Assembly (NCBI RefSeq): GCF_000719775.1
Contig: NZ_JOHR01000005.1
Span: 248,001 to 312,000 of the forward strand
Reading direction: 5' to 3'
Length of the DNA stretch: 64,000 nt
From: Streptomyces sp. NRRL F-5135
GTDB lineage: Bacteria; Actinomycetota; Actinomycetes; Streptomycetales; Streptomycetaceae
A model generated the notes under the pieces. The model made no database searches. It was not told where the DNA came from and saw only the letters and a program-made list of their open reading frames with translations. Made by a program: the position numbers and the translations under genes. Positions 1 through 64,000 of the stretch are shown in pieces (position 1 is the stretch's first letter; every line of letters starts with the position of its first letter).

Positions 1-217
1 CGAGGCATTCGGCGATGCCCGGTGGAAGGGTTCGGCGTGTGTTCTGCCCGCCGAATATCTGCTGGCCGTGGGCTTCAAGACCGTTCGTCCTCATCAGCGG
101 TACCCGCGTCTGCGGCTGGAGCTGCGGACCACGCTGTCCTGGAAAGAGGACGTAGAGCTTGCGCTGGACCGGTTGCTGGGCGCTGTGAAGAAGGAGCCCG
201 CTCTGCGGCCGCTCTGA
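1..217 (+). CDS. GNAT-like acetyltransferase, C-terminal part (cut by left edge)
   Basis: An open frame enters from the left edge (codons begin at base 2) and stops at TGA 215-217, giving the last 71 residues of a protein. The piece contains EYLLAVGFKTV and RLRLELRTTLSW, which look like the C-terminal strand region of a GNAT-fold acetyltransferase. In Streptomyces a GNAT gene lies between parB and trxA, and the next gene here is trxA in the opposite direction, so position supports the call. The acetyl-CoA-binding motif is outside the window, so the substrate cannot be judged. Confidence 0.6.
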   Translation, partial: EAFGDARWKGSACVLPAEYLLAVGFKTVRPHQRYPRLRLELRTTLSWKEDVELALDRLLGAVKKEPALRPL

Positions 218-290
218 GTCGGCCGTCGGCCGAATCGCCATACGCCCATAACGGCGGGGCAGCGCTTGTCCGTGCTTGCCCATAAGAAAA

Positions 291-328
291 GAAACGGACT
301 CGCCTCCTGCCGGAGGCGAGTCCGTTTC
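291..328 (-). terminator. Rho-independent terminator of trxBA
   Basis: A perfect 17-bp stem (291-307 with 312-328, loop TGCC) lies just downstream of the trxA stop. Read on the minus strand it is followed by TTTTCTT, the expected U-tract. The promoter-proximal arm shares bases 324-328 with the neighbouring parS site. Confidence 0.85.
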
Positions 329-337
329 ACGTGAAAC
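324..337. promoter_or_regulatory. parS site 1 (ParB-binding)
   Basis: Perfect 14-bp palindrome GTTTCACGTGAAAC, the established Streptomyces parS sequence bound by ParB for origin segregation. It overlaps the trxA terminator stem by five bases. Confidence 0.93.
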
Positions 338-364
338 ATTGAGCAGCCGGTCTCGGCCGCGTCT

Positions 365-700
365 TTACTTGTGGCTGATGAAGTCTTCCAGGTCACGTAC
401 GAGCGCGGCCTTGGGCTTGGCGCCGACGATGGTCTTGGCAACCTCGCCGTTCTGGTAGACGTTCAGCGTCGGGATGGACATGACGCCGTACTTGGCAGCC
501 GTGGCCGGATTCTCGTCGATGTTGAGCTTGACGACCTCGATCTTGTCGCCGTGCTCGGCCGCGATGGCCTCCAGCGACGGGGCGATCTGGCGGCACGGTC
601 CGCACCAGGCGGCCCAGAAGTCCACCAGTACGGGCTTGTCACTCTTGAGGACGTCCTCTTCGAAGGAGTCGTCGGTCACGTGCTTCAGGTCGCCGGCCAC
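365..700 (-). CDS. trxA: Thioredoxin
   Basis: A 111-residue cytoplasmic thioredoxin, full length for the family. The redox motif WCGPC is at residues 32-36 and the cis-proline loop SIPT at 75-78. It reduces protein disulfides and is itself recycled by the thioredoxin reductase encoded 41 bp upstream. The two genes form a trxB-trxA operon read on the minus strand, from a SigR-type promoter before trxB to the hairpin at 291-328. In Streptomyces this operon is part of the SigR/RsrA disulfide-stress response (established knowledge). No odd features. Confidence 0.96.
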   Translation of the reverse strand: MAGDLKHVTDDSFEEDVLKSDKPVLVDFWAAWCGPCRQIAPSLEAIAAEHGDKIEVVKLNIDENPATAAKYGVMSIPTLNVYQNGEVAKTIVGAKPKAALVRDLEDFISHK

Positions 701-741
701 GGCGGCCTCCTTACCTTGTGGGTTGGGTGGGGATGAGCGAG

Positions 742-1716
742 TCAGACGGTCGCGGTTTTCTCCGGCTCGGCAGTCGTCTCGCTGTCGCTCAGGGCGGCGA
801 GGTAGCGCTCCGCGTCCAGCGCCGCGGAGCAGCCCGTGCCGGCAGCGGTGATCGCCTGGCGGTAGGTGTGGTCGACGACATCACCGGCACCGAAGACACC
901 GGGCTGGTTCGTCCGTGTCGACGGGGCATCCACGGTCAGGTAGCCCTCGCTGTCCAGATCCAGCTGGCCCTTGAAGAGCTCTGTCCGCGGGTCGTGGCCC
1001 ACGGCGATGAAGAGCCCCGTCACGGCGAGCGGCGATGTCTCGCCGGTCTTGGTGTTGCGCAGGGTCAGTCCCGAGAGCTTCTGCTCTCCGTGGATCTCGG
1101 CGACCTCGCTGTCCCAGGCGAACTTGATCTTGGGGTCGGCGAAGGCGCGGTCCTGCATGGCCTTGGAGGCGCGCAGAGTGTCCCGGCGGTGGACGATGGT
1201 GACGGACTTGGCGAAGCGGGACAGGAAGGTGGCTTCCTCCATCGCCGTGTCGCCGCCGCCGATCACGGCGATGTCCTGGTCCTTGAAGAAGAAGCCGTCG
1301 CAGGTGGCGCACCAGGAGACGCCTCGTCCGGAGAGCGTGTCCTCGTTGGGCAGGCCGAGCTTGCGGTGCTGGGAGCCAGTGGTGACGATCACGGCCTTGG
1401 CGCGGTGGACGGTGCCGGCCGTGTCGGTGACCGTCTTGATGTCGCCGGTGAGGTCGACGGCGATGACGTCGTCCGGGACCAGCTCGGCACCGAAGCGCTC
1501 GGCCTGCGCCCGCATGTTGTCCATGAGGTCCGGCCCCATGATGCCGTCGCGGAACCCAGGGAAGTTCTCCACATCGGTGGTGTTCATCAGCGCACCACCG
1601 GCGGTGACGGCTCCCTCGAAGACCAGCGGCTTCAGCGAGGCGCGCGCGGTGTACAGCGCGGCCGTGTAGCCGGCTGGTCCGGACCCGATGATGATCACGT
1701 TACGGACGTCGGTCAC
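742..1716 (-). CDS. trxB: Thioredoxin-disulfide reductase
   Basis: A 324-residue NADPH-dependent flavoprotein that reduces thioredoxin. An N-terminal FAD-binding GSGPAG is at residues 11-16, the redox-active CATC at 136-139, a second Rossmann motif GGGDTAM near 154-160, and the C-terminal FAD contact GAGDV. Length is normal for the low-molecular-weight TrxB class. It is the first gene of the trxB-trxA operon. A GGAAT-N18-GTT promoter element lies 67-92 bp upstream, matching SigR control known for this operon. Confidence 0.97.
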
Positions 1717-1782
1717 GGGTTTGTTCCTCGTCTCTACAGCAGACTGCCTACTGGGGCCGGATCAACGACTTTCACCCCATCC

Positions 1783-1808
1783 AACGGATCCTAAGGGTCT
1801 CGCATTCC
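1783..1808 (-). promoter_or_regulatory. SigR-type promoter of trxBA
   Basis: On the minus strand GGAAT (1808-1804) is followed after exactly 18 nt by GTT (1785-1783). This is the published consensus form of Streptomyces SigR promoters (GGAAT-N18-GTT), located 67 bp before the trxB start codon. Direct evidence is sequence only. Confidence 0.8.
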
Positions 1809-1835
1809 CCAGATGCCGCGGCCGGGAGGGTGTCG

Positions 1836-2843
1836 TCAGCGGCGGGGGTAGGAGTGTGTCAGCAGCAGCTTGCCCTTGGCCTCGGGGGCGCTGCCCACAC
1901 ATGCCGCATCGACCACGTACGCCTGGACCTGAGTGCCGTCGACGAGGTGCGGGAGGACGACGAGATAGGCGCGGCTGCCCTGGTAGGTGCCCTGCTCGGC
2001 GGCCAGGGCGGCATCGGTACGTCCGGTCCCCTGCTGGATGCAGGGCGGCACCACGGCCTTGGGCTGGAGGAGGGGCGTGTTCTCAATACTGCGGTTGCTG
2101 GTGGAGCCGCCGTCCCGCCGGGCCGGGGACTCCTGGGTCGTCGGTTCGGAGGCGAGGAGTGCTTCCACCCGACGAGGCAGAGGCGTGTCGGAGAACTCGT
2201 TGCTGCCGTCCCCTGCGGAGGCGCTGACCTCAGAGCGGGCCTGCTGGTCCGCGCTGCTGTCCGTGGTGGCGGAGTCCTCTGTCTGGAAGAACAGCACGCC
2301 GACGCCCAAAGCGGCGCATCCGAAGACGGCGCCCAGGATGGCGGTCCGCCGGCGCCGCCGCTCTGCCGCCTTGCGACCGGGGCCGGTGGACGCCTTCGGG
2401 TGACCGGCGGGGCGAGTGGTTCGTACGGGCTGCCCGACGGCCTCCGTGGACGTGGCGGTGACCCGTACGGACTCGGAGGGGTCGGTCGACTCGCTGGATG
2501 TTTCACGTGAAACATGCGAGGTGGAGGCGCACGGCCCTTCGGAGGCAGAGGCGTCGGGCACGCCCGACACCTCATTGCCGGGCGCTGTTGACTGGAGCAG
2601 CGCTTCCGCCGCGAGGGCGGCGTCGATACGGCCGGCCACGTCGGCCGGCATCAGCGGAGGGCCGGGCATCGTGCCGAGCAGCCCCTTGATCTCCGTCAGA
2701 GAGTCATGGACATCGGCGCAGAGGGGACAGCCGTCGAGATGATCCTTCAGGTCAGCGGCGCGGGACGGTGAGAGCAGACCCTCGGCCAGATCCGAGATTT
2801 CCGAGACATCCGGGTGCTGAGTCGTGTCGGTCGTCGATGTCAC
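1836..2843 (-). CDS. Zinc-finger anti-sigma factor, membrane-anchored, partner of SigM
   Basis: A 335-residue protein beginning with GTG that overlaps the sigM stop as GTGA, so the pair is translationally coupled. The N-terminal region holds H35-x3-C39-x2-C42 (HLDGCPLC), the ZAS-type anti-sigma signature, and one membrane segment (TAILGAVFGCAALG) lies around residues 190-210. The C-terminal half is extracytoplasmic and low in recognisable domains. Known members of this class bind and hold the cognate ECF sigma factor. A perfect parS site sits inside the coding sequence and encodes the VSRET residues. The extracytoplasmic signal is unknown. Confidence 0.85.
   Translation of the reverse strand: MTSTTDTTQHPDVSEISDLAEGLLSPSRAADLKDHLDGCPLCADVHDSLTEIKGLLGTMPGPPLMPADVAGRIDAALAAEALLQSTAPGNEVSGVPDASASEGPCASTSHVSRETSSESTDPSESVRVTATSTEAVGQPVRTTRPAGHPKASTGPGRKAAERRRRRTAILGAVFGCAALGVGVLFFQTEDSATTDSSADQQARSEVSASAGDGSNEFSDTPLPRRVEALLASEPTTQESPARRDGGSTSNRSIENTPLLQPKAVVPPCIQQGTGRTDAALAAEQGTYQGSRAYLVVLPHLVDGTQVQAYVVDAACVGSAPEAKGKLLLTHSYPRR
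2500..2513. promoter_or_regulatory. parS site 2, inside the anti-sigma gene
   Basis: Perfect GTTTCACGTGAAAC, flanked so that the palindrome extends to 18 bp (2498-2515). It is read through as coding sequence by the anti-sigma gene. Confidence 0.93.
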
Positions 2844-3544
2844 GCGCGCCCACCTCCGCCCTTCACTGCGGCAGGATCGCTCGGTCCTGCGTCCTTCGGC
2901 CCTGATGCCGGTGGGACGGATGCCCCCGGCGTCCGGTTCCTTCCCCTGTCGAGACGGCCACTATCCCCGGTGTCTCCTCTGAGATGTGCGAGCAAAGGCA
3001 GCAGTTTGGCCCGGCCGCGGGCGCAACGGCTTTTCACCGTTCCGGTGGGCACGCCCAGGACATCGGCGGCTTCCGCCACCGGGTAGCCCTGCATGTCCAC
3101 CAGTACCAGGGCGGCGCGTTGATCAGGGGGAAGTGTGGCCAGCGCAGCCAATAGCTGGCGATGCAGATCCTGCCGCTCGGCGGGCGCCTCGGCCGACTCC
3201 TGGGGCTCGAGGAGCTGCTCCAGCCGCTCTGTGTCGTCCACGGGAGACGTTTTCCGGGAAGCGGCTTTGCGGGCCCGGTCCAGACACGCGTTGACCGTGA
3301 TCCGGTGGAGCCAGGTGGTCACGGCGGACTGGCCACGAAACGTATGGGCTGCCCGGAATGCGGAGACGAGCGCGTCCTGGACGGCATCGGCTGCCTCTTC
3401 CCGATCGCCCAGTGTGCGCAGTGCGACGGCCCAGAGCCGGTCCCGATGACGCCGGACCAGCTCACCGAAGGCATGCGGATGGCCCGCCACATGAGCGCCC
3501 AAGAGATCGTGATCGCTCGCATCGCCGAGAGCGGCATCGTCCAA
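2840..3544 (-). CDS. sigM: ECF RNA polymerase sigma factor SigM
   Basis: A 234-residue group 4 (ECF) sigma factor. Sigma-2 spans about residues 20-90 (FGELVRRHRDRLWAVALRTL, then TTWLHRITVNACLDRAR) and sigma-4 about 125-190 (LPPDQRAALVLVDM, VPTGTVKSR). The start is TTG at 3544, chosen because GGGAGGGGG lies just upstream and no better start follows. The C-terminal 40 residues are Pro/Gly-rich and poorly conserved. Its gene is followed by an overlapping anti-sigma gene, as in the S. coelicolor sigM locus between trxB and the murJ cluster. Confidence 0.92.
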   Translation of the reverse strand: MDDAALGDASDHDLLGAHVAGHPHAFGELVRRHRDRLWAVALRTLGDREEAADAVQDALVSAFRAAHTFRGQSAVTTWLHRITVNACLDRARKAASRKTSPVDDTERLEQLLEPQESAEAPAERQDLHRQLLAALATLPPDQRAALVLVDMQGYPVAEAADVLGVPTGTVKSRCARGRAKLLPLLAHLRGDTGDSGRLDRGRNRTPGASVPPASGPKDAGPSDPAAVKGGGGRA

Positions 3545-3568
3545 CGGTGGCCCCCTCCCCTGTTCCGG

Positions 3569-5272
3569 TCAGCTGGTGACCTGGATCTCCGAGACCTTCC
3601 CGCGATAATTGCCTCCCGGTTCCGAGGGAAGGTCGGTCAGCCAGACGAGAACGTATCGCGTCTTGAGCTCCTTGCCGGGCTTGAGCGCGACTTTCTCACC
3701 GGATCCCTCGGCAACCTTGGAAAAGGCGTCCAGAGTGGTCGGCTCGGACTGGGTGTCCGCGGACGCGGCCCTCAGCTCCACGCCTGTCGTGCCGCCCAGG
3801 AACGAGACATCCACTGTGCCGACCTGCTGGACCTTGCCGAGATCGAGAATGATGCCGACACCGGGCTTGAGGCGGCCGAAGTCGGAGCTGAAGTAGGCGC
3901 TCGTATGCCAGGAGGTGCTGGGATCGCCGTCATAGGCCTTCTGGAGGTCTTCGGGGTTCTCGGACTGGTCCTGGCCGAGGGGGTCGAAGTCACGTGCATT
4001 GACGATCTTGATCGGCTTGCCGGGCTTCGTCGCCGACTTGTCGTCGTCGTTCTGGGTGCTCTGCTGCGTGGGAGTCGGGTCCGCGGACTCGTCGCGGTTG
4101 AGGACATGGTCGGCGACCTGCCAGCTGCCGAGGCCCAGCGCGGCGATCAGGAGCGCGGCCACGGTCCACTTCAGGGCCTTGCCCGTGCGGCTCTGGAGCG
4201 GCGGTGGGGGAACCACCACCGGAGGAATGACGGCTGTGCGCGGCAAAGTCTGCGGCTGCCCGTACGTGCCCTGCTGGTAGGTGGTGCGCTGGTAGTCGGG
4301 CGGGGCGGTGAAGGCCGGCTCGGGGGGCCGGACGCGCGGCATCTCCGCCACCGCCGCCGCCAGCTCGTCCGGCGTGGTGCACGGCGGTTCCTGGCGGGAC
4401 GCGGTGGCACCGTCATTGACCAGGGCCCGCATGGCGAGTTCCGAGAGGCCGCGATGGACCCCGGCGCGCACCTGGTCGGGGGCGATCAGGCCCACGTCCT
4501 TGGGAAGGCCGGAGAGCCCGTACGCATCCGTCTCGTACGGCCAGCGTTGCGTGAGCGCGGCGTAGAGCAGCGCGCCGATCGCTTCCGTGTCGGTGCGCTG
4601 GGGCCGGTCGGCGCGGATCCCGCGCAGCGCCGCGTTCACGGCGAGGCCCCGGATGCGGTACTGACCGGTGGAGGTCCGCAGGACCGCTCCCGGGGTCAGC
4701 CGCAGATGGGCGAGTCCCTCGCGATGGGCCGCGGTCATGGCCTGGGAGACCTGGCTGACCAGTTGGTAGGCGTCGTGGGCCTCCAGCGGCCCCGCGGCGA
4801 GGAGGGCGGTGAGTTCGACGGCGTCCGGCAGCCACTCGTGGACGACGTAGACGAGGTCGTTCTCCTCCACGGCGTCCAGGACCTGGACGAAGCGAGGATC
4901 ACCGAGCAGGGCGGCGGACCGGGCGGCGGCCAGGACGGAGCGGGCCCGCGGATGGTCGGACGGGAGGATGTGCACCCCCACGGCCCGGCGCAGTTTCTCG
5001 TCCACGGCACGCCAGCTGCTGAATCCGTCCAGACGGGTGACGCACTCTTCCAGGCGGTAGCGTCTGGCGAGCTTGTGGCCGCTGTGCAAGTCGGGCTCCG
5101 TGCCCCCCGAAGCGGCATCCTGACGTTCGCTGCCCGCGGCAGCGCCGGATGTGTCCGCGGCGTCCTGGGCCTTCGCCACGCCGTCGGTCGTGGCCTTGGC
5201 CGCCTTGGCAGCCGACGGTTTCTCACCGCTGTTGTCGGCCACGTCGACGGCAGCCGTGCTACGTTCCGCCAC
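3569..5272 (-). CDS. Pseudokinase-like membrane protein downstream of murJ
   Basis: About 567 residues from GTG 5272 (GGAG five bases upstream; the longer TTG start at 5305 has no good RBS). After a low-complexity Ala/Asp N-terminus there is a protein-kinase-like fold (LARRYRLEECVTRLDGFSSWRAVD onward), but the canonical HRD and DFG triads are absent, so it is probably catalytically dead. A membrane segment (TVAALLIAALGLGSW) follows, then a C-terminal beta-rich, discoidin-like domain (STSWHTSAYF, GIILDLG). In mycobacteria the same pseudokinase and extracellular domain are fused to MurJ/MviN; here they are a separate gene 119 bp downstream of murJ on the same strand. Likely role: regulation of lipid II flipping (inference). 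Confidence 0.8.
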   Translation of the reverse strand: MAERSTAAVDVADNSGEKPSAAKAAKATTDGVAKAQDAADTSGAAAGSERQDAASGGTEPDLHSGHKLARRYRLEECVTRLDGFSSWRAVDEKLRRAVGVHILPSDHPRARSVLAAARSAALLGDPRFVQVLDAVEENDLVYVVHEWLPDAVELTALLAAGPLEAHDAYQLVSQVSQAMTAAHREGLAHLRLTPGAVLRTSTGQYRIRGLAVNAALRGIRADRPQRTDTEAIGALLYAALTQRWPYETDAYGLSGLPKDVGLIAPDQVRAGVHRGLSELAMRALVNDGATASRQEPPCTTPDELAAAVAEMPRVRPPEPAFTAPPDYQRTTYQQGTYGQPQTLPRTAVIPPVVVPPPPLQSRTGKALKWTVAALLIAALGLGSWQVADHVLNRDESADPTPTQQSTQNDDDKSATKPGKPIKIVNARDFDPLGQDQSENPEDLQKAYDGDPSTSWHTSAYFSSDFGRLKPGVGIILDLGKVQQVGTVDVSFLGGTTGVELRAASADTQSEPTTLDAFSKVAEGSGEKVALKPGKELKTRYVLVWLTDLPSEPGGNYRGKVSEIQVTS

Positions 5273-5391
5273 CGTCGCTCCTGCCTCCCCATCCGTTGCG
5301 AACAATCTAAACGCCTAGCCAATTGTGCCCACAGTCGGACGCTATGCACGACACACGGCGACCGGCGATGGTTGCCTCCGGTGGCCCCGCT

Positions 5392-7527
5392 CTAGCGCCC
5401 CAGACGGCCCCGCACCATTCCGACCAGGGCGTTGAGTTCTTCGATCCGCATCTTCTTCGCCGCGACGAAGAAGATACCGAGCAGAACGACAGACCCTCCG
5501 ACCAGTGCCAGCACCGAGCCGAGAGCACCGCCGCTGACGTGGTTCAGCACGAGATAGGCGACCGCGCCGGCTCCGAGGGCCCCGGGAACGCACGCCAGGC
5601 AGAGCCGGGCGTAGGTGCGCAGCACGCGACCTCCGTCCAGATCGCCGCCCAGCCGGTTCCGCAGCCGCCGCCAGGCGATGCCGACACCGACCGCGTAGGC
5701 CAGTCCGTACGCGGCGGCCATGCCGACCACGGCCCAGCGGGAGGGCAGCACCAGGTAGGCGACGGCGGACGCGGCGGCGTTCACGGCGGCAACGATGACC
5801 GTGTTGTAGAAGGGGGTCCGGGTGTCCTCGTAGGCGTAGAAGCCGCGCAGCACGACGTACTGCACGGAGTACGGGACCAGTCCGAGGGCGAAGGCCATCA
5901 GGATGAAGCCCATCGAACGCGCGGAGTCCAGGCCGCTGGAGGAGAACATCAGGATGGACAGCGGCACACCGAGCGCGAGGAAGAGGAAGGCGATCGGGAC
6001 GATCGCGACCGCGGAGTTGCGCAGCCCCTGGGAGATGTCGTCGCGCACCGCGCCGGAGTCGCCGTCCGATGCGGACCGGGAGATGCGGGGCAGCAGCGCG
6101 GCCATGACCGAGACGGTGATGATGGCCTGCGGCATGCCCCAGATCAGCTGGGCGTTGCTGTAGGCGAGGATGCCGGTGCCGTCCTCGCCGGACGCCTTTC
6201 CGGCGGCGGTGGCGAGCTGGGTGACGACCAGGACACCGGCCTGGTTGGCGAGAACGAAGAGCACGGTCCACTTGGCGAGCTTGACCGTCTTGCCGAGCCC
6301 GTGGCCCTTCCAGTCGAACCGCGGGCGGAACCGGAAACCGGTCTCACGCAGGTAGGGCATCATCGCGAGCGCTTGGACGGCCAGGCCCAGCAGCGTGCCG
6401 ATGCCCAGGAGCCGGACGCCCTCCGGCGGGATGGTCCGGACGGTCATGCTGGAGTCGGCGGCGGTGCCGTACACCCAGATGAACAGCCCGAACGTAGTGA
6501 TCATGACGATGTTGTTGAGGACCGGGGTCCACATCATCGCGCCGAACTTCCCACGGGCGTTCAGGATCTGGCCCATCACGACGTGCACGCCCATGAAGAA
6601 GATCGTGGGCAGGCAGTAGCGGGCGAAGGTGACCGCTACGTTGTTGGCCGCCGGATCACCCGCGATCGTGGGTGACATCGCGTGCACCAGCAGGGGTGCA
6701 CCGAAGACGGCGAGGGCGACGATCGCGCCGAGCGCCACCATGACGAGGGTCAGCAGCCGGTTGGCGTACGCCTCGCCGCCGTCGTCGTCGTTCTTCATCG
6801 ACCGTACGAGCTGCGGTACGAAGACGGAGTTGAGGCCGCCTCCCACGGTGAGGATGTAGATCATCGTCGGGAGGGTGTAGGCGACGGTGAAGGAGTCGCC
6901 GAGCAGTGCCGCGCCCAGCGCGGCGGTGATCACCAGGCTCCGTACGAAACCGGTGAGCCGGGAGACCAGCGTTCCGGCCGCCATCACGGCGCTGGACTTG
7001 AGCAGTCCCGCGGCCTTGCTCTGCTTCTTGGCGGGAGGCGGCGGCGCCGCGGGCTCCGGCTCCGGCGGGGACAGCACCTGGCCGGTGCCCTGCTGGTCGC
7101 GGTAGAGATGGGCGAACGCGTCCGGGGAGGGGCCCTCGTCGCCGGCCCGCGAGACCAGGTCGTCGACGCCTGTGTACTGGGTGGTGTGCGGGTTGTCGCC
7201 GTAGGGGAGGCGGGAGGGGCCGGCGGGCTCGGGGGGCGGCGTCTGGGCCCACACACGGGGGTCGGGAGCGTACTGCTGAGCGGGTGGCTGCCGGTACATT
7301 TCCCGCGCGTCCGGATAGGTGCCCGGCGGGGGCGGGGGGTGCGAGGCACGGTCGTACAGAGCCTCGGTCACCGGGTCCTGTGCGGACAGGTCCTGTGCCC
7401 AGTACGGGTCCCGGCTGTAGGCATCCTGCACGTAGGGATCCTCCGCAGGCTGCGAGGAGGGCGGAACCTGGCCTGCCGGATCGCCGCCCGCGCCCTGCCC
7501 GCGGTCACCGTCGTACGGCGCTTTCAT
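5392..7527 (-). CDS. murJ: Lipid II flippase MurJ
   Basis: A polytopic MOP-superfamily flippase of about 711 residues that moves lipid II across the cytoplasmic membrane for peptidoglycan synthesis. The first ~190 residues are a Pro/Gln/Tyr-rich cytoplasmic extension typical of actinobacteria. The membrane domain starts near KSSAVMAAGTLVSRLTGFVR, the conserved MurJ first helix, and carries about 14 hydrophobic segments. I chose ATG 7527 because GAGGTGGGG precedes it; the alternative ATG 7569 lacks a ribosome site. It lies between a DUF6049 gene and the pseudokinase gene, all in one minus-strand cluster with short gaps. Confidence 0.94.
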   Translation of the reverse strand: MKAPYDGDRGQGAGGDPAGQVPPSSQPAEDPYVQDAYSRDPYWAQDLSAQDPVTEALYDRASHPPPPPGTYPDAREMYRQPPAQQYAPDPRVWAQTPPPEPAGPSRLPYGDNPHTTQYTGVDDLVSRAGDEGPSPDAFAHLYRDQQGTGQVLSPPEPEPAAPPPPAKKQSKAAGLLKSSAVMAAGTLVSRLTGFVRSLVITAALGAALLGDSFTVAYTLPTMIYILTVGGGLNSVFVPQLVRSMKNDDDGGEAYANRLLTLVMVALGAIVALAVFGAPLLVHAMSPTIAGDPAANNVAVTFARYCLPTIFFMGVHVVMGQILNARGKFGAMMWTPVLNNIVMITTFGLFIWVYGTAADSSMTVRTIPPEGVRLLGIGTLLGLAVQALAMMPYLRETGFRFRPRFDWKGHGLGKTVKLAKWTVLFVLANQAGVLVVTQLATAAGKASGEDGTGILAYSNAQLIWGMPQAIITVSVMAALLPRISRSASDGDSGAVRDDISQGLRNSAVAIVPIAFLFLALGVPLSILMFSSSGLDSARSMGFILMAFALGLVPYSVQYVVLRGFYAYEDTRTPFYNTVIVAAVNAAASAVAYLVLPSRWAVVGMAAAYGLAYAVGVGIAWRRLRNRLGGDLDGGRVLRTYARLCLACVPGALGAGAVAYLVLNHVSGGALGSVLALVGGSVVLLGIFFVAAKKMRIEELNALVGMVRGRLGR

Positions 7528-7572
7528 GGTCAACCCCACCTCATCGTCCCCGGCCACCGGCCACGACATCGC

Positions 7573-9882
7573 TCAACGGTCCACTTTCTCACCCGCGCCC
7601 GACGCGTCCGCGCTTTCCGGTCCGGTGTCCGGTGTCGGGTCACTCGGCTGCTCGGGATTCGTGTCCCTCGCGGTCTGTTCGTCGTCCGTGGACTCCGCCG
7701 CCGCCTTACGGGCCACCGCCCGCTTGCGCTGGCTGTACATCTTGACCCCGGCCAGGACGAGCAGCAGCACACCGCCCGCGATGACCAGCATGACGGTGGG
7801 CGTGATCTCCGAGACCTTGACCTGGAACGTCATGGGGGCGCCGTAGGGCCGGCCGTCGACCGTGTAGAGCTGTGCGGTCACCTGTACCGGACCGTTGGCG
7901 TTGCCTGCCCCGGTGAACTTCACCGACTGGCTGTGCCCGCCGTCGATCTTGATCGGCTGCTCCGCGACCGCTCGGTTGCCGTCCAGCCTGAGCCGCGTGG
8001 GGTTGTCGGATTTCAGGCGCAGCACCAGGTTCTGGACACCTTGCAACAGCTGGTTCTGCACGGTCACCGGGACCGTCGCGCTACGGCCGGAGAGGGTGAG
8101 GTCGGACTTGGGGATGAGCTGCACCTCGTCGGCGAGACTCAGCAGGTAGTTCTCCACCGCGCCGCGGTACTGCTGCGCGGCCTCCGGGTCACCTCGCCAG
8201 GACGCCGACATCGCCCGGTTGATCGCGTTGCTGAAGGGGGCGGCCACCCGGTCCGGGGAACTGAGGATGGCCTTGAAGTTGTCGAGCCGGTCGGTCGTCT
8301 GCTTGATCTCGAGGAAGGCGTCGGCCGGCAACTCCTGACCGCGCAGGCTCTTCGGGTAGCGCGCGGCGCTCGGCACCTTGGTGGTGGCCTGGGAATCGGG
8401 TTTGGCCGCCGCCGCCTCGATGAGATCGGTCGGCTCCGTCCAGCGCTCGGCGTCCAGACCGCGCAGTGCGCGTGCCATGGACTGTGCCTGGGCGGCCGTC
8501 GGCATCCGCTGCGGGGCTACGACGATGCTGCGCTCGTTGCCGGGCTGCTGAAGGGTGAGGGCCAGCGACTGGGCGAGGAACTTCTGCACGGCGAGGGTGG
8601 AGCTGCCCGCCTCCGTCATGTCGCCCTGGAATGCGGTGGACAGCCGTGTGTCGGCGACGATCGCGGTGGTGCCTCCGCCGATGGGCCGAGCGGCGGTCGC
8701 CGTGTACGGCAGGTTGTCCTGGAGGCTGTCGCCTCGGGTGATGATGTTGTGGGCGCCCGCCGAGGTCGCGACATCGACGATCGAGGGATCGATCGCGCCG
8801 TCCACCGGCCAGGCGAAGTCGCCCGAGGGCTTCACATGGAGGATGGTCTCCACGGTTTTGCCGGCCACATCGGTGGCGGGCTGAAGGTGGCTGAGCGCTC
8901 CGGAGACGTCCTTGCCGCGGTGTGCCAATGAGGCCAGGTCCGGGTCGGCGAACGGAAGCGCCACCACCTTGTGCCCCGCCACCGCCTTCTCCAGGGAATT
9001 CAGCCACTGGGCGGCTACGGCCTGGTTCCTGCCCGGCACGGTGGTGTCGCCGTTCCGGACCTGGTACTTGCGTGTCATGGCGTCGGCGGTGGCGATCACG
9101 TCGGGGTCGATGACCCAGGTGACGGGAAGCCGGCTGCCGAGCGAGACCATCTGCTCCAGCCGTCCGCCGGGCGCCAGCTCCTCGGCCAGGTCGTCGTTCT
9201 CGAAGACCGGCGTCTGCTGGTCGTCGGAACCGGTCTCCGCCGAGAGATGGGCCCGTGAGGTCAGTGGCCACAGAGCGGTGAGCTGGGTCTTCTTCTCCGT
9301 GGGGTCGGGCTGCCAGGGGAGGAAGGTGCGCTGGAGGCCCAGCACGCGGCTGTACGGGGCGGCGGCGGTCCGGCCGCTCAGGGAGACGTCCAGCTGGTAG
9401 ATCCCGTCGTCACCGAGGCCGAGCTTGCCGACCGGTACGGAGAGGGCGAAGTCCTGGGGGACACCGGAGGCGAGCTTGGGAAAGGTCACCTTGTACGAGC
9501 CGCCGAGCGGAGCCACATCGCCGGAGGAGTGGTCGGCACGCTCCGCGGCGTCGTCGATGGCGGTCCTGCCGGACAGCCGTGGCCCCACCCGCAGGTCCAC
9601 CTGAGCGTTGGTGACGGTTTTCTTGCTCTCGTTCGTCACCGTGCCGGAGATGGTGAGGGTGTCGCCCTTCACCGGCGCGCTCGGGTTGAGTGTGTCGAGC
9701 GACACATCGACGGTGCGGGAGCCGGTGGCCTCGTTCGCTGTGGGGGCCGCCGAGGCGGCGGGGGCCGTACCGGTCAGTAGTCCCGCCAGCAAGGGGGCTC
9801 CGGCGATCAAGGAGGCTGTGCGCCGCAGCCACCGGCGGGCAGGAGATGGACCGATCCCCTGGAAGTCTGCCGCCTCCGCCAC
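7573..9882 (-). CDS. DUF6049-type secreted/membrane-anchored protein
   Basis: About 769 residues from GTG 9882, which gives a clean signal peptide (RRWLRRTASLIAG then GTAPAASA) behind a short cytoplasmic lead. The longer ATG start at 9990 would add 36 residues before it and lacks a Shine-Dalgarno. The body is extracellular, with beta-sandwich-like repeats. A single C-terminal membrane helix (TVMLVIAGGVLLLVLAG) and a basic, then acidic cytoplasmic tail follow. The gene is conserved next to murJ in Streptomyces; a role in cell-envelope assembly is inferred from the neighbourhood only. The murJ start lies 46 bp downstream. Confidence 0.82.
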   Translation of the reverse strand: MAEAADFQGIGPSPARRWLRRTASLIAGAPLLAGLLTGTAPAASAAPTANEATGSRTVDVSLDTLNPSAPVKGDTLTISGTVTNESKKTVTNAQVDLRVGPRLSGRTAIDDAAERADHSSGDVAPLGGSYKVTFPKLASGVPQDFALSVPVGKLGLGDDGIYQLDVSLSGRTAAAPYSRVLGLQRTFLPWQPDPTEKKTQLTALWPLTSRAHLSAETGSDDQQTPVFENDDLAEELAPGGRLEQMVSLGSRLPVTWVIDPDVIATADAMTRKYQVRNGDTTVPGRNQAVAAQWLNSLEKAVAGHKVVALPFADPDLASLAHRGKDVSGALSHLQPATDVAGKTVETILHVKPSGDFAWPVDGAIDPSIVDVATSAGAHNIITRGDSLQDNLPYTATAARPIGGGTTAIVADTRLSTAFQGDMTEAGSSTLAVQKFLAQSLALTLQQPGNERSIVVAPQRMPTAAQAQSMARALRGLDAERWTEPTDLIEAAAAKPDSQATTKVPSAARYPKSLRGQELPADAFLEIKQTTDRLDNFKAILSSPDRVAAPFSNAINRAMSASWRGDPEAAQQYRGAVENYLLSLADEVQLIPKSDLTLSGRSATVPVTVQNQLLQGVQNLVLRLKSDNPTRLRLDGNRAVAEQPIKIDGGHSQSVKFTGAGNANGPVQVTAQLYTVDGRPYGAPMTFQVKVSEITPTVMLVIAGGVLLLVLAGVKMYSQRKRAVARKAAAESTDDEQTARDTNPEQPSDPTPDTGPESADASGAGEKVDR

Positions 9883-10092
9883 GCGCTCGCCCGTCTCTCG
9901 TCGTCGTCGGTTGCCATAGGTGGTTGTCGATTGCCGCGTCCACGCATGGTAACGAGACGCGCGGGGGTGAAGTGCTGGGGACCGCCCCACATGATCGGAA
10001 GATTCTCATGCTCCGCCGCAAACCCGCGCATCGGCCGTCCGGGCTCGAAACGGGGACGCCGGCGAGGACGGCGGCACGTACCCTTTTCTGTT

Positions 10093-11559
10093 GTGCCGAA
10101 CGCCAATGAAGACAATTCCAGTGCACTCAGCCAGGTGCAGCGCCGCGCGGTCAGTGAGCTGCTGAGAGTGTCCCCCGTCGCCGATGAGCTCGCGCGCCGA
10201 TTCCAGGAAGCCGGATTCGGTCTCGCCCTGGTCGGAGGCTCGGTCAGGGATGCTCTTCTCGGCCGGCTCGGCAATGACCTGGATTTCACCACCGACGCCC
10301 GTCCCGAGGACGTTCTGAAGATCGTCAGGCCGTGGGCGGACGCGGTGTGGGACGTGGGGATCGCCTTCGGCACCGTCGGCTGCCAGAAGGACGCACGGGT
10401 GGGTGACGCTGATCAGCGTTTCCAGATCGAGGTGACGACCTACCGGTCGGAGGCGTACGACCGGACTTCACGCAAACCGGAAGTGTCCTACGGGGACTCC
10501 ATCGAGGAAGACCTCGTGCGCCGGGATTTCACGGTGAACGCGATGGCCGTCGCGTTGCCGCAGAAGGACTTCATCGACCCGCACGGTGGGCTGGAGGACC
10601 TGTCGGCGCGTGTGCTGCGTACCCCTGGCACGCCCGAGGAGTCCTTTTCCGACGATCCGCTCCGGATGTTCCGTGCTGCCCGGTTCGCCGCTCAGCTGGA
10701 CTTCGAGGTGGCCCCGGACGTGGTCGCGGCCATGACGGCCATGTCCGACCGCATCGACATCGTCTCCGCCGAGCGTGTGCGGGACGAGCTGAACAAACTG
10801 CTTCTCTCGGCTCATCCACGCCAGGGCCTGGCGCTGCTCGTCGACACCGGTCTCGCCGAACGAGTGCTGCCGGAGCTGCCCGCGCTGCGGCTGGAGAGCG
10901 ACGAGCACCACCGGCACAAGGACGTCTACGAGCATTCGTTGATCGTCCTGGAGCAGGCCATCGATCTGGAGGAGGACGGCCCGGACCTGGTGCTGCGGCT
11001 GGCCGCGCTGCTGCATGACATCGGTAAGCCCAGGACCAGGCGATTCGAGAAGGACGGACGGGTCTCCTTCCATCACCACGAGGTCGTGGGCGCCAAGATG
11101 GTCAAGAAGCGGCTCTCCGCTCTCAAGTACTCCAACGAGATGATCAAGGACGTCGCCCGGCTGGTGGAACTGCATCTGCGGTTCCACGGATACGGCACGG
11201 GCGAGTGGACCGACTCCGCGGTTCGGCGCTACGTGCGCGATGCGGGTCCTTTGTTGAGTCGGCTCCACAAGCTGACCCGCTCGGACTGCACCACGCGGAA
11301 CAAGCGCAAGGCGAATGCGCTGTCGCGGGCGTACGACGGTCTGGAAGAGCGCATCGCTCGGCTCCAAGAGCAGGAGGAGCTGGATTCCATCAGGCCTGAC
11401 CTCAACGGCAACCAGATCATGGAGGTGCTGGGCGTCGGCCCGGGGCCGGCGATCGGATCTGCGTACGCGTTCCTGCTGGAGCTGCGGCTGGAGAACGGGC
11501 CGATGGAGCATGACGCGGCCGTTGCCGCACTCAAGGAGTGGTGGGCCAAGCAGGGCTGA
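10093..11559 (+). CDS. pcnA: CCA-adding tRNA nucleotidyltransferase
   Basis: A 488-residue class II nucleotidyltransferase that adds or repairs the 3' CCA of tRNA. The head domain has GGSVRDALLG and NDLDF (the metal-binding DxD region), then RRDFTVNAMA and DPLRMFRAARFAAQ. A C-terminal HD domain carries LLHDIGKPRT and HHHEVVGA. The start GTG 10093 begins PNANEDNSS; the frame is open further upstream but that part overlaps the divergent DUF6049 promoter region. Convergent with the MFS gene; two parS palindromes lie in the gap. Confidence 0.94.
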   Translation: MPNANEDNSSALSQVQRRAVSELLRVSPVADELARRFQEAGFGLALVGGSVRDALLGRLGNDLDFTTDARPEDVLKIVRPWADAVWDVGIAFGTVGCQKDARVGDADQRFQIEVTTYRSEAYDRTSRKPEVSYGDSIEEDLVRRDFTVNAMAVALPQKDFIDPHGGLEDLSARVLRTPGTPEESFSDDPLRMFRAARFAAQLDFEVAPDVVAAMTAMSDRIDIVSAERVRDELNKLLLSAHPRQGLALLVDTGLAERVLPELPALRLESDEHHRHKDVYEHSLIVLEQAIDLEEDGPDLVLRLAALLHDIGKPRTRRFEKDGRVSFHHHEVVGAKMVKKRLSALKYSNEMIKDVARLVELHLRFHGYGTGEWTDSAVRRYVRDAGPLLSRLHKLTRSDCTTRNKRKANALSRAYDGLEERIARLQEQEELDSIRPDLNGNQIMEVLGVGPGPAIGSAYAFLLELRLENGPMEHDAAVAALKEWWAKQG

Positions 11560-11574
11560 AGTGGTTCGGGTCAT

Positions 11575-11588
11575 GTTTCACGTGAAAC
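11575..11588. promoter_or_regulatory. parS site 3
   Basis: Perfect GTTTCACGTGAAAC. It is the centre of a 30-bp perfect palindrome (11567-11596) directly after the pcnA stop, so it may also act as a transcription terminator for pcnA. Confidence 0.93.
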
Positions 11589-11622
11589 ATGACCCGTGCG
11601 ACGGCGACGCGATCGGGGCGGT

Positions 11623-11636
11623 GTTTCACGTGAAAC
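11623..11636. promoter_or_regulatory. parS site 4
   Basis: Perfect GTTTCACGTGAAAC inside a 24-bp palindrome (11618-11641) followed on the plus strand by TCTTTTC. It overlaps the last codons and the stop codon of the convergent MFS gene. Confidence 0.93.
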
Positions 11637-12894
11637 ACCGCTCTTTTCGTGCCCGGGTAAGGGCGACGGCCACTGCTCCATAGAGGAGCGCGACCGTCAC
11701 TACGAGCGGAGTCGACCGGCCGTCGGGTGGCAGCATCAGGGCGGCCAGCCCTGCGGCGCCGACGAAGGCGACGTTGAAGAGGACGTCATAGAGGGAGAAC
11801 ACTCGGCCTCGGAAGGAGTCATCCACCGATGTCTGTACGGCCGTATCGGTGGCGATCTTCGCTCCCTGGGTGACCAGCCCGAGGATGAATGCGGCGATGA
11901 GTGTAGGCAACGGCGCGAAGGTCAACCCCAAGGCGGGTTCAAGGAGGGCGGCAGTTGTCGCGCAGAGTGCTATCCAGCCGTGTGGGCCGAAACGTCCTCC
12001 GCCCCAAGGGGTGATTACTGCGGCTATGAAGAAACCTGCTCCCGAGACAGCGACCGTGATCCCGAGCAGCGCGAGTCCGTCGGCCTCCCGCGTCGTCCAG
12101 CCGTACCGGCAGAGCATCAGCATCATCACGGTCAGTGCGCCATAGCAGAAGCGCATCACCGTCATGGCGGCCAGCGCCTGAGCAGCGGCCGGACGCTGTG
12201 CGAGGTGGCGCAGACCGCTGGTGAGTCCGTCGGCGGTGGCGCGGAGCGCGGTCCCCAGTCGGGGGCGGCCCGACAGCCGTTCCGGGCCGAGCAGTTCGCG
12301 TGCCAGTGTGAGGGAGGTGAAGGCGCCACAGAGATAGAGGACAGCGCTCAGCAGCATGACGGTGGCGTCGGAGTCCACCGTGGTCAGCCGTACGACAAAG
12401 GCGACTCCGCCACCCGCCGTCGCGGCCAGCGTGCCCGCGGTGGGAGACAACGCGTTCGCGAGGACGAGACGGTCCTCGTCGACCACCCGTGGCAGGGCCG
12501 CCGACAGGCCGGCGAGAACGAAACGATTGACGGCCGTCACGGACAGCGCCGCGACATAGAAGAGCCAGTCGGGTACCGGGGCGAGGATCAGCAACGCCGT
12601 CACGCCCGCCAGGAGAGCTCGCAGCAGATTCCCGTACAGGAACACCTGGCGGCGCTGCCAACGGTCCAGCAGCACGCCGGCGAAGGGTCCGACCAGGGAA
12701 TACGGCAGCAGGAGTACGGCCATGGCGGAGGCGATCGCGGCGGCCGAGGTCTGTTTCTCGGGTGAGAAGACGACATACGCGGCGAGCGCGACCTGGAAGA
12801 CGCCATCCGCTCCCTGGGAGAGCAGTCGGACCGCGAGCAGCCGACGGAAACCGCCGAGGCGTAGCAGCACGCGCAGATCACGCACGACAGGCAT
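11626..12894 (-). CDS. MFS transporter
   Basis: About 422 residues with 12 hydrophobic segments and an MFS-like layout; substrate unknown. I chose ATG 12894 (MPVVRDLRVLLR); an in-frame GTG at 12909 is possible and neither has a strong ribosome site. The membrane region begins at FRRLLAVRLLSQGADGV, resembling drug/efflux-type MFS proteins. The final residues CFT-stop are encoded by a parS site. It is downstream of, but insulated from, the inositol synthase gene by an 18-bp hairpin. Confidence 0.85.
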   Translation of the reverse strand: MPVVRDLRVLLRLGGFRRLLAVRLLSQGADGVFQVALAAYVVFSPEKQTSAAAIASAMAVLLLPYSLVGPFAGVLLDRWQRRQVFLYGNLLRALLAGVTALLILAPVPDWLFYVAALSVTAVNRFVLAGLSAALPRVVDEDRLVLANALSPTAGTLAATAGGGVAFVVRLTTVDSDATVMLLSAVLYLCGAFTSLTLARELLGPERLSGRPRLGTALRATADGLTSGLRHLAQRPAAAQALAAMTVMRFCYGALTVMMLMLCRYGWTTREADGLALLGITVAVSGAGFFIAAVITPWGGGRFGPHGWIALCATTAALLEPALGLTFAPLPTLIAAFILGLVTQGAKIATDTAVQTSVDDSFRGRVFSLYDVLFNVAFVGAAGLAALMLPPDGRSTPLVVTVALLYGAVAVALTRARKERCFT

Positions 12895-12929
12895 GTGAGT
12901 CAGCGTCACATACGTCGGGTCGGGAGATG

Positions 12930-12970
12930 CGAGAAGGGTCGTCGGACGGACGGTCCGACGACCCTTCTCG
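12930..12970 (-). terminator. Strong hairpin between ino1 and MFS genes
   Basis: Perfect 18-bp inverted repeat (12930-12947 with 12953-12970) and a 5-nt loop. No U-tract follows, as is common in Streptomyces. It lies downstream of ino1 on the minus strand and 36 bp before the MFS start. Confidence 0.8.
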
Positions 12971-13036
12971 TAGAGGCGTGCGGCTCAGGCAGCGACGAAC
13001 TCCCGGCCGTCTCCTGCCTTGTCCGCGTGTGTGTCC

Positions 13037-14119
13037 TTAGCGGTCGACCTCGCCCTTGATGAACTTCTCGACGTTCTCACGGGCCTCGTCGTCGAAGTAC
13101 TGCACCGGCGGGCTCTTCATGAAGTACGACGACGCGGAGAGGATCGGCCCGCCGATCCCGCGGTCCTTGGCGATCTTCGCCGCACGCACGGCGTCGATGA
13201 TGACACCCGCCGAGTTCGGCGAGTCCCAGACCTCGAGCTTGTACTCCAGGTTGAGCGGGACGTCGCCGAAGGCGCGGCCCTCCAGCCGGACGTAGGCCCA
13301 CTTGCGGTCGTCCAGCCAGGCGACGTAGTCCGACGGGCCGATGTGGACGTTGTCGGCCCCCAGGTCACGGTCGGGGATCTGAGAGGTGACGGCCTGCGTC
13401 TTGGACACCTTCTTGGACTCCAGGCGCTCACGCTCGAGCATGTTCTTGAAGTCCATGTTGCCGCCGACGTTCAGCTGCATCGTGCGGTCGAGGACGACGC
13501 CCCGGTCCTCGAAGAGCTTCGCCAGGACCCGGTGCGTGATGGTCGCGCCGACCTGGGACTTGATGTCGTCACCGACGATCGGGACACCGGCCTCGGTGAA
13601 CTTGTCGGCCCACTCCTTCGTGCCGGCGATGAAGACCGGGAGCGCGTTGACGAACGCGACCTTGGCGTCGATGGCGCACTGCGCGTAGAACTTCGCGGCG
13701 TCCTCGGAACCGACGGGGAGGTAGCAGACGAGCACGTCGACCTGCTTGTCCTTGAGGGTCTGGACGATGTCCGCCGGCTCCTCGGCGGACTCCTCGATCG
13801 TCTGGCGGTAGTACTTGCCCAGACCGTCCAGGGTGTGGCCGCGCTGCACGGTGACGCCCGTGGACGGGACGTCGCAGATCTTGATCGTGTTGTTCTCACT
13901 GGCGCCGATGGCGTCCGCCAGGTCGAGCCCGACCTTCTTGGCGTCCACGTCGAAGGCGGCCACGAACTCGACGTCCCGGACGTGGTAGTCGCCGAACTGG
14001 ACGTGCATCAGCCCCGGGACCTTGGTCGCCGGATCGGCGTCCTTGTAATACTCGACGCCCTGCACCAGTGAGGCGGCGCAGTTACCCACGCCGACGATGG
14101 CTACGCGAACCGAACCCAT
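13037..14119 (-). CDS. ino1: myo-Inositol-1-phosphate synthase
   Basis: A 360-residue NAD-dependent enzyme that converts glucose 6-phosphate to 1L-myo-inositol 1-phosphate, the first step towards phosphatidylinositol and mycothiol in actinobacteria. The N-terminal Rossmann motif is [10 protein letters not shown]. Family motifs include [50 protein letters not shown] and [12 protein letters not shown]. Length matches the short actinobacterial class. Start ATG 14119 has GGGAG upstream. The gene follows padR on the minus strand by 57 bp, so it may share PadR control. Confidence 0.95.
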
Positions 14120-14176
14120 TCCGCATGCTCCCTGTGTCTCAGTGTTCGTGACGAGACCCTGCGGACGCGCAGGACC

Positions 14177-14893
14177 TCACTTGGCGGTGTCCGCGGACGG
14201 ATCCGGCGGGCCGGTACGCCCCGGAGGCGTGCCTCCGGAAGGCTCGGCGTCCCGGTGCCGGGGCAGGTCGCCCGCTTCTCCGGATGTGCTTTTCCGCGTG
14301 GCGGGGGGTGCGGACGGTGACTGCCTCTGGTCCCGTCCTGCCCGCTCGCTCTCGATGAGCTCGTTCAGCCAGCGCACCTCGCGCTCCACGGATTCCATGC
14401 CGTGCCGCTGCAACTCGAGGGTGTAGTCGTCGAGCCGCTCGCGCGTACGGGCCAGAGAGGCGCGCATCTTCTCCAGCCGCTCCTCCAGCCTGCTGCGGCG
14501 GCCCTCCAGCACACGCATCCGCACCTCGCGCTCCGTCTGCCCGAAGAAGGCGAAGCGGGCGGCGAAGTGCTCGTCCTCCCAGGAATCCGGGCCGCTGTTC
14601 GACAGCAGCTCCTCGAAGTGCTCCTTACCTTCCGGCGTCAGCCGATAGACGATCTTCGCGCGGCGCCCCGCGAGTGAGGCGGCGCGCGCGTCCTCGGGAG
14701 CGCTGCCCGGCTCCTCGATCAACCAGCCGTTGGCGACCAGCGTCTTGAGGCAGGGGTAGAGCGTCCCGTAGCTGAAGGCGCGGAAGATCCCCAGTGAGGT
14801 ATTGAGCCGTTTACGCAGCTCATAGCCGTGCATCGGGGACTCGCGGAGGAGGCCGAGGACGGCGAACTCAAGGATGCCCGAGCGTCTGCTCAC
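14177..14893 (-). CDS. PadR-family transcriptional regulator
   Basis: 238 residues from GTG 14893, which has GAGGAGG upstream; a longer frame exists but would run through the operator. The N-terminal winged helix (EFAVLGLLRESPMHGYELRKRL, FSYGTLYPCLKTL) is the PadR signature. A middle long-helix dimerisation region (MRVLEGRRSRLEERLEKM) follows, then a Pro/Ser-rich tail. A 9-bp inverted repeat centred about 50 bp upstream carries ATGT...ACAT, the PadR box pattern, suggesting autorepression and possibly control of ino1 downstream. The inducer is unknown. Confidence 0.92.
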   Translation of the reverse strand: MSRRSGILEFAVLGLLRESPMHGYELRKRLNTSLGIFRAFSYGTLYPCLKTLVANGWLIEEPGSAPEDARAASLAGRRAKIVYRLTPEGKEHFEELLSNSGPDSWEDEHFAARFAFFGQTEREVRMRVLEGRRSRLEERLEKMRASLARTRERLDDYTLELQRHGMESVEREVRWLNELIESERAGRDQRQSPSAPPATRKSTSGEAGDLPRHRDAEPSGGTPPGRTGPPDPSADTAK

Positions 14894-14933
14894 GTCCGGC
14901 CTCCTCGTCGGTCCACGGCTGTCATCTCGTGCT

Positions 14934-14954
14934 GATGTATCGGATCGATACATC
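14934..14954. promoter_or_regulatory. PadR operator (candidate)
   Basis: Perfect inverted repeat GATGTATCG-GAT-CGATACATC, 41 bp before the padR start. It contains ATGT and ACAT half sites, as in known PadR operators. Confidence 0.75.
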
Positions 14955-15263
14955 CAGACGATAGATCGGACCGGCAGCCGCGACAAGGGAGGTCATCGTG
15001 AACGGCGTCACATCATTAATTCTCTGTAGGCAACTTGCCTGATTTGGGGTGAACTTGCGCACTAGTAGGGTTTTGGCCGTGCGTAGTCTGTGCGGCATGC
15101 AGACCACCGGGAACCGAGCGACGCCGCCGCGCGTCAAGACTGTCGGCTTACCGGATGCATGGCGGATGAGCCCCGCGCGGGGCCCGTCCGTATTCATTTC
15201 GGGGGGACCGGAACTCAACTGCCGCTTCCAGGCGTGCACGCCTGCCCGAGGAGTAGTCGTTCG
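14955..15263. other. Divergent padR / PBP intergenic region
   Basis: No gene seen. It is locally less GC-rich. A short inverted repeat AGGCAA-C-TTGCCT lies at 15028-15040, possibly an operator for the penicillin-binding protein gene. No clear -10/-35 could be assigned. Confidence 0.4.
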
Positions 15264-17867
15264 ATGAGCGAGCACCGTCGCAAACCACCACAGCCACAGG
15301 GTGGTGGACGTGCCGCGGCGAGACGTGCGGCCCAGCAGCCGTCAGGCCGTCGCGGAGCGTCTTCCCGCGAAACCGTCACGGAGTCGCACTCGGGTGCGCC
15401 CGGCGAGGAGCGCCCGTACAGCAGCCGAGCCGAAGCCAGACGAGCGGCCCAGAAGGGTGGCCGGGGGCGCGCTGCGCCGTCAGGCAAGAAACGCCTGATC
15501 GACTACCCGAGATACGGCAAGTACGGCTGGCGGCGCTGGGTGCCGTCCTGGAAGCAGGTCGCCGCGCTCTCCATCGCCTTCCTGGGGTCGCTGCTCGCGG
15601 CGGGCTCGGTCGCGTACGCCCTGGTGGGGGTCCCCGACCAGAACCTGGCGTCCAAATCCCAGAACAACGTCTACTACTGGGACGACGACTCGCCGATGGT
15701 CTCGGCGGGCAGTGGTCCCAACAGGCAGAACATCCCGATCAGCCGTATCCCGAAGGCGATGCAGGACGCCGTCATCTCGGCAGAGAACAAGACCTTCAGG
15801 GACGACCCCGGCGTCGACTTCAAGGGCATGGGCCGCGCCGTCTACAACATGGCGATGGGCGGCAACACCCAGGGCGGTTCCACCATCACCCAGCAGTTCG
15901 TGAAGAACGCACTCCTCGGTGACCAGAGCCAGACCCTCAGCCGTAAGTTCAAAGAGTTGTTCATCTCCATGAAGGTGGGCAACGAGATGGAGAAGAACGA
16001 GATCCTCGAGGGGTACCTCAACACGTCCTACTACGGACGTGGGGCCTTCGGTATCCAGGCCGCCGCCCGTACGTACTACGGGAAGGACGCGGACGATCTG
16101 AACCCGAGCGAGTGCGCCCTGCTCGCCACGGTCCTCAAGGGTCCGACCTACTACGACCCGGCCGGTGCCCCGTCCCTCGACCCCCGGGCCACCCCCGAGA
16201 GGAACTACGAGAACGCCACGAAGCGCTGGAAGTGGATCCTCGGCGAGATGGTCAACGACGGCAAGCTCGACCGCTCCGAGCTCGCCAAGTACTCCGAGTT
16301 CCCGATGCCGAAGCAGCAGAAGCAGAACCAGGGGCTCGGCGGTCAGACCGGCTACCTGGTGGACCTGGCCAAGGCGTACTTCATCAACAACAACGACCAG
16401 GGCATCACGGAGAAGGAACTCGCCCAGGGCGGCTACGAGATCCACACGACCTTCAACAAGAAGAAGGTCGAGCAGCTCACCAAGGCCGTCAAGAAGGTCT
16501 ACGACGCGAACATCGACCCCAAGAAGCGCCCGGACACCGACACGCACGTCCAGTTCGGTGGTGCGTCGGTCGAGCCGTCGACCGGGAAGATCGTCGCCAT
16601 CTACGGCGGGACGGACGCCACCAAGCACTTCACGAACAACGCGGACCAGACGGGTGCCCAGGTCGGATCGACCTTCAAGCCGTTCGTCCTGGCGGCGGCG
16701 ATGGAGAGCGGGGTCCGGGATCCGAATCTGGGACCGGTGCAGAACAGCGACCAGCGCACCCAGATCTCGCCGGACAAGACCATCTACGACGGCGACAACA
16801 AGCTGAAGATCAAGAACTACGACGGGTCGATCTGGCGGAACGAGGAGGACAAGGAGTGGCTGCAGGTCAATGACGGCGACAAGGACTACGGTCCCATCGA
16901 TCTGCGCTACGCCATGCAGGAGTCGGCCAACTCCCCCTTCGTCCAGCTGGGCATGGACGTCGGCATCCCCCAGGTGAGGGACGCGGCCAAGAAGGCCGGG
17001 CTGTTGGAGAGCTCCCTCGTCGGTGGCGAGGTGCCGTCGTTCTCGATCGGTATCTCCGACCCCAGCGCCATCCGGATGGCCGGGGCCTACGGCACGTTCG
17101 CCGCCAGCGGGGAGCAGCGCGACCCGTACTCCGTCACCAAGGTGGAGGCGAGCGGCAAGGTCGTCTACGAGCACGACGAGAAGGCGAACAGGGCGTTCAC
17201 CTCGGCGGTCGCCGACAACGTCACGGACGTGCTCAAGACCGTGGTGGAGAAGGGCACCGGTAAGAACGCGCGACTTGAGGGCCGTGAGGTCGCGGGCAAG
17301 ACCGGTACCACCGACGGCAACAAGTCGGCGTGGTTCGTGGGCTACACCCCACAGCTGTCGACGGCGATCGACATGTACCGGATGGACGACAACGCCGAGA
17401 GCAAGAACCGCCAGTTCCTGAAGATGTTCGGCACGGGTGGCCAGGACAAGATCCACGGTGCCTCGTTCCCGTCCGACATCTGGCACGACTACATGGAAGA
17501 GGCGCTGAAGGGCGAGGAAGCCATCCCGTTCCCGGAGCCCGAGGAGATCGGCGAGGCCTACAACGGCAAGGGCGTGTCCCCGTCGCCGACGGAGACCGAG
17601 GAGTCGCCGTCGCCGTCGGAGAGCGATGAGAAGGACGAGGAATCGCCGTCGCCGACGGTGACCGAAGAGGAGCCGGACAACGAAGGGCCGTCGCCGTCGA
17701 ACTCCGACGACGTCTGCACCAATCCCTTCGGCTGCCCCGACGACGGCAACAACCAGGGCAACCAGAACGGCGGGCCGGGCGGTGGCGGACCGAGCCCGTC
17801 GGGGACGCCGACCGGCGAGGCGACCGAGGAGAACGACAACGGGTTCTTCGCCGGGGCAGGAGGCTAG
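15264..17867 (+). CDS. Class A penicillin-binding protein (transglycosylase/transpeptidase)
   Basis: 867 residues from ATG 15264 (GAGGAG ten bases upstream). A basic, Gln/Arg-rich cytoplasmic N-terminus and one membrane anchor (QVAALSIAFLGSLLAAGSVAYAL) precede the GT51 transglycosylase domain. The catalytic Glu is E174 in ENKTF, followed by GGSTITQQFVKNALL and NTSYYGRGAFGIQAAA. The transpeptidase domain has S469-T-F-K472 and K679-T-G-T. The last ~110 residues are a Ser/Pro/Glu repeat tail (SPSPTE-like) and a Gly/Asn stretch. It polymerises and cross-links peptidoglycan outside the membrane. An imperfect 27-bp hairpin follows. Confidence 0.95.
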   Translation: MSEHRRKPPQPQGGGRAAARRAAQQPSGRRGASSRETVTESHSGAPGEERPYSSRAEARRAAQKGGRGRAAPSGKKRLIDYPRYGKYGWRRWVPSWKQVAALSIAFLGSLLAAGSVAYALVGVPDQNLASKSQNNVYYWDDDSPMVSAGSGPNRQNIPISRIPKAMQDAVISAENKTFRDDPGVDFKGMGRAVYNMAMGGNTQGGSTITQQFVKNALLGDQSQTLSRKFKELFISMKVGNEMEKNEILEGYLNTSYYGRGAFGIQAAARTYYGKDADDLNPSECALLATVLKGPTYYDPAGAPSLDPRATPERNYENATKRWKWILGEMVNDGKLDRSELAKYSEFPMPKQQKQNQGLGGQTGYLVDLAKAYFINNNDQGITEKELAQGGYEIHTTFNKKKVEQLTKAVKKVYDANIDPKKRPDTDTHVQFGGASVEPSTGKIVAIYGGTDATKHFTNNADQTGAQVGSTFKPFVLAAAMESGVRDPNLGPVQNSDQRTQISPDKTIYDGDNKLKIKNYDGSIWRNEEDKEWLQVNDGDKDYGPIDLRYAMQESANSPFVQLGMDVGIPQVRDAAKKAGLLESSLVGGEVPSFSIGISDPSAIRMAGAYGTFAASGEQRDPYSVTKVEASGKVVYEHDEKANRAFTSAVADNVTDVLKTVVEKGTGKNARLEGREVAGKTGTTDGNKSAWFVGYTPQLSTAIDMYRMDDNAESKNRQFLKMFGTGGQDKIHGASFPSDIWHDYMEEALKGEEAIPFPEPEEIGEAYNGKGVSPSPTETEESPSPSESDEKDEESPSPTVTEEEPDNEGPSPSNSDDVCTNPFGCPDDGNNQGNQNGGPGGGGPSPSGTPTGEATEENDNGFFAGAGG

Positions 17868-17926
17868 TGCTCCTCCCGGCACCAGCACTCCGGTGTGAGG
17901 CGCCGGCGAGCTCCTGAGCTCGTCAC

Positions 17927-17983
17927 GAGGGCCGTCGCACCGTACGCGCACAGTGGCTGTGTACGTACGGTGCGGCGGCCCTC
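17927..17983 (+). terminator. Terminator after the PBP gene
   Basis: Inverted repeat with 27-nt arms (17927-17953 and 17957-17983), a 3-nt loop, and only one true mismatch plus two G-U pairs. It lies 60 bp after the stop codon. Confidence 0.8.
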
Positions 17984-18020
17984 AGCCGTGTTCATGGGCG
18001 CGTACGGCAGGATGGGCGGC

Positions 18021-19511
18021 ATGCCGAGCGCAGACAAGACAACCGTGCACCAGGACCGGTCGGTCGTGCCGCCCACACGGCGGGACGAGATCGCCGCCGC
18101 CGGCAGCGAGCTGATCGGCGGACCCGCCGGGCGCTGGGCCTGGTCCGGCGGCGGGCGGCTCACGCCCGTCAAGGTGGTCGCCCTGGTCGCGATCGGGATG
18201 TTCGCGCTGGGCATGGTCCAGAAGGCGCCCTGCTACAACTGGGCCTGGTTCCGGGGCGCCAACTCGCAGTACACACACGCCTGCTACTCGGACATCCCTC
18301 ATCTCTTCCTGGGGCGTGGCTTCGCCGACAACCTGGTCCCGTACTTCGACCGGCTGAGCGGCGACATGGAGTACCTGGAGTACCCGGTGCTGACGGGGCT
18401 CTTCATGGAGCTGGCCTCCTGGCTCACCCCGGGCGGCTCCATCCAGTACCGCGAACAGATGTACTGGATGGTCAACGCGGGCATGCTGATGATCTGCGCC
18501 GCGGTCATCGCGGTCTGCGTCACCCGGACCCACCGGCGCCGCCCCTGGGACGCCCTGCTGGTCGCCCTCGCGCCCGCCTTCGCGCTCACGGCCACCATCA
18601 ACTGGGACCTGCTGGCCGTGGCGCTCACCGCCGCCGCGATGCTGATGTGGTCACGCGGCCGGGCTCTCGCCTTCGGCGTCCTCATCGGGCTCGCGACGGC
18701 CGCCAAGCTCTATCCCGTCCTGCTGCTGGGGCCGCTGTTCGTGCTCTGCTGGCGGGCGGGGAGGTTCCGGGAGTACGGGGCTGCCCTGCTGGCGGCGGCC
18801 GGCTCGTGGCTCGCGGTGAACCTGCCGGTGATGCTGCTCGCGCCCGAGGGCTGGAAGAAGTTCTACACCTTCAGCCAGGAGCGGCAGATCGACTTCGGGT
18901 CCTTCTGGCTGATCATCACGCAGCGCACGGGGAGATCCATGGAGGTCGGCGCCGTCAACGCCTACGCCATGCTGCTCATGCTGCTGGCGAGCGCGGGCAT
19001 CGCGGCGCTGGCGCTGACCGCTCCGCGCAGGCCGCGCTTCGCTCAGCTCGCCTTCCTGATCGTCGCCGCGTTCATCCTCACCAACAAGGTCTACTCGCCG
19101 CAGTACGTGCTGTGGCTGGTGCCGCTGGCCGCCCTGGCCAGGCCGCGCTGGCGGGACTTCCTGGTCTGGCAGGCGTGCGAGGTCCTGTACTTCCTCGGCA
19201 TCTGGATGTACCTGGCGTACACGAACGGCGGTGACGAGCACAAGGGACTGCCTACCGAGGGCTACCAGCTCGCCATCGCGCTGCACCTGCTGGGCACGCT
19301 GTACCTGTGCGCGCTGGTCGTACGGGACATCCTGATGCCGGAGCGGGACGGCGTACGGAGAGACGGCTCGGACGATCCGTCGGGCGGTGTGCTGGACGGG
19401 GCGGAGGACGTGTTCGTACTCGGGCAGGCGGCCGGCCACGACCGTCACGTGGCGCAGACGGAGCGGGGGCCGCGGGTCGAATGGGGCGCCAGGCCGCCTG
19501 GGGCCGCCTGA
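18021..19511 (+). CDS. GT87-like (DUF2029) integral membrane glycosyltransferase
   Basis: About 496 residues from ATG 18021 (upstream in-frame ATGs at 17994 and 18012 cannot be excluded). It has some 10-11 hydrophobic segments in the arrangement of polyprenyl-phosphate-mannose-dependent GT-C mannosyltransferases. An early acidic loop follows the first helix (YSDIPHLFLGRGFADNLVPYF), and AAKLYPVLLLGPLF and NKVYSPQYVLWLVPL are characteristic of GT87. Donor and acceptor are not determinable. The C-terminal ~60 residues are hydrophilic. It is conserved between the PBP and alanine racemase-like genes in Streptomyces. Confidence 0.85.
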   Translation: MPSADKTTVHQDRSVVPPTRRDEIAAAGSELIGGPAGRWAWSGGGRLTPVKVVALVAIGMFALGMVQKAPCYNWAWFRGANSQYTHACYSDIPHLFLGRGFADNLVPYFDRLSGDMEYLEYPVLTGLFMELASWLTPGGSIQYREQMYWMVNAGMLMICAAVIAVCVTRTHRRRPWDALLVALAPAFALTATINWDLLAVALTAAAMLMWSRGRALAFGVLIGLATAAKLYPVLLLGPLFVLCWRAGRFREYGAALLAAAGSWLAVNLPVMLLAPEGWKKFYTFSQERQIDFGSFWLIITQRTGRSMEVGAVNAYAMLLMLLASAGIAALALTAPRRPRFAQLAFLIVAAFILTNKVYSPQYVLWLVPLAALARPRWRDFLVWQACEVLYFLGIWMYLAYTNGGDEHKGLPTEGYQLAIALHLLGTLYLCALVVRDILMPERDGVRRDGSDDPSGGVLDGAEDVFVLGQAAGHDRHVAQTERGPRVEWGARPPGAA

Positions 19512-19540
19512 GCGGCTCTCAGGGCGCGCGGACGGCTCTG

Positions 19541-19596
19541 ACGACATACGGACGCCCTCCGGACGCCGTAGCGCGCGGAGGGCGTCCGTATGTCGT
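19541..19596. terminator. Bidirectional terminator between convergent genes
   Basis: Perfect 21-bp inverted repeat (19541-19561 with 19576-19596), 14-nt loop, between the stop codons of the GT87 gene and the alanine racemase-like gene. Confidence 0.85.
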
Positions 19597-19622
19597 GACC
19601 TGAACGGAACGGAACGAGAGCG

Positions 19623-20654
19623 TCAGCGGTCGACGAGGCGGTCGAACTGTGTCGTCGTGTGCCGCAGATGGGCCACCAGTTCGTCACCGACCCTGGGCTC
19701 GTCGGCGTCCGCCGGCACGAACAGGATCGACACCTGCATGTGCGGGGGTTCCGCGAACCAGCGCTGCTTCCCGGCCCACACGAACGGTGACAGGTTGCGG
19801 TTGACCGTGGCGAGGCCGGCCCGGGCGACGCCCTTCGCCCGGGGCATCACACCGTGGAGCGCCTTCGGAGCCTCCAGGCCGACGCCGTGCGACGTGCCTC
19901 CGGCGACCACCACCAGCCAGCCGTCGGAGGCGGCCTTCTGCTGCCGGTAACCGAAGCGGTCGCCCTTGGTGACCCTCGTGACGTCCAGGACGGAGCCGCG
20001 GTACTCGGTCGCGTCGTGGTCGCCCAGCCACAGCCGGGTGCCGATCCGGGCCCGGAAGCGGGTCTGCGGGAACTGCTGCCGGAGCCTGGCCAGCTCCTCC
20101 GCGCGCAGATGGCTGACGAACATGGTGTGCAGCGGAAGCCGTGCCGCGCGCAGCCGGTCCATCCAGGAGATGACCTCCTCGACCGCGTCGGAGCCGTCCG
20201 TGCGGTCCAGCGGGAGGTGCAGGGCGAAGCCCTCCAGCCGGACGTCCTCGATGGCCGAGTGCAGCTGACCGAGCTCCTGCTCCTTGACGCCGTGGCGCTT
20301 CATGGAGCTCATGCATTCGATGACGACCCGGGCCCCCACCAGGGCGAACACACCGTCGACGGATGACACGGAGCGGACGACGCGGTCCGGCAGCGGCACC
20401 GGCTCCTCCCCCCGCCGGAACGGGGTGAGGACCAGCAGGTCGCCGCTGAACCAGTCCTTGATCCTGGCTGCTTCATAGATGGTGCCGACGGCGAGCATGT
20501 CCGCGCCGAAGCGCGTCGTCTCGTCCGCGAGACGTTCGTGGCCGAAGCCGTAGCCATTGCCCTTGCAGACCGGGACCAGCCCCGGGAACTGGTCGATGAC
20601 CGACTTCTGGTGCGCCCGCCAGCGCGCGGTGTCGACGTAGAGGGAGAGCGCCAT
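19623..20654 (-). CDS. Alanine racemase-like PLP protein
   Basis: 343 residues with an alanine racemase-like N-terminal TIM-barrel. K31 in VCKGNGYGFG is the expected pyridoxal-phosphate lysine. The C-terminal part retains a reduced Alr-like beta domain (RIGTRLWLGDHD, MPRAKGVARAGLATVN). It is somewhat shorter than housekeeping Alr enzymes, and a separate canonical alr is normal in Streptomyces, so the substrate could differ. It is immediately downstream of the FemX gene on the same strand (222-bp gap), suggesting a link to peptidoglycan stem or bridge amino acids. Confidence 0.85.
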   Translation of the reverse strand: MALSLYVDTARWRAHQKSVIDQFPGLVPVCKGNGYGFGHERLADETTRFGADMLAVGTIYEAARIKDWFSGDLLVLTPFRRGEEPVPLPDRVVRSVSSVDGVFALVGARVVIECMSSMKRHGVKEQELGQLHSAIEDVRLEGFALHLPLDRTDGSDAVEEVISWMDRLRAARLPLHTMFVSHLRAEELARLRQQFPQTRFRARIGTRLWLGDHDATEYRGSVLDVTRVTKGDRFGYRQQKAASDGWLVVVAGGTSHGVGLEAPKALHGVMPRAKGVARAGLATVNRNLSPFVWAGKQRWFAEPPHMQVSILFVPADADEPRVGDELVAHLRHTTTQFDRLVDR

Positions 20655-20876
20655 GCCGGTCCGGGACCTTTCTCGTGGCTGCGGTGAGGGAGAGGGTGGG
20701 TGGTGTCGTGGGCCGATGTCGTGGCCTCGAGGGCCGTACGGAGATGGTCCACCTTACGGAGGAAGACGCCGGCGGCAAGGAGGTGTGCACCGCGCTCACC
20801 GGACGTCCCCGTACCTGTCCGTGAGGACGGGAGGGTGCCCGCCGCCCGATCGGTGCCGGGCCGGCGCCGGGACGGG

Positions 20877-21995
20877 TCAGCGTCGGGACATGTAGATGTC
20901 GAGCGCCTTGTGGAGCAGCTTGTTCAGCGGGAAGTCCCACTCGCCGATGTACTCGACGGCCTCGCCGCCGGTCCCCACCTTGAACTGGATCAGGCCGAAG
21001 AGGTGGTCGGTCTCGTCGAGCGAGTCGGAGATGCCACGCAGGTCGTAGACCGTGGCACCCATCGCGTAGGCGTCGCGCAGCATGCGCCACTGCATGGCGT
21101 TGGACGGCCGGACCTCCCGCTTGTGGTTCGCGGAGGCCCCGTACGAGTACCAGACGTGGCCGCCGACGATCAGCATCGTCGCCGCCGCCACGTTCTCGCC
21201 CTCGTGCCGGGCGAAGTACAGGCGCATGCGGTTGGGGTCCTCCGTGTTGAGGACGCTCCACATGCGCTGGAAGTACGAGAGCGGGCGCGGCCGGAAGTGG
21301 TCGCGCTCGGCGGTGATCTCGTACAGCCGCTGCCACTCCGCGAGGTCCTCGTAGCCTCCCTGGACGACCTCGACGCCGGCCTTCTCCGCCTTCTTGATGT
21401 TGCGCCGCCACAGCTGGTTGAAGCCCTTGAGGACATCGTCCAGGGAACGGTTCGCGAGGGGCACCTGGAAGACGTAACGGGGCTGTACGTCGCCGAAGCC
21501 GGCGCCGCCGTCCTCGCCCTGCTGCCAGCCCATCTTGCGCAGTCGGTCGGACACCTCGAAGGCGCGCGGTTCGATGTGGGTGGCCTGGACGTCGCGCAGC
21601 CGCTTGACGTCCGGGTCCTGAATACCGGACTTGATCGCGGCGGCGTCCCAGCGGCGGATGACCACCGGCGGCCCCATCTTCACGGAGAAGGCGCCCTGGT
21701 TGCGCAGATGAGCCAGCATCGGCCGCATCCACTCGTCCAGGTTGGGGGCGTACCAGTTGATGACCGGGCCCTCGGGGAGGTACGCGAGATAGCGCTTGAT
21801 CTTGGGAAGCTGGCGGTAGAGCACCAGACCCGCGCCGACGAGCTGGTCGTTCCTGTCGAACCAGCCCAGGTTCTCCGAGCGCCACTCGGTCTTGACGTCA
21901 GCCCATGCCGGGACCTGGCAATGACTCGCCGCGGGCAGGCTCTGGATGTACGCCAGATGCTGCTCTCGGCTGATGGTCCTCAGTGTCAGGCTCAT
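20877..21995 (-). CDS. femX: FemX-type peptidoglycan bridge aminoacyltransferase
   Basis: A 372-residue FemABX-family protein with two GNAT-like halves (VPAWADVKTEWRS near the N-terminus, later VWYSYGASANHKREVRPSNA and YDLRGI). Members use glycyl-tRNA to add the first bridge residue to the lipid II stem peptide. In S. coelicolor FemX is encoded at this conserved position between the alanine racemase-like gene and the rpsF operon. ATG 21995 is preceded by GGAG. The coiled-coil arm typical of FemA is not evident. Confidence 0.92.
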   Translation of the reverse strand: MSLTLRTISREQHLAYIQSLPAASHCQVPAWADVKTEWRSENLGWFDRNDQLVGAGLVLYRQLPKIKRYLAYLPEGPVINWYAPNLDEWMRPMLAHLRNQGAFSVKMGPPVVIRRWDAAAIKSGIQDPDVKRLRDVQATHIEPRAFEVSDRLRKMGWQQGEDGGAGFGDVQPRYVFQVPLANRSLDDVLKGFNQLWRRNIKKAEKAGVEVVQGGYEDLAEWQRLYEITAERDHFRPRPLSYFQRMWSVLNTEDPNRMRLYFARHEGENVAAATMLIVGGHVWYSYGASANHKREVRPSNAMQWRMLRDAYAMGATVYDLRGISDSLDETDHLFGLIQFKVGTGGEAVEYIGEWDFPLNKLLHKALDIYMSRR

Positions 21996-22147
21996 GCGGG
22001 GCGCTCCTCGGCAGGTGTGTCCCCATGGATACAGGGGCTCCGGCTCTCGCGCCGAAGCCTACTGGTCCGATGGAGCGCCCCGTTTGGGCCTCCGGCGGAG
22101 TGTCCGGAAGGGCGGCGTCCCGCGATCCGGCCGACGCCCCCCGGGGG

Positions 22148-22462
22148 TCAGCCGATGACCCCGCCGAAGAGACCGCCGTGTGCCATCCCGAGGAAGAACC
22201 CGACGGCCGAGGCTCCCAGCCCGATGATGAGGAGGAAGCGTTCCCGGGTGGTCACGGAAATGAACTGGCCGTAAGCACCCGTGAGGATGCCCACCAGACC
22301 GGCCCACGAGCTGAGCAGGTGCAGATGGTTGAAGAACGCGGTGAAGAAGGCGAGCAGCCCCAGGACCAGCGTCACCGCCATCAGGGTGTCCTGGAGCGGG
22401 TGGCGCTTGCCGTCCGTGGAGAAGAGTGAGGTCGCTGAGTTCGGTCGCATTGCCTGTGCCAT
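22148..22462 (-). CDS. Small conserved membrane protein
   Basis: 104 residues from ATG 22462 with GGAGG six bases upstream (longer frames lack this). Three hydrophobic segments: [32 protein letters not shown], and [18 protein letters not shown]. It is divergent from rpsF and 152 bp upstream of femX on the same strand. Function unknown; conserved at this place in Streptomyces. Confidence 0.82.
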
Positions 22463-22765
22463 GTGGCACCTCCTGGCCGTGCGGGAAAGCGGCGCACCGT
22501 AGCGCCGCACACACCCGATGTGTACAGATTGCGTCCGAGCGCGGCCGGATTTCAACCGGAAGGCGGGCTGCGGGTACTCTGTACGTTCTGCACCGGTGTC
22601 TGTCCAGGCCCGCCAGGCCCTCAGAGGTCTCATCGCGGGTTCCCGCCATGGTCCACGCTCTGCCGAGCGGGGCTGTCGGTGGTGGCCGGTACCGTTGCGC
22701 ACGCATCACGACCCTCCTGCCACGGATCGACCGTGGCCGCTGAGTCCGAAGGAGGTGGGTTCCAC
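22463..22765. other. Divergent promoter region for rpsF operon
   Basis: Holds the ribosome site GGAGG (22751-22755) for rpsF and the GGAGG for the small membrane gene. GTGTACAGATTGCG (22517-22530) is A/T-richer and may contain a promoter. No gene is supported. Confidence 0.45.
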
Positions 22766-23056
22766 ATGCGTCACTACGAGGTGATGGTCATCCTCGACCC
22801 CGATCTGGAGGAGCGCGCTGTCTCCCCCCTGATCGAGAACTTCCTCTCCGTCGTCCGTGAGGGCAACGGAAAGGTGGAGAAGGTCGACACCTGGGGCCGT
22901 CGTCGTCTGTCCTACGAGATCAAGAAGAAGCCCGAGGGCATCTACTCGGTCATCGACCTCCAGGCCGAGCCTGCGGTCGTGAAGGAGCTCGACCGGCAGA
23001 TGAACCTGAACGAGTCGGTCCTCCGGACCAAGGTCCTCCGCCCCGAGACCCACTGA
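22766..23056 (+). CDS. rpsF: 30S ribosomal protein S6
   Basis: 96 residues starting [19 protein letters not shown], with [13 protein letters not shown] typical of S6. S6 binds 16S rRNA with S18. The start ATG 22766 is set by GGAGG 10 bases upstream. It is the first gene of the rpsF-ssb-rpsR-rplI operon, the conserved bacterial arrangement. Confidence 0.97.
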
Positions 23057-23159
23057 GCCCGCGGCTCAGAATCCACTGAGCCACGGTTCGGAACTCGGGT
23101 CCGAGGTTTCCGAGTAGCAGCACAGCAGCCAGAAGCAATCCCCGCCGAGAGGTTCACCC

Positions 23160-23747
23160 ATGGCAGGCGAGACCGTCATCACGGTCGTCGGCAATCTCGT
23201 CGACGACCCCGAGCTGCGCTTCACCCCGTCCGGTGCGGCGGTCGCGAAGTTCCGCGTCGCGTCCACTCCCCGCACCTTCGACCGCCAGACCAATGAGTGG
23301 AAGGACGGCGAAAGCCTCTTCCTGACCTGCTCGGTCTGGCGGCAGGCGGCGGAGAACGTCGCCGAGTCGCTCCAGCGCGGCATGCGTGTCGTCGTGCAGG
23401 GCCGGCTGAAGCAGCGGTCCTACGAGGACCGCGAGGGCGTCAAGCGCACGGTCTACGAGCTGGATGTCGAGGAAGTCGGCCCCAGCCTCAAGAACGCCAC
23501 GGCCAAGGTCACCAAGACCACCGGTCGCGGTGGGCAGGGTGGCTACGGCGGCGGCCAGCAGGGTGGCGGCGGTGGCGGCTGGGGCGGCGGCCCCGGCGGT
23601 GGCCAGCAGGGCGGCGGCGGTGCTCCCGCCGACGACCCCTGGGCCTCCAGCGCACCGGCCGGCGGCCAGCAGGGTGGCGGCGGTGGCGGCTGGGGCGGTG
23701 GCTCCGGCGGTTCCGGCGGCGGCTACTCGGACGAGCCCCCCTTCTAG
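23160..23747 (+). CDS. ssb: Single-stranded DNA-binding protein
   Basis: 195 residues. The N-terminal OB fold ([33 protein letters not shown]) binds ssDNA as a tetramer. The C-terminal linker is Gly/Gln/Trp-rich with repeats of [14 protein letters not shown], ending in the acidic tip DEPPF that contacts partner proteins. It lies in the ribosomal protein operon, as expected for the essential housekeeping SSB. Confidence 0.97.
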
Positions 23748-23790
23748 GGCGGGCTGGTACCCCACTTCTTGATCACACAGGAGAAACATC

Positions 23791-24027
23791 ATGGCGAAGC
23801 CGCCTGTGCGCAAGCCTAAGAAGAAGGTCTGCGCGTTCTGCAAGGACAAGACCCAGTACGTGGACTACAAGGACACGAACATGCTGCGGAAGTTCATTTC
23901 CGACCGTGGCAAGATCCGTGCCCGTCGCGTCACCGGCAACTGCACGCAGCATCAGCGTGACGTCGCCACGGCCGTCAAGAACAGCCGTGAGATGGCGCTG
24001 CTGCCCTACACGTCCACCGCGCGATAA
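23791..24027 (+). CDS. rpsR: 30S ribosomal protein S18
   Basis: 78 residues. It contains two cysteines in VCAFCKDK at the N-terminus, like the zinc-coordinating S18 form, and [19 protein letters not shown]. Preceded by GGAG and 43 bp after ssb. Confidence 0.97.
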
Positions 24028-24045
24028 GGGAAGGGTGACCGAAAC

Positions 24046-24492
24046 ATGAAGATCATCCTCACCCACGAGGTCTCCGGCCTCGGTGCCGCCGGCGACGTCG
24101 TCGACGTCAAGGACGGCTACGCTCGCAACTACCTGGTCCCGCGCGGTTTCGCGATCCGCTGGACCAAGGGTGGCGAGAAGGACGTGGCGCAGATCCGCCG
24201 CGCTCGCAAGATCCACGAGATCGCGACCATCGAGCAGGCCAACGAGATCAAGGCCCGCCTCGAGGCCGTGAAGGTGCGTCTGGCCGTTCGCTCCGGCGAC
24301 GCCGGCCGCCTCTTCGGTTCCGTCACTCCGGCTGACCTCGCTTCGGCGATCAAGTCCGCCGGTGGTCCGGAGGTCGACAAGCGGCGTATCGAGCTCGGTG
24401 CGCCGATCAAGACCCTGGGCTCGCACCAGGTGTCCGTGCGTCTGCACCCCGAGGTCGCCGCGCGCCTCGGTATCGAGGTCGTCGCCGCCTGA
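24046..24492 (+). CDS. rplI: 50S ribosomal protein L9
   Basis: 148 residues with the L9 N-terminal signature ([31 protein letters not shown]) and the C-terminal rRNA-binding domain. Last gene of the operon; a 15-bp hairpin follows at 24518-24551. Confidence 0.97.
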
Positions 24493-24517
24493 GTGGCGCC
24501 GTCCCCGGCAGAACATG

Positions 24518-24551
24518 GAGAGGGCCGCACCCGCAGGGGTGTGGCCCTCTC
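24518..24551 (+). terminator. Terminator of rpsF-ssb-rpsR-rplI operon
   Basis: 15-bp stem with one G-U pair (24518-24532 with 24537-24551, loop GCAG), then TTCCTTG. 25 bp after the rplI stop. Confidence 0.85.
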
Positions 24552-24606
24552 TTCCTTGCTCCATGCTCTGCACCCCTGGTACCCCGTGCTCCGGGTGCGT
24601 CTCCAC

Positions 24607-24620
24607 GTTTCACGTGAAAC
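24607..24620. promoter_or_regulatory. parS site 5
   Basis: Perfect GTTTCACGTGAAAC in the convergent gap between rplI and the MATE gene, 27 bp from site 6 start-to-start. Confidence 0.93.
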
Positions 24621-24633
24621 GGCCACACGGGAT

Positions 24634-24647
24634 GTTTCACGTGAAAC
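24634..24647. promoter_or_regulatory. parS site 6
   Basis: Perfect GTTTCACGTGAAAC; a tandem partner of site 5 separated by 13 bp. Confidence 0.93.
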
Positions 24648-24723
24648 GGAGGTTCGGGTATCGCGGATCCGCAAGGATGACGGAACCCGCGGTCCTGGCG
24701 AGCAAGGGCCGAGGACAGGACAG

Positions 24724-26061
24724 TCAGCGCGTGGCGCCGGTGACCAGCCAGCGGCCGGAGTTGGTGCGGATCCAGAGTGTGGCCAGCCGAACGACCATCA
24801 TCAGTCCCATGGCCCACCAGAGGGCTGTCAACCCGCCGCCGAGCGTGGGCACGAGCAGTGCGGCCGGCGCGAAGATGGCCAGGGTCAACAGCATCGCTCC
24901 AGCGAGATATGGGCCGTCCCCCGCACCCATGAGCACGCCGTCCAGTACGAAGACGACCCCGGCGACCGGCTGGGAGACGGCCACGACGAGCAGGGCGGGC
25001 AGGAGCGTGTCCCGTACCACCTGGTCTCCGGTGAACAGCGGGATGAAGAGTGGGCGCGCCAGCACGATCAGAGCGCCGAGCAGTACGCCGGCGACGATGC
25101 CCCACTGCACCATGCGGCGGCATACCTCTCTGGCTCGGTGGGTGTCACCTGCGCCGAGGTAGCGGCCGATGATCGCCTGTCCCGCTATGGCGATGGCGTC
25201 CAGCGCGAAGGCCATGAGGTTCCACAACGACAGGATGATCTGGTGGGCCGCGACCTCGGCGTCGCCCAGCCGGGCGGCGACGGCGGTGGCGATCAACAGA
25301 ACCGCCCGCAACGACAACGTACGGATCAGCAGTGGGACTCCGGCCCGCGCGCTGGCCCGTATGCCCGAGGCGTCGGGCCGCAGTGAGGCGCCATGGCGCC
25401 GCGCGCCCCGTACGACGACAACGAGATAGACGCCGGCCATGGCCCACTGGGCGATGACCGTGCCCCAGGCGGAACCCGCGATGCCGAGTCCGGCGCCGTA
25501 GACCAGTGCCACGTTGAGAGCCGCGTTGGCGCCGAAGCCGCCGATGGCCACGTAGAGCGGCGTCCGGGTGTCCTGCAGCCCGCGCAGTACCCCCGTGGCG
25601 GCCAGGACGACGAGCATGGCGGGGATGCCGAGGCTGGAGATCCGTAGGTAGGTGATGGCGAACGGCGTGGCGGTGTCGGAGGCTCCGAACACCCCGATGA
25701 GCCAGGGCGCCGCAGGGAGGGCTACGGCGATGACGGCGACTCCGAGCAGCAGTGCGAGCCAGATTCCGTCCATGCCCTGGCGGATGGCGGCCTGCAGCTC
25801 TCCGGCGCCGACGCGCCGCGCCACGGCCGCGGTGGTGGCATAGGCGAGGAAGACGAAGATGCTCACCGCCGTGGTCAGCAGGCCCGCGGCGATCGCCAGA
25901 CCGGCGAGTTGCGGGGTCCCGAGGTGCCCCACGATCGCGCTGTCCACCATGACGAAAAGCGGTTCGGCGACCAGCGCGCCGAACGCGGGGACGGCGAGCG
26001 CGATGATCTCTCGATCATGGCGACGCCGTCCGGGCCTGGATGCCGTGGGGGCCTCTGTCAT
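24724..26061 (-). CDS. MATE-family efflux transporter
   Basis: 445 residues with 12 hydrophobic segments in two homologous halves, characteristic of the DinF-like MATE branch (IIALAVPAFGALVAEPLFVMVD, VATTAAVARRVGAG-like repeats, AIAIAGQAIIGRYLGAG). It exports cationic compounds or nucleotides by ion antiport; substrate unknown. It is convergent with rplI and divergent from dnaB. A 19-bp palindromic element 27-45 bp before the start suggests a dedicated repressor. It occupies the conserved rplI-MATE-dnaB position. Confidence 0.92.
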   Translation of the reverse strand: MTEAPTASRPGRRRHDREIIALAVPAFGALVAEPLFVMVDSAIVGHLGTPQLAGLAIAAGLLTTAVSIFVFLAYATTAAVARRVGAGELQAAIRQGMDGIWLALLLGVAVIAVALPAAPWLIGVFGASDTATPFAITYLRISSLGIPAMLVVLAATGVLRGLQDTRTPLYVAIGGFGANAALNVALVYGAGLGIAGSAWGTVIAQWAMAGVYLVVVVRGARRHGASLRPDASGIRASARAGVPLLIRTLSLRAVLLIATAVAARLGDAEVAAHQIILSLWNLMAFALDAIAIAGQAIIGRYLGAGDTHRAREVCRRMVQWGIVAGVLLGALIVLARPLFIPLFTGDQVVRDTLLPALLVVAVSQPVAGVVFVLDGVLMGAGDGPYLAGAMLLTLAIFAPAALLVPTLGGGLTALWWAMGLMMVVRLATLWIRTNSGRWLVTGATR

Positions 26062-26087
26062 GCACCCAATCTAATCTTCCACAGGTA

Positions 26088-26106
26088 ATAGACGCAATGC
26101 GTCTAT
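26088..26106. promoter_or_regulatory. Palindromic operator before the MATE gene (candidate)
   Basis: Inverted repeat ATAGACGCA-A-TGCGTCTAT with 9-bp arms, 27 bp upstream of the MATE start codon. No regulator gene is adjacent; the binding protein is unknown. Confidence 0.6.
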
Positions 26107-26248
26107 GGTCCTTACTTTTACCAGCGGTCGGAGATCTGCCGGGCTGCCCCTCCGATGATCTTGAGTTGATGGGGGAAGTTTTTCTCCCCCACAGCCGGTG
26201 GACGGAAAACGGCCAGCTCAGAGCTGGTTATCCGGTGGAGTCGCGTGG

Positions 26249-26337
26249 TTGTCCACAGTGCTGTCCCCCGTTCCGTGCACAGGTTCGCCGGGGTTCTCCA
26301 CAGCATCTGGTTCGTCGTCCACATGGCCTGTGGATAA
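26249..26337. promoter_or_regulatory. DnaA-box cluster upstream of dnaB
   Basis: Four DnaA-box-like 9-mers: TTGTCCACA (26249-26257), TTCTCCACA (26294-26302), TCGTCCACA (26315-26323) and TTATCCACA on the minus strand (26329-26337). The first is the preferred Streptomyces box and the last the E. coli consensus. An 8-bp inverted repeat ATCTGGTT/AACCAGAT (26305-26312, 26336-26343) encloses the last two. The rest of 26062-26483 holds no gene; a small hairpin GGGGGA/TCCCCC is at 26171-26190. Confidence 0.7.
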
Positions 26338-26483
26338 CCAGATTGGCTGACGGTGTCGGCGGGCCTACCGTGGACCGGCGTCCGACGCGCCGGAACCGGA
26401 GCCAGACCTCCCGTTTTGTCAGTGTCGTGCCGTAGAAAGAGTGGCACGGCGAGGTCCGTTGAGCGGACGTGAGGAGGTGGCCG

Positions 26484-27998
26484 GTGAGCGTTCCCGAGCC
26501 CTTGGACGACCCGTGGACCGACGCCGGTCCCGGCGACCGTCTGCCTGTCTCCCGGCAGCGCCGTGGCGAAGGACCGGACGGACATGGACGGGGGCGTGGA
26601 CGCGGGCGCGAGGAGCAGCACGAGCGTGGCCGGGACGGTCGCGACGCCGGTCCCTGGGACGGCGGTTCCCAAGGTTTCGAACGGGTGCCTCCGCAGGACC
26701 TCGATGCCGAGCAGTCGGTGCTCGGCGGCATGCTGCTGTCCAAGGACGCGATCGCCGACGTCGTGGAGATCATCAAGGGCCACGACTTCTACCGCCCGGC
26801 GCACGAGACCGTCTTCCAGGCGATCCTCGATCTCTACGCCAAGGGGGAGCCGGCCGACCCGATCACGGTGGCGGCCGAGCTGACCAAGCGCGGCGAGATC
26901 ACCCGTGTCGGAGGCGCCCCGTACCTGCACACGCTCGTCCAGTCGGTGCCCACCGCGGCGAATGCCTCGTACTACGCGGAAATCGTCCATGAGCGCGCGG
27001 TCCTTCGACGGCTCGTCGAGGCAGGTACGAAGATCACGCAAATGGGATACGCGGCGGACGGCGACGTCGACGAGATCGTCAACTCCGCCCAGGCGGAGAT
27101 CTACGCCGTCACCGAGCAGCGCACCAGCGAGGACTATCTGCCGCTGGGCGACATCATGGAGGGCGCGCTCGACGAGATCGAGGCGATCGGCTCCCGCAGC
27201 GGGGAGATGACCGGCGTTCCGACCGGCTTCACGGACTTCGACTCGCTCACGAACGGGCTGCACCCGGGCCAGATGATCGTCATCGCCGCCCGTCCGGCCA
27301 TGGGCAAGTCCACGCTCGCGCTGGACTTCGCCCGCGCCGCCTCCATCAAGAACAACCTGCCCAGCGTGATCTTCTCCCTCGAAATGGGGCGCAACGAGAT
27401 CGCGATGCGCCTGTTGTCGGCCGAGGCGCGGGTGGCGCTGCACCACATGCGCTCCGGGACGATGACGGACGAGGACTGGACGCGCCTGGCGCGCCGTATG
27501 CCGGACGTTTCCCAGGCGCCGCTCTACATCGACGACTCGCCGAACCTGTCGATGATGGAGATCCGGGCGAAGTGCCGCCGCCTCAAACAGCGCAACGAGC
27601 TGAGGCTGGTGGTCATCGACTACCTCCAGCTGATGCAGTCCGGCGGCTCCAAGCGCGCCGAGAGCCGCCAGCAGGAGGTCTCGGACATGTCGCGGAACCT
27701 CAAGCTCCTGGCCAAGGAGCTGGAGCTGCCGGTCATCGCGCTCTCGCAGCTGAACCGTGGCCCGGAGCAGCGTACGGACAAGAAGCCGATGGTCTCCGAC
27801 CTGCGCGAGTCGGGCTCCATCGAGCAGGACGCGGACATGGTGATCCTGCTGCACCGCGAGGACGCGTACGAGAAGGAGTCCCCCCGCGCGGGCGAGGCGG
27901 ACCTGATCGTGGCCAAGCACCGTAACGGCCCGACGGCGACGATCACGGTGGCCTTCCAAGGCCACTACTCGCGGTTCGTGGACATGGCCCAGACCTGA
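26484..27998 (+). CDS. dnaB: Replicative DNA helicase DnaB
   Basis: 504 residues from GTG 26484 (GGAGG six bases upstream). The first ~65 residues are a disordered actinobacterial extension. The N-terminal DnaB domain begins VPPQDLDAEQSVLGGMLLS. The RecA-like C-terminal domain has Walker A with K275 (AMGKSTLALD), Walker B VVIDYLQLM, and RESGSIEQDADMV. No intein interrupts it. The hexamer unwinds DNA at the replication fork. A Tn7-like element end begins 10 bp after its stop codon. Confidence 0.97.
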   Translation: MSVPEPLDDPWTDAGPGDRLPVSRQRRGEGPDGHGRGRGRGREEQHERGRDGRDAGPWDGGSQGFERVPPQDLDAEQSVLGGMLLSKDAIADVVEIIKGHDFYRPAHETVFQAILDLYAKGEPADPITVAAELTKRGEITRVGGAPYLHTLVQSVPTAANASYYAEIVHERAVLRRLVEAGTKITQMGYAADGDVDEIVNSAQAEIYAVTEQRTSEDYLPLGDIMEGALDEIEAIGSRSGEMTGVPTGFTDFDSLTNGLHPGQMIVIAARPAMGKSTLALDFARAASIKNNLPSVIFSLEMGRNEIAMRLLSAEARVALHHMRSGTMTDEDWTRLARRMPDVSQAPLYIDDSPNLSMMEIRAKCRRLKQRNELRLVVIDYLQLMQSGGSKRAESRQQEVSDMSRNLKLLAKELELPVIALSQLNRGPEQRTDKKPMVSDLRESGSIEQDADMVILLHREDAYEKESPRAGEADLIVAKHRNGPTATITVAFQGHYSRFVDMAQT

Positions 27999-28008
27999 CG
28001 GCCTGACG

Positions 28009-28072
28009 TGTAGGATCCGCGTTTCGCTGTCAAAATCCGCGCCCAAGTGTCAAGCCAGTGTCGAATTTGACA
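28009..28072. mobile_element. Probable left end of a Tn7-like element
   Basis: Starting at TGTAGGATCCGCG (28009) are four TGT-beginning motifs at roughly 10-20-bp spacing: 28009, 28028 (TGTCAAAATCCGCG), 28048 (TGTCAAGCCAG) and 28059 (TGTCGAATTTGACA). Repeated TnsB sites beginning 5'-TGT are the layout of Tn7-family ends, and a tnsA-like gene follows. The preceding 5 bp TGACG could be the target duplication, but the partner end was not found. 28073-28291 shows no gene. Confidence 0.55.
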
Positions 28073-28291
28073 TGACCCGAGGACGTGCGGGTCAGAAGCG
28101 TCACTCGTTGGAGTGGTATTGGGGTGGTGCTGCAGACGCGGCCGGGCTCTCACGCCAATGTGGACATGAAGGTTGAGAAGCCACTCCAGGGGGCTGCATC
28201 GGCATGTCAGACCAAGGCGCCATAATCCACGGCCGAGTTACAGGTCCGGAAGCCCGGCAAGGACAAGCCTGAACTGCACGGGTTCGGCGAG

Positions 28292-28936
28292 GTGCGACCA
28301 GAGGAATTGTTCGCTGCGGCACCGTGGCGGACGCTTCGCTGGCATCTGGGCCAGGCTCACTACTCGGGAACCTACTGGTCAGCCACGGAAGCGTCCCATG
28401 TGCTCTACGAGTCTCGTCTGGAGCTCAGCCGAGTCCTGTACGCCGACTTCGATCCGAGGTGCACGCGGATCATCGCGCAGCCGTTCCACATGACAGCACA
28501 TGTCGACGGGGCGAAACGCCGACACATCCCCGACTACCTGCTGCTCACCGAGTCCGGGCCGGTGGTCGTCGACGTCAAGTCCGCGCACAAGCTGTCAGAT
28601 GACAAGGTCGCCTTCAGCTTTGCCTGGTCCCGCACCGTGATCGAGTCGCGCGGCTGGCGCTACGAGGTGTGGAGCGGGCCTCCGGTCGGACAGTTGGAGA
28701 ACATCCGCTTCCTGGCTGGCTATCGGCGTGAATGGTTGTTCGACCCCGAGATCTTGGCGGCGCTGGACCGTGCTGATCTGCACGGTGTCACGCTGGCCGA
28801 GGCGTTCGCCACCGCGCCGCAGTTCGACGCCCGCCTGGTGCGGGCGTCGGTGTTCCACCAGCTGTGGACCGGCCGCCTGGCCACGGACCTGGACCGGCCG
28901 CTCGGATCGGAGCATGTCCTGCGGAGGATGCCTTGA
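28292..28936 (+). CDS. TnsA-like transposase endonuclease subunit
   Basis: 214 residues from GTG 28292; the frame is open ~65 bases upstream but offers no better start. The fold is PD-(D/E)xK restriction-like: GTYWSATEASHVLYESRLEL, then D81 in PDYLL and D94-V-K96 in VVVDVK. This matches TnsA-like heteromeric transposase endonucleases common in Streptomyces, which cut the 5' ends of Tn7-type elements. Its stop overlaps the presumed TTG start of the tnsB-like frame (TTGA), as in an intact tnsAB operon. The partner genes are broken, so it is probably inactive as a system. Confidence 0.82.
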   Translation: MRPEELFAAAPWRTLRWHLGQAHYSGTYWSATEASHVLYESRLELSRVLYADFDPRCTRIIAQPFHMTAHVDGAKRRHIPDYLLLTESGPVVVDVKSAHKLSDDKVAFSFAWSRTVIESRGWRYEVWSGPPVGQLENIRFLAGYRREWLFDPEILAALDRADLHGVTLAEAFATAPQFDARLVRASVFHQLWTGRLATDLDRPLGSEHVLRRMP

Positions 28937-29943
28937 GCGCCGGGACGGTTCGGCTGCAGGTCGGCACCCGGATGCTCTACGACGGCGAAGCGGTCGAAGT
29001 CATCGAAACCGTCGCGACGATGGCCGGCAACGAAGTTGTGCTGAAAGACCGGCTCGGACGACTCCTCCGCGTCGCTGTCAAGGAACTGCTGTTCTCGGAC
29101 CGGGCCCAGGTCGTGCCTGACAGTCCAGGGCCCTCGTCGAGTGACGACAGGGAACTCAATGGCGCCGTGCTGGCCCTGTTCGCGGGCAAGGACCACACGA
29201 AAACCATGGCGAAGCTCCTGGAGAGGGCCGAGCACGTTCGGGAGATCCGTACCGGCTACAAGTCCGGCAGCGCCGAACTGGCTGCCGCGGGGGAGTCGCG
29301 GCCGGAATACGCTCCGGACCTGCTTACATGGCCCGGTACGAGGCGAAGGCCGCCGAACTCGGCCTGTCGGTGCGAACCATCTGCCGGTGGGTCGCCGAGG
29401 TAGGCGAGGACGGTGAGGCGGGCTTGGCGCCCCCGATCCGCATCGACACGGTGCTGTCCCGGTGCGATCAGCGGTGGGTGGAAGTCGCCATCGAGGTGAT
29501 GGTCGAGCACGGCGATGAGGCCACACCGATGGGCAAGACCGTCCTGAGCCAGACGCAGGCCCGGATCGTCGCGCGGTACGGCGAGGGCGTGGTGGAGATA
29601 CCGGGCCGGTCCAAGGCTTACAAAGCCCTGGAAGAGCTGGAGAAGAAGCACCCGACGTTCCGGCAGAGCACGAAGCGGAACCGCGACGTTGCCGACCGCC
29701 CGAAGGGCGCCTACGACAAACTCCGGCCGACCAGGCCGGGTGAGTACGTGCTGATGGACACCACGAGGCTGGACGTCTTCGCACTCGATCCGATGACGCT
29801 GAAGTGGGTCAACTGTGAGCTGACAGTCGCCATGGACTGGTACACCCGCTGCATTGTCGGATTGCGGCTCACCCCGGTGTCGACCAAGGCTGTGGATGCG
29901 GCGATGGTGCTCTACCAGTGCTACCGGCCGCCGCGGGTGCTGC
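28933..29943 (+). pseudogene. tnsB-like transposase, frameshifted and truncated
   Basis: Begins at TTG 28933 (LSAGTVRLQVGTRMLYDG...). At about 29326 the reading frame shifts by one: conserved sequence continues in another frame as MARYEAKAAELGLSVRTICRW. The second part contains the HTH region and the start of the integrase-like catalytic domain (PGEYVLMDTTRLDV, with the first Asp, then TVAMDWYTRCIVGLRL). Homology-like sequence ends near CYRPPRVLPNW (about 29940), before the second Asp and the Glu of the DDE triad, so it cannot be an active transposase. Confidence 0.75.
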
Positions 29944-30366
29944 CGAACTGGCGCCGCCGGACAGCCGCTCCGAATCGCCCGCCAACTGCTCCCAGAGCAC
30001 GAATTCCGGCTCCGCTACCTCGACAACTGCCAGCCCACCAGGGCAATCGCACGAGATGTCGGCGTCTCGCCCGTCAATGTCCTCAGGCTGGCCCACGAGT
30101 ACGGCATCCCCATGCGCAAGAGCGGCCGGCGGCGACATGACGAAATCGACCGGGACTGGCTCTTCGAGCAGTACGTCAACCGCCGCCGCACTCTGCCGGA
30201 CCTCGCCCGGGAGAAAGGTATGAGCAGTACCACCATGGCCAAGTGGGCTCGTGAGCTCGGCATTCCAGTGCGACCGTCCGGCGGATGGAGTCACGGAGCA
30301 TTTCTGCGGAAAGGGGGCACGAGAGGCCGACGCGGGCCAGGGCCAACCGACGGGAACCGATCCTGA
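29944..30366 (+). pseudogene. 3' fragment of a TniQ-like or HTH-repeat transposition gene
   Basis: Frame ending at 30366 encodes two homeodomain-like helix-turn-helix repeats: NCQPTRAIARDVGVSPVNVL...YGIPMRKSG and QYVNRRRTLPDLAREKGMSSTTMAKWARELGIPVRPSGG. Such tandem HTH units occur at the C-terminus of TniQ/TnsD-like target-selection proteins in actinobacterial Tn7-like elements. It has no start of its own and joins the tnsB remnant directly, implying a deletion of the tnsB 3' part, all of tnsC and the 5' part of this gene. The family call is inference; another HTH protein is possible. Confidence 0.5.
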
Positions 30367-30408
30367 ATGCCGCGTCCCTACTGCGACCGCAACGACTACC
30401 CTGTCGCG

Positions 30409-31428
30409 GTGACGACCTCGCGAGTACTGTCGATTGCCCTCCAGGACACCGGTCGGCCCCCGCTGCGTCCACTGCCAATCGAAGCAGCAGAACTGCTTCA
30501 CAGCGTTGACGCTCCGCCGCGTCTGGTCGCCCATCTGCGAGCAGTCCACGACGTTGCAGGGCAACTCCTCGAATGGATTGCCACACGCAATCTCGATCTG
30601 GGCATCAACCCGGAGGCGGTTCTCTTCGGAGCCGCCACCCACGACATCGGCAAGACTCTGCACCCCGCCGAGTTGTCCGCTCCCGGTGCACAGCACGAAG
30701 AAGCAGGCCGCGAGCTACTTATGACCCAAGGCGTCGACTCCGCCATGGCACGCTTCGCCGGAACACACGCATCCTGGACCAGCGAAGAGGCCGGGATGGA
30801 AGAACTCCTTGTCAGCCTGGCCGACAAGATCTGGAAGAACAAGCGGGTCCCCGAACTCGAAGACCTTGTCGTCGCCAGACTCACAGCGGCGAGCGGAAGA
30901 CCGGTCTGGGAAGAGTTCCTTGACCTGGACAGTGTGCTCGCTCGCATCGGTGACGAGGCTGATGAACGCGACCGGTTGTCGGGCCACGTCAGTGCCAGAC
31001 ACAGGCGATCAGCTGTCCGCGGAGTGGGCGTCGGCAAGGGCCTCGCCGAAGAGCCGTCCGGCGAGTTCCACGCAGCGCATCCGGGCAGGAGAGAAGTCGT
31101 AAGGCATCTTGGTGATCGCTGCGGCGGCACTCATCTCTGTGCCCTCCTCCCCTTTCAGGTCGGCGTCGTAGATCTCGAAGATCTTCTCCTCGGCCGCGTC
31201 GAGACCAGCTGCCTCGATGGCCTGATTCAGGGCCATTTGGTGAGCGCATCGCTGTACGGCGAGCTCTTCGACGCGCGGGTCGTCGGGTTCGACGCCGTCG
31301 TCGAGGGCGGCCTCGGCCGCCTCAAGACGGTCCTCTTCGGCCCGCAGCTCGGGGTGGGTGGCCAGCACGCTGAACGTGCTGGCCTGGATGGCGGCGCCCA
31401 GCGGCCCGAAGATCCGTTCTGTGACTAG
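30409..31428 (+). CDS. HD-domain phosphohydrolase with aberrant C-terminal extension
   Basis: From GTG 30409 (ATG 30367 is also open). Residues 1-~188 form an HD-domain protein: VDAPPRLVAHLRAVHDVA, ATHDIGKTLHP (HD motif), THASWTSEEAGMEELLVSLADKIWKNKRVPELE. Family members normally end a few residues after the matching IGDEADER. Here the frame instead continues 150 more residues antisense to the MerR gene, with no domain character. This looks like a 3' truncation at about 30970 by a rearrangement. The substrate is unknown; metal-dependent phosphohydrolase activity is inferred. Confidence 0.65.
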   Translation: MTTSRVLSIALQDTGRPPLRPLPIEAAELLHSVDAPPRLVAHLRAVHDVAGQLLEWIATRNLDLGINPEAVLFGAATHDIGKTLHPAELSAPGAQHEEAGRELLMTQGVDSAMARFAGTHASWTSEEAGMEELLVSLADKIWKNKRVPELEDLVVARLTAASGRPVWEEFLDLDSVLARIGDEADERDRLSGHVSARHRRSAVRGVGVGKGLAEEPSGEFHAAHPGRREVVRHLGDRCGGTHLCALLPFQVGVVDLEDLLLGRVETSCLDGLIQGHLVSASLYGELFDARVVGFDAVVEGGLGRLKTVLFGPQLGVGGQHAERAGLDGGAQRPEDPFCD

Positions 31429-31899
31429 CAGGGCGTCCAGATCGGAGGGGCGCAACGCGCCCGGGGGCAGGTGGCTGAGCCGGTCCGTGACCAGTTCGGA
31501 GAGCAGCCCCAGCGGGCTGCCCACTGCCTGCAGGCGCTGGACAGCCGCGCGCCGACGTTTGATGGCGGCCTCCTGCGCCGCCAAGGTTTCCTCCAGCCTG
31601 CTCAGTACCGACTCGATATCCGGGGCTTGGTCCAGGGCTTCGTCTCCAGCTTCGTCCCGGGCTTCGGCGAAGGCGGCCCGCATGTCGTCCAGACTGATAC
31701 CGGCATCAGCCATCTTGCGGATCCACAGCAGGCGGGTCATGTCGTCATAGCCGTAGCGGCGGCGGCCGTCCCCGCCGCGCTCGGGCTCCGGCAGCAGACC
31801 GATCTCGTGGTAGTGGCGGATGGCGCGTGGGGTGATCCCGGCGAACGCAGCGGCATCACCGATCTTGACCTGCCGGGGAGGCGTGAGGGAGGGGTACAT
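31009..31899 (-). CDS. MerR-family transcriptional regulator
   Basis: 296 residues from ATG 31899. The N-terminal MerR winged helix is VKIGDAAAFAGITPRAIRHYHEIGLLPEPERG...YGYDDMTRLLWIRKMADAGISLDDMR. A long coiled-coil dimerisation helix follows (LSRLEETLAAQEAAIKRRRAAV), then a large effector-binding region rich in acidic residues. No cysteines mark a metal sensor, so an organic effector or none is likely. Its 3' end overlaps the aberrant tail of the HD frame. Confidence 0.88.
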   Translation of the reverse strand: MYPSLTPPRQVKIGDAAAFAGITPRAIRHYHEIGLLPEPERGGDGRRRYGYDDMTRLLWIRKMADAGISLDDMRAAFAEARDEAGDEALDQAPDIESVLSRLEETLAAQEAAIKRRRAAVQRLQAVGSPLGLLSELVTDRLSHLPPGALRPSDLDALLVTERIFGPLGAAIQASTFSVLATHPELRAEEDRLEAAEAALDDGVEPDDPRVEELAVQRCAHQMALNQAIEAAGLDAAEEKIFEIYDADLKGEEGTEMSAAAAITKMPYDFSPARMRCVELAGRLFGEALADAHSADS

Positions 31900-32352
31900 C
31901 GCAGACAGAGCCTTTCGTGCCGTGGTGCCCCGACCCCACCACATGCCGCTACGGCATGTGCAACAACCCCATCCAGGTGCCACCGGAGCCAGGCCCTAGC
32001 TGCCGCCGGGACCGATCAAGAACGACGAACCATCCGGGAACGCAGAGTGACCACCGGCGGCCAGATAGCTCCCCGCCAAGTGGCCGCCGCTGGGGAATTC
32101 CCACTGACCGCCGACACCCGAGCACCGAGACCTCCAAACCGAGCAAGAACTCCATGCCCTGCTCGGATCCATACTCGACTGGATCGTCCTCGGCACGAAC
32201 GGCTGACCACGAGGATTGGACACGATTCCGCGGACAGACGTCGACGACAACTGACGCGGACTCGAAGGAAGCCCCAGCTCAACGCTCCGCCATTCGACAC
32301 TCAATCGCGGAACCTGCATGACGGTCCGCGTCGGCGCCTCCGGGCGCGTTTC
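31900..32352. other. Gene-poor stretch between MerR and TetR genes
   Basis: No convincing gene. Open frames exist on both strands but have Arg/Ser/Pro-rich composition without domain features. A short in-frame stretch ending at about 32207 (LHALLGSILDWIVLG) looks protein-like and may be a gene remnant. It fits the picture of a rearranged island between dnaB and the TetR gene. Confidence 0.35.
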
Positions 32353-33003
32353 TCAGCCCGTTCCCGGCTCTCCGTCCGCACGTGTCGCCGCGCTACCGTC
32401 ACGCGCGCGGAAGATCCGGTCAAGATGATGGTCGAGCACCGCGACGGCGGACTCCTGGTCGCGCTGGCCGACGAGGAGGCTGGTGCCGAGTCCCGCGGAC
32501 ATGGCGAGCAGGCTGATCGCCTCCAGCCGGGCGTCGACACCGGGTTCGAGGAGAGCCGCCTCCTGAGCCTGCCGGAGGAGTCCGGTCACCGCGTCTTCGG
32601 CGGCCTCGGGGTTCTTGATGAAGGGCTGGGCCGCCAGCGCCTGGTCGTGCATGGCCATGACGGCGTACGAGGTGTAGAGGTGGTGGAACGTGCGGCTCTC
32701 CTCGTCGGTCGGCAGGGCCGCCATGAGCAGCGCCTCGACCATTGCGCGCGGGCCGGGGTCGTCGCCGGCGGCCCGGACACGGGCGGAGACCCGCTCCGTG
32801 AACCTCTCCGCCAACCGCTCCAGGCCGAAGAGCAGCAACTTCTCCTTCGTCTCGAAGTAGTACTGCACCAACCGCAGCGATACACCCGCCTCCGCCGCCA
32901 CGTCCCGCATCCCCACGGCGTGCAGCCCGCGTCGTCCGGCGACCCGGACGAGTGCCTCGGCGATCTCGGTGCGCCGTTCTGCGTGGTCCACGCGTTTGGG
33001 CAT
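32353..33003 (-). CDS. TetR-family transcriptional regulator
   Basis: 216 residues from ATG 33003 (GGAGA upstream); the longer start at 33057 sits in the operator and lacks an RBS. The N-terminal HTH is RTEIAEALVRVAGRRGLHAVGMRDVAAEAGVSLRLVQYYF. The C-terminal domain matches the TetR_C_6-like type (FHHLYTSYAVMAMHDQALA). Divergent from an alpha/beta hydrolase gene, with two palindromes between them, so it probably represses itself and that hydrolase. Confidence 0.92.
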   Translation of the reverse strand: MPKRVDHAERRTEIAEALVRVAGRRGLHAVGMRDVAAEAGVSLRLVQYYFETKEKLLLFGLERLAERFTERVSARVRAAGDDPGPRAMVEALLMAALPTDEESRTFHHLYTSYAVMAMHDQALAAQPFIKNPEAAEDAVTGLLRQAQEAALLEPGVDARLEAISLLAMSAGLGTSLLVGQRDQESAVAVLDHHLDRIFRARDGSAATRADGEPGTG

Positions 33004-33055
33004 CGGCCGGTTCTCCGCTCGTCTCCACTGGTACGGCCCCTGCTGGCTCTCCTTC

Positions 33056-33095
33056 ATGGTACAGCCGTACCATCATTGTGGTACGTTCGTATCAC
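33056..33095. promoter_or_regulatory. Operator pair between tetR-like and hydrolase genes
   Basis: ATGGTAC-AGCC-GTACCAT (33056-33073) is a 7-bp perfect inverted repeat. A second related near-palindrome GTGGTACG...CGTATCAC lies at 33078-33095. Both share GGTAC half sites, as expected for one TetR-type dimer family. Confidence 0.7.
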
Positions 33096-33118
33096 GAAAC
33101 CGGAACCCGGAGGTGACC

Positions 33119-34039
33119 GTGACCGAGACTGCCGCTCGCGCCCGAGCCGACGTCGGCCGCTACGTGAGCGATGCCCGGCGTGACCATTACTTCGCCGCGT
33201 GCGACGCGGTCTACGGGCTGGGGGCACCCGCGCTCGAGGAGTTGGACGTGGAGACCTCCTTCGGCACCACGCACGTCTACCGCTACGGCCCCACGGACCC
33301 GGCCGCCCGATCGCGTACCCCCGTCGTCCTGGTGCACGGCGCGGGATCCTGCTCCGCCATGTGGTACCCGAACACCCCGGATCTCAGCGCCGAGCGCCCC
33401 GTTTACGCGATCGACACCCCGGGCGATCCCGGCCGCAGCGTGCAGCGCGAGCCCATCCATCAGCCCGAACACGCCGCGCGGTGGCTGGACGAAACGCTCG
33501 CCGGACTCGGACTCGACCGTGTGCACCTCGTCGGTTCCTCCTACGGCGGATGGCTCGTCCTCAACCACGTTCACCGCGAGCCCGGCCGCGTCGCCTCGGC
33601 CACGCTGCTCGACCCCGGCGGCTTGGAGAAGGTCGGGCTGCGCTTCTTCGTCTGGATCTTCGTCAGCCTCTTCGCGACCTGGGCGCCGAAGGCGCTGCGC
33701 CCTCGGCTGGCGTCCTGGCTGGAGCAGCCGGTCCTCATCGTGCCGGAACTGCGCACCATGGTCAGAGCCGCCGTCCGCGCGTACCGCATTCGCCGCCCGG
33801 CCCCCTTGCCCCTGTCCGACGACGAACTGGCCACCATCCGCACTCCGCTCTACCTCGTGCTGGGCAGGCGGAGCCTCCTGGTGCACCCGCGTCGGCAGGT
33901 GGAGCGCGTTCCGCGCCTCGTACCCGCCGCCAGAGCCGAGATCATCGCCGATACGGGCCACGGTCCGCAGATCGACCACGCGGAGGAGACCAACCGCCGG
34001 ATGCTGGACTTCATGGCCTCCGTGGACCGCCTGGGATGA
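33119..34039 (+). CDS. Alpha/beta hydrolase
   Basis: 306 residues from GTG 33119 (GGAGG five bases upstream). The oxyanion region is VVLVHGAGSCSAMWYPN; the nucleophile elbow is GSSYGG (S141); a late acid/His region DTGHGPQIDHAEE supplies the catalytic His. Esterase or epoxide/lactone-type hydrolase; substrate unknown. Likely induced through the divergent TetR regulator. Confidence 0.9.
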   Translation: MTETAARARADVGRYVSDARRDHYFAACDAVYGLGAPALEELDVETSFGTTHVYRYGPTDPAARSRTPVVLVHGAGSCSAMWYPNTPDLSAERPVYAIDTPGDPGRSVQREPIHQPEHAARWLDETLAGLGLDRVHLVGSSYGGWLVLNHVHREPGRVASATLLDPGGLEKVGLRFFVWIFVSLFATWAPKALRPRLASWLEQPVLIVPELRTMVRAAVRAYRIRRPAPLPLSDDELATIRTPLYLVLGRRSLLVHPRRQVERVPRLVPAARAEIIADTGHGPQIDHAEETNRRMLDFMASVDRLG

Positions 34040-34089
34040 GGCTCGCGCCGCCCGGTGCGCTCACGCCGCCGAGACGGTAGGTGTGGGGC

Positions 34090-35511
34090 ATGACCTCATC
34101 CTGTGACGAACTTCTGCCCGGTACGCGCCGGGCTCTTCTGCACCGTGTGGCCGTGGCCCAGGCCGAGGGGCGGGCGCCCTCGTTGGTGGCCGCCGTGGCC
34201 CGGGACGGCCGGATGGTGTGGTCCGGGGCGCGGAGCGGTGCGGACGGGCAGGTGCCGGATGCCGACACGCAATACCGCGTCGGATCGATCACCAAGGTCT
34301 TCACCGCCGTTCTCGTGCTACGGCTGCGCGACGAGGGACTGATCGGCCTCGACCATCCGCTGGAGAAGTACCTGCCGGGGACGGGCGTGGGGGAGGTGAC
34401 CATCGCCCAGTTGCTCGGCCACAGCGCGGGGCTGAGCGCGGAGTCGCCGGGGCCATGGTGGGAGCGGACGCCGGGCACGCTGCGGCCCACGCTGGGCGAT
34501 GTCCTCGGCGACCGGCCCGTACGGCACCCCGCGGGACGGCGGCACCATTACTCCAACCCCGGGTTCGCCGTCCTCGGTTCGCTGGTCGAGGCGGTGCGCG
34601 ACGCGCCGTGGGAGGAAGTGCTGCGCCGGGACGTGCTGGAGCCACTCGCCATGGACCGTACGACCGCACAGCCCGTCGCTCCGCATGCCGAGGGCTGGGC
34701 CGTCCACCCCTGGGCCGATGTGGTGCTGCCGGAACCCGCGGAGGATCTCGGTCTGATGGCTCCGGCGGGTCAGCTCTGGTCCACCGCCGCGGATCTCTGC
34801 CGCTTCGCCGGGTTCCTCGCCGACGGGGACGAGAAGGTGCTGAGCGCCGCGTCGGTGGCGGAGATGCGGACGCCGTCGGTACCGCCCGAGACGGGACAGT
34901 GGGACGGCGGATACGGACTCGGCACCCAACTGGCCCGTCATGGCGGCCGGAGCCTGGCCGGGCACACGGGATCGTTGCCGGGCTTTGTCGCATCCCTCTG
35001 GGTGAGTGTCGACGACGGCGTGGCCGCGGTGGCACTCGCCAACGCGACCTCGGGCCCGCCGGTGGGGGCGGTGGCGGCCGAGCTCGTCTCCATCGTGGCC
35101 GAGGCCGAGCCGAGGTTCCCCGAGCCCTGGCGTCCGCTTGCCACGGCCGACCAGCCACTGCTCGAGGTCACAGGCCCGTGGTTCTGGGGCACACACCCGT
35201 TCGTGCTGACCCTGTCGACGGACCAGGGACTGGAACTCACTCCGCTGGAAGGGAGCCGAGGGAGCCGAAGGAATCGAGGAAGCAGTGGACGCGGCTCGCG
35301 CTTTGTCGGACAGCCGGACGGCACCTGGACCGGGCTCGACGGCTACCACGCGGGTGAGACCCTGCGGGTCGTACGGCGGCCGGACGGCTCGGTGGACCAT
35401 CTCGACCTCGGCTCGTTCGTCTTCACCCGCGAGGCGTACGACCCCGGCGCCGATGTGCCCGGTGGGGTGGACGAGAAGGGCTGGCGTGGCATGACCTCGC
35501 CCGAAGGCTGA
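34090..35511 (+). CDS. Serine hydrolase of the class C beta-lactamase/DD-peptidase fold
   Basis: 473 residues from ATG 34090. S66-I-T-K69 is the SxxK nucleophile, YSN (HHYSNPGFAVLG) the second element, and GHTGSLPG the KTG-equivalent. No signal peptide is seen, so it is likely cytoplasmic. A C-terminal ~130-residue beta domain follows. Esterase or D-aminopeptidase activity is as likely as beta-lactam hydrolysis. A parS site lies 11 bp after the stop. Confidence 0.9.
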   Translation: MTSSCDELLPGTRRALLHRVAVAQAEGRAPSLVAAVARDGRMVWSGARSGADGQVPDADTQYRVGSITKVFTAVLVLRLRDEGLIGLDHPLEKYLPGTGVGEVTIAQLLGHSAGLSAESPGPWWERTPGTLRPTLGDVLGDRPVRHPAGRRHHYSNPGFAVLGSLVEAVRDAPWEEVLRRDVLEPLAMDRTTAQPVAPHAEGWAVHPWADVVLPEPAEDLGLMAPAGQLWSTAADLCRFAGFLADGDEKVLSAASVAEMRTPSVPPETGQWDGGYGLGTQLARHGGRSLAGHTGSLPGFVASLWVSVDDGVAAVALANATSGPPVGAVAAELVSIVAEAEPRFPEPWRPLATADQPLLEVTGPWFWGTHPFVLTLSTDQGLELTPLEGSRGSRRNRGSSGRGSRFVGQPDGTWTGLDGYHAGETLRVVRRPDGSVDHLDLGSFVFTREAYDPGADVPGGVDEKGWRGMTSPEG

Positions 35512-35521
35512 GGCGGCGGAT

Positions 35522-35535
35522 GTTTCACGTGAAAC
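35522..35535. promoter_or_regulatory. parS site 7
   Basis: Perfect GTTTCACGTGAAAC in the convergent gap between the serine hydrolase and GNAT genes; the rightmost parS in the window. Confidence 0.93.
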
Positions 35536-35624
35536 GGGCATGGCCGCGCCGATGGACACGGCCGCACCAACGGACAAGGCGCGCTTTGGGGAGCCAACTC
35601 ATCAGTCCCCGATCGGACGTGCTC

Positions 35625-36077
35625 TCACAGGGCGAGCTTGAAGCCGATATGCGAGGCGGTGAATCCAAGCCGCTCGTAGAAGCGGTGGGCGTCGGTACGG
35701 CTCGCGTCGGAGGTGAGTTGGACCAGTTGGCACCCCTGGCGCCGGGACTCGTCGACGGCCCACTCGATGAAGCGCGTACCGAGCCCGCTGCCGCGCTCGT
35801 CCGTATGGATCCGCACCCCCTCGATGACCGAGCGGGTGGCACCGCGTCGGGACAGCCCCGGGACGATCGTCAGCTGGAGCGTCCCGACCACCCGACCGTC
35901 ACGCACGGCCACCATCAGATGCTGGTTCGGGTCCCGGGCCAGCCGCTCATAGGAGGCGGTGTACGGGGTGAGGTCATCGGGCGTCTCCCGTTGAGCGCCC
36001 AACGGGTCGTCCGCGAGCATCGCCACTATGGCGGGGATGTCCTCGAGCGCCGCGGGTCGTATGTCCAGATCGCTCAT
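35625..36077 (-). CDS. GNAT family N-acetyltransferase
   Basis: 150 residues from ATG 36077 (AAGGTG upstream; GTG 36086 is too close to it). Motif A of the acetyl-CoA site is VRIHTDERGSGLGTRFIEWA, and the terminal motif is DAHRFYERLGF. The N-terminus DIRPAALEDIPAIVAML is typical. Substrate unknown. Confidence 0.92.
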   Translation of the reverse strand: MSDLDIRPAALEDIPAIVAMLADDPLGAQRETPDDLTPYTASYERLARDPNQHLMVAVRDGRVVGTLQLTIVPGLSRRGATRSVIEGVRIHTDERGSGLGTRFIEWAVDESRRQGCQLVQLTSDASRTDAHRFYERLGFTASHIGFKLAL

Positions 36078-36171
36078 GCCCGGCACCTTACGCGGGCACC
36101 GGCGGACCGTCCGGAGCGATTGAGCCGATGGCCCCGCGAGAGACGCCGCCGCGCGGGGCCAGGGACGACGA

Positions 36172-37212
36172 TCAGCCCGTGGCCAGGCTCAGCGGCGCGA
36201 AGTGCCGGGCCCAGTCACCGGGCAGGGACGGAGTCCCATAGGTCATCGTCGTGGTCATGGAGGCTGTCGCCAGCCCGCGTTCGGTGAGTCGCCGCAACAA
36301 CTCCGGGTGCCGTGTGTCGATGTCCAGGCGTACGGGCCGCTCCCGGCCGGTGACCAGGGCGGTGATCAGCGCCTCGGCGGTGGCCGTGTCCTCGGCGATC
36401 ACCGGGCCGACGACCTCCGCGCGGGGAGTTGACCTGACCGCCGCGTACCCGGTGATCGTGGAGCCCTCCTCGGCCACTTGGATGCGGTCCGTGCACGAGG
36501 GAAGCCGCGTGAGCAGAGCGGTGCGGTCCACCCCGAGGACCTCTGCGTCCAGGCGCACCAGAGCCCGCACGTCGTGCGCGGTCGCCGGACGGGTCGTCAC
36601 CGGCGAAGGCCGGTCGGGGGCGCGGAGATGGCCTCGCAGCCGCGCCGCGCCACCGACGTCGGTGAAACCGAGCCGCTGGTAGAGCGGCAGTCCGTACGAG
36701 GTGGCGTAGAGGACGAGGGGCCTGTTGTCCGCCTCGTCCAGGACATGGCGCATGAGCCGTCGGCCCAGCCCCTGGCGCTCGTACCGTTCCGCGACGAGCA
36801 ACTTACCGACGGCAGCGAGCCCTCGGTCGACGGAGGACCTTCCACCGGCCTCCGGCCTTCCGGCGAAGGCAGCCACGCCACCGACGCCCTGGCTGCCCAC
36901 CGGATCGGAGGAGGGCCGCTGCGTCCTCTTCCGGCCATTCTCGGCACGGTGGCCACCGGGGCCGTCCGTCATCCCGTCGCCGACGCGAGCGACGGGTCCG
37001 TACGACGTGAGGACGCACACCGCGGCCAATCCCTGGCCGGCCGGTGGTCCGGCGACGGGGTCGTCGATGCCGTAACCGGCGCCGGCGGCCAGCAGCAGCC
37101 GCCAGGAACGTTCCTCGCGCGACCATCCACGGCTCTCGGCGAGATCGGCACAGGCGGAGAGATCGGCCATGGCCAGCGGGCGGATCGGCAGGGCGGAAAC
37201 AGGAGTCGGCAT
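36172..37212 (-). CDS. Two-domain GNAT acetyltransferase
   Basis: 346 residues. The N-terminal GNAT half (IRPLAMADLSACADLAESRGW) keeps an acetyl-CoA loop (ERYERQGLGRRLMRHVL) and YATSYGLPLYQRLGF. The second half (TTRPATAHDVRALVRLDAEVLG) lacks a clear Q/RxxGxG loop and is probably degenerate. An Arg/Gly/Pro-rich insert around residues 80-125 interrupts the first domain, unlike compact relatives. Divergent from the HAD gene. Confidence 0.87.
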   Translation of the reverse strand: MPTPVSALPIRPLAMADLSACADLAESRGWSREERSWRLLLAAGAGYGIDDPVAGPPAGQGLAAVCVLTSYGPVARVGDGMTDGPGGHRAENGRKRTQRPSSDPVGSQGVGGVAAFAGRPEAGGRSSVDRGLAAVGKLLVAERYERQGLGRRLMRHVLDEADNRPLVLYATSYGLPLYQRLGFTDVGGAARLRGHLRAPDRPSPVTTRPATAHDVRALVRLDAEVLGVDRTALLTRLPSCTDRIQVAEEGSTITGYAAVRSTPRAEVVGPVIAEDTATAEALITALVTGRERPVRLDIDTRHPELLRRLTERGLATASMTTTMTYGTPSLPGDWARHFAPLSLATG

Positions 37213-37364
37213 GGCGGCCAGGCTGTCCGAACGGCCGGCCTTTCGTCCAGTTGATAAGCCGGACCGGCACTTCGTCAGGCCACTTGCGAAGTTCCGTCGG
37301 GCCGCCGTGTGAGAAATGCCGCCCGGCGGACGGAAGGGGACCGTACGTACTAACCTCGCTGTTC

Positions 37365-38006
37365 ATGGCGAGCACGCGCAGACTGCACCTCTTCGACCTC
37401 GACGGAACACTCATCCGTGGTTCGGCCGCCGCGGTCGAGATCTCCCGGCAGTTGGGGCTGGGAGCCGAAATCGCCGCGTTGGAACGGGACTTCCTGAACC
37501 GCGGGCTGACGCCCGACGAGTTCGCCGTCCGCGCGCGCGAGTTGTGGGCCGAACTCACCGCCCAGCAGGTCGAGGCCGCCTTCGAAGGCGCCCCGTGGCT
37601 CCTCGGCATCCGTGAGGTCTGGGCGGATATCCGGAAGCAAGGGGACTACTGCGCTGTTATCTCGCTCTCTCCCGACTTCTTTGTGTCACGGCTCCTGGAC
37701 TGGGGTGCCCATGCCGCACACGGGTCGCGCTGGCCGGCTCTGCCGTTCACCGAGCCCATCGACCGGACGGGCATTCTCAGTCCGGCGGCCAAGGTGAAGA
37801 TCGCGAACCGGCTGTGCGCAGAGTTCGGGGTAGGACTGGATGACTGTGTCGCCTACGGCGATTCCATGTCGGATGCGGAGATTTTCGCAGTGGTGCCCAG
37901 GTCAGTGGCGGTAAACGCGGATCATCATCTGGCGGGACTGTCCACGCACACGTACTCGGGGAGCGATCTGCGCGAGGTCTATGAACTCGTCGGTCCCCGG
38001 CAGTAA
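37365..38006 (+). CDS. HAD-family phosphatase (SerB-like)
   Basis: 213 residues from ATG 37365. HAD motif I is FDLDGTLIRGSA, motif II VISLSP, motif III lysine in AAKVKIANRL, and motif IV YGDSMSDAEIF. The helical C1 cap (LTPDEFAVRARELWAEL) resembles phosphoserine-phosphatase-like HADs. No strong ribosome site before the ATG; the transcript may be leaderless. Substrate not predictable. Confidence 0.9.
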   Translation: MASTRRLHLFDLDGTLIRGSAAAVEISRQLGLGAEIAALERDFLNRGLTPDEFAVRARELWAELTAQQVEAAFEGAPWLLGIREVWADIRKQGDYCAVISLSPDFFVSRLLDWGAHAAHGSRWPALPFTEPIDRTGILSPAAKVKIANRLCAEFGVGLDDCVAYGDSMSDAEIFAVVPRSVAVNADHHLAGLSTHTYSGSDLREVYELVGPRQ

Positions 38007-38323
38007 TACGCTGACCCCCGGGTCTCGCGGGAAACAGGGCCCGAAGGCCGGTGAATCGGCACGGGAAGCAATGCGTTCGCATGCTTGCCCCCGTGGTGTT
38101 CATCCGTATTTGACGCTCTTCGACCTCGCGGCCACCTGCCCTGTCAAGATGCGGCGACAGGAACCGCGGGCGATGCCACCCTCCGTCACCCATGCCCGAA
38201 TTGGGGGTATGGCGTGGTTCGGCGGTGGCCGTCGGCAGACCTGGCCGAAGCGGGGAATTGCTAGCGTATTCCGGGCAGCGGAAGTGCGTAGACGACCGAA
38301 AGATGTTCGAGGCGAGGCACACG
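38007..38323. other. Intergenic region before the globin-reductase gene
   Basis: No gene supported. TAGCGT at 38262-38267 could be a -10 element. The ribosome site GGCGAGG precedes ATG 38324. Confidence 0.35.
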
Positions 38324-40369
38324 ATGGACGCTCCGACCACCACGTCGGCCGACAATGGCACTTCCGGGGACAACGACCCTTCCCGGAGCGCCGGCACCTC
38401 CGGAAGCTCCGGCACGTCCCCCACCCCGGCCGCCGGTACGTCCGGTGATTCGGGGGGCGGTGGCTGGTTCTCCCCGCGCAAGAAGCGGCCCGCCGAGGGC
38501 CGCACCGGCCCTGGCCCGGCCGGCGACGGCCCGGAGGGGACCGACGGAACGGACCGCGGACGAATATCAGTGCCGAGCCGCTCCTTCGCCGCCATACGCC
38601 CGGTGGGCTCCGGCGCGAGGCGTTCCACCCCGCCCCCCGGTGAGGCGAACGGGGAGCCCGTCGCACGCCCGGACGGCGCTCGCCGGCCCGCACCGGAGGA
38701 TGCCGTACCGGACGCGTTCCGGCCTCGCGACAAGCCGGTCGGGGACGGTGACGCGCCCGCGCACCACCCGTCGGTGCCGGAAGGCGACGGAGCGCCGGCC
38801 GGCAACGTCGGCGAGCCGTTCCCCGAAGAGGTCACGGAAGCCGCCGCGCGGCTGTCCGGCGGACTGCCCGGCGCCGAAAGCCCCGGCTTCCCGCCCGAAG
38901 CCCTCGTCCAGCCCGGATCCGTACGACCGGAGTCGCTCTCCGGAAGCGCGGGGACCGGGGCCGGCCGCCCGCCCGGGGCCATGCCGCCCGAGTCGCTCCC
39001 CACTTCCCCGCCCGGGCCCACGCCGGCGACCGAGCCCACTCCCGCGCCCGATCCTGACGCCGATGCCGATGGCGAGGCCGAACCCGCACCACATCCCGCG
39101 CCGGACCGGGCCGGTGAACAGCCGTCCGTCTCCGCCGCGCTGCCGCCCGAGGCCCCGGCGGCGCCCGGCGCACTGCCCCCCGAGGCACCCGCGCCGCAGC
39201 CGTCGGCGGTCGTCCCTCCCACGGCCGCGCCACCGGCGGACACCGACGCCTCACCCGACGCGATCATCGTCCGCCGTACCCTGTCCGAGATCGAACCGGT
39301 CTCGGACCAGCTGACGTCCTACTTCTACGCGCTGCTCTTCATCCACCACCCCGAGCTGCGCGGCCTCTTCCCGGTGGCCATGGACACCCAGCGCGACCGG
39401 CTCCTCAAGTCGCTGTTGATCGCGGCCGAGCACATGGACTCCCCGGTCATCTTCACCGACTACCTCCGTCAGCTGGGCCGTGGACACCGCAAGTACGGCA
39501 CCCAGTCGCTGCATTACCCCGCCGTCGGCGAAGCCCTCATCGGCGCGCTGACCCGGTACGCCACCATCTGGGACGACGAGACCGAGGGCGCCTGGGTCAG
39601 GACGTACACGGCCATCTCGCAGATCATGATCGACGCGGCGGCGGAGAACGAGCAGTACGCCCCGGCCTGGTGGAACGCCGAAGTGGTGGCGCACCAACTG
39701 CGCACCCCGGACGTCGCGGTCATCACCGTCCGCCCCGACCAGCCGTACCCCTTCCGCGCCGGGCAGTACACGAGCGTGGAGACGCCGTGGTGGCCGCGCG
39801 TCTGGCGGCACTACTCCTTCGCCTCGGCCCCCCGCCCGGACGGTCTGCTCACCTTCCACGTGAAGGCCGTCCCGGCCGGCTGGGTCTCCAACTCCCTGGT
39901 GCACCACGCGAGTCCGGGCGACATACTCCGCCTCGGCCCCCCGGCCGGCTCGATGGTCGTCGACCACAGCACCGACAACGGCCTGCTCTGTCTGGGCGGC
40001 GGCACCGGGATCGCACCGATCAAGGCGCTGGTCGAGGACGTCGCCGAGCACGGTCACCGGCGCCGCGTCGAGGTCTTCTACGGCGCGCGCAGCGACCAGG
40101 ACCTGTACGACATGGAGACGATGCTGCGCCTCCAGAGCGAGCACGCCTGGCTGTCCGTGCGTCCCGTGGTCGGGGACGGCCGGCCGGGCCAGGGGCTGAC
40201 GGAGAGGCTTCCGGACGTCGTCCGCGACTACGGGCCCTGGGAGGAGTACGACGCCTACCTCTCCGGGCCGCCCGGGATGATCCGCAGCGGTCTCGACGTG
40301 CTCACCGGCATCGGGATCCCCTCGGAGCGGATCCGGCACGACTCCCTGGACGCCCTCGTGGCGACATAG
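38324..40369 (+). CDS. Flavohemoglobin-like globin / FAD-NAD(P)H reductase with long disordered N-terminus
   Basis: 681 residues from ATG 38324. Residues 1-~310 are a Pro/Ala/Gly/Ser-rich, disordered extension not found in Hmp-type enzymes. The globin domain (~312-440) has LTSYFYALLFIHHPELRGLFP and the proximal heme His H388 in GHRKYGTQ. The reductase part (~445-681) has the FAD motif RHYSFASAP and the NAD motif LGGGTGIAPI. Such proteins usually turn NO into nitrate with O2 and NAD(P)H; the extension suggests tethering or protein contacts. Convergent with a Nudix gene across a GC-rich imperfect hairpin (~40375-40449). Confidence 0.88.
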   Translation: MDAPTTTSADNGTSGDNDPSRSAGTSGSSGTSPTPAAGTSGDSGGGGWFSPRKKRPAEGRTGPGPAGDGPEGTDGTDRGRISVPSRSFAAIRPVGSGARRSTPPPGEANGEPVARPDGARRPAPEDAVPDAFRPRDKPVGDGDAPAHHPSVPEGDGAPAGNVGEPFPEEVTEAAARLSGGLPGAESPGFPPEALVQPGSVRPESLSGSAGTGAGRPPGAMPPESLPTSPPGPTPATEPTPAPDPDADADGEAEPAPHPAPDRAGEQPSVSAALPPEAPAAPGALPPEAPAPQPSAVVPPTAAPPADTDASPDAIIVRRTLSEIEPVSDQLTSYFYALLFIHHPELRGLFPVAMDTQRDRLLKSLLIAAEHMDSPVIFTDYLRQLGRGHRKYGTQSLHYPAVGEALIGALTRYATIWDDETEGAWVRTYTAISQIMIDAAAENEQYAPAWWNAEVVAHQLRTPDVAVITVRPDQPYPFRAGQYTSVETPWWPRVWRHYSFASAPRPDGLLTFHVKAVPAGWVSNSLVHHASPGDILRLGPPAGSMVVDHSTDNGLLCLGGGTGIAPIKALVEDVAEHGHRRRVEVFYGARSDQDLYDMETMLRLQSEHAWLSVRPVVGDGRPGQGLTERLPDVVRDYGPWEEYDAYLSGPPGMIRSGLDVLTGIGIPSERIRHDSLDALVAT

Positions 40370-40374
40370 GGACC

Positions 40375-40449
40375 GGACCGTCCGCCCGGGCAGCCCACGG
40401 TTGTCGGCCCCGGGCCGGGCCGTCAGCCCGTGCCGGGCCGGGACGGTCC
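40375..40449. terminator. Possible terminator between convergent genes
   Basis: Imperfect inverted repeat with GGACCGTCC (40375-40383) and GGACGGTCC (40441-40449) as outer arms plus GC-rich inner pairing. Long loop and several mismatches. Confidence 0.4.
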
Positions 40450-40486
40450 GGGCCGTCGGCCCCATACCTGGCCCGCGCAGCCAAGA

Positions 40487-40966
40487 TCAGCCCAGGTCGG
40501 GAGCGTGCAGTGCCCGAACGCCCTCGATGTTGCCGTCCAGGTAGTGCCGAAGCGACAGCGGTACGAGGTGGACCGCCGCGATTCCGACGCGGCTGAACGG
40601 CACCCGGACGATCTCGTACTGTCCGCAGGGCTCCTCGACCTCGGGGCCGTGCCGGAGCGCGGGGTCCATGGACGCCAGCCGGCACACGAAGAAGTGCTGT
40701 ACCTTCACGCCGGTCACCCCGCCGTCGGCGATGTGCTCGACGGTGTCGACGAAGCAGGGGACCACATCGGTGATCTTGGCGCCGAGCTCCTCGTCGACCT
40801 CGCGGTGGAGCGCGTCCACGACCGTGGCGTCCCCGCCCTCGACCCCGCCGCCGGGCGTGAGCCAGTACGGATCCACTCCGGGTTTCGTGCGCTTGATGAG
40901 GATCAGTTCGTCGCCGTCGAGCAGGATGGCGCGTGCGGTGCGTTTGACCACGGGCCGTTCGGTCAT
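40487..40966 (-). CDS. Nudix hydrolase
   Basis: 159 residues from ATG 40966. The Nudix box is complete (GGGVEGGDATVVDALHREVDEELG), giving the catalytic REVDEE. The substrate is a nucleoside-diphosphate derivative, not determinable. The frame is open upstream to 41038, overlapping the LysR 3' end; no RBS decides it. Confidence 0.9.
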   Translation of the reverse strand: MTERPVVKRTARAILLDGDELILIKRTKPGVDPYWLTPGGGVEGGDATVVDALHREVDEELGAKITDVVPCFVDTVEHIADGGVTGVKVQHFFVCRLASMDPALRHGPEVEEPCGQYEIVRVPFSRVGIAAVHLVPLSLRHYLDGNIEGVRALHAPDLG

Positions 40967-41018
40967 GGGAAGAGGTTCGCCCGTGTGAATGGTTCTGAAA
41001 CGCCCACCGGGTGCCCGG

Positions 41019-41912
41019 TCACCAGTCCACCGCAGCACGCAGCAGCCACTCGTGCGCCTTCGCGACGGGAGGAAGGCGCAGGGTGCCGGTGCGTACGACG
41101 AGGAAGTACGTGCGCAGCGGCGGTACCGGGGGATCGAGCAGGGCCACCACCTCGCCGCGTTCCAGCGCGCCCTCGCACAGGTAGCGGGGCAGGACGGCCA
41201 GTCCGGCGCCCGCTCTGGCGCATTCCAGGACGGCGCGCAGATCGGGGGCGATCACGGTGCCCGCGGCGGCGGGCCGCGATTCGAAGACGGTCGCCCAGTA
41301 GCGGGAGACGAGCGGCAGGGATTCGTGCACCTCCACCACCGGTAACTGCTCCAGCACCACGTGTCCCTCGCGCAGTACGGTGTGGCCCAGCCGGGCCGCC
41401 CAGCGGGGCGCCGCGACCAGGACGTGTTCCTCGTCGCAGAGCGGAGTCGCGGTGAACAGCCCGCCGCGCGGACGGGCGGCGGCGATGGCCAGATCATGGT
41501 GCCCGGCGGCCAGCCCCTCCAGCGTGTCCTCGGCGTTGCCGAAGAAGGAGGTGCGCAGCGCGAGACCCTGGGCCGTGAGCGGGGCGAGCGCGGGCAGGGC
41601 GCGCAGGGCCGTGAACTCCGGGGGGCCCGCGAGGTGGAGCGTCCGTACACCGGAGTGTTCGTCGAGCCCGGTCTCGGTGATCTCGACCAGGGCGTCGAGG
41701 TGCGGCGCCGCCCGGTGCGCCAGCTCGTCGCCGATCGTCGTGGGCGTCACGCCGCGCGCCTGGCGGAGGAAGAGCGGCCGGCCCAGTTGCCGTTCCAGGG
41801 TTCTTATCTGACCGGTCACGGCGGGCTGGGAGAGGCCCAGCAGCGCCGCGGCACGGGTGAAGGATCCGGCGCGGTGCACGGTGACGAAGGTGCGCAGCAG
41901 AGTCAGGTCCAT
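41019..41912 (-). CDS. LysR-family transcriptional regulator
   Basis: 297 residues from ATG 41912 (GGGAG eight bases upstream). The N-terminal HTH is MDLTLLRTFVTVHRAGSFTRAAALLGLSQPAVTGQIRTL. The LysR substrate-binding domain follows (RTLHLAGPPEFTALRALPAL, GAGLAVLPRYLC). It lies between Nudix and PLP lyase genes on the same strand but is not closely spaced; target genes unknown. Confidence 0.93.
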   Translation of the reverse strand: MDLTLLRTFVTVHRAGSFTRAAALLGLSQPAVTGQIRTLERQLGRPLFLRQARGVTPTTIGDELAHRAAPHLDALVEITETGLDEHSGVRTLHLAGPPEFTALRALPALAPLTAQGLALRTSFFGNAEDTLEGLAAGHHDLAIAAARPRGGLFTATPLCDEEHVLVAAPRWAARLGHTVLREGHVVLEQLPVVEVHESLPLVSRYWATVFESRPAAAGTVIAPDLRAVLECARAGAGLAVLPRYLCEGALERGEVVALLDPPVPPLRTYFLVVRTGTLRLPPVAKAHEWLLRAAVDW

Positions 41913-42154
41913 CTCGCGCACTCCCGTCTCAAACCGTGCGTCCCTGGCGACTACGGACCGTTAACTATAAATAAGTCGATAGGTGTCTGTCGCTACTGTG
42001 ATTGGACACTGACGCAGAGTCAACTAGCCTTGGGCAAATGGTTCTCCGCGCGTGGAACCTGGCCGGTCCGAGCCACGAGGGGGGAGGCTCGGACCGACCG
42101 GTCCACAGTCGACGGACGAACCCGACGGTGGGGTGAGCAGGGGAGGGACGCCGT

Positions 42155-43348
42155 TCAGCGGGCCGCCGCCGACAGGGCGCGCAGGACGTCCGCGATGAGA
42201 TCCTCGGGGTCTTCCGCCCCGACGGAGAACCGGATGAAGCCCTCCGGTACGGCGTCGCCACCCCACCGTCCTCGACGTTCCGCGGTGGACCGTACGCCGC
42301 CGAAGCTCGTCGCGTCGTCCACCAGCCGCAGCCCGGCCAGGAAGCGCTCGGCACGGTCCCGGTCGGGGAGCACGAAGGACACCACGGCGCCGAAGCGCCG
42401 CATCTGCCCGGAGGCGACGGCGTACGAGGGATCGCCCGGCAGCCCCGGGTAGCGCAGCCCGGTCACCTCGTCGCGCGTCAGCAGCGCCTGCGCCAGTGCC
42501 AGCGCGTTCGCGCAGGCCCGGTCGAGGCGCAGCGGGAGCGTGGCCAGCGAGCGGTGCGCGAGCCATGCCTCCATCGGCCCCGGGATCGCCCCGGCGATCT
42601 TGCGCCAGCGCCGCACACCCGCGGCGAGATCCGGGTCGCGGCTGGTCACATGGCCGAGCAGAAGATCGCCGTGGCCCGTCATGCCCTTGGTGTCACTGGC
42701 CACCGAGAAGTCGGCGCCCAGTTCCAGCGGCCGCTGGCCGAGGGGGGTGGCCAGGGTGTTGTCGACGGCGACGAGGGCGCCGGCGGCGTGCGCCTCACGC
42801 ACCAGCCGTCGGACGTCGCACACATCGAGCCCCGGGTTGCAGGGCGTCTCGAGCCACAGGAGGCGGGCCCCGTCCAGGACGCTCAGCTGCGCGTCGCCGC
42901 CCGTCGGCGCGGTACGCACCTCCACCCCGTAGGCCTCGAGGCGTTCTCGTAGCAGCGGCAGCGCCTGATAGCCGTCGTCCGGAAGCACGACCGCGTCGCC
43001 GGCACCCAGTTGGGAGAAGACGACCGACGAGATCGCGGCCATCCCGGAGGCGAAGACCACGGTCTCGACGGGTTCCCCCGGTGCCTCCAGCTCACCGATG
43101 GCCCGCTCCAGCAGGGTCCAGGTCGGGTTCTCGTCCCGGCCGTAGGTGTACGGCCCGGCCGGCTCGCCCGGCAGGTGGTAGTGGGCGGCGAACACCGGCC
43201 CGGGCAGGGCCGGTTCATACGGAACCGGGTCGGGGAGCCCCGCTCGTACCGCCCGCGTTCCGTCCCCCAGGTCTCTCAGGTCCCTCTGACCACCCATGTC
43301 GCCCATGTCGTCGGCGCTTGCTCCTGTTCCGCTGGTCTCGTCTCTCAT
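42155..43348 (-). CDS. Cystathionine gamma-lyase/synthase-like PLP enzyme
   Basis: 397 residues of the Cys/Met-metabolism PLP family. The substrate/PLP loop YTYGRDENPTWTLLERAI, FASGMAAIS, and the Schiff-base lysine K221 in SDTKGMTGHGD are present. The N-terminal 30 residues are Asp/Gly-rich. It probably acts as gamma-lyase, gamma-synthase or a related C-S enzyme; the choice cannot be made from sequence. The membrane-protein gene begins as a separate unit 7 bp beyond its start-proximal side. Confidence 0.88.
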   Translation of the reverse strand: MRDETSGTGASADDMGDMGGQRDLRDLGDGTRAVRAGLPDPVPYEPALPGPVFAAHYHLPGEPAGPYTYGRDENPTWTLLERAIGELEAPGEPVETVVFASGMAAISSVVFSQLGAGDAVVLPDDGYQALPLLRERLEAYGVEVRTAPTGGDAQLSVLDGARLLWLETPCNPGLDVCDVRRLVREAHAAGALVAVDNTLATPLGQRPLELGADFSVASDTKGMTGHGDLLLGHVTSRDPDLAAGVRRWRKIAGAIPGPMEAWLAHRSLATLPLRLDRACANALALAQALLTRDEVTGLRYPGLPGDPSYAVASGQMRRFGAVVSFVLPDRDRAERFLAGLRLVDDATSFGGVRSTAERRGRWGGDAVPEGFIRFSVGAEDPEDLIADVLRALSAAAR

Positions 43349-43355
43349 GGGGAGG

Positions 43356-43736
43356 TCAGTCCTCGTTGTCGGGGAGAACGATGTGCAGCGCCCAGGACAC
43401 GATCGAGATGATCAGGCCACCGAGTACGGCCGTCCAGAAGCCGTTGACGTGGAAGCTCAGGTTCAGCACGCCCGCGAGCCAGGACGTCAACAGCAGCATC
43501 AGGGCGTTGACCACCAGGGTGATCAGTCCCAGCGTGAGGATGAACAGCGGCAGCGTCAGCAGCTTGACCACCGGCTTGACGAGGAAGTTCACCAGGCCGA
43601 AGAGAAGGGCGACGAGTACCAGCGTCAGTGCCTTCCTGCCGACGTTTCCGCCGGTCAGGGTGATGTCCTGGATCAGCCAGATCGCGACCGCGAGGGCGCC
43701 CGCGTTGGCTATCGTCTTGACTACGAAATTCTTCAT
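43356..43736 (-). CDS. Phage-holin-family-IV (YvlD-like) membrane protein
   Basis: 126 residues from ATG 43736 (MKNFVVKTIANAGALAVAIWL). Four hydrophobic segments, GRKALTLVLVALLFGLVNFLVKPVVKLLTLP being the family hallmark. Despite the family name it is a common chromosomal protein in actinobacteria, with roles suggested in envelope homeostasis. Its stop is 7 bp before the PLP-lyase start, so the two are probably co-transcribed. Confidence 0.88.
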   Translation of the reverse strand: MKNFVVKTIANAGALAVAIWLIQDITLTGGNVGRKALTLVLVALLFGLVNFLVKPVVKLLTLPLFILTLGLITLVVNALMLLLTSWLAGVLNLSFHVNGFWTAVLGGLIISIVSWALHIVLPDNED

Positions 43737-43885
43737 GTGTCTGATCGTGACACGGCGGCCGTCCAGGGAGTCCGGACAGTCCATGAGCACAGCTAAAGTC
43801 CCTGGTCGGGGCCACCGGGTCCACAGCTCTCCACACAGATTGTGAGATGTTGTGAGACGGTCCGGCGCCCCGACCGGGCGCAGAA

Positions 43886-44035
43886 TCACTGCTCTCGAGG
43901 ACCGGGCGGGAAAACCCCTGCGATCCGTGCGGCCGCAACCTCGGCCCGGAGATCATCGAGCTGGCGTCTCAGCGACCGATGCAGCACGGCGGCCGTAACG
44001 GCTCCCACCACCGCGGCTACGGCTGTTCTGAACAT
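43886..44035 (-). CDS. Small membrane peptide (49 aa)
   Basis: Short frame from ATG 44035 to TGA 43886: a hydrophobic N-terminus MFRTAVAAVVGAVTAAVL, then a charged amphipathic helix HRSLRRQLDDLRAEVAAAR and a Pro-rich tail. GGGGGGA lies 7-8 bases upstream of the ATG. It is 81 bp downstream of the secreted DLGWG peptide gene, separated by a hairpin. Function unknown; coding status is inferred from RBS and composition. Confidence 0.55.
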   Translation of the reverse strand: MFRTAVAAVVGAVTAAVLHRSLRRQLDDLRAEVAAARIAGVFPPGPREQ

Positions 44036-44066
44036 CCTTTCGTCCCCCCATTACATGGTGATAGCG

Positions 44067-44100
44067 GGGCCCGACTCGCCGGATCACGGGAGCCGGGCCC
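44067..44100 (-). terminator. Hairpin after the secreted-peptide gene
   Basis: 11-bp stem with one mismatch (44067-44077 with 44090-44100), 12-nt loop, 17 bp after the stop codon of the 60-aa gene. Could also act for rightward-facing transcripts. Confidence 0.6.
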
Positions 44101-44116
44101 TATGTCGTGCGGTGGC

Positions 44117-44299
44117 TCAGCCCCAGCCGAGGTCGTCCGTGTCGGCGTACTGTGAGGGGGAAGCGGTGCCCCATCCAAGGTCGGCGGTCACCGGCGGGGG
44201 CGTTTGGTGCAGTTGCTGAGCGGCTGCGGCCGGCGTGGTGACGAGAGCGGCGAAGAGTGCCAGCGCTGCGGATGCGACCGCCAGGCATGTTGTACGCAT
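44117..44299 (-). CDS. Small secreted peptide precursor with two DLGWG motifs
   Basis: 60 residues from ATG 44299 (GGGGA upstream; upstream in-frame codons lack a signal). Signal peptide LAVASAALALFAALVTTPAAAA with probable cleavage near residue 26-27. The mature ~34-residue part contains DLGWG at 40-44 and again at 56-60, the last five residues. There are no cysteines in the mature part, and nothing resembles a lanthipeptide or lasso core. It is divergent from a LuxR/TrmB-like regulator across an AT-rich gap. A signalling peptide is a reasonable hypothesis, not shown. Confidence 0.65.
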   Translation of the reverse strand: MRTTCLAVASAALALFAALVTTPAAAAQQLHQTPPPVTADLGWGTASPSQYADTDDLGWG

Positions 44300-44385
44300 G
44301 GGTGTCCCCTCTGTGTCCATTGCGTGATGGCCATGTGCCTTACGGTTACACGAGTGACGAGTGTGCACCAGGGGTTAGGTGCTGC

Positions 44386-44428
44386 GAGTTTTTGCAATTG
44401 CAAGTTCTTGCATTCCGTCAAAACGGAA
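44386..44428. promoter_or_regulatory. AT-rich repeat region between peptide and regulator genes
   Basis: Contains the palindrome TTGCAATTGCAA (44392-44403), a further TTGCA at 44408, and TTCCGT-CAAA-ACGGAA (44413-44428), just before the regulator's ribosome site AGGGGGA. Likely operator DNA for the divergent pair. Confidence 0.55.
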
Positions 44429-44440
44429 ATAGGGGGATGA

Positions 44441-45400
44441 ATGTCTGGAGTAGCCCTGTCGCGGGAGGCCATCGCGGCGTACCGGGCGCTCACGCAAGAC
44501 GAGCCGCCACCGGAAGGCAGCGACCTTCAGCCGCTCATCGACCTCGGGCTGGTCACCGCCGACCCCGCCAATCCTGAGCGGGCCATCGCCGCCGACCCCC
44601 GCGGTGTCACGCAGACGCTGATGACGGCCGCCCGCACCGAGATGGCATCGCTGCTCGAGGACATGGCGCTGCTACCGACTCTTGAGGCCACACTGACGGC
44701 CGCCTACGACTCCGACCGTCTCTACAGCGGGCCCGGCGGCGAGTACCTGCCGACCCGGCAGCAGATGAACGCGCGGATCGAGGAAGTGAGCCGACGGGCC
44801 GATCGTGAAATCCTGACCGCGCAGCCCGGCGAGCCGGCCGACCGTGACCCGGAGATACTGCGCCAGGGCGTAGGGCGCGTCTGGCGAGCCCTCGGCAACG
44901 GCGTGCGGGTCAAAAGTCTCTACACGACCCTCGCGTACTCCCACGCACAGACCAGGGCCTACGTACAGGAGATCGCGGACGCCGGCGCTGACGTCCGGGC
45001 GTATCGCCTCAGCTTCCCCCGGATGATGATCATCGACGGCGTGCACCTCTTCATTGACGATCACCTCGCGCGCGACGACGAGACCGACCGGAACGCCGGA
45101 TGGCACATCTTCGACCGCGCCGTAGTCGCCTGGGCACAGTCCATTTTCATGCTGATGTGGGGACGAGCCGTCCGCTGGTCCGAGCTCGGCGAGCCGGAGG
45201 ACAGCATCGTCACCGACCGCCAGGCCGCGATCCTGAGTGAACTCGCCTCCGGTCTGACACAGTCCCGGATCGCACCGCGCCTCGGCCTCGCGCCGCGGAC
45301 CGTCGCCGCTGATCTGGCAGCGCTGAAAGAGCAACTCGGAGCGACCACGATCTACCAGGTCATGGCGTGGTGGGGTCGGGTCGACCGATCCCACCACTGA
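44441..45400 (+). CDS. LuxR-type HTH regulator with TrmB-like N-terminal domain
   Basis: 319 residues from ATG 44441 (AGGGGG upstream). The N-terminal part (LSREAIAAYRALTQDEPPPE) resembles a TrmB-type winged helix. The middle resembles a PLD-like sensor (RLSFPRMMIIDGVHLFIDD). The C-terminal LuxR HTH is VTDRQAAILSELASGLTQSRIAPRLGLAPRTVAADLAALKEQLG. There is no receiver domain or Walker motif. Such orphan regulators are numerous in Streptomyces, with unknown signals. Divergent from the DLGWG peptide gene. Its 3' end overlaps the convergent 75-aa gene by 41 bp. Confidence 0.88.
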   Translation: MSGVALSREAIAAYRALTQDEPPPEGSDLQPLIDLGLVTADPANPERAIAADPRGVTQTLMTAARTEMASLLEDMALLPTLEATLTAAYDSDRLYSGPGGEYLPTRQQMNARIEEVSRRADREILTAQPGEPADRDPEILRQGVGRVWRALGNGVRVKSLYTTLAYSHAQTRAYVQEIADAGADVRAYRLSFPRMMIIDGVHLFIDDHLARDDETDRNAGWHIFDRAVVAWAQSIFMLMWGRAVRWSELGEPEDSIVTDRQAAILSELASGLTQSRIAPRLGLAPRTVAADLAALKEQLGATTIYQVMAWWGRVDRSHH

Positions 45401-45587
45401 AGACCGCCGCGACCTCTGCCGGCGTTGCCGCCCGGACGCATTCCAGGGGCGCGCTCCATGCAGCGCCACCCTCCAGCGGCTCCAGGCAGCACGCGTTAGT
45501 GCGCCGGGAAAGGAGATAACCGATAGCGCCCGTGCGGGTGTCCACGGCCATGCGGTGGCTGGTCTGGCTGCGCCACGGCTCGGGCAC
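45360..45587 (-). CDS. Small hypothetical protein (75 aa)
   Basis: From GTG 45587 with GGAGG six bases upstream. Contains MAVDTRTGAIGYLL, CCLEPLEGGAAWSAPLECVRAAT; the pattern of a small beta-rich protein found near Streptomyces XRE regulators and prophages. Divergent from the XRE gene at 45695, with a palindrome between. Function unknown. Confidence 0.65.
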   Translation of the reverse strand: MPEPWRSQTSHRMAVDTRTGAIGYLLSRRTNACCLEPLEGGAAWSAPLECVRAATPAEVAAVFSGGIGRPDPTTP

Positions 45588-45643
45588 GAACTCCTCCTGT
45601 GGTGTGCGGCGGCCGCGGACGGCTCACCATCTTGATCACAAAA

Positions 45644-45661
45644 TTTCCCTGACCAGGGAAA
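45644..45661. promoter_or_regulatory. Palindromic operator (candidate) between the 75-aa and XRE genes
   Basis: TTTCCCT-GACC-AGGGAAA, 7-bp arms and 4-nt spacer, in a locally AT-rich gap. Probably bound by the adjacent XRE protein. Confidence 0.6.
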
Positions 45662-45694
45662 GACAAGGCGTCATGATCGTCAGAATGTGGCTGG

Positions 45695-45928
45695 GTGTCC
45701 GATCCCCCGCCCGCTTGGGAGCTTTCCCGCCGTCAGGAGATCGGTGTTCGACTGCGTGAGGCCCGGTTGGACGCCGGCCTGACGCAGATACGGCTCGGCG
45801 AGATCGTCGGGCTCAGCCACAAGACGATCCACGGAATCGAGTACGCGACTACCAATCCGAATCTGGGGATGCTGATCCGGATCGCGCGTGCCGTTGGTCG
45901 GCCGCTGTCAGACCTCGTCGGAGACTAA
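45695..45928 (+). CDS. XRE-family HTH regulator (small)
   Basis: 77 residues from GTG 45695. A single HTH domain, GVRLREARLDAGLTQIRLGEIVGLSHKTIHGIEYATTNPNLGMLIRIARAVG. Resembles a phage or plasmid repressor, about the size of minimal XRE proteins. Divergent from the 75-aa gene. Confidence 0.87.
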   Translation: MSDPPPAWELSRRQEIGVRLREARLDAGLTQIRLGEIVGLSHKTIHGIEYATTNPNLGMLIRIARAVGRPLSDLVGD

Positions 45929-46052
45929 GTCGAATTCGTATCGCATGGGTGATTCCTAACATGGCCAGGAACGTCCGGTCGATACTGCGCACGGGCCCCG
46001 GCCGGCGTCCACGAGAGATGACGGCGGCCAGGGCGGTGAACGTGGGCAGACG

Positions 46053-46190
46053 TCAGCTGCCGCACTTGTGGCAGGGGGTACTCCCTACCCGGGCGATCTT
46101 CCTGCCCTTCTCGTCGGTCTCCCAGATGTCGGACCGGGATCCGTCACAGCCAGGGGTAGGGCACGGTACGACCTCCGACACTTGAGCCAT
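46053..46190 (-). CDS. Tiny zinc-ribbon-like protein (45 aa)
   Basis: ATG 46190 to TGA 46053; GGAG nine bases upstream. Two Cys pairs, CPTPGC (residues 10-15) and CHKC (40-43), spaced like a rubredoxin-type zinc ribbon, with a charged loop SDIWETDEKGRKIARVG between. Its start overlaps the end of the 105-aa zinc-ribbon gene, suggesting coupling. Function unknown. Confidence 0.68.
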   Translation of the reverse strand: MAQVSEVVPCPTPGCDGSRSDIWETDEKGRKIARVGSTPCHKCGS

Positions 46191-46461
46191 TCCTGCTGTC
46201 TCCTGTTCTGGATGATCCGCAGCTCCTGCACGCCTTGCGATTGACGGTGGTCACGCGGCCGCGGGCCCCGAACTCGTAGCGGTCTTCGACCATTCCGGCA
46301 CAGGCAGCGGTGGAGCAGCGGGCGGTCACCCGCGTTCTGGAGAACGCGTCGCCGCTGGGTGATTGGTCACAGAAGAGGCACGGGAAGAGAGTCTTTCCGT
46401 CCTCGTTTTCCACGTAGGCGATGGCCTCGGCGACCTTGCAGTGAGGGCAGATGAGTGCCAT
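46144..46461 (-). CDS. Cys-rich zinc-binding protein (105 aa)
   Basis: From ATG 46461 (GAGAGGA upstream). Begins MALICPHCKVAEAIAYVENEDG; pairs CPHC, CLFC, CSTAAC and CRSC could form two zinc ribbons. The last 15 residues overlap the 45-aa gene in another frame. Probably an early gene of the integrated element; DNA or RNA binding is possible. Confidence 0.65.
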   Translation of the reverse strand: MALICPHCKVAEAIAYVENEDGKTLFPCLFCDQSPSGDAFSRTRVTARCSTAACAGMVEDRYEFGARGRVTTVNRKACRSCGSSRTGDSRNGSSVGGRTVPYPWL

Positions 46462-46580
46462 GTCGTCCTCTCATCTCGTCTCGGTTGACCGCCGAGTGTT
46501 ACGCCCCGATGTGCGGCATGTGCTCTGTTCCGCCCTCCTTTCACTCGGGTGGGTGGATCTCGCCTCCTTACGGAGCGGGC

Positions 46581-46621
46581 GCCCCGGCCGGTGCCCACGG
46601 GGGAGAGCGACCGGCCGGGGC
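46581..46621 (-). terminator. Hairpin between two small-gene clusters
   Basis: 12-bp perfect stem (46581-46592 with 46610-46621), 17-nt loop, downstream of the 53-aa gene. Separates the 46.66-48.25 kb operon from the zinc-ribbon pair. Confidence 0.65.
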
Positions 46622-46663
46622 TGTAGCCCGCCCGCTGCGCCGCCGGGTGCAGCGGACGGGAGA

Positions 46664-46825
46664 TCACCAGGGGCGCGGCACCGGCGACCGGCGCGGCTCC
46701 CAGTCGGGCCGCGGGCACACGCTTCGGTGGAGGACCACGTCGGGTGCAGCGGCCGATCCGGTCTCCACGGTGCGGCGGTCGACATCCTGGGGTGCAATCG
46801 GCTGATCGCAGCGGGCGCAGAGCAT
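46664..46825 (-). CDS. Small Cys-containing protein (53 aa)
   Basis: ATG 46825 to TGA 46664. Begins MLCARCDQPIAPQDVDRR with a CARC pair, and has a later H-x3-C (LHRSVC). GGAGG lies 5 bases upstream, inside the gap after the previous stop, implying coupled translation. Similar tiny proteins are scattered in Streptomyces mobile elements; function unknown. Confidence 0.7.
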   Translation of the reverse strand: MLCARCDQPIAPQDVDRRTVETGSAAAPDVVLHRSVCPRPDWEPRRSPVPRPW

Positions 46826-46837
46826 CAGATCCTCCAG

Positions 46838-47089
46838 TCAGCTGGGGTGGCCGGCGGCCACGTACGGCCGGGCCGGGTCGGCGTGCGCGGTGTGGTGTAT
46901 GAGCGTGAGGTGCCCGAGGCAGCTTCGGCAGGCGAACAGCGGCGTCTCGTACGCGCGGTGCCCGGGGCCGCCGGGGCTGGACATGGTCCCGATCCGAATC
47001 GTGGTGAGCGCGGAGCGGCGGCAGATGAAGCACGGCCCGAGGGCCGGAGCGACGCCGCTCGGGAGTGCGAGCTGGAGACGGAGGCTCAC
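46838..47089 (-). CDS. Hypothetical protein with two CxxC pairs (83 aa)
   Basis: From GTG 47089, overlapping the stop of the preceding gene (GTGA). CFIC and CRSC with HLTLIHHTAHAD between could bind zinc. Part of a four-gene coupled operon (47784-48254, 47086-47787, this, 46664-46825). Confidence 0.65.
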   Translation of the reverse strand: MSLRLQLALPSGVAPALGPCFICRRSALTTIRIGTMSSPGGPGHRAYETPLFACRSCLGHLTLIHHTAHADPARPYVAAGHPS

Positions 47090-47787
47090 GGCTTCTCCGG
47101 TACGACGTAGAGGTGGCGGCCGTCATCGTGGCGGTCGGAGCACTGGCGGCACGTGTACGAGACGATCCCGGGGCCGCTCATCGAGGGGCTGTAGTCGACG
47201 GGGCGGACGTCACGGGTCGGCGTGTGGCAGTGGCGGCAGACGTCGACCGGACCAAGTGCGGGGATGTCGGCGAGGGGGCCGATGACGGCCTCGATCGCGG
47301 CACGCAGCACATCCGGGTCAGCGAACGGCGGTGCGACGAGAGGCGAGCGGAGCCAGCGCGTGCCGTCGTGGTATCCGGCGGCGCAGGGGACGAGGAGGCA
47401 GTCTCCGCTGTCGTAGTGGACCACGTCGGCGGCGCTGGCATCGGGCCAGTCCTCGGCGCCCGACGGAGGAACGGGCCACACCAGGTGGCGCAGGCCAGGG
47501 TCCTCGAATACGGGGACCAGGCGGTCACCGAGCACGCCCAGAACGTGGTGTCCCCATACGGACGGCACTGCGACCGCGCTCCAGGTGTCGTCCACGGTCA
47601 TCAGCTCCAGCGGGGCGCTGACGGGCAGGTAGTGCGGCACCGCTGTGCGAGCCTGCCGTTCTGCCTGCCGTAAGGCGGCGCCGTATGCGCAGCTTCCGCC
47701 GGTTGCGCAGGGTGGACAGACATCGAGGTGGTCCAGCAGGGTGCCGTACGCATCCCGGTGTTTTTGGCTCTGGAGGATATCGGTCAC
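47086..47787 (-). CDS. Hypothetical Cys-rich protein (233 aa)
   Basis: From GTG 47787 (GGGAG upstream), overlapping the preceding stop as GTGA. N-terminal HLDVCPPCATGGSC resembles a zf-HC2-like Cys cluster. The C-terminal CRHCHTPTRDVRP and YTCRQCSD are CxxC knuckles. The middle is Trp/Pro-rich, with VPCAAGYHDGTRWL. No known domain recognised. Confidence 0.7.
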   Translation of the reverse strand: MTDILQSQKHRDAYGTLLDHLDVCPPCATGGSCAYGAALRQAERQARTAVPHYLPVSAPLELMTVDDTWSAVAVPSVWGHHVLGVLGDRLVPVFEDPGLRHLVWPVPPSGAEDWPDASAADVVHYDSGDCLLVPCAAGYHDGTRWLRSPLVAPPFADPDVLRAAIEAVIGPLADIPALGPVDVCRHCHTPTRDVRPVDYSPSMSGPGIVSYTCRQCSDRHDDGRHLYVVPEKP

Positions 47788-48254
47788 CAAGCGCTCCCTC
47801 GGCGCGTGGCGGTGGCCAGAAGCGCGGTCACCGAGTCGAGCGTGCACAGTCGGCCGGGCAGCGTGGGCGGGACGGCCCAGTGCGTGCCCCGGGGGTCAGT
47901 GAAGTCGATACGGGGCACAGGAACGTACGAACCGCGGCCGAGCGCGACCGCATCCGACGAGCGCCAGGACGCGGCGAGCCCGACAGGAACGAGCATGTAA
48001 TACCAGCAGGCGGGTGCCCAGATGACGGGGCCGCTCAGCGCACGCAGGACGGCGCCCACGGAGGACGGGTCGGTGGCGCCAGCCGCCGCGCAGACGATGC
48101 GGTCGGGGATCTTCAGCACGTCGAACGTGCCGCCAACAGCAAGAACGGCGGGGCGGCCGGTGCTCCACTCTTGATACGCGGACGACGGGTTGGCGTTCGC
48201 GGCCGCCAGCCATTCCTCCACGGGGGTGAGCGCCAGGGGGTGCTGTTGCTTCAT
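47784..48254 (-). CDS. Hypothetical protein, reduced primase-polymerase-like (156 aa)
   Basis: From ATG 48254 (GGAG six bases upstream). Contains WSTGRPAVLAVGGTFDVLKIP, GPVIWAPACWYYMLVPVGLA and PRGTHWAVPP, a pattern shared with small Streptomyces proteins labelled bifunctional primase/polymerase, but catalytic acids are not evident. First gene of the operon; palindromes lie just upstream. Confidence 0.65.
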   Translation of the reverse strand: MKQQHPLALTPVEEWLAAANANPSSAYQEWSTGRPAVLAVGGTFDVLKIPDRIVCAAAGATDPSSVGAVLRALSGPVIWAPACWYYMLVPVGLAASWRSSDAVALGRGSYVPVPRIDFTDPRGTHWAVPPTLPGRLCTLDSVTALLATATRRGSAW

Positions 48255-48263
48255 GGTCGGCTC

Positions 48264-48333
48264 CATGTGACGGCTATGTCTCACGTCACATGCAACAGGC
48301 CAGGCAAGACCGGAAGTACCCCAAGCTGGGGTA
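48264..48333. promoter_or_regulatory. Two operator-like palindromes before the 48.25-kb operon
   Basis: TACCCCA-AGC-TGGGGTA at 48317-48333 (7-bp arms) and CATGTGAC...GTCACATG at 48264-48292 (8-bp arms, 13-nt spacer). They lie between the XRE gene stop and the first operon gene. Confidence 0.6.
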
Positions 48334-48357
48334 GTTCTGTCGGTGCGTCAGGGTTGC

Positions 48358-49569
48358 TTACTCCAACCCGAACCAGCTACTGAGCGACCGGAGCTCTTCA
48401 GTCGTCCGCCGGTACTTCATCGTGAGCAACAAGGCTGCATCCCGGGCCATCGGCTTGTACCTGGTCACCTGTGGCGCAGCCTTGCGGGCCTTCTGGAGAT
48501 GATCCAGCGCATCCTCACGCCGGTCGGCGGCAATGTGCACGCGAGCCACGTTGATGTGGAACGCGCTCACTCGAGTCGGTGGTACCGACTTCGGCAGCGT
48601 CTTGGTCCGGCCGATCACCTCGTCAGCCTCCGCCGTCTGCTGAAGTTCGAGACGCGCCTGGATCTCGTGGATGGCCAAGTTCCCCTGACCGAACACCACA
48701 CTGTGGTGCCGCTGGTCCGCGGCCGCTGGCAGATGGTCAAGGAGCGCGCGCGCCTGTTCCAGGTGGTGGTCGGTCGCTGCCTCATCGCGGCAACGCGATG
48801 CGAGGGTTACCTCCCGCAGGCGCATACCGCCGAGAACCGTCACCCACTCTGCCCCCCGGCCGCGACCCTCATCGGCCACCCGCTCCCGAGCAGCTTGCAG
48901 GACGCGCAGCCCGGCGCTGTACTCATGCGCGGACTTGAACGTCTCGACGCGCTTGTACTCGGCCAACGCGACCAGCAGAGGATCGCCGGAGAGGCCAGCA
49001 GACCACCGTAGGCGGTCCTCCACCTGCCCGCGCAGATCCGGATAGCCAAGCCGGTAGGTGAGCGTATGCGCCAGGTCGTAGGCGAGCGTCAGCAGTCGGG
49101 CCGCCTGCCTTTGTTCCTTGCCCGTGCGCAGGTGCACGGATGCGGTCAGTTCTTCCAGCAGCGCGGGCAACGCCGCGCCGAGCCTGGTGAGTCGTCCGTG
49201 GACTCGGTGCTCCGTCGCCGCATCAAGATCGGCGCGCAGAGCGGCCAGTGACCGGGGCTTGGTGAACCAGTCGCCGGGCAAATCCCAGTGCCGCAGTGCG
49301 GCCCGCACCTCAGTGATAGGCGCGTGCACCTGCTCGTCCTGCGGCAGCTCCCGGTACGGCTGACCGGTGAGGTCCTCTACGGTGACGTGCAAGACGCGGG
49401 CAACGCCTGTGAGGACGCTGGGGGTGGGCTGTCGTTCTCCGCGTTCGACCTTGCGGATCGTGCCCAACGAAAGGTGGGCGTGATCTGCAAGTTGCTGTTG
49501 GGTGTATCCGGCCAGTTTTCGGCGTGCCGCCATGCGCGCACCGATGTGAACGTCGTTGGGCTCGGGCAT
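48358..49569 (-). CDS. XRE-family regulator with TPR-like C-terminal region
   Basis: 403 residues from ATG 49569 (GGAG seven bases upstream). The N-terminal HTH is GARMAARRKLAGYTQQQLADHAHLSLGTIRKVERGERQPTPSVL. The rest is alpha-helical in TPR-like repeats (LLTLAYDLAHTLTYRLGYPD, FGQGNLAIHEIQARLELQQ), the standard Streptomyces layout. Probably controls the downstream small-gene operon. Confidence 0.9.
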   Translation of the reverse strand: MPEPNDVHIGARMAARRKLAGYTQQQLADHAHLSLGTIRKVERGERQPTPSVLTGVARVLHVTVEDLTGQPYRELPQDEQVHAPITEVRAALRHWDLPGDWFTKPRSLAALRADLDAATEHRVHGRLTRLGAALPALLEELTASVHLRTGKEQRQAARLLTLAYDLAHTLTYRLGYPDLRGQVEDRLRWSAGLSGDPLLVALAEYKRVETFKSAHEYSAGLRVLQAARERVADEGRGRGAEWVTVLGGMRLREVTLASRCRDEAATDHHLEQARALLDHLPAAADQRHHSVVFGQGNLAIHEIQARLELQQTAEADEVIGRTKTLPKSVPPTRVSAFHINVARVHIAADRREDALDHLQKARKAAPQVTRYKPMARDAALLLTMKYRRTTEELRSLSSWFGLE

Positions 49570-49636
49570 AATTGGCTCCGTTCTGCGCGTGACAACCAGA
49601 ACGGTACGCCCGGTCGGCTCCGGGTAACGCACGAAA

Positions 49637-49672
49637 GCCCCCTTCACCGGCCCGTAGGCCGGTGAAGGGGGC
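49637..49672 (-). terminator. Terminator of the prophage late operon
   Basis: Perfect 16-bp stem (49637-49652 with 49657-49672), loop CGTA, then TTTCGTG on the minus strand. It starts 7 bp after the stop codon of the collagen-like gene, the last late gene. Confidence 0.88.
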
Positions 49673-49679
49673 GCTGCTG

Positions 49680-50402
49680 TCAGGGGCGGCGTCGTTCTGG
49701 GAGGCCGGGTACAGCCGGGCTGGGCGCTGGCCCGGAGGGCTGGGGATCGGGGGCCGGGGCGGTGTCGCGGCGGCAGACCAGCGCGTCGGGATCGGATGCT
49801 GGCGGGCGCAGGGTGTACCCGGCGGGGCACGTCTGCCCGTCCCGCCCGGCCGGTCCTGCTGGACCGGCCGGTCCCGCCTTGCCGTCGGCGCCTGCGGGCC
49901 CCGCTGGACCGACCGGCCCCGCTGGACCGACCGGGCCCGCGGGTCCTGCCGGGCCCGGCGGTCCGGTGACCGTCGCCCCGGGCGGTCCGGTCACCGCGGC
50001 CCCCGGCGGCCCGGTCGGCCCAGGAACCGCGTCCGGTGTCCGGCCATCCCGCCCCGTAGCCCCCCGCTTGCCCGGAGGGCCGGGCGGGCCAGGCGGGCCG
50101 GGGACGGGGACCGGGATCAGGGATCGGTCCGGCAGGTCCTCTACCGCGTGGGTCGGATCCGGTGCCGCCGGCGTTCCGCCCCGCGCGGTGATCTGCGCGC
50201 GCAGGACCCGCACATCCCCGGCCAAGGTCGAGACAGCTGTTCCACGCCGGTTGGCCTCGTCGGCGAGTTCGGCCGCGCGCCGGTCGGCCTGGTCGATCCG
50301 TAGCCACACCAGCACCACCGCCCCGGACAGCACGAGCAGCACGGCCGTCAGCGCGAGCGGGCGCCAGCGGCGGGCGAAGATGTCGGCTCGGCGATGCGTC
50401 AC
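49680..50402 (-). CDS. Membrane-anchored collagen-like phage protein
   Basis: 240 residues from GTG 50402 (GTGA overlap with the preceding gene). One N-terminal membrane segment ([19 protein letters not shown]), a helical linker, then Gly-X-Y repeats over about residues 100-195 ([26 protein letters not shown]). The C-terminal region has two Cys (CPAGYTL, LVCRRD). Collagen-like repeats occur on phage fibres and lysis-region proteins; a trimeric stalk is likely. Function unknown. Confidence 0.8.
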
Positions 50403-50731
50403 TGGGGGTCCCCTCCCAGGGCCGTCAGGCGGGCTCGCAGCTCACGGATCTCTGCGTTCAGGTCGTTGATCTGGCCTTGTAGGGCGGTCTTCTCGGCGCG
50501 TTCGGCGGCCAGTTCGGCGTAGGCGGCGGCCAGGTCGCGGTCCTTCTCGGCGATCCGCGCGCGCAGTTCGGCGCGCTCCTCCTGGAGCTGGTCAACAAGG
50601 CCGCCGTACCCGGTCATGACCGCACCGCTGTGGTTGACGCGCTGTTGGCCGCGGTGCCCGTACACGGCTGCGGCCGCTGCTGCGAGCCCGACGATGATCG
50701 TGCCCACGGCGCCGAGCGTCACAGCGTCCAC
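50399..50731 (-). CDS. Holin-like protein with coiled coil
   Basis: 110 residues from GTG 50731 (GGAGG eight bases upstream). One N-terminal membrane segment ([18 protein letters not shown]), then a long charged coiled coil ([33 protein letters not shown]). Gene position after the endolysin suggests a holin or spanin-like role; not proven. Confidence 0.65.
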
Positions 50732-50805
50732 GCGCGATACCTCCGGTCAAGGAACAGGTCAGACGCCCGGCCCGGCCCGGTGCGGACACCGCGCCGGGCC
50801 GGTCA

Positions 50806-50964
50806 TCAGATGCTGGTCGGGCCGCGCGGGGTGTCCGTGGTGGCGACGGTCTCGGTGATGCCCGGGCCGCCCACGGCGTCGAGCCCGAGCGTGGCAACCA
50901 GGGTCTGGGCAGCCGTTCGCACGGCTCGCTCTCCGGTCGCTGTCCAGAATCGCTTGGTGAACAT
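50806..50964 (-). CDS. Small holin-type protein (52 aa)
   Basis: ATG 50964 to TGA 50806; GAGGA six bases upstream. Begins MFTKRFWTATGERAVRTAAQTLVATLG, like the N-terminus of r1t-type holins found after endolysins in actinophages, but ends without the membrane helices. Likely a truncated or reduced member. Confidence 0.6.
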   Translation of the reverse strand: MFTKRFWTATGERAVRTAAQTLVATLGLDAVGGPGITETVATTDTPRGPTSI

Positions 50965-50972
50965 AGGTGTCC

Positions 50973-51719
50973 TCACTTCTTGGGGATCTTGAGGGTCTGG
51001 CCCGGCGTGATCGCCGTGCCCTTCATGCCGTTGAGCCGGGAGATCTCCTGCCAGCGGTTGCCGTCACCGAGCTTCGAGGCGGCGATGGACCACAAGGTGT
51101 CTCCGCGGCCGACGGTGTACGTGGCGGCCAGGGCGAGCCGCTCCGCGATCCGGGCCCGCATCGCGGCCATGGTGAAGCCGCGCGGGTCGATCTTTCCGGG
51201 CTGCCACTCTTTGTGGCCGATCACCGAGCGCTGGTTCCAGCCGTGCGCCCGGCAGATCGCCGCGCTCACCCGCTCGATCGCGCCGAGCTGCGCGGCCGGC
51301 CACGGGTCCTTGCCGTCGCCCAGATTGACGCACTCCCAGCCGTAATAGCGGGCGTTGCCGTCGGTGTCGGCCTCGTTCGGCGACGGGAGCGACGTCTCTC
51401 GGATGACGGCCCGGAGTACATCGCCGTCACCGGCCCCGGCGTGGTTCGTCCGCCCGTAGCCGATCAGATGGACCACGCCGTCCTTGGCGATCACGCCGTG
51501 GCACAGCGGCCCGGGCAGGGTCGAGTACCCGTCGCGGCAGATCCGTACGGACGCGTCCGTACCGGACGTGACGGTGTGGTGGATCATCACCCCGTGCACG
51601 GGGCCCCAGGCGCCCACGTGGTTCCGGTTGTGGGTGCGCCAGCCGCTGTGCTCCTGGACGCGGACGCCCTCAGCACGCAGTGCGGCGAGCAGCTGCTCGG
51701 CCGTCATCGGTATGGCCAT
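50973..51719 (-). CDS. Phage endolysin: N-acetylmuramoyl-L-alanine amidase with LysM
   Basis: 248 residues from ATG 51719 (GGAGGG upstream). The amidase_2/PGRP domain has zinc-ligand His in MIHHTV (H47) and IGHKEW, and YGWECVNLGDG. A C-terminal LysM domain (YTVGRGDTLWSIAASKLGDGNRW) binds peptidoglycan. It lacks a signal peptide, so it needs a holin to exit. It cuts the amide bond between MurNAc and L-Ala at lysis. Confidence 0.92.
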   Translation of the reverse strand: MAIPMTAEQLLAALRAEGVRVQEHSGWRTHNRNHVGAWGPVHGVMIHHTVTSGTDASVRICRDGYSTLPGPLCHGVIAKDGVVHLIGYGRTNHAGAGDGDVLRAVIRETSLPSPNEADTDGNARYYGWECVNLGDGKDPWPAAQLGAIERVSAAICRAHGWNQRSVIGHKEWQPGKIDPRGFTMAAMRARIAERLALAATYTVGRGDTLWSIAASKLGDGNRWQEISRLNGMKGTAITPGQTLKIPKK

Positions 51720-51785
51720 GTGCCCTCCCTGGGCATGACGAGAGCCCCGGCCTGGGGCGGCGCGGGGCTAGGGTGGTCGGGTGGT

Positions 51786-52061
51786 TCAGGGGCGGTGCGC
51801 TACGTCCTGGACGGTCGCTCGCCGGTAGGTCTGCCAGAGCTGCTCGACGGCCACGTAGTAGGCCGGGTACGTCGTGGCGAGCCGGTTGGCGATGACGCCG
51901 GCGATGTCGTTCACGTCGTCGTCTGTGAGTACGCGGGACATCTCGTCGCCCAAGGCGATGTGGATCTGAGGTCCGTCGATGCCCTGAAGATCGGGGCCAG
52001 CCACGACCTTCAGCGTGACGGACTCGACTATCGGGTCGGTGTATTCGGGACGGCTGATCAC
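51786..52061 (-). CDS. Hypothetical phage protein (91 aa)
   Basis: From GTG 52061 (GGAGG five bases upstream). Contains VLTDDDVNDIAGVIANRLA and TYPAYYVAVEQLWQTY. No domain recognised. Position between tail and lysis genes suggests a tail accessory or lysis-linked role. Confidence 0.65.
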   Translation of the reverse strand: MISRPEYTDPIVESVTLKVVAGPDLQGIDGPQIHIALGDEMSRVLTDDDVNDIAGVIANRLATTYPAYYVAVEQLWQTYRRATVQDVAHRP

Positions 52062-52100
52062 ATGTACCTCCGGATGCTGGGGGTGGCCAGGGGAAGGGGT

Positions 52101-52610
52101 CTACAGCGGGGTGGCGCTGGGGTAGTCGCCGGCGGGTCCGATGTCGACTACCTCTACGTAGGCCGGTGTGGTCGAAGAGGCGAAGATGCCGATAGTGCCC
52201 GAGCCCTGGGGATAGACCATCTGGTAGGTGCCGACGAGCACGGTGGTGATGTCGACGCCGGTCTGGTTGACCACGATGTTCTCGAAGTAGAAGCCGACGG
52301 TTCCGGCTTGCCCTGTCGGGCCGGGGATTCTCTGCGAGTTGAGGAGCGTGGATCCGCCGGCGCTCCCACGGGCGACCAAGACGGTGCCTTGCTGGCCGGA
52401 GGTGGTGCTGGTCATGCCGCCGCGGTAGCAGATGCGGAAGGCGCGGCCGGTGCGCAGGGTGACGGGGTCGGTGGTGATGGCGGGCTGCGCGCCGGTGGAG
52501 GTGGTGCCGGCGGTGGACGAGGTGATCGCCTCGTAGACGACCAGGACGGGTGCGCGGTTGTTGATGTCTCCGACGCGGACGCGTGCGCCGGCCGGAACGA
52601 GATCGGGCAC
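52101..52610 (-). CDS. Hypothetical phage structural protein (169 aa)
   Basis: From GTG 52610 (AGGGGG upstream); the long open frame before it is not coding. Beta-rich sequence (MPDLVPAGARVRVGDINN, TGVDITTVLVGTYQMVYP) with no Cys. Downstream of the large tail gene, consistent with a tail-tip or receptor-facing protein. Confidence 0.7.
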   Translation of the reverse strand: MPDLVPAGARVRVGDINNRAPVLVVYEAITSSTAGTTSTGAQPAITTDPVTLRTGRAFRICYRGGMTSTTSGQQGTVLVARGSAGGSTLLNSQRIPGPTGQAGTVGFYFENIVVNQTGVDITTVLVGTYQMVYPQGSGTIGIFASSTTPAYVEVVDIGPAGDYPSATPL

Positions 52611-52627
52611 GGGGCCCCCTTCTTGTC

Positions 52628-55600
52628 TTACAGGCCCCAGACGGTGGGGTCGGCGAGCGTGACCAGGGTGCCGGCGGGATGGGCTTTGGTGATGCCGTTG
52701 ACGGCGCGGGTCAGGGCGAACTGCCGTTGCGGCGAGACGATCTCGAAGTTGTCGTATCGCAGCTGTGCGTTCGTGTTGGTCAGCCCTGCGAACGCGCCGC
52801 CGACCAGGCCGATGGTGCCCGTGTCGATCGTGTCGGCGGCGATGGTGGCTGTGTGGTGCCAGGTGAGGGGTTCGTCGGTGCCGGTCGGCCAGACCCGCAT
52901 CTGCACTGTGTGGCCGATCAGCCGGACGCGCAGCTCGTACTCCGTGCCGGGGGTGTAGGTGTAGGGCAGGGCGGGGCTGGTGCCGATCTGGGTTGTGCCG
53001 CGGGTGACGGACACGGCCATGGCGCCCGAGAGTCCGAAGTGCAGGCGTGCCCGGTAGAAGTCGCTGGTGTTGCGGCAGCGGAGCAGCACGCCGGGGATCA
53101 TGGCGGCGCCGGTTGCGACCGCGGAGGCGGACAGCCGTACGCGGACCTCGGCGTCGGTGACGGACTGGTGCACGAGCTGTTGGAACCGGATCACGGAGAC
53201 GTTCCCGGTGAGGGTGATGATGCCGCGGCCGTCGGTGACGCTGCGGTCGGAGTCGGCGCCGCCGGCCTGCACCCACGTCTGCCCCGTGGTGGCGGTTCCC
53301 CAGCTGTCGCTGACCGTACGGGTGAACGCGTCGGACACCGCGGTGATGGCGGTGGCGGTCATGCGTTCCCCGCCGACGGTGACGTCCAGGGGCAGGTCGG
53401 TGGGGCTGGTGGTCCAGGGGGTGCCCTGGCTGGTGCGGACCATGGCCGTCGTCGCGGTCGCGGACAGCGGCCCGCCGAGGTCGGAGCCGTCGGTATCCCA
53501 CCGGTCCGCGCCGGTGGTGCTGGTGTCGTCTGCCCACTCGGCGACCGCCCAGGGGGCGGCCGGCGTGCAGTTCAGCGTGGCCTCCCAGCGGGTCGGGCTG
53601 AGGGTTTCGGTCCAGCCCTGCACGATCTGCCGTACGGGCTCCGGGCCACCCCGGCCGGTGGGCATGTTCAGGATGTCGGCCCGGTCCCCCGGCCGCAGGC
53701 GCAGGAACGCCGGCACGAGTTCGGGGGCGCGGCGGAGGTTGACCGTGACGGTGGGGAAGCGCGGCCCGTCGTAGGTGCCGTGGGCGCGCGTCCAGTCGGC
53801 GATGGGCTGGGTCTGCGCGTCGGTGTGGAGGGAGAGGGTGACGGCCTGGTCGTACTGGCCGACCGCGTCCGGGTCGGTGCCCGGGTCCTGGATGTTGAGC
53901 GGCCCGGTCTCCTGCACGGACAGGGTGGAGGAACCGCCGCGGCGGGTGATGGTGATCGCGTTGCGGGTGGCCTGGTCATCGCGGACGGGCCGGATGCCGG
54001 GCATCACGTGCCCGGGAGCGGTGTAGTTGAGGGTCAGGGTGGGGGCCTGCCCGTACATGGTCTGGCGGTCGCGGTAGCGGATGAGGGGCGCGGCCAGGTC
54101 CTCGTAGAGGAGTCCGCCGTCGGCGGCCGCCGCTTCCTCGATCAGGGCGAGCCAGGTGTCCGGGGTCTGCGGCCCGACCCGCTCACTGCGGGCCAGAGGT
54201 GCGTCCAGGATGAGCGGCCGGCCCTCTTCGGTGGCCAGGCGCCGCATGCGGGTGCCGGCGCTCTCACCGGTGTACGCGAGTTCGGCCGAGGCGTAGACGG
54301 GATCGATGAACTGGGCGCCGAACACGCCGATATGGCCGAACGCCAGGCCGTCCATGCCCGGGGAGTACCCGGCCGGCGGCGACGTCCACAGCGTGGGCCG
54401 CCCGACCGTGCCGGGGTAGGCGTAGATGTTGGACCGCTGGACGTCGCCACCGACAACCTCCCACACGGCCTGCCAGTTGACGTTGGATCCGTTCTGCCAC
54501 ACGCCGAGCACGATCGAGACCCACTGGTGGTAGAGCTCGGTGTCGGTCGCGATAGAGATGTCCTGGATGGTGGCGCCGTCGACGTCCTGGACCAGGACGC
54601 GGGACTGGGTGGAGCGCATCTGCACGATCCACCGCGCGGCCGTCCCCGTCGACAGCAGGTTGAACAAGCTGTAGAGGGTGGTGTTCTCGGTGTCCATCCG
54701 GTACAGCATCCGGGCCTGCCACGCCGTCACCGGTGTACGCGGGGCGGGGATCCGGCCCTTGAGGGTGGGCAGGTCCGCGCCCTGGTTCCCGGAGGCGAGC
54801 TGCGGCAGCGGGTTGGAGGCGGGCAGGGTGCTGTTCGCCGCGAACCGCAGGGCGGAGACGGCCATCGGCGCGACGCCGGGCACCGGGCTGTACGCCTGTG
54901 TCGCGGCCGCGCCTTCCTCCATGGGCCAGTACGCCATCATGTGGGATTCGCGGACGATGGAGCGGCGCAGCGCGGACTCGAGCGGGGCTTTGCCTTGCTG
55001 GTAGCGGCGCTTGATGCCGGCCGCGGTGACGCTCGCCCAGTGATCGGCGCCGGACGGGTCCCACTCGGTCGGCAGGGCGGCGATCTCGCCCGTGAACCGG
55101 TACGCGCGATCGCTGATGGCGGCCGGGGCGGTCACGGTCCAGACGCGGCCCGAACCGTCCGTGAACGTCGGGGCGGCGGGCGTCTGGGTGCGCAGGTCCG
55201 GCGCGGCCACGACCGTGCCGCCGATGCCGGCCCGGACCTCGGCCCGGTGCACGCGGCCGGTGATGGGATAGCGCGCCACCGTCTGAGTCAGGTCGGTCGG
55301 CGCGATCGTGACCGGCGCTGTTCCGGTGTAGAGGCTGGTCGCAACCGGGAAGAAGGCGGGAGCGGCGATCTGCGTCCAGGGGCCGTCCAGGGTGCGGGCC
55401 CAGTAGAACGTGACGGTCCAGGTGCCGCCTACCGCGTCGACGCGCAGCGTGGCGCGCAGGGCGGCGCGGGGCGGGAGCGCGGGAAGGGTACGGGTGAAGA
55501 AGAACACGCCGGAGGTGCCGCCGCCTGACGTGGTGCCCCGCAGATATATTGAGCCGTCCTGGACCATGAGCAGCCAGGACCGCTGATCGGATGCGGCATC

Positions 55601-55993
55601 CCACTTTCCCATCAGGGTCTGTGCGCCGGCGGCATACCAGTCGGCGGTCGCTTCCACGCGTACGTCCAGGTCCCCGGTGATCGCGAGTGCGGGCACGTGC
55701 GGGGTGGACAGAGTGCCGGCGGTGCCGTCCAGCGCCAGGTACGACTCGTCCCCCGGCACCGAGATCCGGACCGGCGTGTTGCGGCCGATGATCCCGTAAT
55801 ACGGGGAGAGCGGGTTGTCGCGGGAGTAGGCGCCGTGCCGGTTGTTCAGCACGAACTGGAGCTTGCACGGGTCGGGCTGGCTGGCGTAGTCGGAGCGGCC
55901 GTGCGTGATCGTCAGATCGCTGGAGGTGCGCACGTCGCTGGTGACGTCGATCCAGGTTCCCCTGATCTGGAGTTCGGTACGGACATCGATCAT
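52628..55993 (-). CDS. Large phage minor tail protein with LamG-like modules
   Basis: 1121 residues from ATG 55993, overlapping the tape-measure stop (ATGA). The N-terminus (MIDVRTELQIRGTWIDVTSDVR, RNTPVRISVPG) is typical of actinophage tail-tip/minor tail proteins. Beta-sandwich modules with concanavalin/LamG features are repeated (DLDVRVEATADWYAAGAQTLMGKWD, YWPMEEGAAA, VRFQQLVHQSVTDAEVRVRLSAS). It likely forms the tail hub or baseplate and contacts the host. Confidence 0.85.
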   Translation of the reverse strand: MIDVRTELQIRGTWIDVTSDVRTSSDLTITHGRSDYASQPDPCKLQFVLNNRHGAYSRDNPLSPYYGIIGRNTPVRISVPGDESYLALDGTAGTLSTPHVPALAITGDLDVRVEATADWYAAGAQTLMGKWDAASDQRSWLLMVQDGSIYLRGTTSGGGTSGVFFFTRTLPALPPRAALRATLRVDAVGGTWTVTFYWARTLDGPWTQIAAPAFFPVATSLYTGTAPVTIAPTDLTQTVARYPITGRVHRAEVRAGIGGTVVAAPDLRTQTPAAPTFTDGSGRVWTVTAPAAISDRAYRFTGEIAALPTEWDPSGADHWASVTAAGIKRRYQQGKAPLESALRRSIVRESHMMAYWPMEEGAAATQAYSPVPGVAPMAVSALRFAANSTLPASNPLPQLASGNQGADLPTLKGRIPAPRTPVTAWQARMLYRMDTENTTLYSLFNLLSTGTAARWIVQMRSTQSRVLVQDVDGATIQDISIATDTELYHQWVSIVLGVWQNGSNVNWQAVWEVVGGDVQRSNIYAYPGTVGRPTLWTSPPAGYSPGMDGLAFGHIGVFGAQFIDPVYASAELAYTGESAGTRMRRLATEEGRPLILDAPLARSERVGPQTPDTWLALIEEAAAADGGLLYEDLAAPLIRYRDRQTMYGQAPTLTLNYTAPGHVMPGIRPVRDDQATRNAITITRRGGSSTLSVQETGPLNIQDPGTDPDAVGQYDQAVTLSLHTDAQTQPIADWTRAHGTYDGPRFPTVTVNLRRAPELVPAFLRLRPGDRADILNMPTGRGGPEPVRQIVQGWTETLSPTRWEATLNCTPAAPWAVAEWADDTSTTGADRWDTDGSDLGGPLSATATTAMVRTSQGTPWTTSPTDLPLDVTVGGERMTATAITAVSDAFTRTVSDSWGTATTGQTWVQAGGADSDRSVTDGRGIITLTGNVSVIRFQQLVHQSVTDAEVRVRLSASAVATGAAMIPGVLLRCRNTSDFYRARLHFGLSGAMAVSVTRGTTQIGTSPALPYTYTPGTEYELRVRLIGHTVQMRVWPTGTDEPLTWHHTATIAADTIDTGTIGLVGGAFAGLTNTNAQLRYDNFEIVSPQRQFALTRAVNGITKAHPAGTLVTLADPTVWGL

Positions 55994-57960
55994 GCGGCAG
56001 CTCCAGCGAATCGGACGACGTCGCCGCCGGCGTCTTCCTGGACCATGCGGCGGAACATTCTTTTCCAGTCCTCGTCCGCGCCGGTCACGTCGAGGACCAG
56101 GCGCTGCTGCCCGCCGTCGCCGGTGCCGCGTACGGCGCCGGCCACCCCGCGCAGCATGGAGTCGAGCTTGGACAGGGGCAGGACGGCCTCCTGCTCGGTT
56201 CCCTCACCGATCATGGCGAGCGTCGGGCCGGTGGTCAGGCCGCCCTCGGCGAGGTAGGGGATGTTCGGCGTGGACAGCGTGAGCGACGGAATCGACTTGC
56301 CGAGGATCGACCCGCCCCCGATCGTGAACGACAAACCATTCCAGGCGCCGATGACCTGGTTGATGGCGGAACGGAACTCGCGGGGGATCGCGTCCCACAT
56401 CCCGGAAGCGACGGCGGCGATCCGCCCGGGAAGCCGGCTGATCCAGGTGATGACCTGACCGAACCAGTTGCTGACCTTGCCCGGGATCGCGGCCAGCTGC
56501 TGGATGTAGCCCATGACCATGCCGACGCCGGTGTTCACCTTGCTGGTGATCCACGACCAGGCGGAAGAGATCTTCGACACGATCCAGTCCCACACCGAGC
56601 CGACTTTCCCGCTGATCCACGACCAGGCGCCGCTCAGCTTCGAGACGATCCAGTCCCAGGCGCGGCCGGTGGCGGCCTTGATCTCGTCCCAGTAAACAAC
56701 GATCAGCACGATCACCGCGATCAGGGCGATGATCCCCGCGATGATCCACGTCCCCGGGAAAGCCCACAAGGCTGTGTTCCAGGCCCACTGAGCGATCGAC
56801 GCCACCCCGATCGCCAGGGCCAGAGCCAGCAGCACGGGAATCAGCACCTGGATCAGGCCCGGGTTGTTCGCCATGAACTCAGAGACGATCTTCAGCGCGG
56901 GCGCGAGTGCGGTGCCAAGGGTGTTGGCCAGGGTCCGCATGATGCTGTCGAACTGCTGCGCAGGGCTGTTGGCCATGGCGTCCTTGGCCCGCTGCGCGGC
57001 TCCGGCCGCGTTGTCCATGCCGCTCGAGGCGGCGGCCGTCGCCGGGTCCATCGCCCAGAGCGCCGAGGCACCCTCACCGGCCATGTCGCCGAACAGTTCC
57101 ACAGCCAGCGCACTCTGCTTCGCGGGATCCTTCATGCCGCGCAGAGCAGCCAGGGTGTCGGTCAACGCTTGCTCTGCTGCGGGCCCGCCCTTGTGGATGT
57201 CGGCCAGCATCTGGGTGGAGTCCAGGCCGAGCGACTGGAACGCTTCGGCGGCACGGTCAGTCTCCTCGCTGGTGATCCGGGCGAACTCGTGGATGACATC
57301 GCCGGCCTGATCGATGTCCCGCCCGCCAGCCTGTACGTACTGGCTCATCATCCCGAACGCGGTCTTGGCGTCCAGGCCGAGCCGGGAGAACTGCACGCCG
57401 TACTCGCTGATGACGTTGGGGATGTCCTCCCGCATCGCCGCCGGAAGGTTCTGCGCGGCGGCCGTGAGCACGTCGAACGCTTCGGTGCCGTCCTTCACCA
57501 AGCCTTGTTGCACGGCCAGCCCTGCGGCCTTCGCGGACTCGGCGACGTCCAGGCCCATCGTGTCGGCAAGCATGATCGCGCTGGTGGACATGGACTGGAG
57601 CTCGTCATCGGCGATGTTCGCCATACCGCCCATGGACGAGGCGACAGCGCCCAGGGACTCGTTCACTCCGTCGATCGAGTCCCCGAAACCCTGGGAAAAC
57701 ACGGTGCCGGCGACGTCGCCGGCGCGCGCTGCCTCACTCTCCGTCAGACCAAGCTGGTTGGTCAGCTTGGTGTTGGCGGCCGTGGCGTCCATGGCGTTGT
57801 CCAGGCCCATGATGAACAGGCCGCCGATCGCCGCGCCGGCGGCCGCGGCCTGGATCCCGCCCAGGCTCCGCTCGACCTCGTCCGCCGCGCCCTGGGCACC
57901 GCCTGTCAGCTCGGCGGTGTCCAGGCCGATCCCGACCAGGAGTTCCTCAAGCAGCGACAT
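55990..57960 (-). CDS. Phage tail tape measure protein
   Basis: 656 residues. A Gly/Ala-rich N-terminal helical region, a TP901-type core (FSQGFGDSIDGVNESLGAVASSM, ALRGMKDPAKQSALAVELFGDMAGEG), then hydrophobic helices (LLALALAIGVASIAQW, IIAGIIALIAVIVLIVVYW). Trp-rich repeats follow (WDWIVSKLSGAWSWISGKVGSVW). It sets tail length; 656 residues predict a tail of roughly 100 nm by the usual 1.5 Å per residue rule (inference). Starts 14 bp inside the end of the frameshifted T frame. Confidence 0.92.
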   Translation of the reverse strand: MSLLEELLVGIGLDTAELTGGAQGAADEVERSLGGIQAAAAGAAIGGLFIMGLDNAMDATAANTKLTNQLGLTESEAARAGDVAGTVFSQGFGDSIDGVNESLGAVASSMGGMANIADDELQSMSTSAIMLADTMGLDVAESAKAAGLAVQQGLVKDGTEAFDVLTAAAQNLPAAMREDIPNVISEYGVQFSRLGLDAKTAFGMMSQYVQAGGRDIDQAGDVIHEFARITSEETDRAAEAFQSLGLDSTQMLADIHKGGPAAEQALTDTLAALRGMKDPAKQSALAVELFGDMAGEGASALWAMDPATAAASSGMDNAAGAAQRAKDAMANSPAQQFDSIMRTLANTLGTALAPALKIVSEFMANNPGLIQVLIPVLLALALAIGVASIAQWAWNTALWAFPGTWIIAGIIALIAVIVLIVVYWDEIKAATGRAWDWIVSKLSGAWSWISGKVGSVWDWIVSKISSAWSWITSKVNTGVGMVMGYIQQLAAIPGKVSNWFGQVITWISRLPGRIAAVASGMWDAIPREFRSAINQVIGAWNGLSFTIGGGSILGKSIPSLTLSTPNIPYLAEGGLTTGPTLAMIGEGTEQEAVLPLSKLDSMLRGVAGAVRGTGDGGQQRLVLDVTGADEDWKRMFRRMVQEDAGGDVVRFAGAAA

Positions 57961-58656
57961 GCCCGCCCCCTTCTGTGCCGCCGAGGCGGCGGTTCATGGT
58001 GCGGACGGCGGCCAGCATCTCCTGCCAGGACTGCTGACGGCCCTGGTCCCACGTGGGCATGAAGTCCCGGATCCCGGCTTTGCGGCCCTTGGCGCGGGCG
58101 GTGTTGGAGACGGTCGCGGCCAGCAGCGCGACCAGCGCGTCCAGCCGCTCCGGGCCGATGGGCCCGGTCACCCGCTCGTACGCCATCCACTCGGTGAGCT
58201 CGGCCGAGGAGCAGCGCGCGAGGAGTTCGGGGACGGTGCAGCCGAGTTCGAGGGCTAGCCGGTGGTAGAACCGACGCTCGGGGCTGGCTCGGATTTTCCC
58301 GCCGCGTCCTCCACGTCCTCCTTACGCAGGCCGGACAGCCGCTGGGCGACTTGGGCCAGGCGCTCGAGGACGGCGCCGTTCTTCCCGCCGAGTGCCTTGA
58401 CGTCCTTGTCGGTGAACAGCCGCTCGAAGTCGGGCCCGACGATGCTCTTCGCGAGGAGCTTGGCCAGCTGGTCGCTCAGGTTCATCCGCTGGACCGACCC
58501 GTTCGGGCCGAGCACCACGAGGCTGGACTGGTAGGCGTTGCGGTCGGTTCCGGACAGGCCGAGGATCCTCACGGTGCCGCCCCACTCCGGCACGGGCACG
58601 TCCTCCCACGCGCGGTCATCAGCCGCCGTGATCTGTTCTCTCGTCAGCAGCGTCAT
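57947..58656 (-). CDS. Tail assembly chaperone GT (-1 frameshift product)
   Basis: Predicted 236-residue fusion: 121 codons of the G frame up to the slippery heptamer, then 115 residues in the -1 frame (ERRFYHRLALELGCTVPELLARCSSAELTEWMAYERV...). The second part is a typical Streptomyces phage T-domain. It has no ribosome site of its own, and its ATG at 58186 lies in the middle of conserved sequence, so translation by frameshifting explains it better. G and GT together chaperone tape-measure packing. Confidence 0.82.
58255..58656 (-). CDS. Tail assembly chaperone G
   Basis: 133 residues from ATG 58656, overlapping the preceding stop (ATGA). Contains EWGGTVRILGLSGTDRNAYQSSL and SKSIVGPDFERLFTDKDVKAL, a pattern seen in siphovirus G proteins immediately upstream of the tape measure gene. 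Ends SVGSTTG when no frameshift occurs. Confidence 0.85.
   Translation of the reverse strand: MTLLTREQITAADDRAWEDVPVPEWGGTVRILGLSGTDRNAYQSSLVVLGPNGSVQRMNLSDQLAKLLAKSIVGPDFERLFTDKDVKALGGKNGAVLERLAQVAQRLSGLRKEDVEDAAGKSEPAPSVGSTTG
58294..58300 (-). promoter_or_regulatory. -1 programmed frameshift site GGGAAAA
   Basis: On the minus strand G-GGA-AAA in the zero frame of the G gene (codons 120-121), the canonical X-XXY-YYZ slippery heptamer. A -1 slip reads ATC next and enters the T frame 12 codons before the zero-frame stop. Confidence 0.85.
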
Positions 58657-58868
58657 GGGGTCTTGCTCTCCTGTTCCTGTGTGTGGATCGTGTTCAGGAC
58701 GTCCACCTGGGCGCCGATCAGCGTGAGGCGGACGGAGGGGATGTCCCCGGGGTCGACGTCGACCGTCACGGAGTTCGCCAGGATCGCCTGTGCGGGTATC
58801 TCGGTGCCGTCGACCACGACGCTGGCATGGGTGCCCTGCCGGGTGACCTGGATACGGTCGGCGGCCAT
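58653..58868 (-). CDS. Small phage tail-region protein (71 aa)
   Basis: From ATG 58868, overlapping the tail-tube stop (TGATG). Beta-rich: IQVTRQGTHASVVVDGTEIPAQAI. Position between the tail tube and G genes is usual for small tail completion proteins. No domain recognised. Confidence 0.7.
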   Translation of the reverse strand: MAADRIQVTRQGTHASVVVDGTEIPAQAILANSVTVDVDPGDIPSVRLTLIGAQVDVLNTIHTQEQESKTP

Positions 58869-59296
58869 CACGGGGCCGGTGCCGGGGTAATGGTCGGCTT
58901 GCCTGAGACCTTGAGGGTCAGGGACGCGGACAGCTTGTCGTCGTACGGCGCCTCCGGCTCGAACCCGGTCAGCAGCGCCTTGATGGTCCAGGTCGTCGCG
59001 GCCTCATCCGGGAACTGGATCTGGTACGACCGTGGTTCCTCGTCGTCGAAGTCGTCCACCAGCAAGTCGTGCTTGGTCGGCTGGTAGTTGATGTCGGCGG
59101 TTACCTCGCCAGGGTCCTTCAGGCCGCCGACGAACTCCATCCAGGCGTCGGGCGAGCCGTGCGAGGTGACGTCGACGGTCTCCCGGGACAGGCCCGGGCC
59201 GCCGAGGTTGGTGATGTCGGCGATCTCGGTGAAGACCTCCGGGGCGGCGCCGTCACCTCTTTTGAGCTTCACGCCGAAGCCGCTGATGCCGGCCAT
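58868..59296 (-). CDS. Phage major tail tube protein
   Basis: 142 residues from ATG 59296 (GGAGG six bases upstream). GFGVKLKRGDG, EIADITNLGGPGLSRETVDVTSHGSPDAWMEFVGGLKDPGEV is the hallmark of the phage tail-tube/major tail family. Polymerises into the tail tube. Confidence 0.9.
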   Translation of the reverse strand: MAGISGFGVKLKRGDGAAPEVFTEIADITNLGGPGLSRETVDVTSHGSPDAWMEFVGGLKDPGEVTADINYQPTKHDLLVDDFDDEEPRSYQIQFPDEAATTWTIKALLTGFEPEAPYDDKLSASLTLKVSGKPTITPAPAP

Positions 59297-59360
59297 GGGC
59301 AACCTCCAATGCGGAAAGCCCCGGGCCGGGCGGCGCGGGGCGGTGGTCGAGCGGATCGGG

Positions 59361-59783
59361 TCAGGGGTGCTGCTCGGTGAGGACGCGGTAGCGCAGCACC
59401 AGGTGCCGGATGTCGCCGGGCGGCTCCGGATCGGTCAGCGTCTGGGAGAACTCGAACCGCGTCACGATGTGCGCCTGCCCCGCGATGGTGAGGGGCTGGT
59501 GGTCCAGCAGCGCGGTGATCCGGGCGCCGATCGCCAGGGCCTGGGCGTAGCCGCGGTAGCGCGACCACACGTGCAGGGTGATGACGGTCTGCCGGCCGAA
59601 CCCGCCGTGCCGGTTGTCGGGCGTCTCGATCGCCTCACCGATCACCACGAACGGATACGGGATGTCCTCGGGCGTGTAGTCGTACACACCGCTGATCGCG
59701 GCCATCAGCGGCGCGTCGCCGGTCAGCTTCCCGTACACCGCGCGCTGCACGGGAAGCATCGGTGATGGCGCCGGTTCGGTCAC
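59361..59783 (-). CDS. DUF3168-type tail terminator-like protein
   Basis: 140 residues from GTG 59783, overlapping the gp10-like stop (GTGA). VQRAVYGKLTGDAPLMAAISGVYDYTPEDIPYPFVVIGE matches the DUF3168 minor tail/terminator family (HK97 gp10-downstream position). Likely caps the tail at the head joint. Confidence 0.85.
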   Translation of the reverse strand: MTEPAPSPMLPVQRAVYGKLTGDAPLMAAISGVYDYTPEDIPYPFVVIGEAIETPDNRHGGFGRQTVITLHVWSRYRGYAQALAIGARITALLDHQPLTIAGQAHIVTRFEFSQTLTDPEPPGDIRHLVLRYRVLTEQHP

Positions 59784-60154
59784 GGTAGGTCCCGGCGGAT
59801 CTCGGTACGGATCCGGTCCGCCAGCTTGGTCCGCTCGGCCTCGATAGCGGGGCCGAGCGCGGGCTGGGCGGGGATGCGGCGGGTGCCGTGCTCGTGCAGC
59901 GCGGCGTACCAGTCGTGCCGGTCCCGCCACCCGACCTCGGCGCGCAAGCCATCGTCCTCGATGTGGACGGCGACCTTGTCGCGGAGGTTGCCGGTGTCGA
60001 CGCGCACGCCGCGGCGTGTGTCCTCCCGTACGGCCGTCGCCGAGTCCCGCACGGCACGCTTCGCGGCAGCGAGGATGGTGGGCTCCAGCTCGGCCAGACG
60101 GTCCCGGAGACGGTCGATGCCCTCGATCGTCACCCGGCTGTTCTGCCGTGCCAT
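59780..60154 (-). CDS. HK97 gp10-like phage protein
   Basis: 124 residues from ATG 60154 (GGAGG upstream). IDRLRDRLAELEPTILAAAKRAVRDSATAVREDTRR and DTGNLRDKVAVHIED match the HK97-gp10 family, a head-tail joining or minor tail protein. Family member next to head-closure and DUF3168 genes, the usual order. Confidence 0.85.
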   Translation of the reverse strand: MARQNSRVTIEGIDRLRDRLAELEPTILAAAKRAVRDSATAVREDTRRGVRVDTGNLRDKVAVHIEDDGLRAEVGWRDRHDWYAALHEHGTRRIPAQPALGPAIEAERTKLADRIRTEIRRDLP

Positions 60155-60167
60155 CACGCCTCCCTTC

Positions 60168-60335
60168 TCAGGCTTTCCGGCTCATGCGGTGCAGGTCCCG
60201 CCGGACAGCGCCGAGTTCGCCGGCGACGGCGAGCAGCGCCCACACCAGCCGTTCGTCGGCCGGCCGGCTGGTGTCCTCGGCGAGCTGCTTGCACTCGTTC
60301 GCTTCGCGCGGCAGCGGCGCGGGTGTCTGGTTCAT
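60168..60335 (-). CDS. Small phage protein (55 aa)
   Basis: From ATG 60335, overlapping the preceding stop (TGATG). MNQTPAPLPREANECKQLAED; helical, one Cys, no domain recognised. Coupled translation supports its reality. Confidence 0.6.
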   Translation of the reverse strand: MNQTPAPLPREANECKQLAEDTSRPADERLVWALLAVAGELGAVRRDLHRMSRKA

Positions 60336-60664
60336 CAGGTCCCTTCGGTCTGTGTCAGTTCGCACTCCGCCTTGCGGTAGACCGGTGCGGAGGGCTGGAC
60401 GACCGAGTGCACGGTGAGCACCTGGCCGTCGCCGTGCAGCTGATCGCCGCGGCGGACGTCCGCGTCGGGCTGGAGGTAGACGGTGTGGGTATGGCGGGAT
60501 CCCGCCTGTGCGGCCAGCATCCGGTCGGCCGCGCTGGGCTGGTCGACCTTCCCCGCGACGTCACCGACGGGCCGGAGGCTGGTCTCTTGCCCGCCGGCAC
60601 CGTCCGGGACGGTGACCGTCCGCCACACCGTCAGCTGCCGGTTCAGCAGGTGGGTGATGTCCAC
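60335..60664 (-). CDS. Head closure / head-tail adaptor protein
   Basis: 109 residues from GTG 60664. LLNRQLTVWRTVTVPDGAGGQE and ADRMLAAQAGSRHTHTVYL are characteristic of SPP1 gp16-like head closure proteins (DUF-type head-tail joining). Located between connector and gp10 genes. Confidence 0.8.
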   Translation of the reverse strand: MDITHLLNRQLTVWRTVTVPDGAGGQETSLRPVGDVAGKVDQPSAADRMLAAQAGSRHTHTVYLQPDADVRRGDQLHGDGQVLTVHSVVQPSAPVYRKAECELTQTEGT

Positions 60665-60668
60665 GCGG

Positions 60669-61214
60669 TCACCGGCTTTCGTTGCCGCGCGCGTACCGGG
60701 CGGTGGTCCGCTGTTCCCATTCGGTCAGGGCCTGCCCGGTGCGCGCCTTGTCGTAGGTCACGCTGCGGTCGCCGAGGGACTCGGCGGCGATGCCCTCAGA
60801 CGGGTTGACCCAGGCGCGGCTGGCGACCTGGATGCAGGTCTGCCGCAGGGTGGCGGGGATCGGCACGTACCCGTGGTCGTAGACGACCGTGACCTCGGCG
60901 TCCAGCGGCCAGCAGCCATCGAGCCGGGTGAGTTGTCCGTATCGGTTGTGCCGCCAGGCGCCGGGCTCGAGGACGTCACCGTTCGAGGTGACCGAGGTGA
61001 CCGCGGTGACGGGCCGTTCGGGCAGGTGCAGGAGGGTGCGGCCGTTGCCGACCAAGTGCACGATGTCACCGGCCACCGGGTCGATCTGCTGTTCCAGGCC
61101 GTCGCGTACGGTCTGCTCGGCTGCGGCGATGACGGCGGCGGCCTGGTCCTCATCGATGGCGGCCAGCCTCAGATGCACCCGCAGGTCTTCCGGTGTGGCC
61201 CACGCGTCAGCCAC
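60669..61214 (-). CDS. Head-tail connector (gp6/gp15-like)
   Basis: 181 residues from GTG 61214 (GGGGG six bases upstream; GTG 61220 abuts it). WATPEDLRVHLRLAAIDEDQAAAVIAAAEQTV, and later DHGYVPIPATLRQTCIQVASRAW, match the HK97 gp6-type connector family. Sits after the capsid gene as expected. Confidence 0.85.
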   Translation of the reverse strand: MADAWATPEDLRVHLRLAAIDEDQAAAVIAAAEQTVRDGLEQQIDPVAGDIVHLVGNGRTLLHLPERPVTAVTSVTSNGDVLEPGAWRHNRYGQLTRLDGCWPLDAEVTVVYDHGYVPIPATLRQTCIQVASRAWVNPSEGIAAESLGDRSVTYDKARTGQALTEWEQRTTARYARGNESR

Positions 61215-61228
61215 AGCCACCCCCTTCG

Positions 61229-61489
61229 TCAGCTGTCGGGCGTGCTCGGAGCGGCCGGTGGTGTGGCGGGCGGGGCGGCCTTGTTCGGTGCCTGGCGGGT
61301 CGCGGTCCGCTTCCTGCCGGACGGTTTCGTCCGATCCTCGGTCTTCGTGGCGCGGTCGGCGGGGACGGCGTGCCCGGCCTGGATCCAGGCGCGGGCCAGG
61401 TCGTCGTCCACGGTGGTGACCTGCCCGGACCAGTAGCGGCGTCCTGCCCCGTCCGAGACGGACGTGACGGCGGTGATCCGGATCCGCAT
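61229..61489 (-). CDS. Small phage protein (86 aa)
   Basis: From ATG 61489, sharing TGATG with the capsid stop. N-terminal beta part (ITAVTSVSDGAGRRYWSGQ, LARAWIQAGHAV) and a Lys/Pro/Ala-rich tail. Often called a hypothetical head protein in actinophages; function unknown. Confidence 0.7.
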   Translation of the reverse strand: MRIRITAVTSVSDGAGRRYWSGQVTTVDDDLARAWIQAGHAVPADRATKTEDRTKPSGRKRTATRQAPNKAAPPATPPAAPSTPDS

Positions 61490-62712
61490 CACGAAGCGGC
61501 CGTGATCAGGAGGCGCAGGGCCTGCGGCCGCACGACGTCGCCGCCGACCCTGGCTCGGATCTTCCAGCCGATCATGCCGTCCTCGGCGTAGAGCTGGTCG
61601 AGGACCTTCACGGTCATGCCCTGCCGGTCGTAGATCCGGTATGCCGAGTTGAAGTCACCGAACGCGGCCACGCGGGCGCCCGCGGCCAGGGCCGCAATGT
61701 CCTCCTGGTTCTCGATCGCGTACCCGAGGAAGGTGTTCGGACGGCCGGCCTGGGTGCTCGGCTGCCAGTAGTACTGGCCGTTGGCGTCCTTGATCGTGGA
61801 GATGAACAGCTCGGTTCCGGAGGCGAGCGCGAAGCGGCCGTTGCGCCGGTACTGAGCGGGGACCGCGTAGATAAGCTTCTTGAGGTCGTCCAGCAGCTTC
61901 ACACCCTCGTTCGCGCCGGAGTAGTCGGTGTCCGATCCGGTCACGGTCGGCACGCCGCCGCCGGCGGTCATGAACCCGACCGGCATCTTCCCCGTCGTGT
62001 GGCCGGTGCCGATGGTGAACGCTGTGTCCTCGGCCTCTCCGACGGCGCGGGTGAAGGAGTCGCGGATGAACCGGTCGAGGTTCACGTCCGCGTCGTCCAG
62101 CTCGTCCTCACCGACCTTGGCCAGGCCGTAGAGGTCTTCGACGTAGGTGTATTCCTCGGTCGGCTCGTCCGGCATGGAGTCGGTCAGGGTCTGCTCGTTC
62201 GTCTCGAGCTTGCCCCAGCCGACCGACACCTCGTCCAGGCTCCGCCGGCGGACGCGGTTGGAGGTGATGGTCCGCTGCGAGACCATCCCCCGAACCACGG
62301 TGAGCTCGGGCAGGCTCTGGTAGATCTCGGTCTCGAGGTCTTCCGGCACCAGGATCTCCCCGGCCGTGTTCTCGACCAGGGCACGCTGCTCGGGTGCCAG
62401 GCGGGGCAGGCCCCGGCGCAGGGCCTGGAAGAACGCCGCCCGCCGCTCGTCGGGCTGGCCCCCGCGGTGCCCGTCGTCGGGGCGGTTCTGGCTGCGGCGG
62501 ATCGGCTCGGCCATCTGCGCGGCCCGTGCCTCCTCGGCCTCCTGCCGGTTGATGCGCTCAGTCAGGCCGGTGAAGTCGGCCTCGTGCCGGTCGTAGGACT
62601 GGCGCTCCTCGGCGGTCAGACCGCGGTCGGCCGCCTCGGCGGCCTCGGTGATGGCCCGCATCGATTCCACGACGCCGGCCCGCTGCTGCCGCAGCTCCAC
62701 ACTGGTGGGCAT
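61489..62712 (-). CDS. HK97-type major capsid protein
   Basis: 407 residues. A charged N-terminal helical delta region (residues 1-~110, RQQRAGVVESMRAITEAAEAA) removed by the prohead protease in HK97-type phages, then the HK97 fold (LVPEDLETEIYQSLPELTVVRGMVSQRTI, TGHTTGKMPVGFMTAG, AYRIYDRQGMTVKVLDQLYAEDGMIGWKIRARVGG). Forms the icosahedral shell. The protease gene is directly upstream. Confidence 0.94.
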   Translation of the reverse strand: MPTSVELRQQRAGVVESMRAITEAAEAADRGLTAEERQSYDRHEADFTGLTERINRQEAEEARAAQMAEPIRRSQNRPDDGHRGGQPDERRAAFFQALRRGLPRLAPEQRALVENTAGEILVPEDLETEIYQSLPELTVVRGMVSQRTITSNRVRRRSLDEVSVGWGKLETNEQTLTDSMPDEPTEEYTYVEDLYGLAKVGEDELDDADVNLDRFIRDSFTRAVGEAEDTAFTIGTGHTTGKMPVGFMTAGGGVPTVTGSDTDYSGANEGVKLLDDLKKLIYAVPAQYRRNGRFALASGTELFISTIKDANGQYYWQPSTQAGRPNTFLGYAIENQEDIAALAAGARVAAFGDFNSAYRIYDRQGMTVKVLDQLYAEDGMIGWKIRARVGGDVVRPQALRLLITAAS

Positions 62713-62771
62713 AGGGGTATCTCCTCACGAATGGATCAAGGGTGGTCCCGGGCCGGTCGGCCGGGAAGAAC

Positions 62772-63509
62772 TCAGAGCTGGGCGAGCAGTTCCAGCTCGC
62801 GCAGCCGGTGCCGGGCCCGCTCGTGCGGGTACGCCTGCGGACCCGGGGCGGTCCGGTCGGCGGCCTCGAGGAGAGCGCCGAGCGCCTCGTGCGCATCGGC
62901 AACCAGCTGCCGGTTGGCGGCGGACAGGACACGGCCGGCGCGGACCTCGGCGAGCGCGCGGGTGACGGCCTCCGGCTCAGGGGCCGGCTGCTGTCCCGTG
63001 CGGCGGGCGGCCGCCGACCGCAGCTCGGCCGACGTTGCCGCGAACGCTGGGTACGTCACCACGGAGACGTCGCCGCCGTCGAGGTCGACGCCGAACACCT
63101 CGTGCGTGTTGCCCTGCCATCCATCGGCTGTCACCCAGAACCCGAACGACATTTGCGTGATGTCGCCGCGCTCCAGCGAGACGGCCAGGTCCCGGGCGTA
63201 GGAGACGTCGGCCATCTCCGCGTCGACCAGCACGCCGGCGTCGTCCTCGGTCAGCGTCGCGGTGCCGGCCGCCGTACGGGCCAGCAGCAGGTTCGGATCG
63301 TGGTTGATCAGGAACCGCACGTCGGGCCCCTGGGCGAGGGTGCGTGTAGCGGCGCCCGGGACGATGCGCTCGCGCCAGCCGCCCATGTCCTCACTCAAGG
63401 AGTCGTAGACGATCGCGCGGCCGGTGAAATGCAGCCGGGCCGCCGTGTCATCGGCGGCCCGGATCGTCAGATCGGTCAGCGGGAAGGCCCGCACCTCACG
63501 CGTTCTCAT
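62772..63509 (-). CDS. HK97-family prohead protease
   Basis: 245 residues from ATG 63509, overlapping the MuF-like gene by 14 bp. FTGRAIVYDSLSEDMGGWRERIVPGA, FLINHDPNLLLARTAAGT (catalytic His) and SLERGDITQMSFGFWV (catalytic Ser region) are the S78-type protease motifs. The C-terminal ~90 residues are helical. Cleaves capsid delta domains during head maturation. Confidence 0.92.
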   Translation of the reverse strand: MRTREVRAFPLTDLTIRAADDTAARLHFTGRAIVYDSLSEDMGGWRERIVPGAATRTLAQGPDVRFLINHDPNLLLARTAAGTATLTEDDAGVLVDAEMADVSYARDLAVSLERGDITQMSFGFWVTADGWQGNTHEVFGVDLDGGDVSVVTYPAFAATSAELRSAAARRTGQQPAPEPEAVTRALAEVRAGRVLSAANRQLVADAHEALGALLEAADRTAPGPQAYPHERARHRLRELELLAQL

Positions 63510-64000
63510 CTCGGGGATCCCTCCGGTTGAACTGGAGTCGGCAGGTGCACCCGGCGATCTCGTCCACGCCGAGCCGGTGATCGTGCGGCCACCGGCCCCG
63601 GCGGGACCCGATGGTGAACGCCTCGCGCATACCGACGGTCTGGCCATCCGCCCGCGCGTGCGTGGGCCGGGGGTTGGCGTCCCACACCCGCCACGTCTTC
63701 GATGCGGCCCCGGCCTGTTTCGCGCCCTCGTGGCTGCCGAAGTTGGCCAGGTAGTTCACGCGTGCCTTTGCCAGCTGCTCCGCTCGGGCCTGCGTCATCC
63801 GGTCGAACATCGCGAGGACATCCTTCGGTGCGTTGCTGACGGTGAACTGGTGAACCAGCTTGTCGACCGTCGTGCTGTTGATGTTCGCGGCGGTGGCGGC
63901 CGCGCCGGACGCCAGCACGGCGGTGGTCTCCTGGACCGCGAACGATCCGCCGAGCGCGGCCGCCGTCGCGCCGCCTACCTGCGCGACCAGGCCCTGGGCC
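63496..64000 (-). CDS. Phage MuF-like minor head protein, C-terminal part (runs off right edge)
   Basis: Open frame from the right edge to TGA 63496; the GTG at 63918 is internal. RVWDANPRPTHARADGQTVG and PHDHRLGVDEIAGCTCRLQF are the C-terminal signature of Mu gpF/SPP1 gp7 minor head proteins. Often fused to or following the portal protein, which would lie beyond the window. Confidence 0.78.
   Translation of the reverse strand, partial: AQGLVAQVGGATAAALGGSFAVQETTAVLASGAAATAANINSTTVDKLVHQFTVSNAPKDVLAMFDRMTQARAEQLAKARVNYLANFGSHEGAKQAGAASKTWRVWDANPRPTHARADGQTVGMREAFTIGSRRGRWPHDHRLGVDEIAGCTCRLQFNRRDPRDENA

Follow-up and report, generated by a model that had tools for sequence, protein, structure and literature searches.

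Comparison of related loci suggests that a divergent D-x-x-W peptide and regulator pair of Streptomyces belongs to an unrecognised family of peptide signals and receptors

Results

The window pair and its surroundings

The pair lies in the window (the whole stretch of 64,000 nucleotides that was analysed) and consists of a small gene for a secreted-type precursor and a divergent gene for a regulator (Table 1). A 60-aa precursor with DLGWG at residues 40-44 and again at its C-terminus, facing a regulator, had been predicted, and this was confirmed in the sequence. In this and all other precursors, the signal-like N-terminus was judged by eye and by a hydrophobic-run filter. The block of peptide gene, regulator gene and small HTH_3 gene occurs a second time on G000:C8 near 299190 (L002), with the same DLGWG code, and the window precursor has an 87% identical copy elsewhere in its own genome. 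ORFs resembling the 49-aa membrane-helix ORF are present at L002, L016, L018 and L019; none was seen beside L014, L015, L017, L021 and L023, and no Pfam family matched this ORF over the cut-off. We noticed no gene for an importer next to the window pair, and Pfam recognised no modifying enzyme in the five neighbouring ORFs searched with it.

The TTGCA repeats between the two genes were considered as a family operator and dropped, as they are local to the window and unconserved across the family. Inverted repeats upstream of window-type regulators were weak, being equalled by 2 to 22 of 200 resampled sequences at the 7 loci scored.

Table 1. Features of the peptide and regulator locus (positions in the window)
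Feature	Position	Strand	Basis or remark
Secreted-type precursor peptide, 60 aa	44117..44299, stop codon included	-	ORF; homologous arrangement in relatives
Signal-peptide-like N-terminus, residues 1-27	44219..44299	-	By eye from sequence
Motif copy 1, DLGWG, residues 40-44	44168..44182	-	Sequence
Motif copy 2, DLGWG, residues 56-60 (C-terminus)	44120..44134	-	Sequence
Regulator, 319 aa	44441..45400	+	Divergent from precursor gene
Ile124 codon; class of this residue matches P2 across pairs	44810..44812	+	Comparison of pairs
Intergenic region common to both genes	44300..44440	.	Presumed divergent promoters and operator
Palindrome TTGCAATTGCAA	44392..44403	.	Kept in duplicate L002, absent from the other loci listed
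Additional TTGCA	44408-44412	.	Beside the palindrome
Small membrane-helix ORF, 49 aa, SLRRQLDDLRAEVAAARIAG	43886..44035	-	3' of peptide gene
Duplicated block: peptide, regulator, small HTH_3 gene	44108..46037	.	90% DNA identity to G000:C8
HTH_3 (XRE-like) gene, 77 aa	45695..45928	+	Inside duplicated block; tie to the pair putative

The regulator has a TrmB-like build with a PLD-like domain and a LuxR-type HTH

The regulator is made up of a TrmB-like winged helix and coil (about residues 1-95), a degenerate PLD-like domain (97-248) and a LuxR/GerE HTH (256-316), so that profile and structure-model matches bear out the build proposed in the original prediction. The solved structures closest to our model (pLDDT 89.7, pTM 0.65, from an alignment of 55 sequences) are TrmBL2, PLD nucleases and GerE/TraR. 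The TrmBL2 match spans residues 2-247, which places the winged helix, the coil and a PLD-like effector-type domain in the protein, and the family profile reaches both TrmBL2 and GerE by sequence alone. The C-terminal GerE HTH matches PF00196 over the cut-off and the structures 1fse and 1l3l. Pfam gave no match at E<=0.1 to TPR repeats, other folds accounting for nearly the whole model, or to the autoinducer-binding domain of AHL-type LuxR proteins, the HTH being preceded by the PLD-like fold.

The PLD-like domain of TrmB binds effectors. The catalytic PLD motif H-x-K-x4-D was found in 0/55 and in 0/239 regulators, and because of the latter count the domain looks like a non-catalytic one of the sensor type; the place of the catalytic Lys (194) is taken by Arg in 238/239 regulators. 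In the model, Ile124 lies within this domain, in strand 123-128, ahead of a conserved Q-P-G.

Motif peptides accompany related regulators

A survey of 199 genomes of the genus, in which window-type regulators were defined at E<=1e-30, gave 12 loci in 11 genomes, the window's own genome counted. Ten of these loci have a divergent secreted-type ORF with a motif (DLGWG, DVGWG, DPGWG, DIGWG, DSDWG or DTTW), L020 and L022 being without one, and nine of the ten precursors end exactly in D-x-x-W-G. Conservation of the C-terminal pentapeptide beside such regulators, which had been put forward as a sign of a signalling pair, is thus what the relatives present.

A distant paralogue in the same genome (L004, 27% identity) has a precursor with four copies of DIGW. 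Relatives of L004 were found in 180/199 genomes at E<=1e-30, including 19 that match only at E above 1e-100 and may be other paralogues. All four regions examined have the L004-type paralogue between dnaK-grpE-dnaJ-hspR and clpB. A motif ORF was present in 108/110 hspR-side loci examined, these being the best-ranked matches and no random sample, and their precursors carry, among other motifs, six copies of DITWG, DTGWG or EISW, nine of DSGWG or ten of DSTW, or else a lone copy. The motif D/E-P2-P3-W, in which P2 and P3 denote the two variable positions, occurs in 1-10 copies in small ORFs divergent from related regulators. Between the two genes of hspR-side pairs, the DNA shows strong conservation, with AACATGA in 122/124 and ATGATGC in 121/124 (2-3 in shuffles). 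In the same type, a 106-aa protein follows the peptide gene (L024:803-1120, minus strand, and relatives); its Rieske-like Pfam match is weak (E 0.008) and does not reach the cut-off.

A profile combining both kinds of regulator matched 289/293 genomes of the order and 8/9 genera at E<=1e-25, and the window protein matched 5/394 genomes of the class at E<=1e-20. Other genera of the order contributed 30 loci (L201-L230), of which two have a C-terminal motif (L210, DLTWG; L213, DLSWG), one, L211, a single internal copy, and none a repeated motif.

Among 230 distinct regulators, each with at least 250 bp upstream, the divergent ORF carries an identically repeated [DE]xxW in 119 cases, a count that L002 escaped through the length filter despite its two copies, and any [DE]xxW motif in 158, a figure that includes some chance ORFs. 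The same loci hold 4480 ORFs of 35-260 aa, of which 120 are repeat ORFs; 119 of them are the regulator-divergent ones and the sole one lying elsewhere is at L169. By profile score of the regulator, repeats are present in 79/84 (340 or above), 37/58 (300-340), 3/44 (200-300) and 0/44 (below 200). No motif ORF was detected at L119, L132 and L296 with the filters used, nor at the distant regulators L003 and L005. L003 stands beside a TetR-like ORF, and such relatives may have a signal other than a motif peptide. Near the other distant regulator lies a Cys/Gly-rich small ORF with a RiPP-like look (L005:92-289, ...GCGSGCGCGCQSGGSCQCGGSCG).

The repeated unit is D-P2-P3-W

The repeat set comprised 119 precursors with 415 copies, entry having required one identical pair. 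All 415 copies agree within their precursor over D-P2-P3-W, whereas identity between precursors is 0.25 at P2 and 0.32 at P3. At P5 it is 0.70 within and 0.14 between precursors, and at P-1 0.26 and 0.18. Since P2 and P3 agree within precursors and differ between them, and since identity drops at P5 and P-1, the unit, as judged from these alignments, is D-P2-P3-W. The D-P2-P3 codons are identical in 303 of the 732 copy pairs and not in 429, so the copies are more than fresh DNA duplications. Outside the repeat set, L027, L081, L090 and L184 have precursors with two unequal motifs, one of those in L081 having Arg at P2. We saw no common protease site in the 119 repeat precursors, because identity on either side of the motif is close to background. 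Conservation of the signal peptide only, the outcome named as speaking against the original prediction, is contradicted by these data: the D, the W and the within-precursor identity of P2 and P3 are kept, and the flanks are not.

Residue 124 of the regulator matches P2

We then compared motif and regulator across a first set of 139/142 pairs with a profile score of at least 300 (L166, L168 and L176 were dropped by the score cut). Column 124 tracks P2 with r 0.77 against a 99% null maximum of 0.52 (best of 324 columns). In the first sister-pair test, with 68 sister pairs of regulators of which 16 differ at P2, no other column rose above r 0.34 for P2. For P3 and P5 no column was significant, the best ones (131/135 and 181/139/136) all lying under the null. 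In this set, Met124 pairs have Ser (48) or Pro (2) at P2, Leu124 pairs Pro (2) and the Gln124 pair Ser (1). Val124 goes with Ile (37), Thr (20), Leu (11) and Val (7), and Ile, Phe or Ala at 124 solely with Ile, Leu or Thr. The resulting class rule, whose classes were set after seeing the 139 pairs, joins Met, Leu or Gln at 124 to Ser or Pro at P2, and Val, Ile, Ala or Phe at 124 to Ile, Leu, Val, Thr or (from the final set on) Phe. The first set required at least 19 class changes on the regulator tree, and 8/8 independent pairs on supported branches agreed.

The held-out set, which comes from the same genus and so offsets the late choice of classes only in part, contained 60 new loci, 59 of them with a motif and 58 of these non-duplicates. 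The rule, written beforehand, held in 55/58 pairs, and the set included 10 Leu-Pro pairs, a class seen twice in the first set. The misses were L270 and L272, in which Ala is combined with Phe at P2, a residue the rule did not cover, and L297, where the regular expression picked EETW and the DLAWD of the same precursor fits Val. In the final set of 194 pairs (139 + 55, with near-identical held-out rows merged, L297 relabelled DLAW and Phe placed in the large class), class concordance was 194/194, with at least 19 switches on a regulator tree built without column 124. Independent pairs on supported branches were concordant in 12/12 cases (p 0.0005), in 5/5 on the tree of the N-terminal part (p 0.06) and in 6/6 on that of the C-terminal part (p 0.03). 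Leave-one-out prediction reached an accuracy of 0.995 with column 124 and 0.84 with the next one, a majority guess giving 0.593. As a control, we took the gene of the 106-aa protein, which flanks the peptide gene on its far side and was found in 182/194 loci; its best column reached r 0.31, and in these same loci column 124 reached 0.80.

Two regulators that are 93% identical, L099 (DTRW, Val) and L106 (DSRW, Met), differ in both code and residue. Ten distant pairs also fit the rule (L157, L168, L213, L231, L234, L235, L236, L240, L242 and L259). L166 breaks it with Ile beside DSTW; L237 (Thr/Pro), L241 (Ser/His) and L210 (Cys/Leu) have residues that the rule does not name, and L176 has no alignment at the place of residue 124. 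Going by the residues involved, the code is steric, a small P2 being combined with a large residue and a large P2 with a small one. Direct recognition of P2 by residue 124 would be the simplest reading of this pattern.

Counterparts in S. coelicolor

The SCO2686 primer piece was located in S. hyderabadensis, directly 5' of a gene that belongs to the family; the precursor divergent from this member has DDSQWG at its end. Between hspR and clpB of the same species, four family regulators stand side by side (L164:6062-10397), and one motif peptide gene, with DSVWS, was seen in this cluster. From the primer match and the gene order, and with the SCO numbers of hspR and clpB that we assume, we infer that these members correspond to SCO2686 and SCO3663-SCO3666. 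SCO2686-type relatives were found in 51/150 genomes at E<=1e-60, hspR-side types included, and 8/30 loci examined have the motif at the C-terminus of the divergent ORF, the others having it internally or not at all. In published work, SCO3665, SCO3666 and SCO2686 are listed as LuxR regulators of 327, 394 and 338 aa (PMC3282765), ArgR is reported to bind upstream of SCO2686 (PMC5839063, PMC3293853), and the genes whose disruption by insertion raises actinorhodin include SCO2686 and SCO3664, the latter among the >50-fold mutants (PMC6585502). By the same primer match and gene order, SCO2686 and SCO3664 are probable family members with a phenotype.

Discussion

We consider it likely that the window genes form a peptide-signal and receptor pair. 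The precursor would be exported by Sec, and proteolysis would free short D-P2-P3-W peptides, in the window around DLGWG. These would be taken up again, probably through an oligopeptide permease, and would occupy a pocket in the non-catalytic PLD-like domain of the adjoining TrmB/LuxR-type regulator, where residue 124 would contact P2. Binding would then alter the hold of the LuxR HTH on DNA at the common intergenic region and elsewhere. The data support paired genes, a repeated motif that varies between loci and a match at one residue; binding, export, cleavage and maturation, re-import, operator and output are what we infer. Export, cleavage and re-import are the likely route because the motif follows a signal-like N-terminus. 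The idea of a peptide-signalling pair, in which the regulator controls or senses the peptide, gains support from the comparison of relatives and can be narrowed, since the match of P2 with residue 124 argues for direct sensing.

Alternatively, the regulator could bind unexported precursor in the cytoplasm and so read blocked Sec export or proteostasis stress, with no re-import. The place of the common paralogue between dnaK-grpE-dnaJ-hspR and clpB in four regions would suit such a sensor, as would a motif that stands closely behind the signal-like segment in many precursors, and an unlinked importer would be unnecessary. We nevertheless regard it as unlikely: there would be no obvious reason to recode it, yet the P2 class has changed together with the receptor on at least 19 occasions, even among close relatives, much as pherotypes do, and the window pair is on contig C5 while its own genome's hspR-clpB locus is on C13. 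Still less probable is a regulator that controls a secreted effector (an antimicrobial, a protease inhibitor or a RiPP-like product) without sensing it. Regulators often lie divergent from their target genes, and effector peptides, too, can have multi-copy precursors, as is generally known, but this reading would leave the match in a sensor-like domain in 194/194 pairs, and its absence from the linked neighbour gene, unexplained, and no modifying enzyme was recognised among the five neighbouring ORFs. That the association of P2 with residue 124 reflects nothing more than linkage, gene conversion or common ancestry seems very improbable to us, for although the genes are adjacent, the loci related and the classes picked after the first 139 pairs, the tree without column 124 still requires these switches, and other columns (r 0.34 at most) and the 106-aa neighbour gene (0.31) do not track P2 in this way.

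Direct sensing of an exported and re-imported peptide is known from the RRNPP systems of Firmicutes, such as PlcR-PapR, NprR-NprX, Rap-Phr, Rgg-SHP and PrgX. According to PMC10075063, a small secreted-type propeptide is encoded there beside a receptor of 250-500 aa with a DNA-binding domain, and the peptide is exported, cleaved and re-imported; the adjacent genes, the short C-terminal or repeated peptide and the pair-specific codes of our family are alike. Unlike RRNPP receptors, the window regulator is a TrmB/PLD-like protein with a LuxR HTH and no TPR repeats, it comes from Actinobacteria, and the motif is D-x-x-W. Because its receptor has no TPR domain, the window pair is not an RRNPP member, though it would work like one.

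TrmB is a sugar sensor. Like archaeal TrmB and TrmBL2, the window regulator has a winged helix, a coil and a PLD-like domain, aligned over residues 2-247, and it differs from them by its extra C-terminal LuxR HTH; the ligand of TrmB is a sugar (the PDB title of 2f5t names a sugar binding domain), whereas that proposed here is a peptide. With actinobacterial LuxR solos it shares a LuxR-type HTH and a signal that is not known. Unlike them, it has a PLD-like sensor and an adjoining peptide gene, with no autoinducer-binding domain at E<=0.1. In S. coelicolor, according to PMC9640686, the oligopeptide transporter BldK imports a peptide presumed to be a signal for aerial mycelium, and the poor conservation of its binding protein has suggested strain-specific peptides. 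We considered a family peptide as the 655-Da BldK substrate and rejected it, as the plain masses of the eight computed peptides are not 655 Da.

Databases hold 39 matches to one family precursor, the named ones being hypothetical, uncharacterised or 5'-nucleotidase, and a single match to the window precursor, its own paralogue. Six repeat precursors (P0002, P0005, P0007, P0008, P0010 and P0032) are publicly labelled 5'-nucleotidase, apparently a wrong name. For the two precursors tried, no Pfam family passed the cut-off, with one weak DUF3551 match (E 0.047), and NCBIfam has no family for the window precursor. A search of literature that takes in few subscription journals and no preprints found, in the text it reached, no paper describing D-x-x-W peptides, and the matches listed for the motif strings are all unrelated by title.

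Nearly 200 related pairs suggest that bacteria have a family of peptide signals and receptors that has gone unrecognised. Most likely, the regulator binds a D-x-x-W peptide and the pairs are a pheromone-receptor family that would work like RRNPP with an unrelated receptor; codes that shift between close relatives favour communication. Signalling in Streptomyces is best known through gamma-butyrolactones, and to our knowledge the imported peptide signal presumed to pass through BldK has never been identified. As a tentative proposal, possible though somewhat doubtful, D-x-x-W peptides would be a pherotype system of Streptomyces, with variable exported pheromones, a PLD-fold receptor and a one-residue P2 code. 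It would lie beside hspR in most species, with accessory pairs such as that of the window, would steer antibiotic production and could include the long-sought developmental signals imported by oligopeptide permease. The analysis supplies a ligand motif, a receptor, a candidate pocket residue and a specificity rule that are open to tests with synthetic pentapeptides. If the reading is true, a PLD-fold sensor would here have a peptide as its ligand for the first time, as far as we know.
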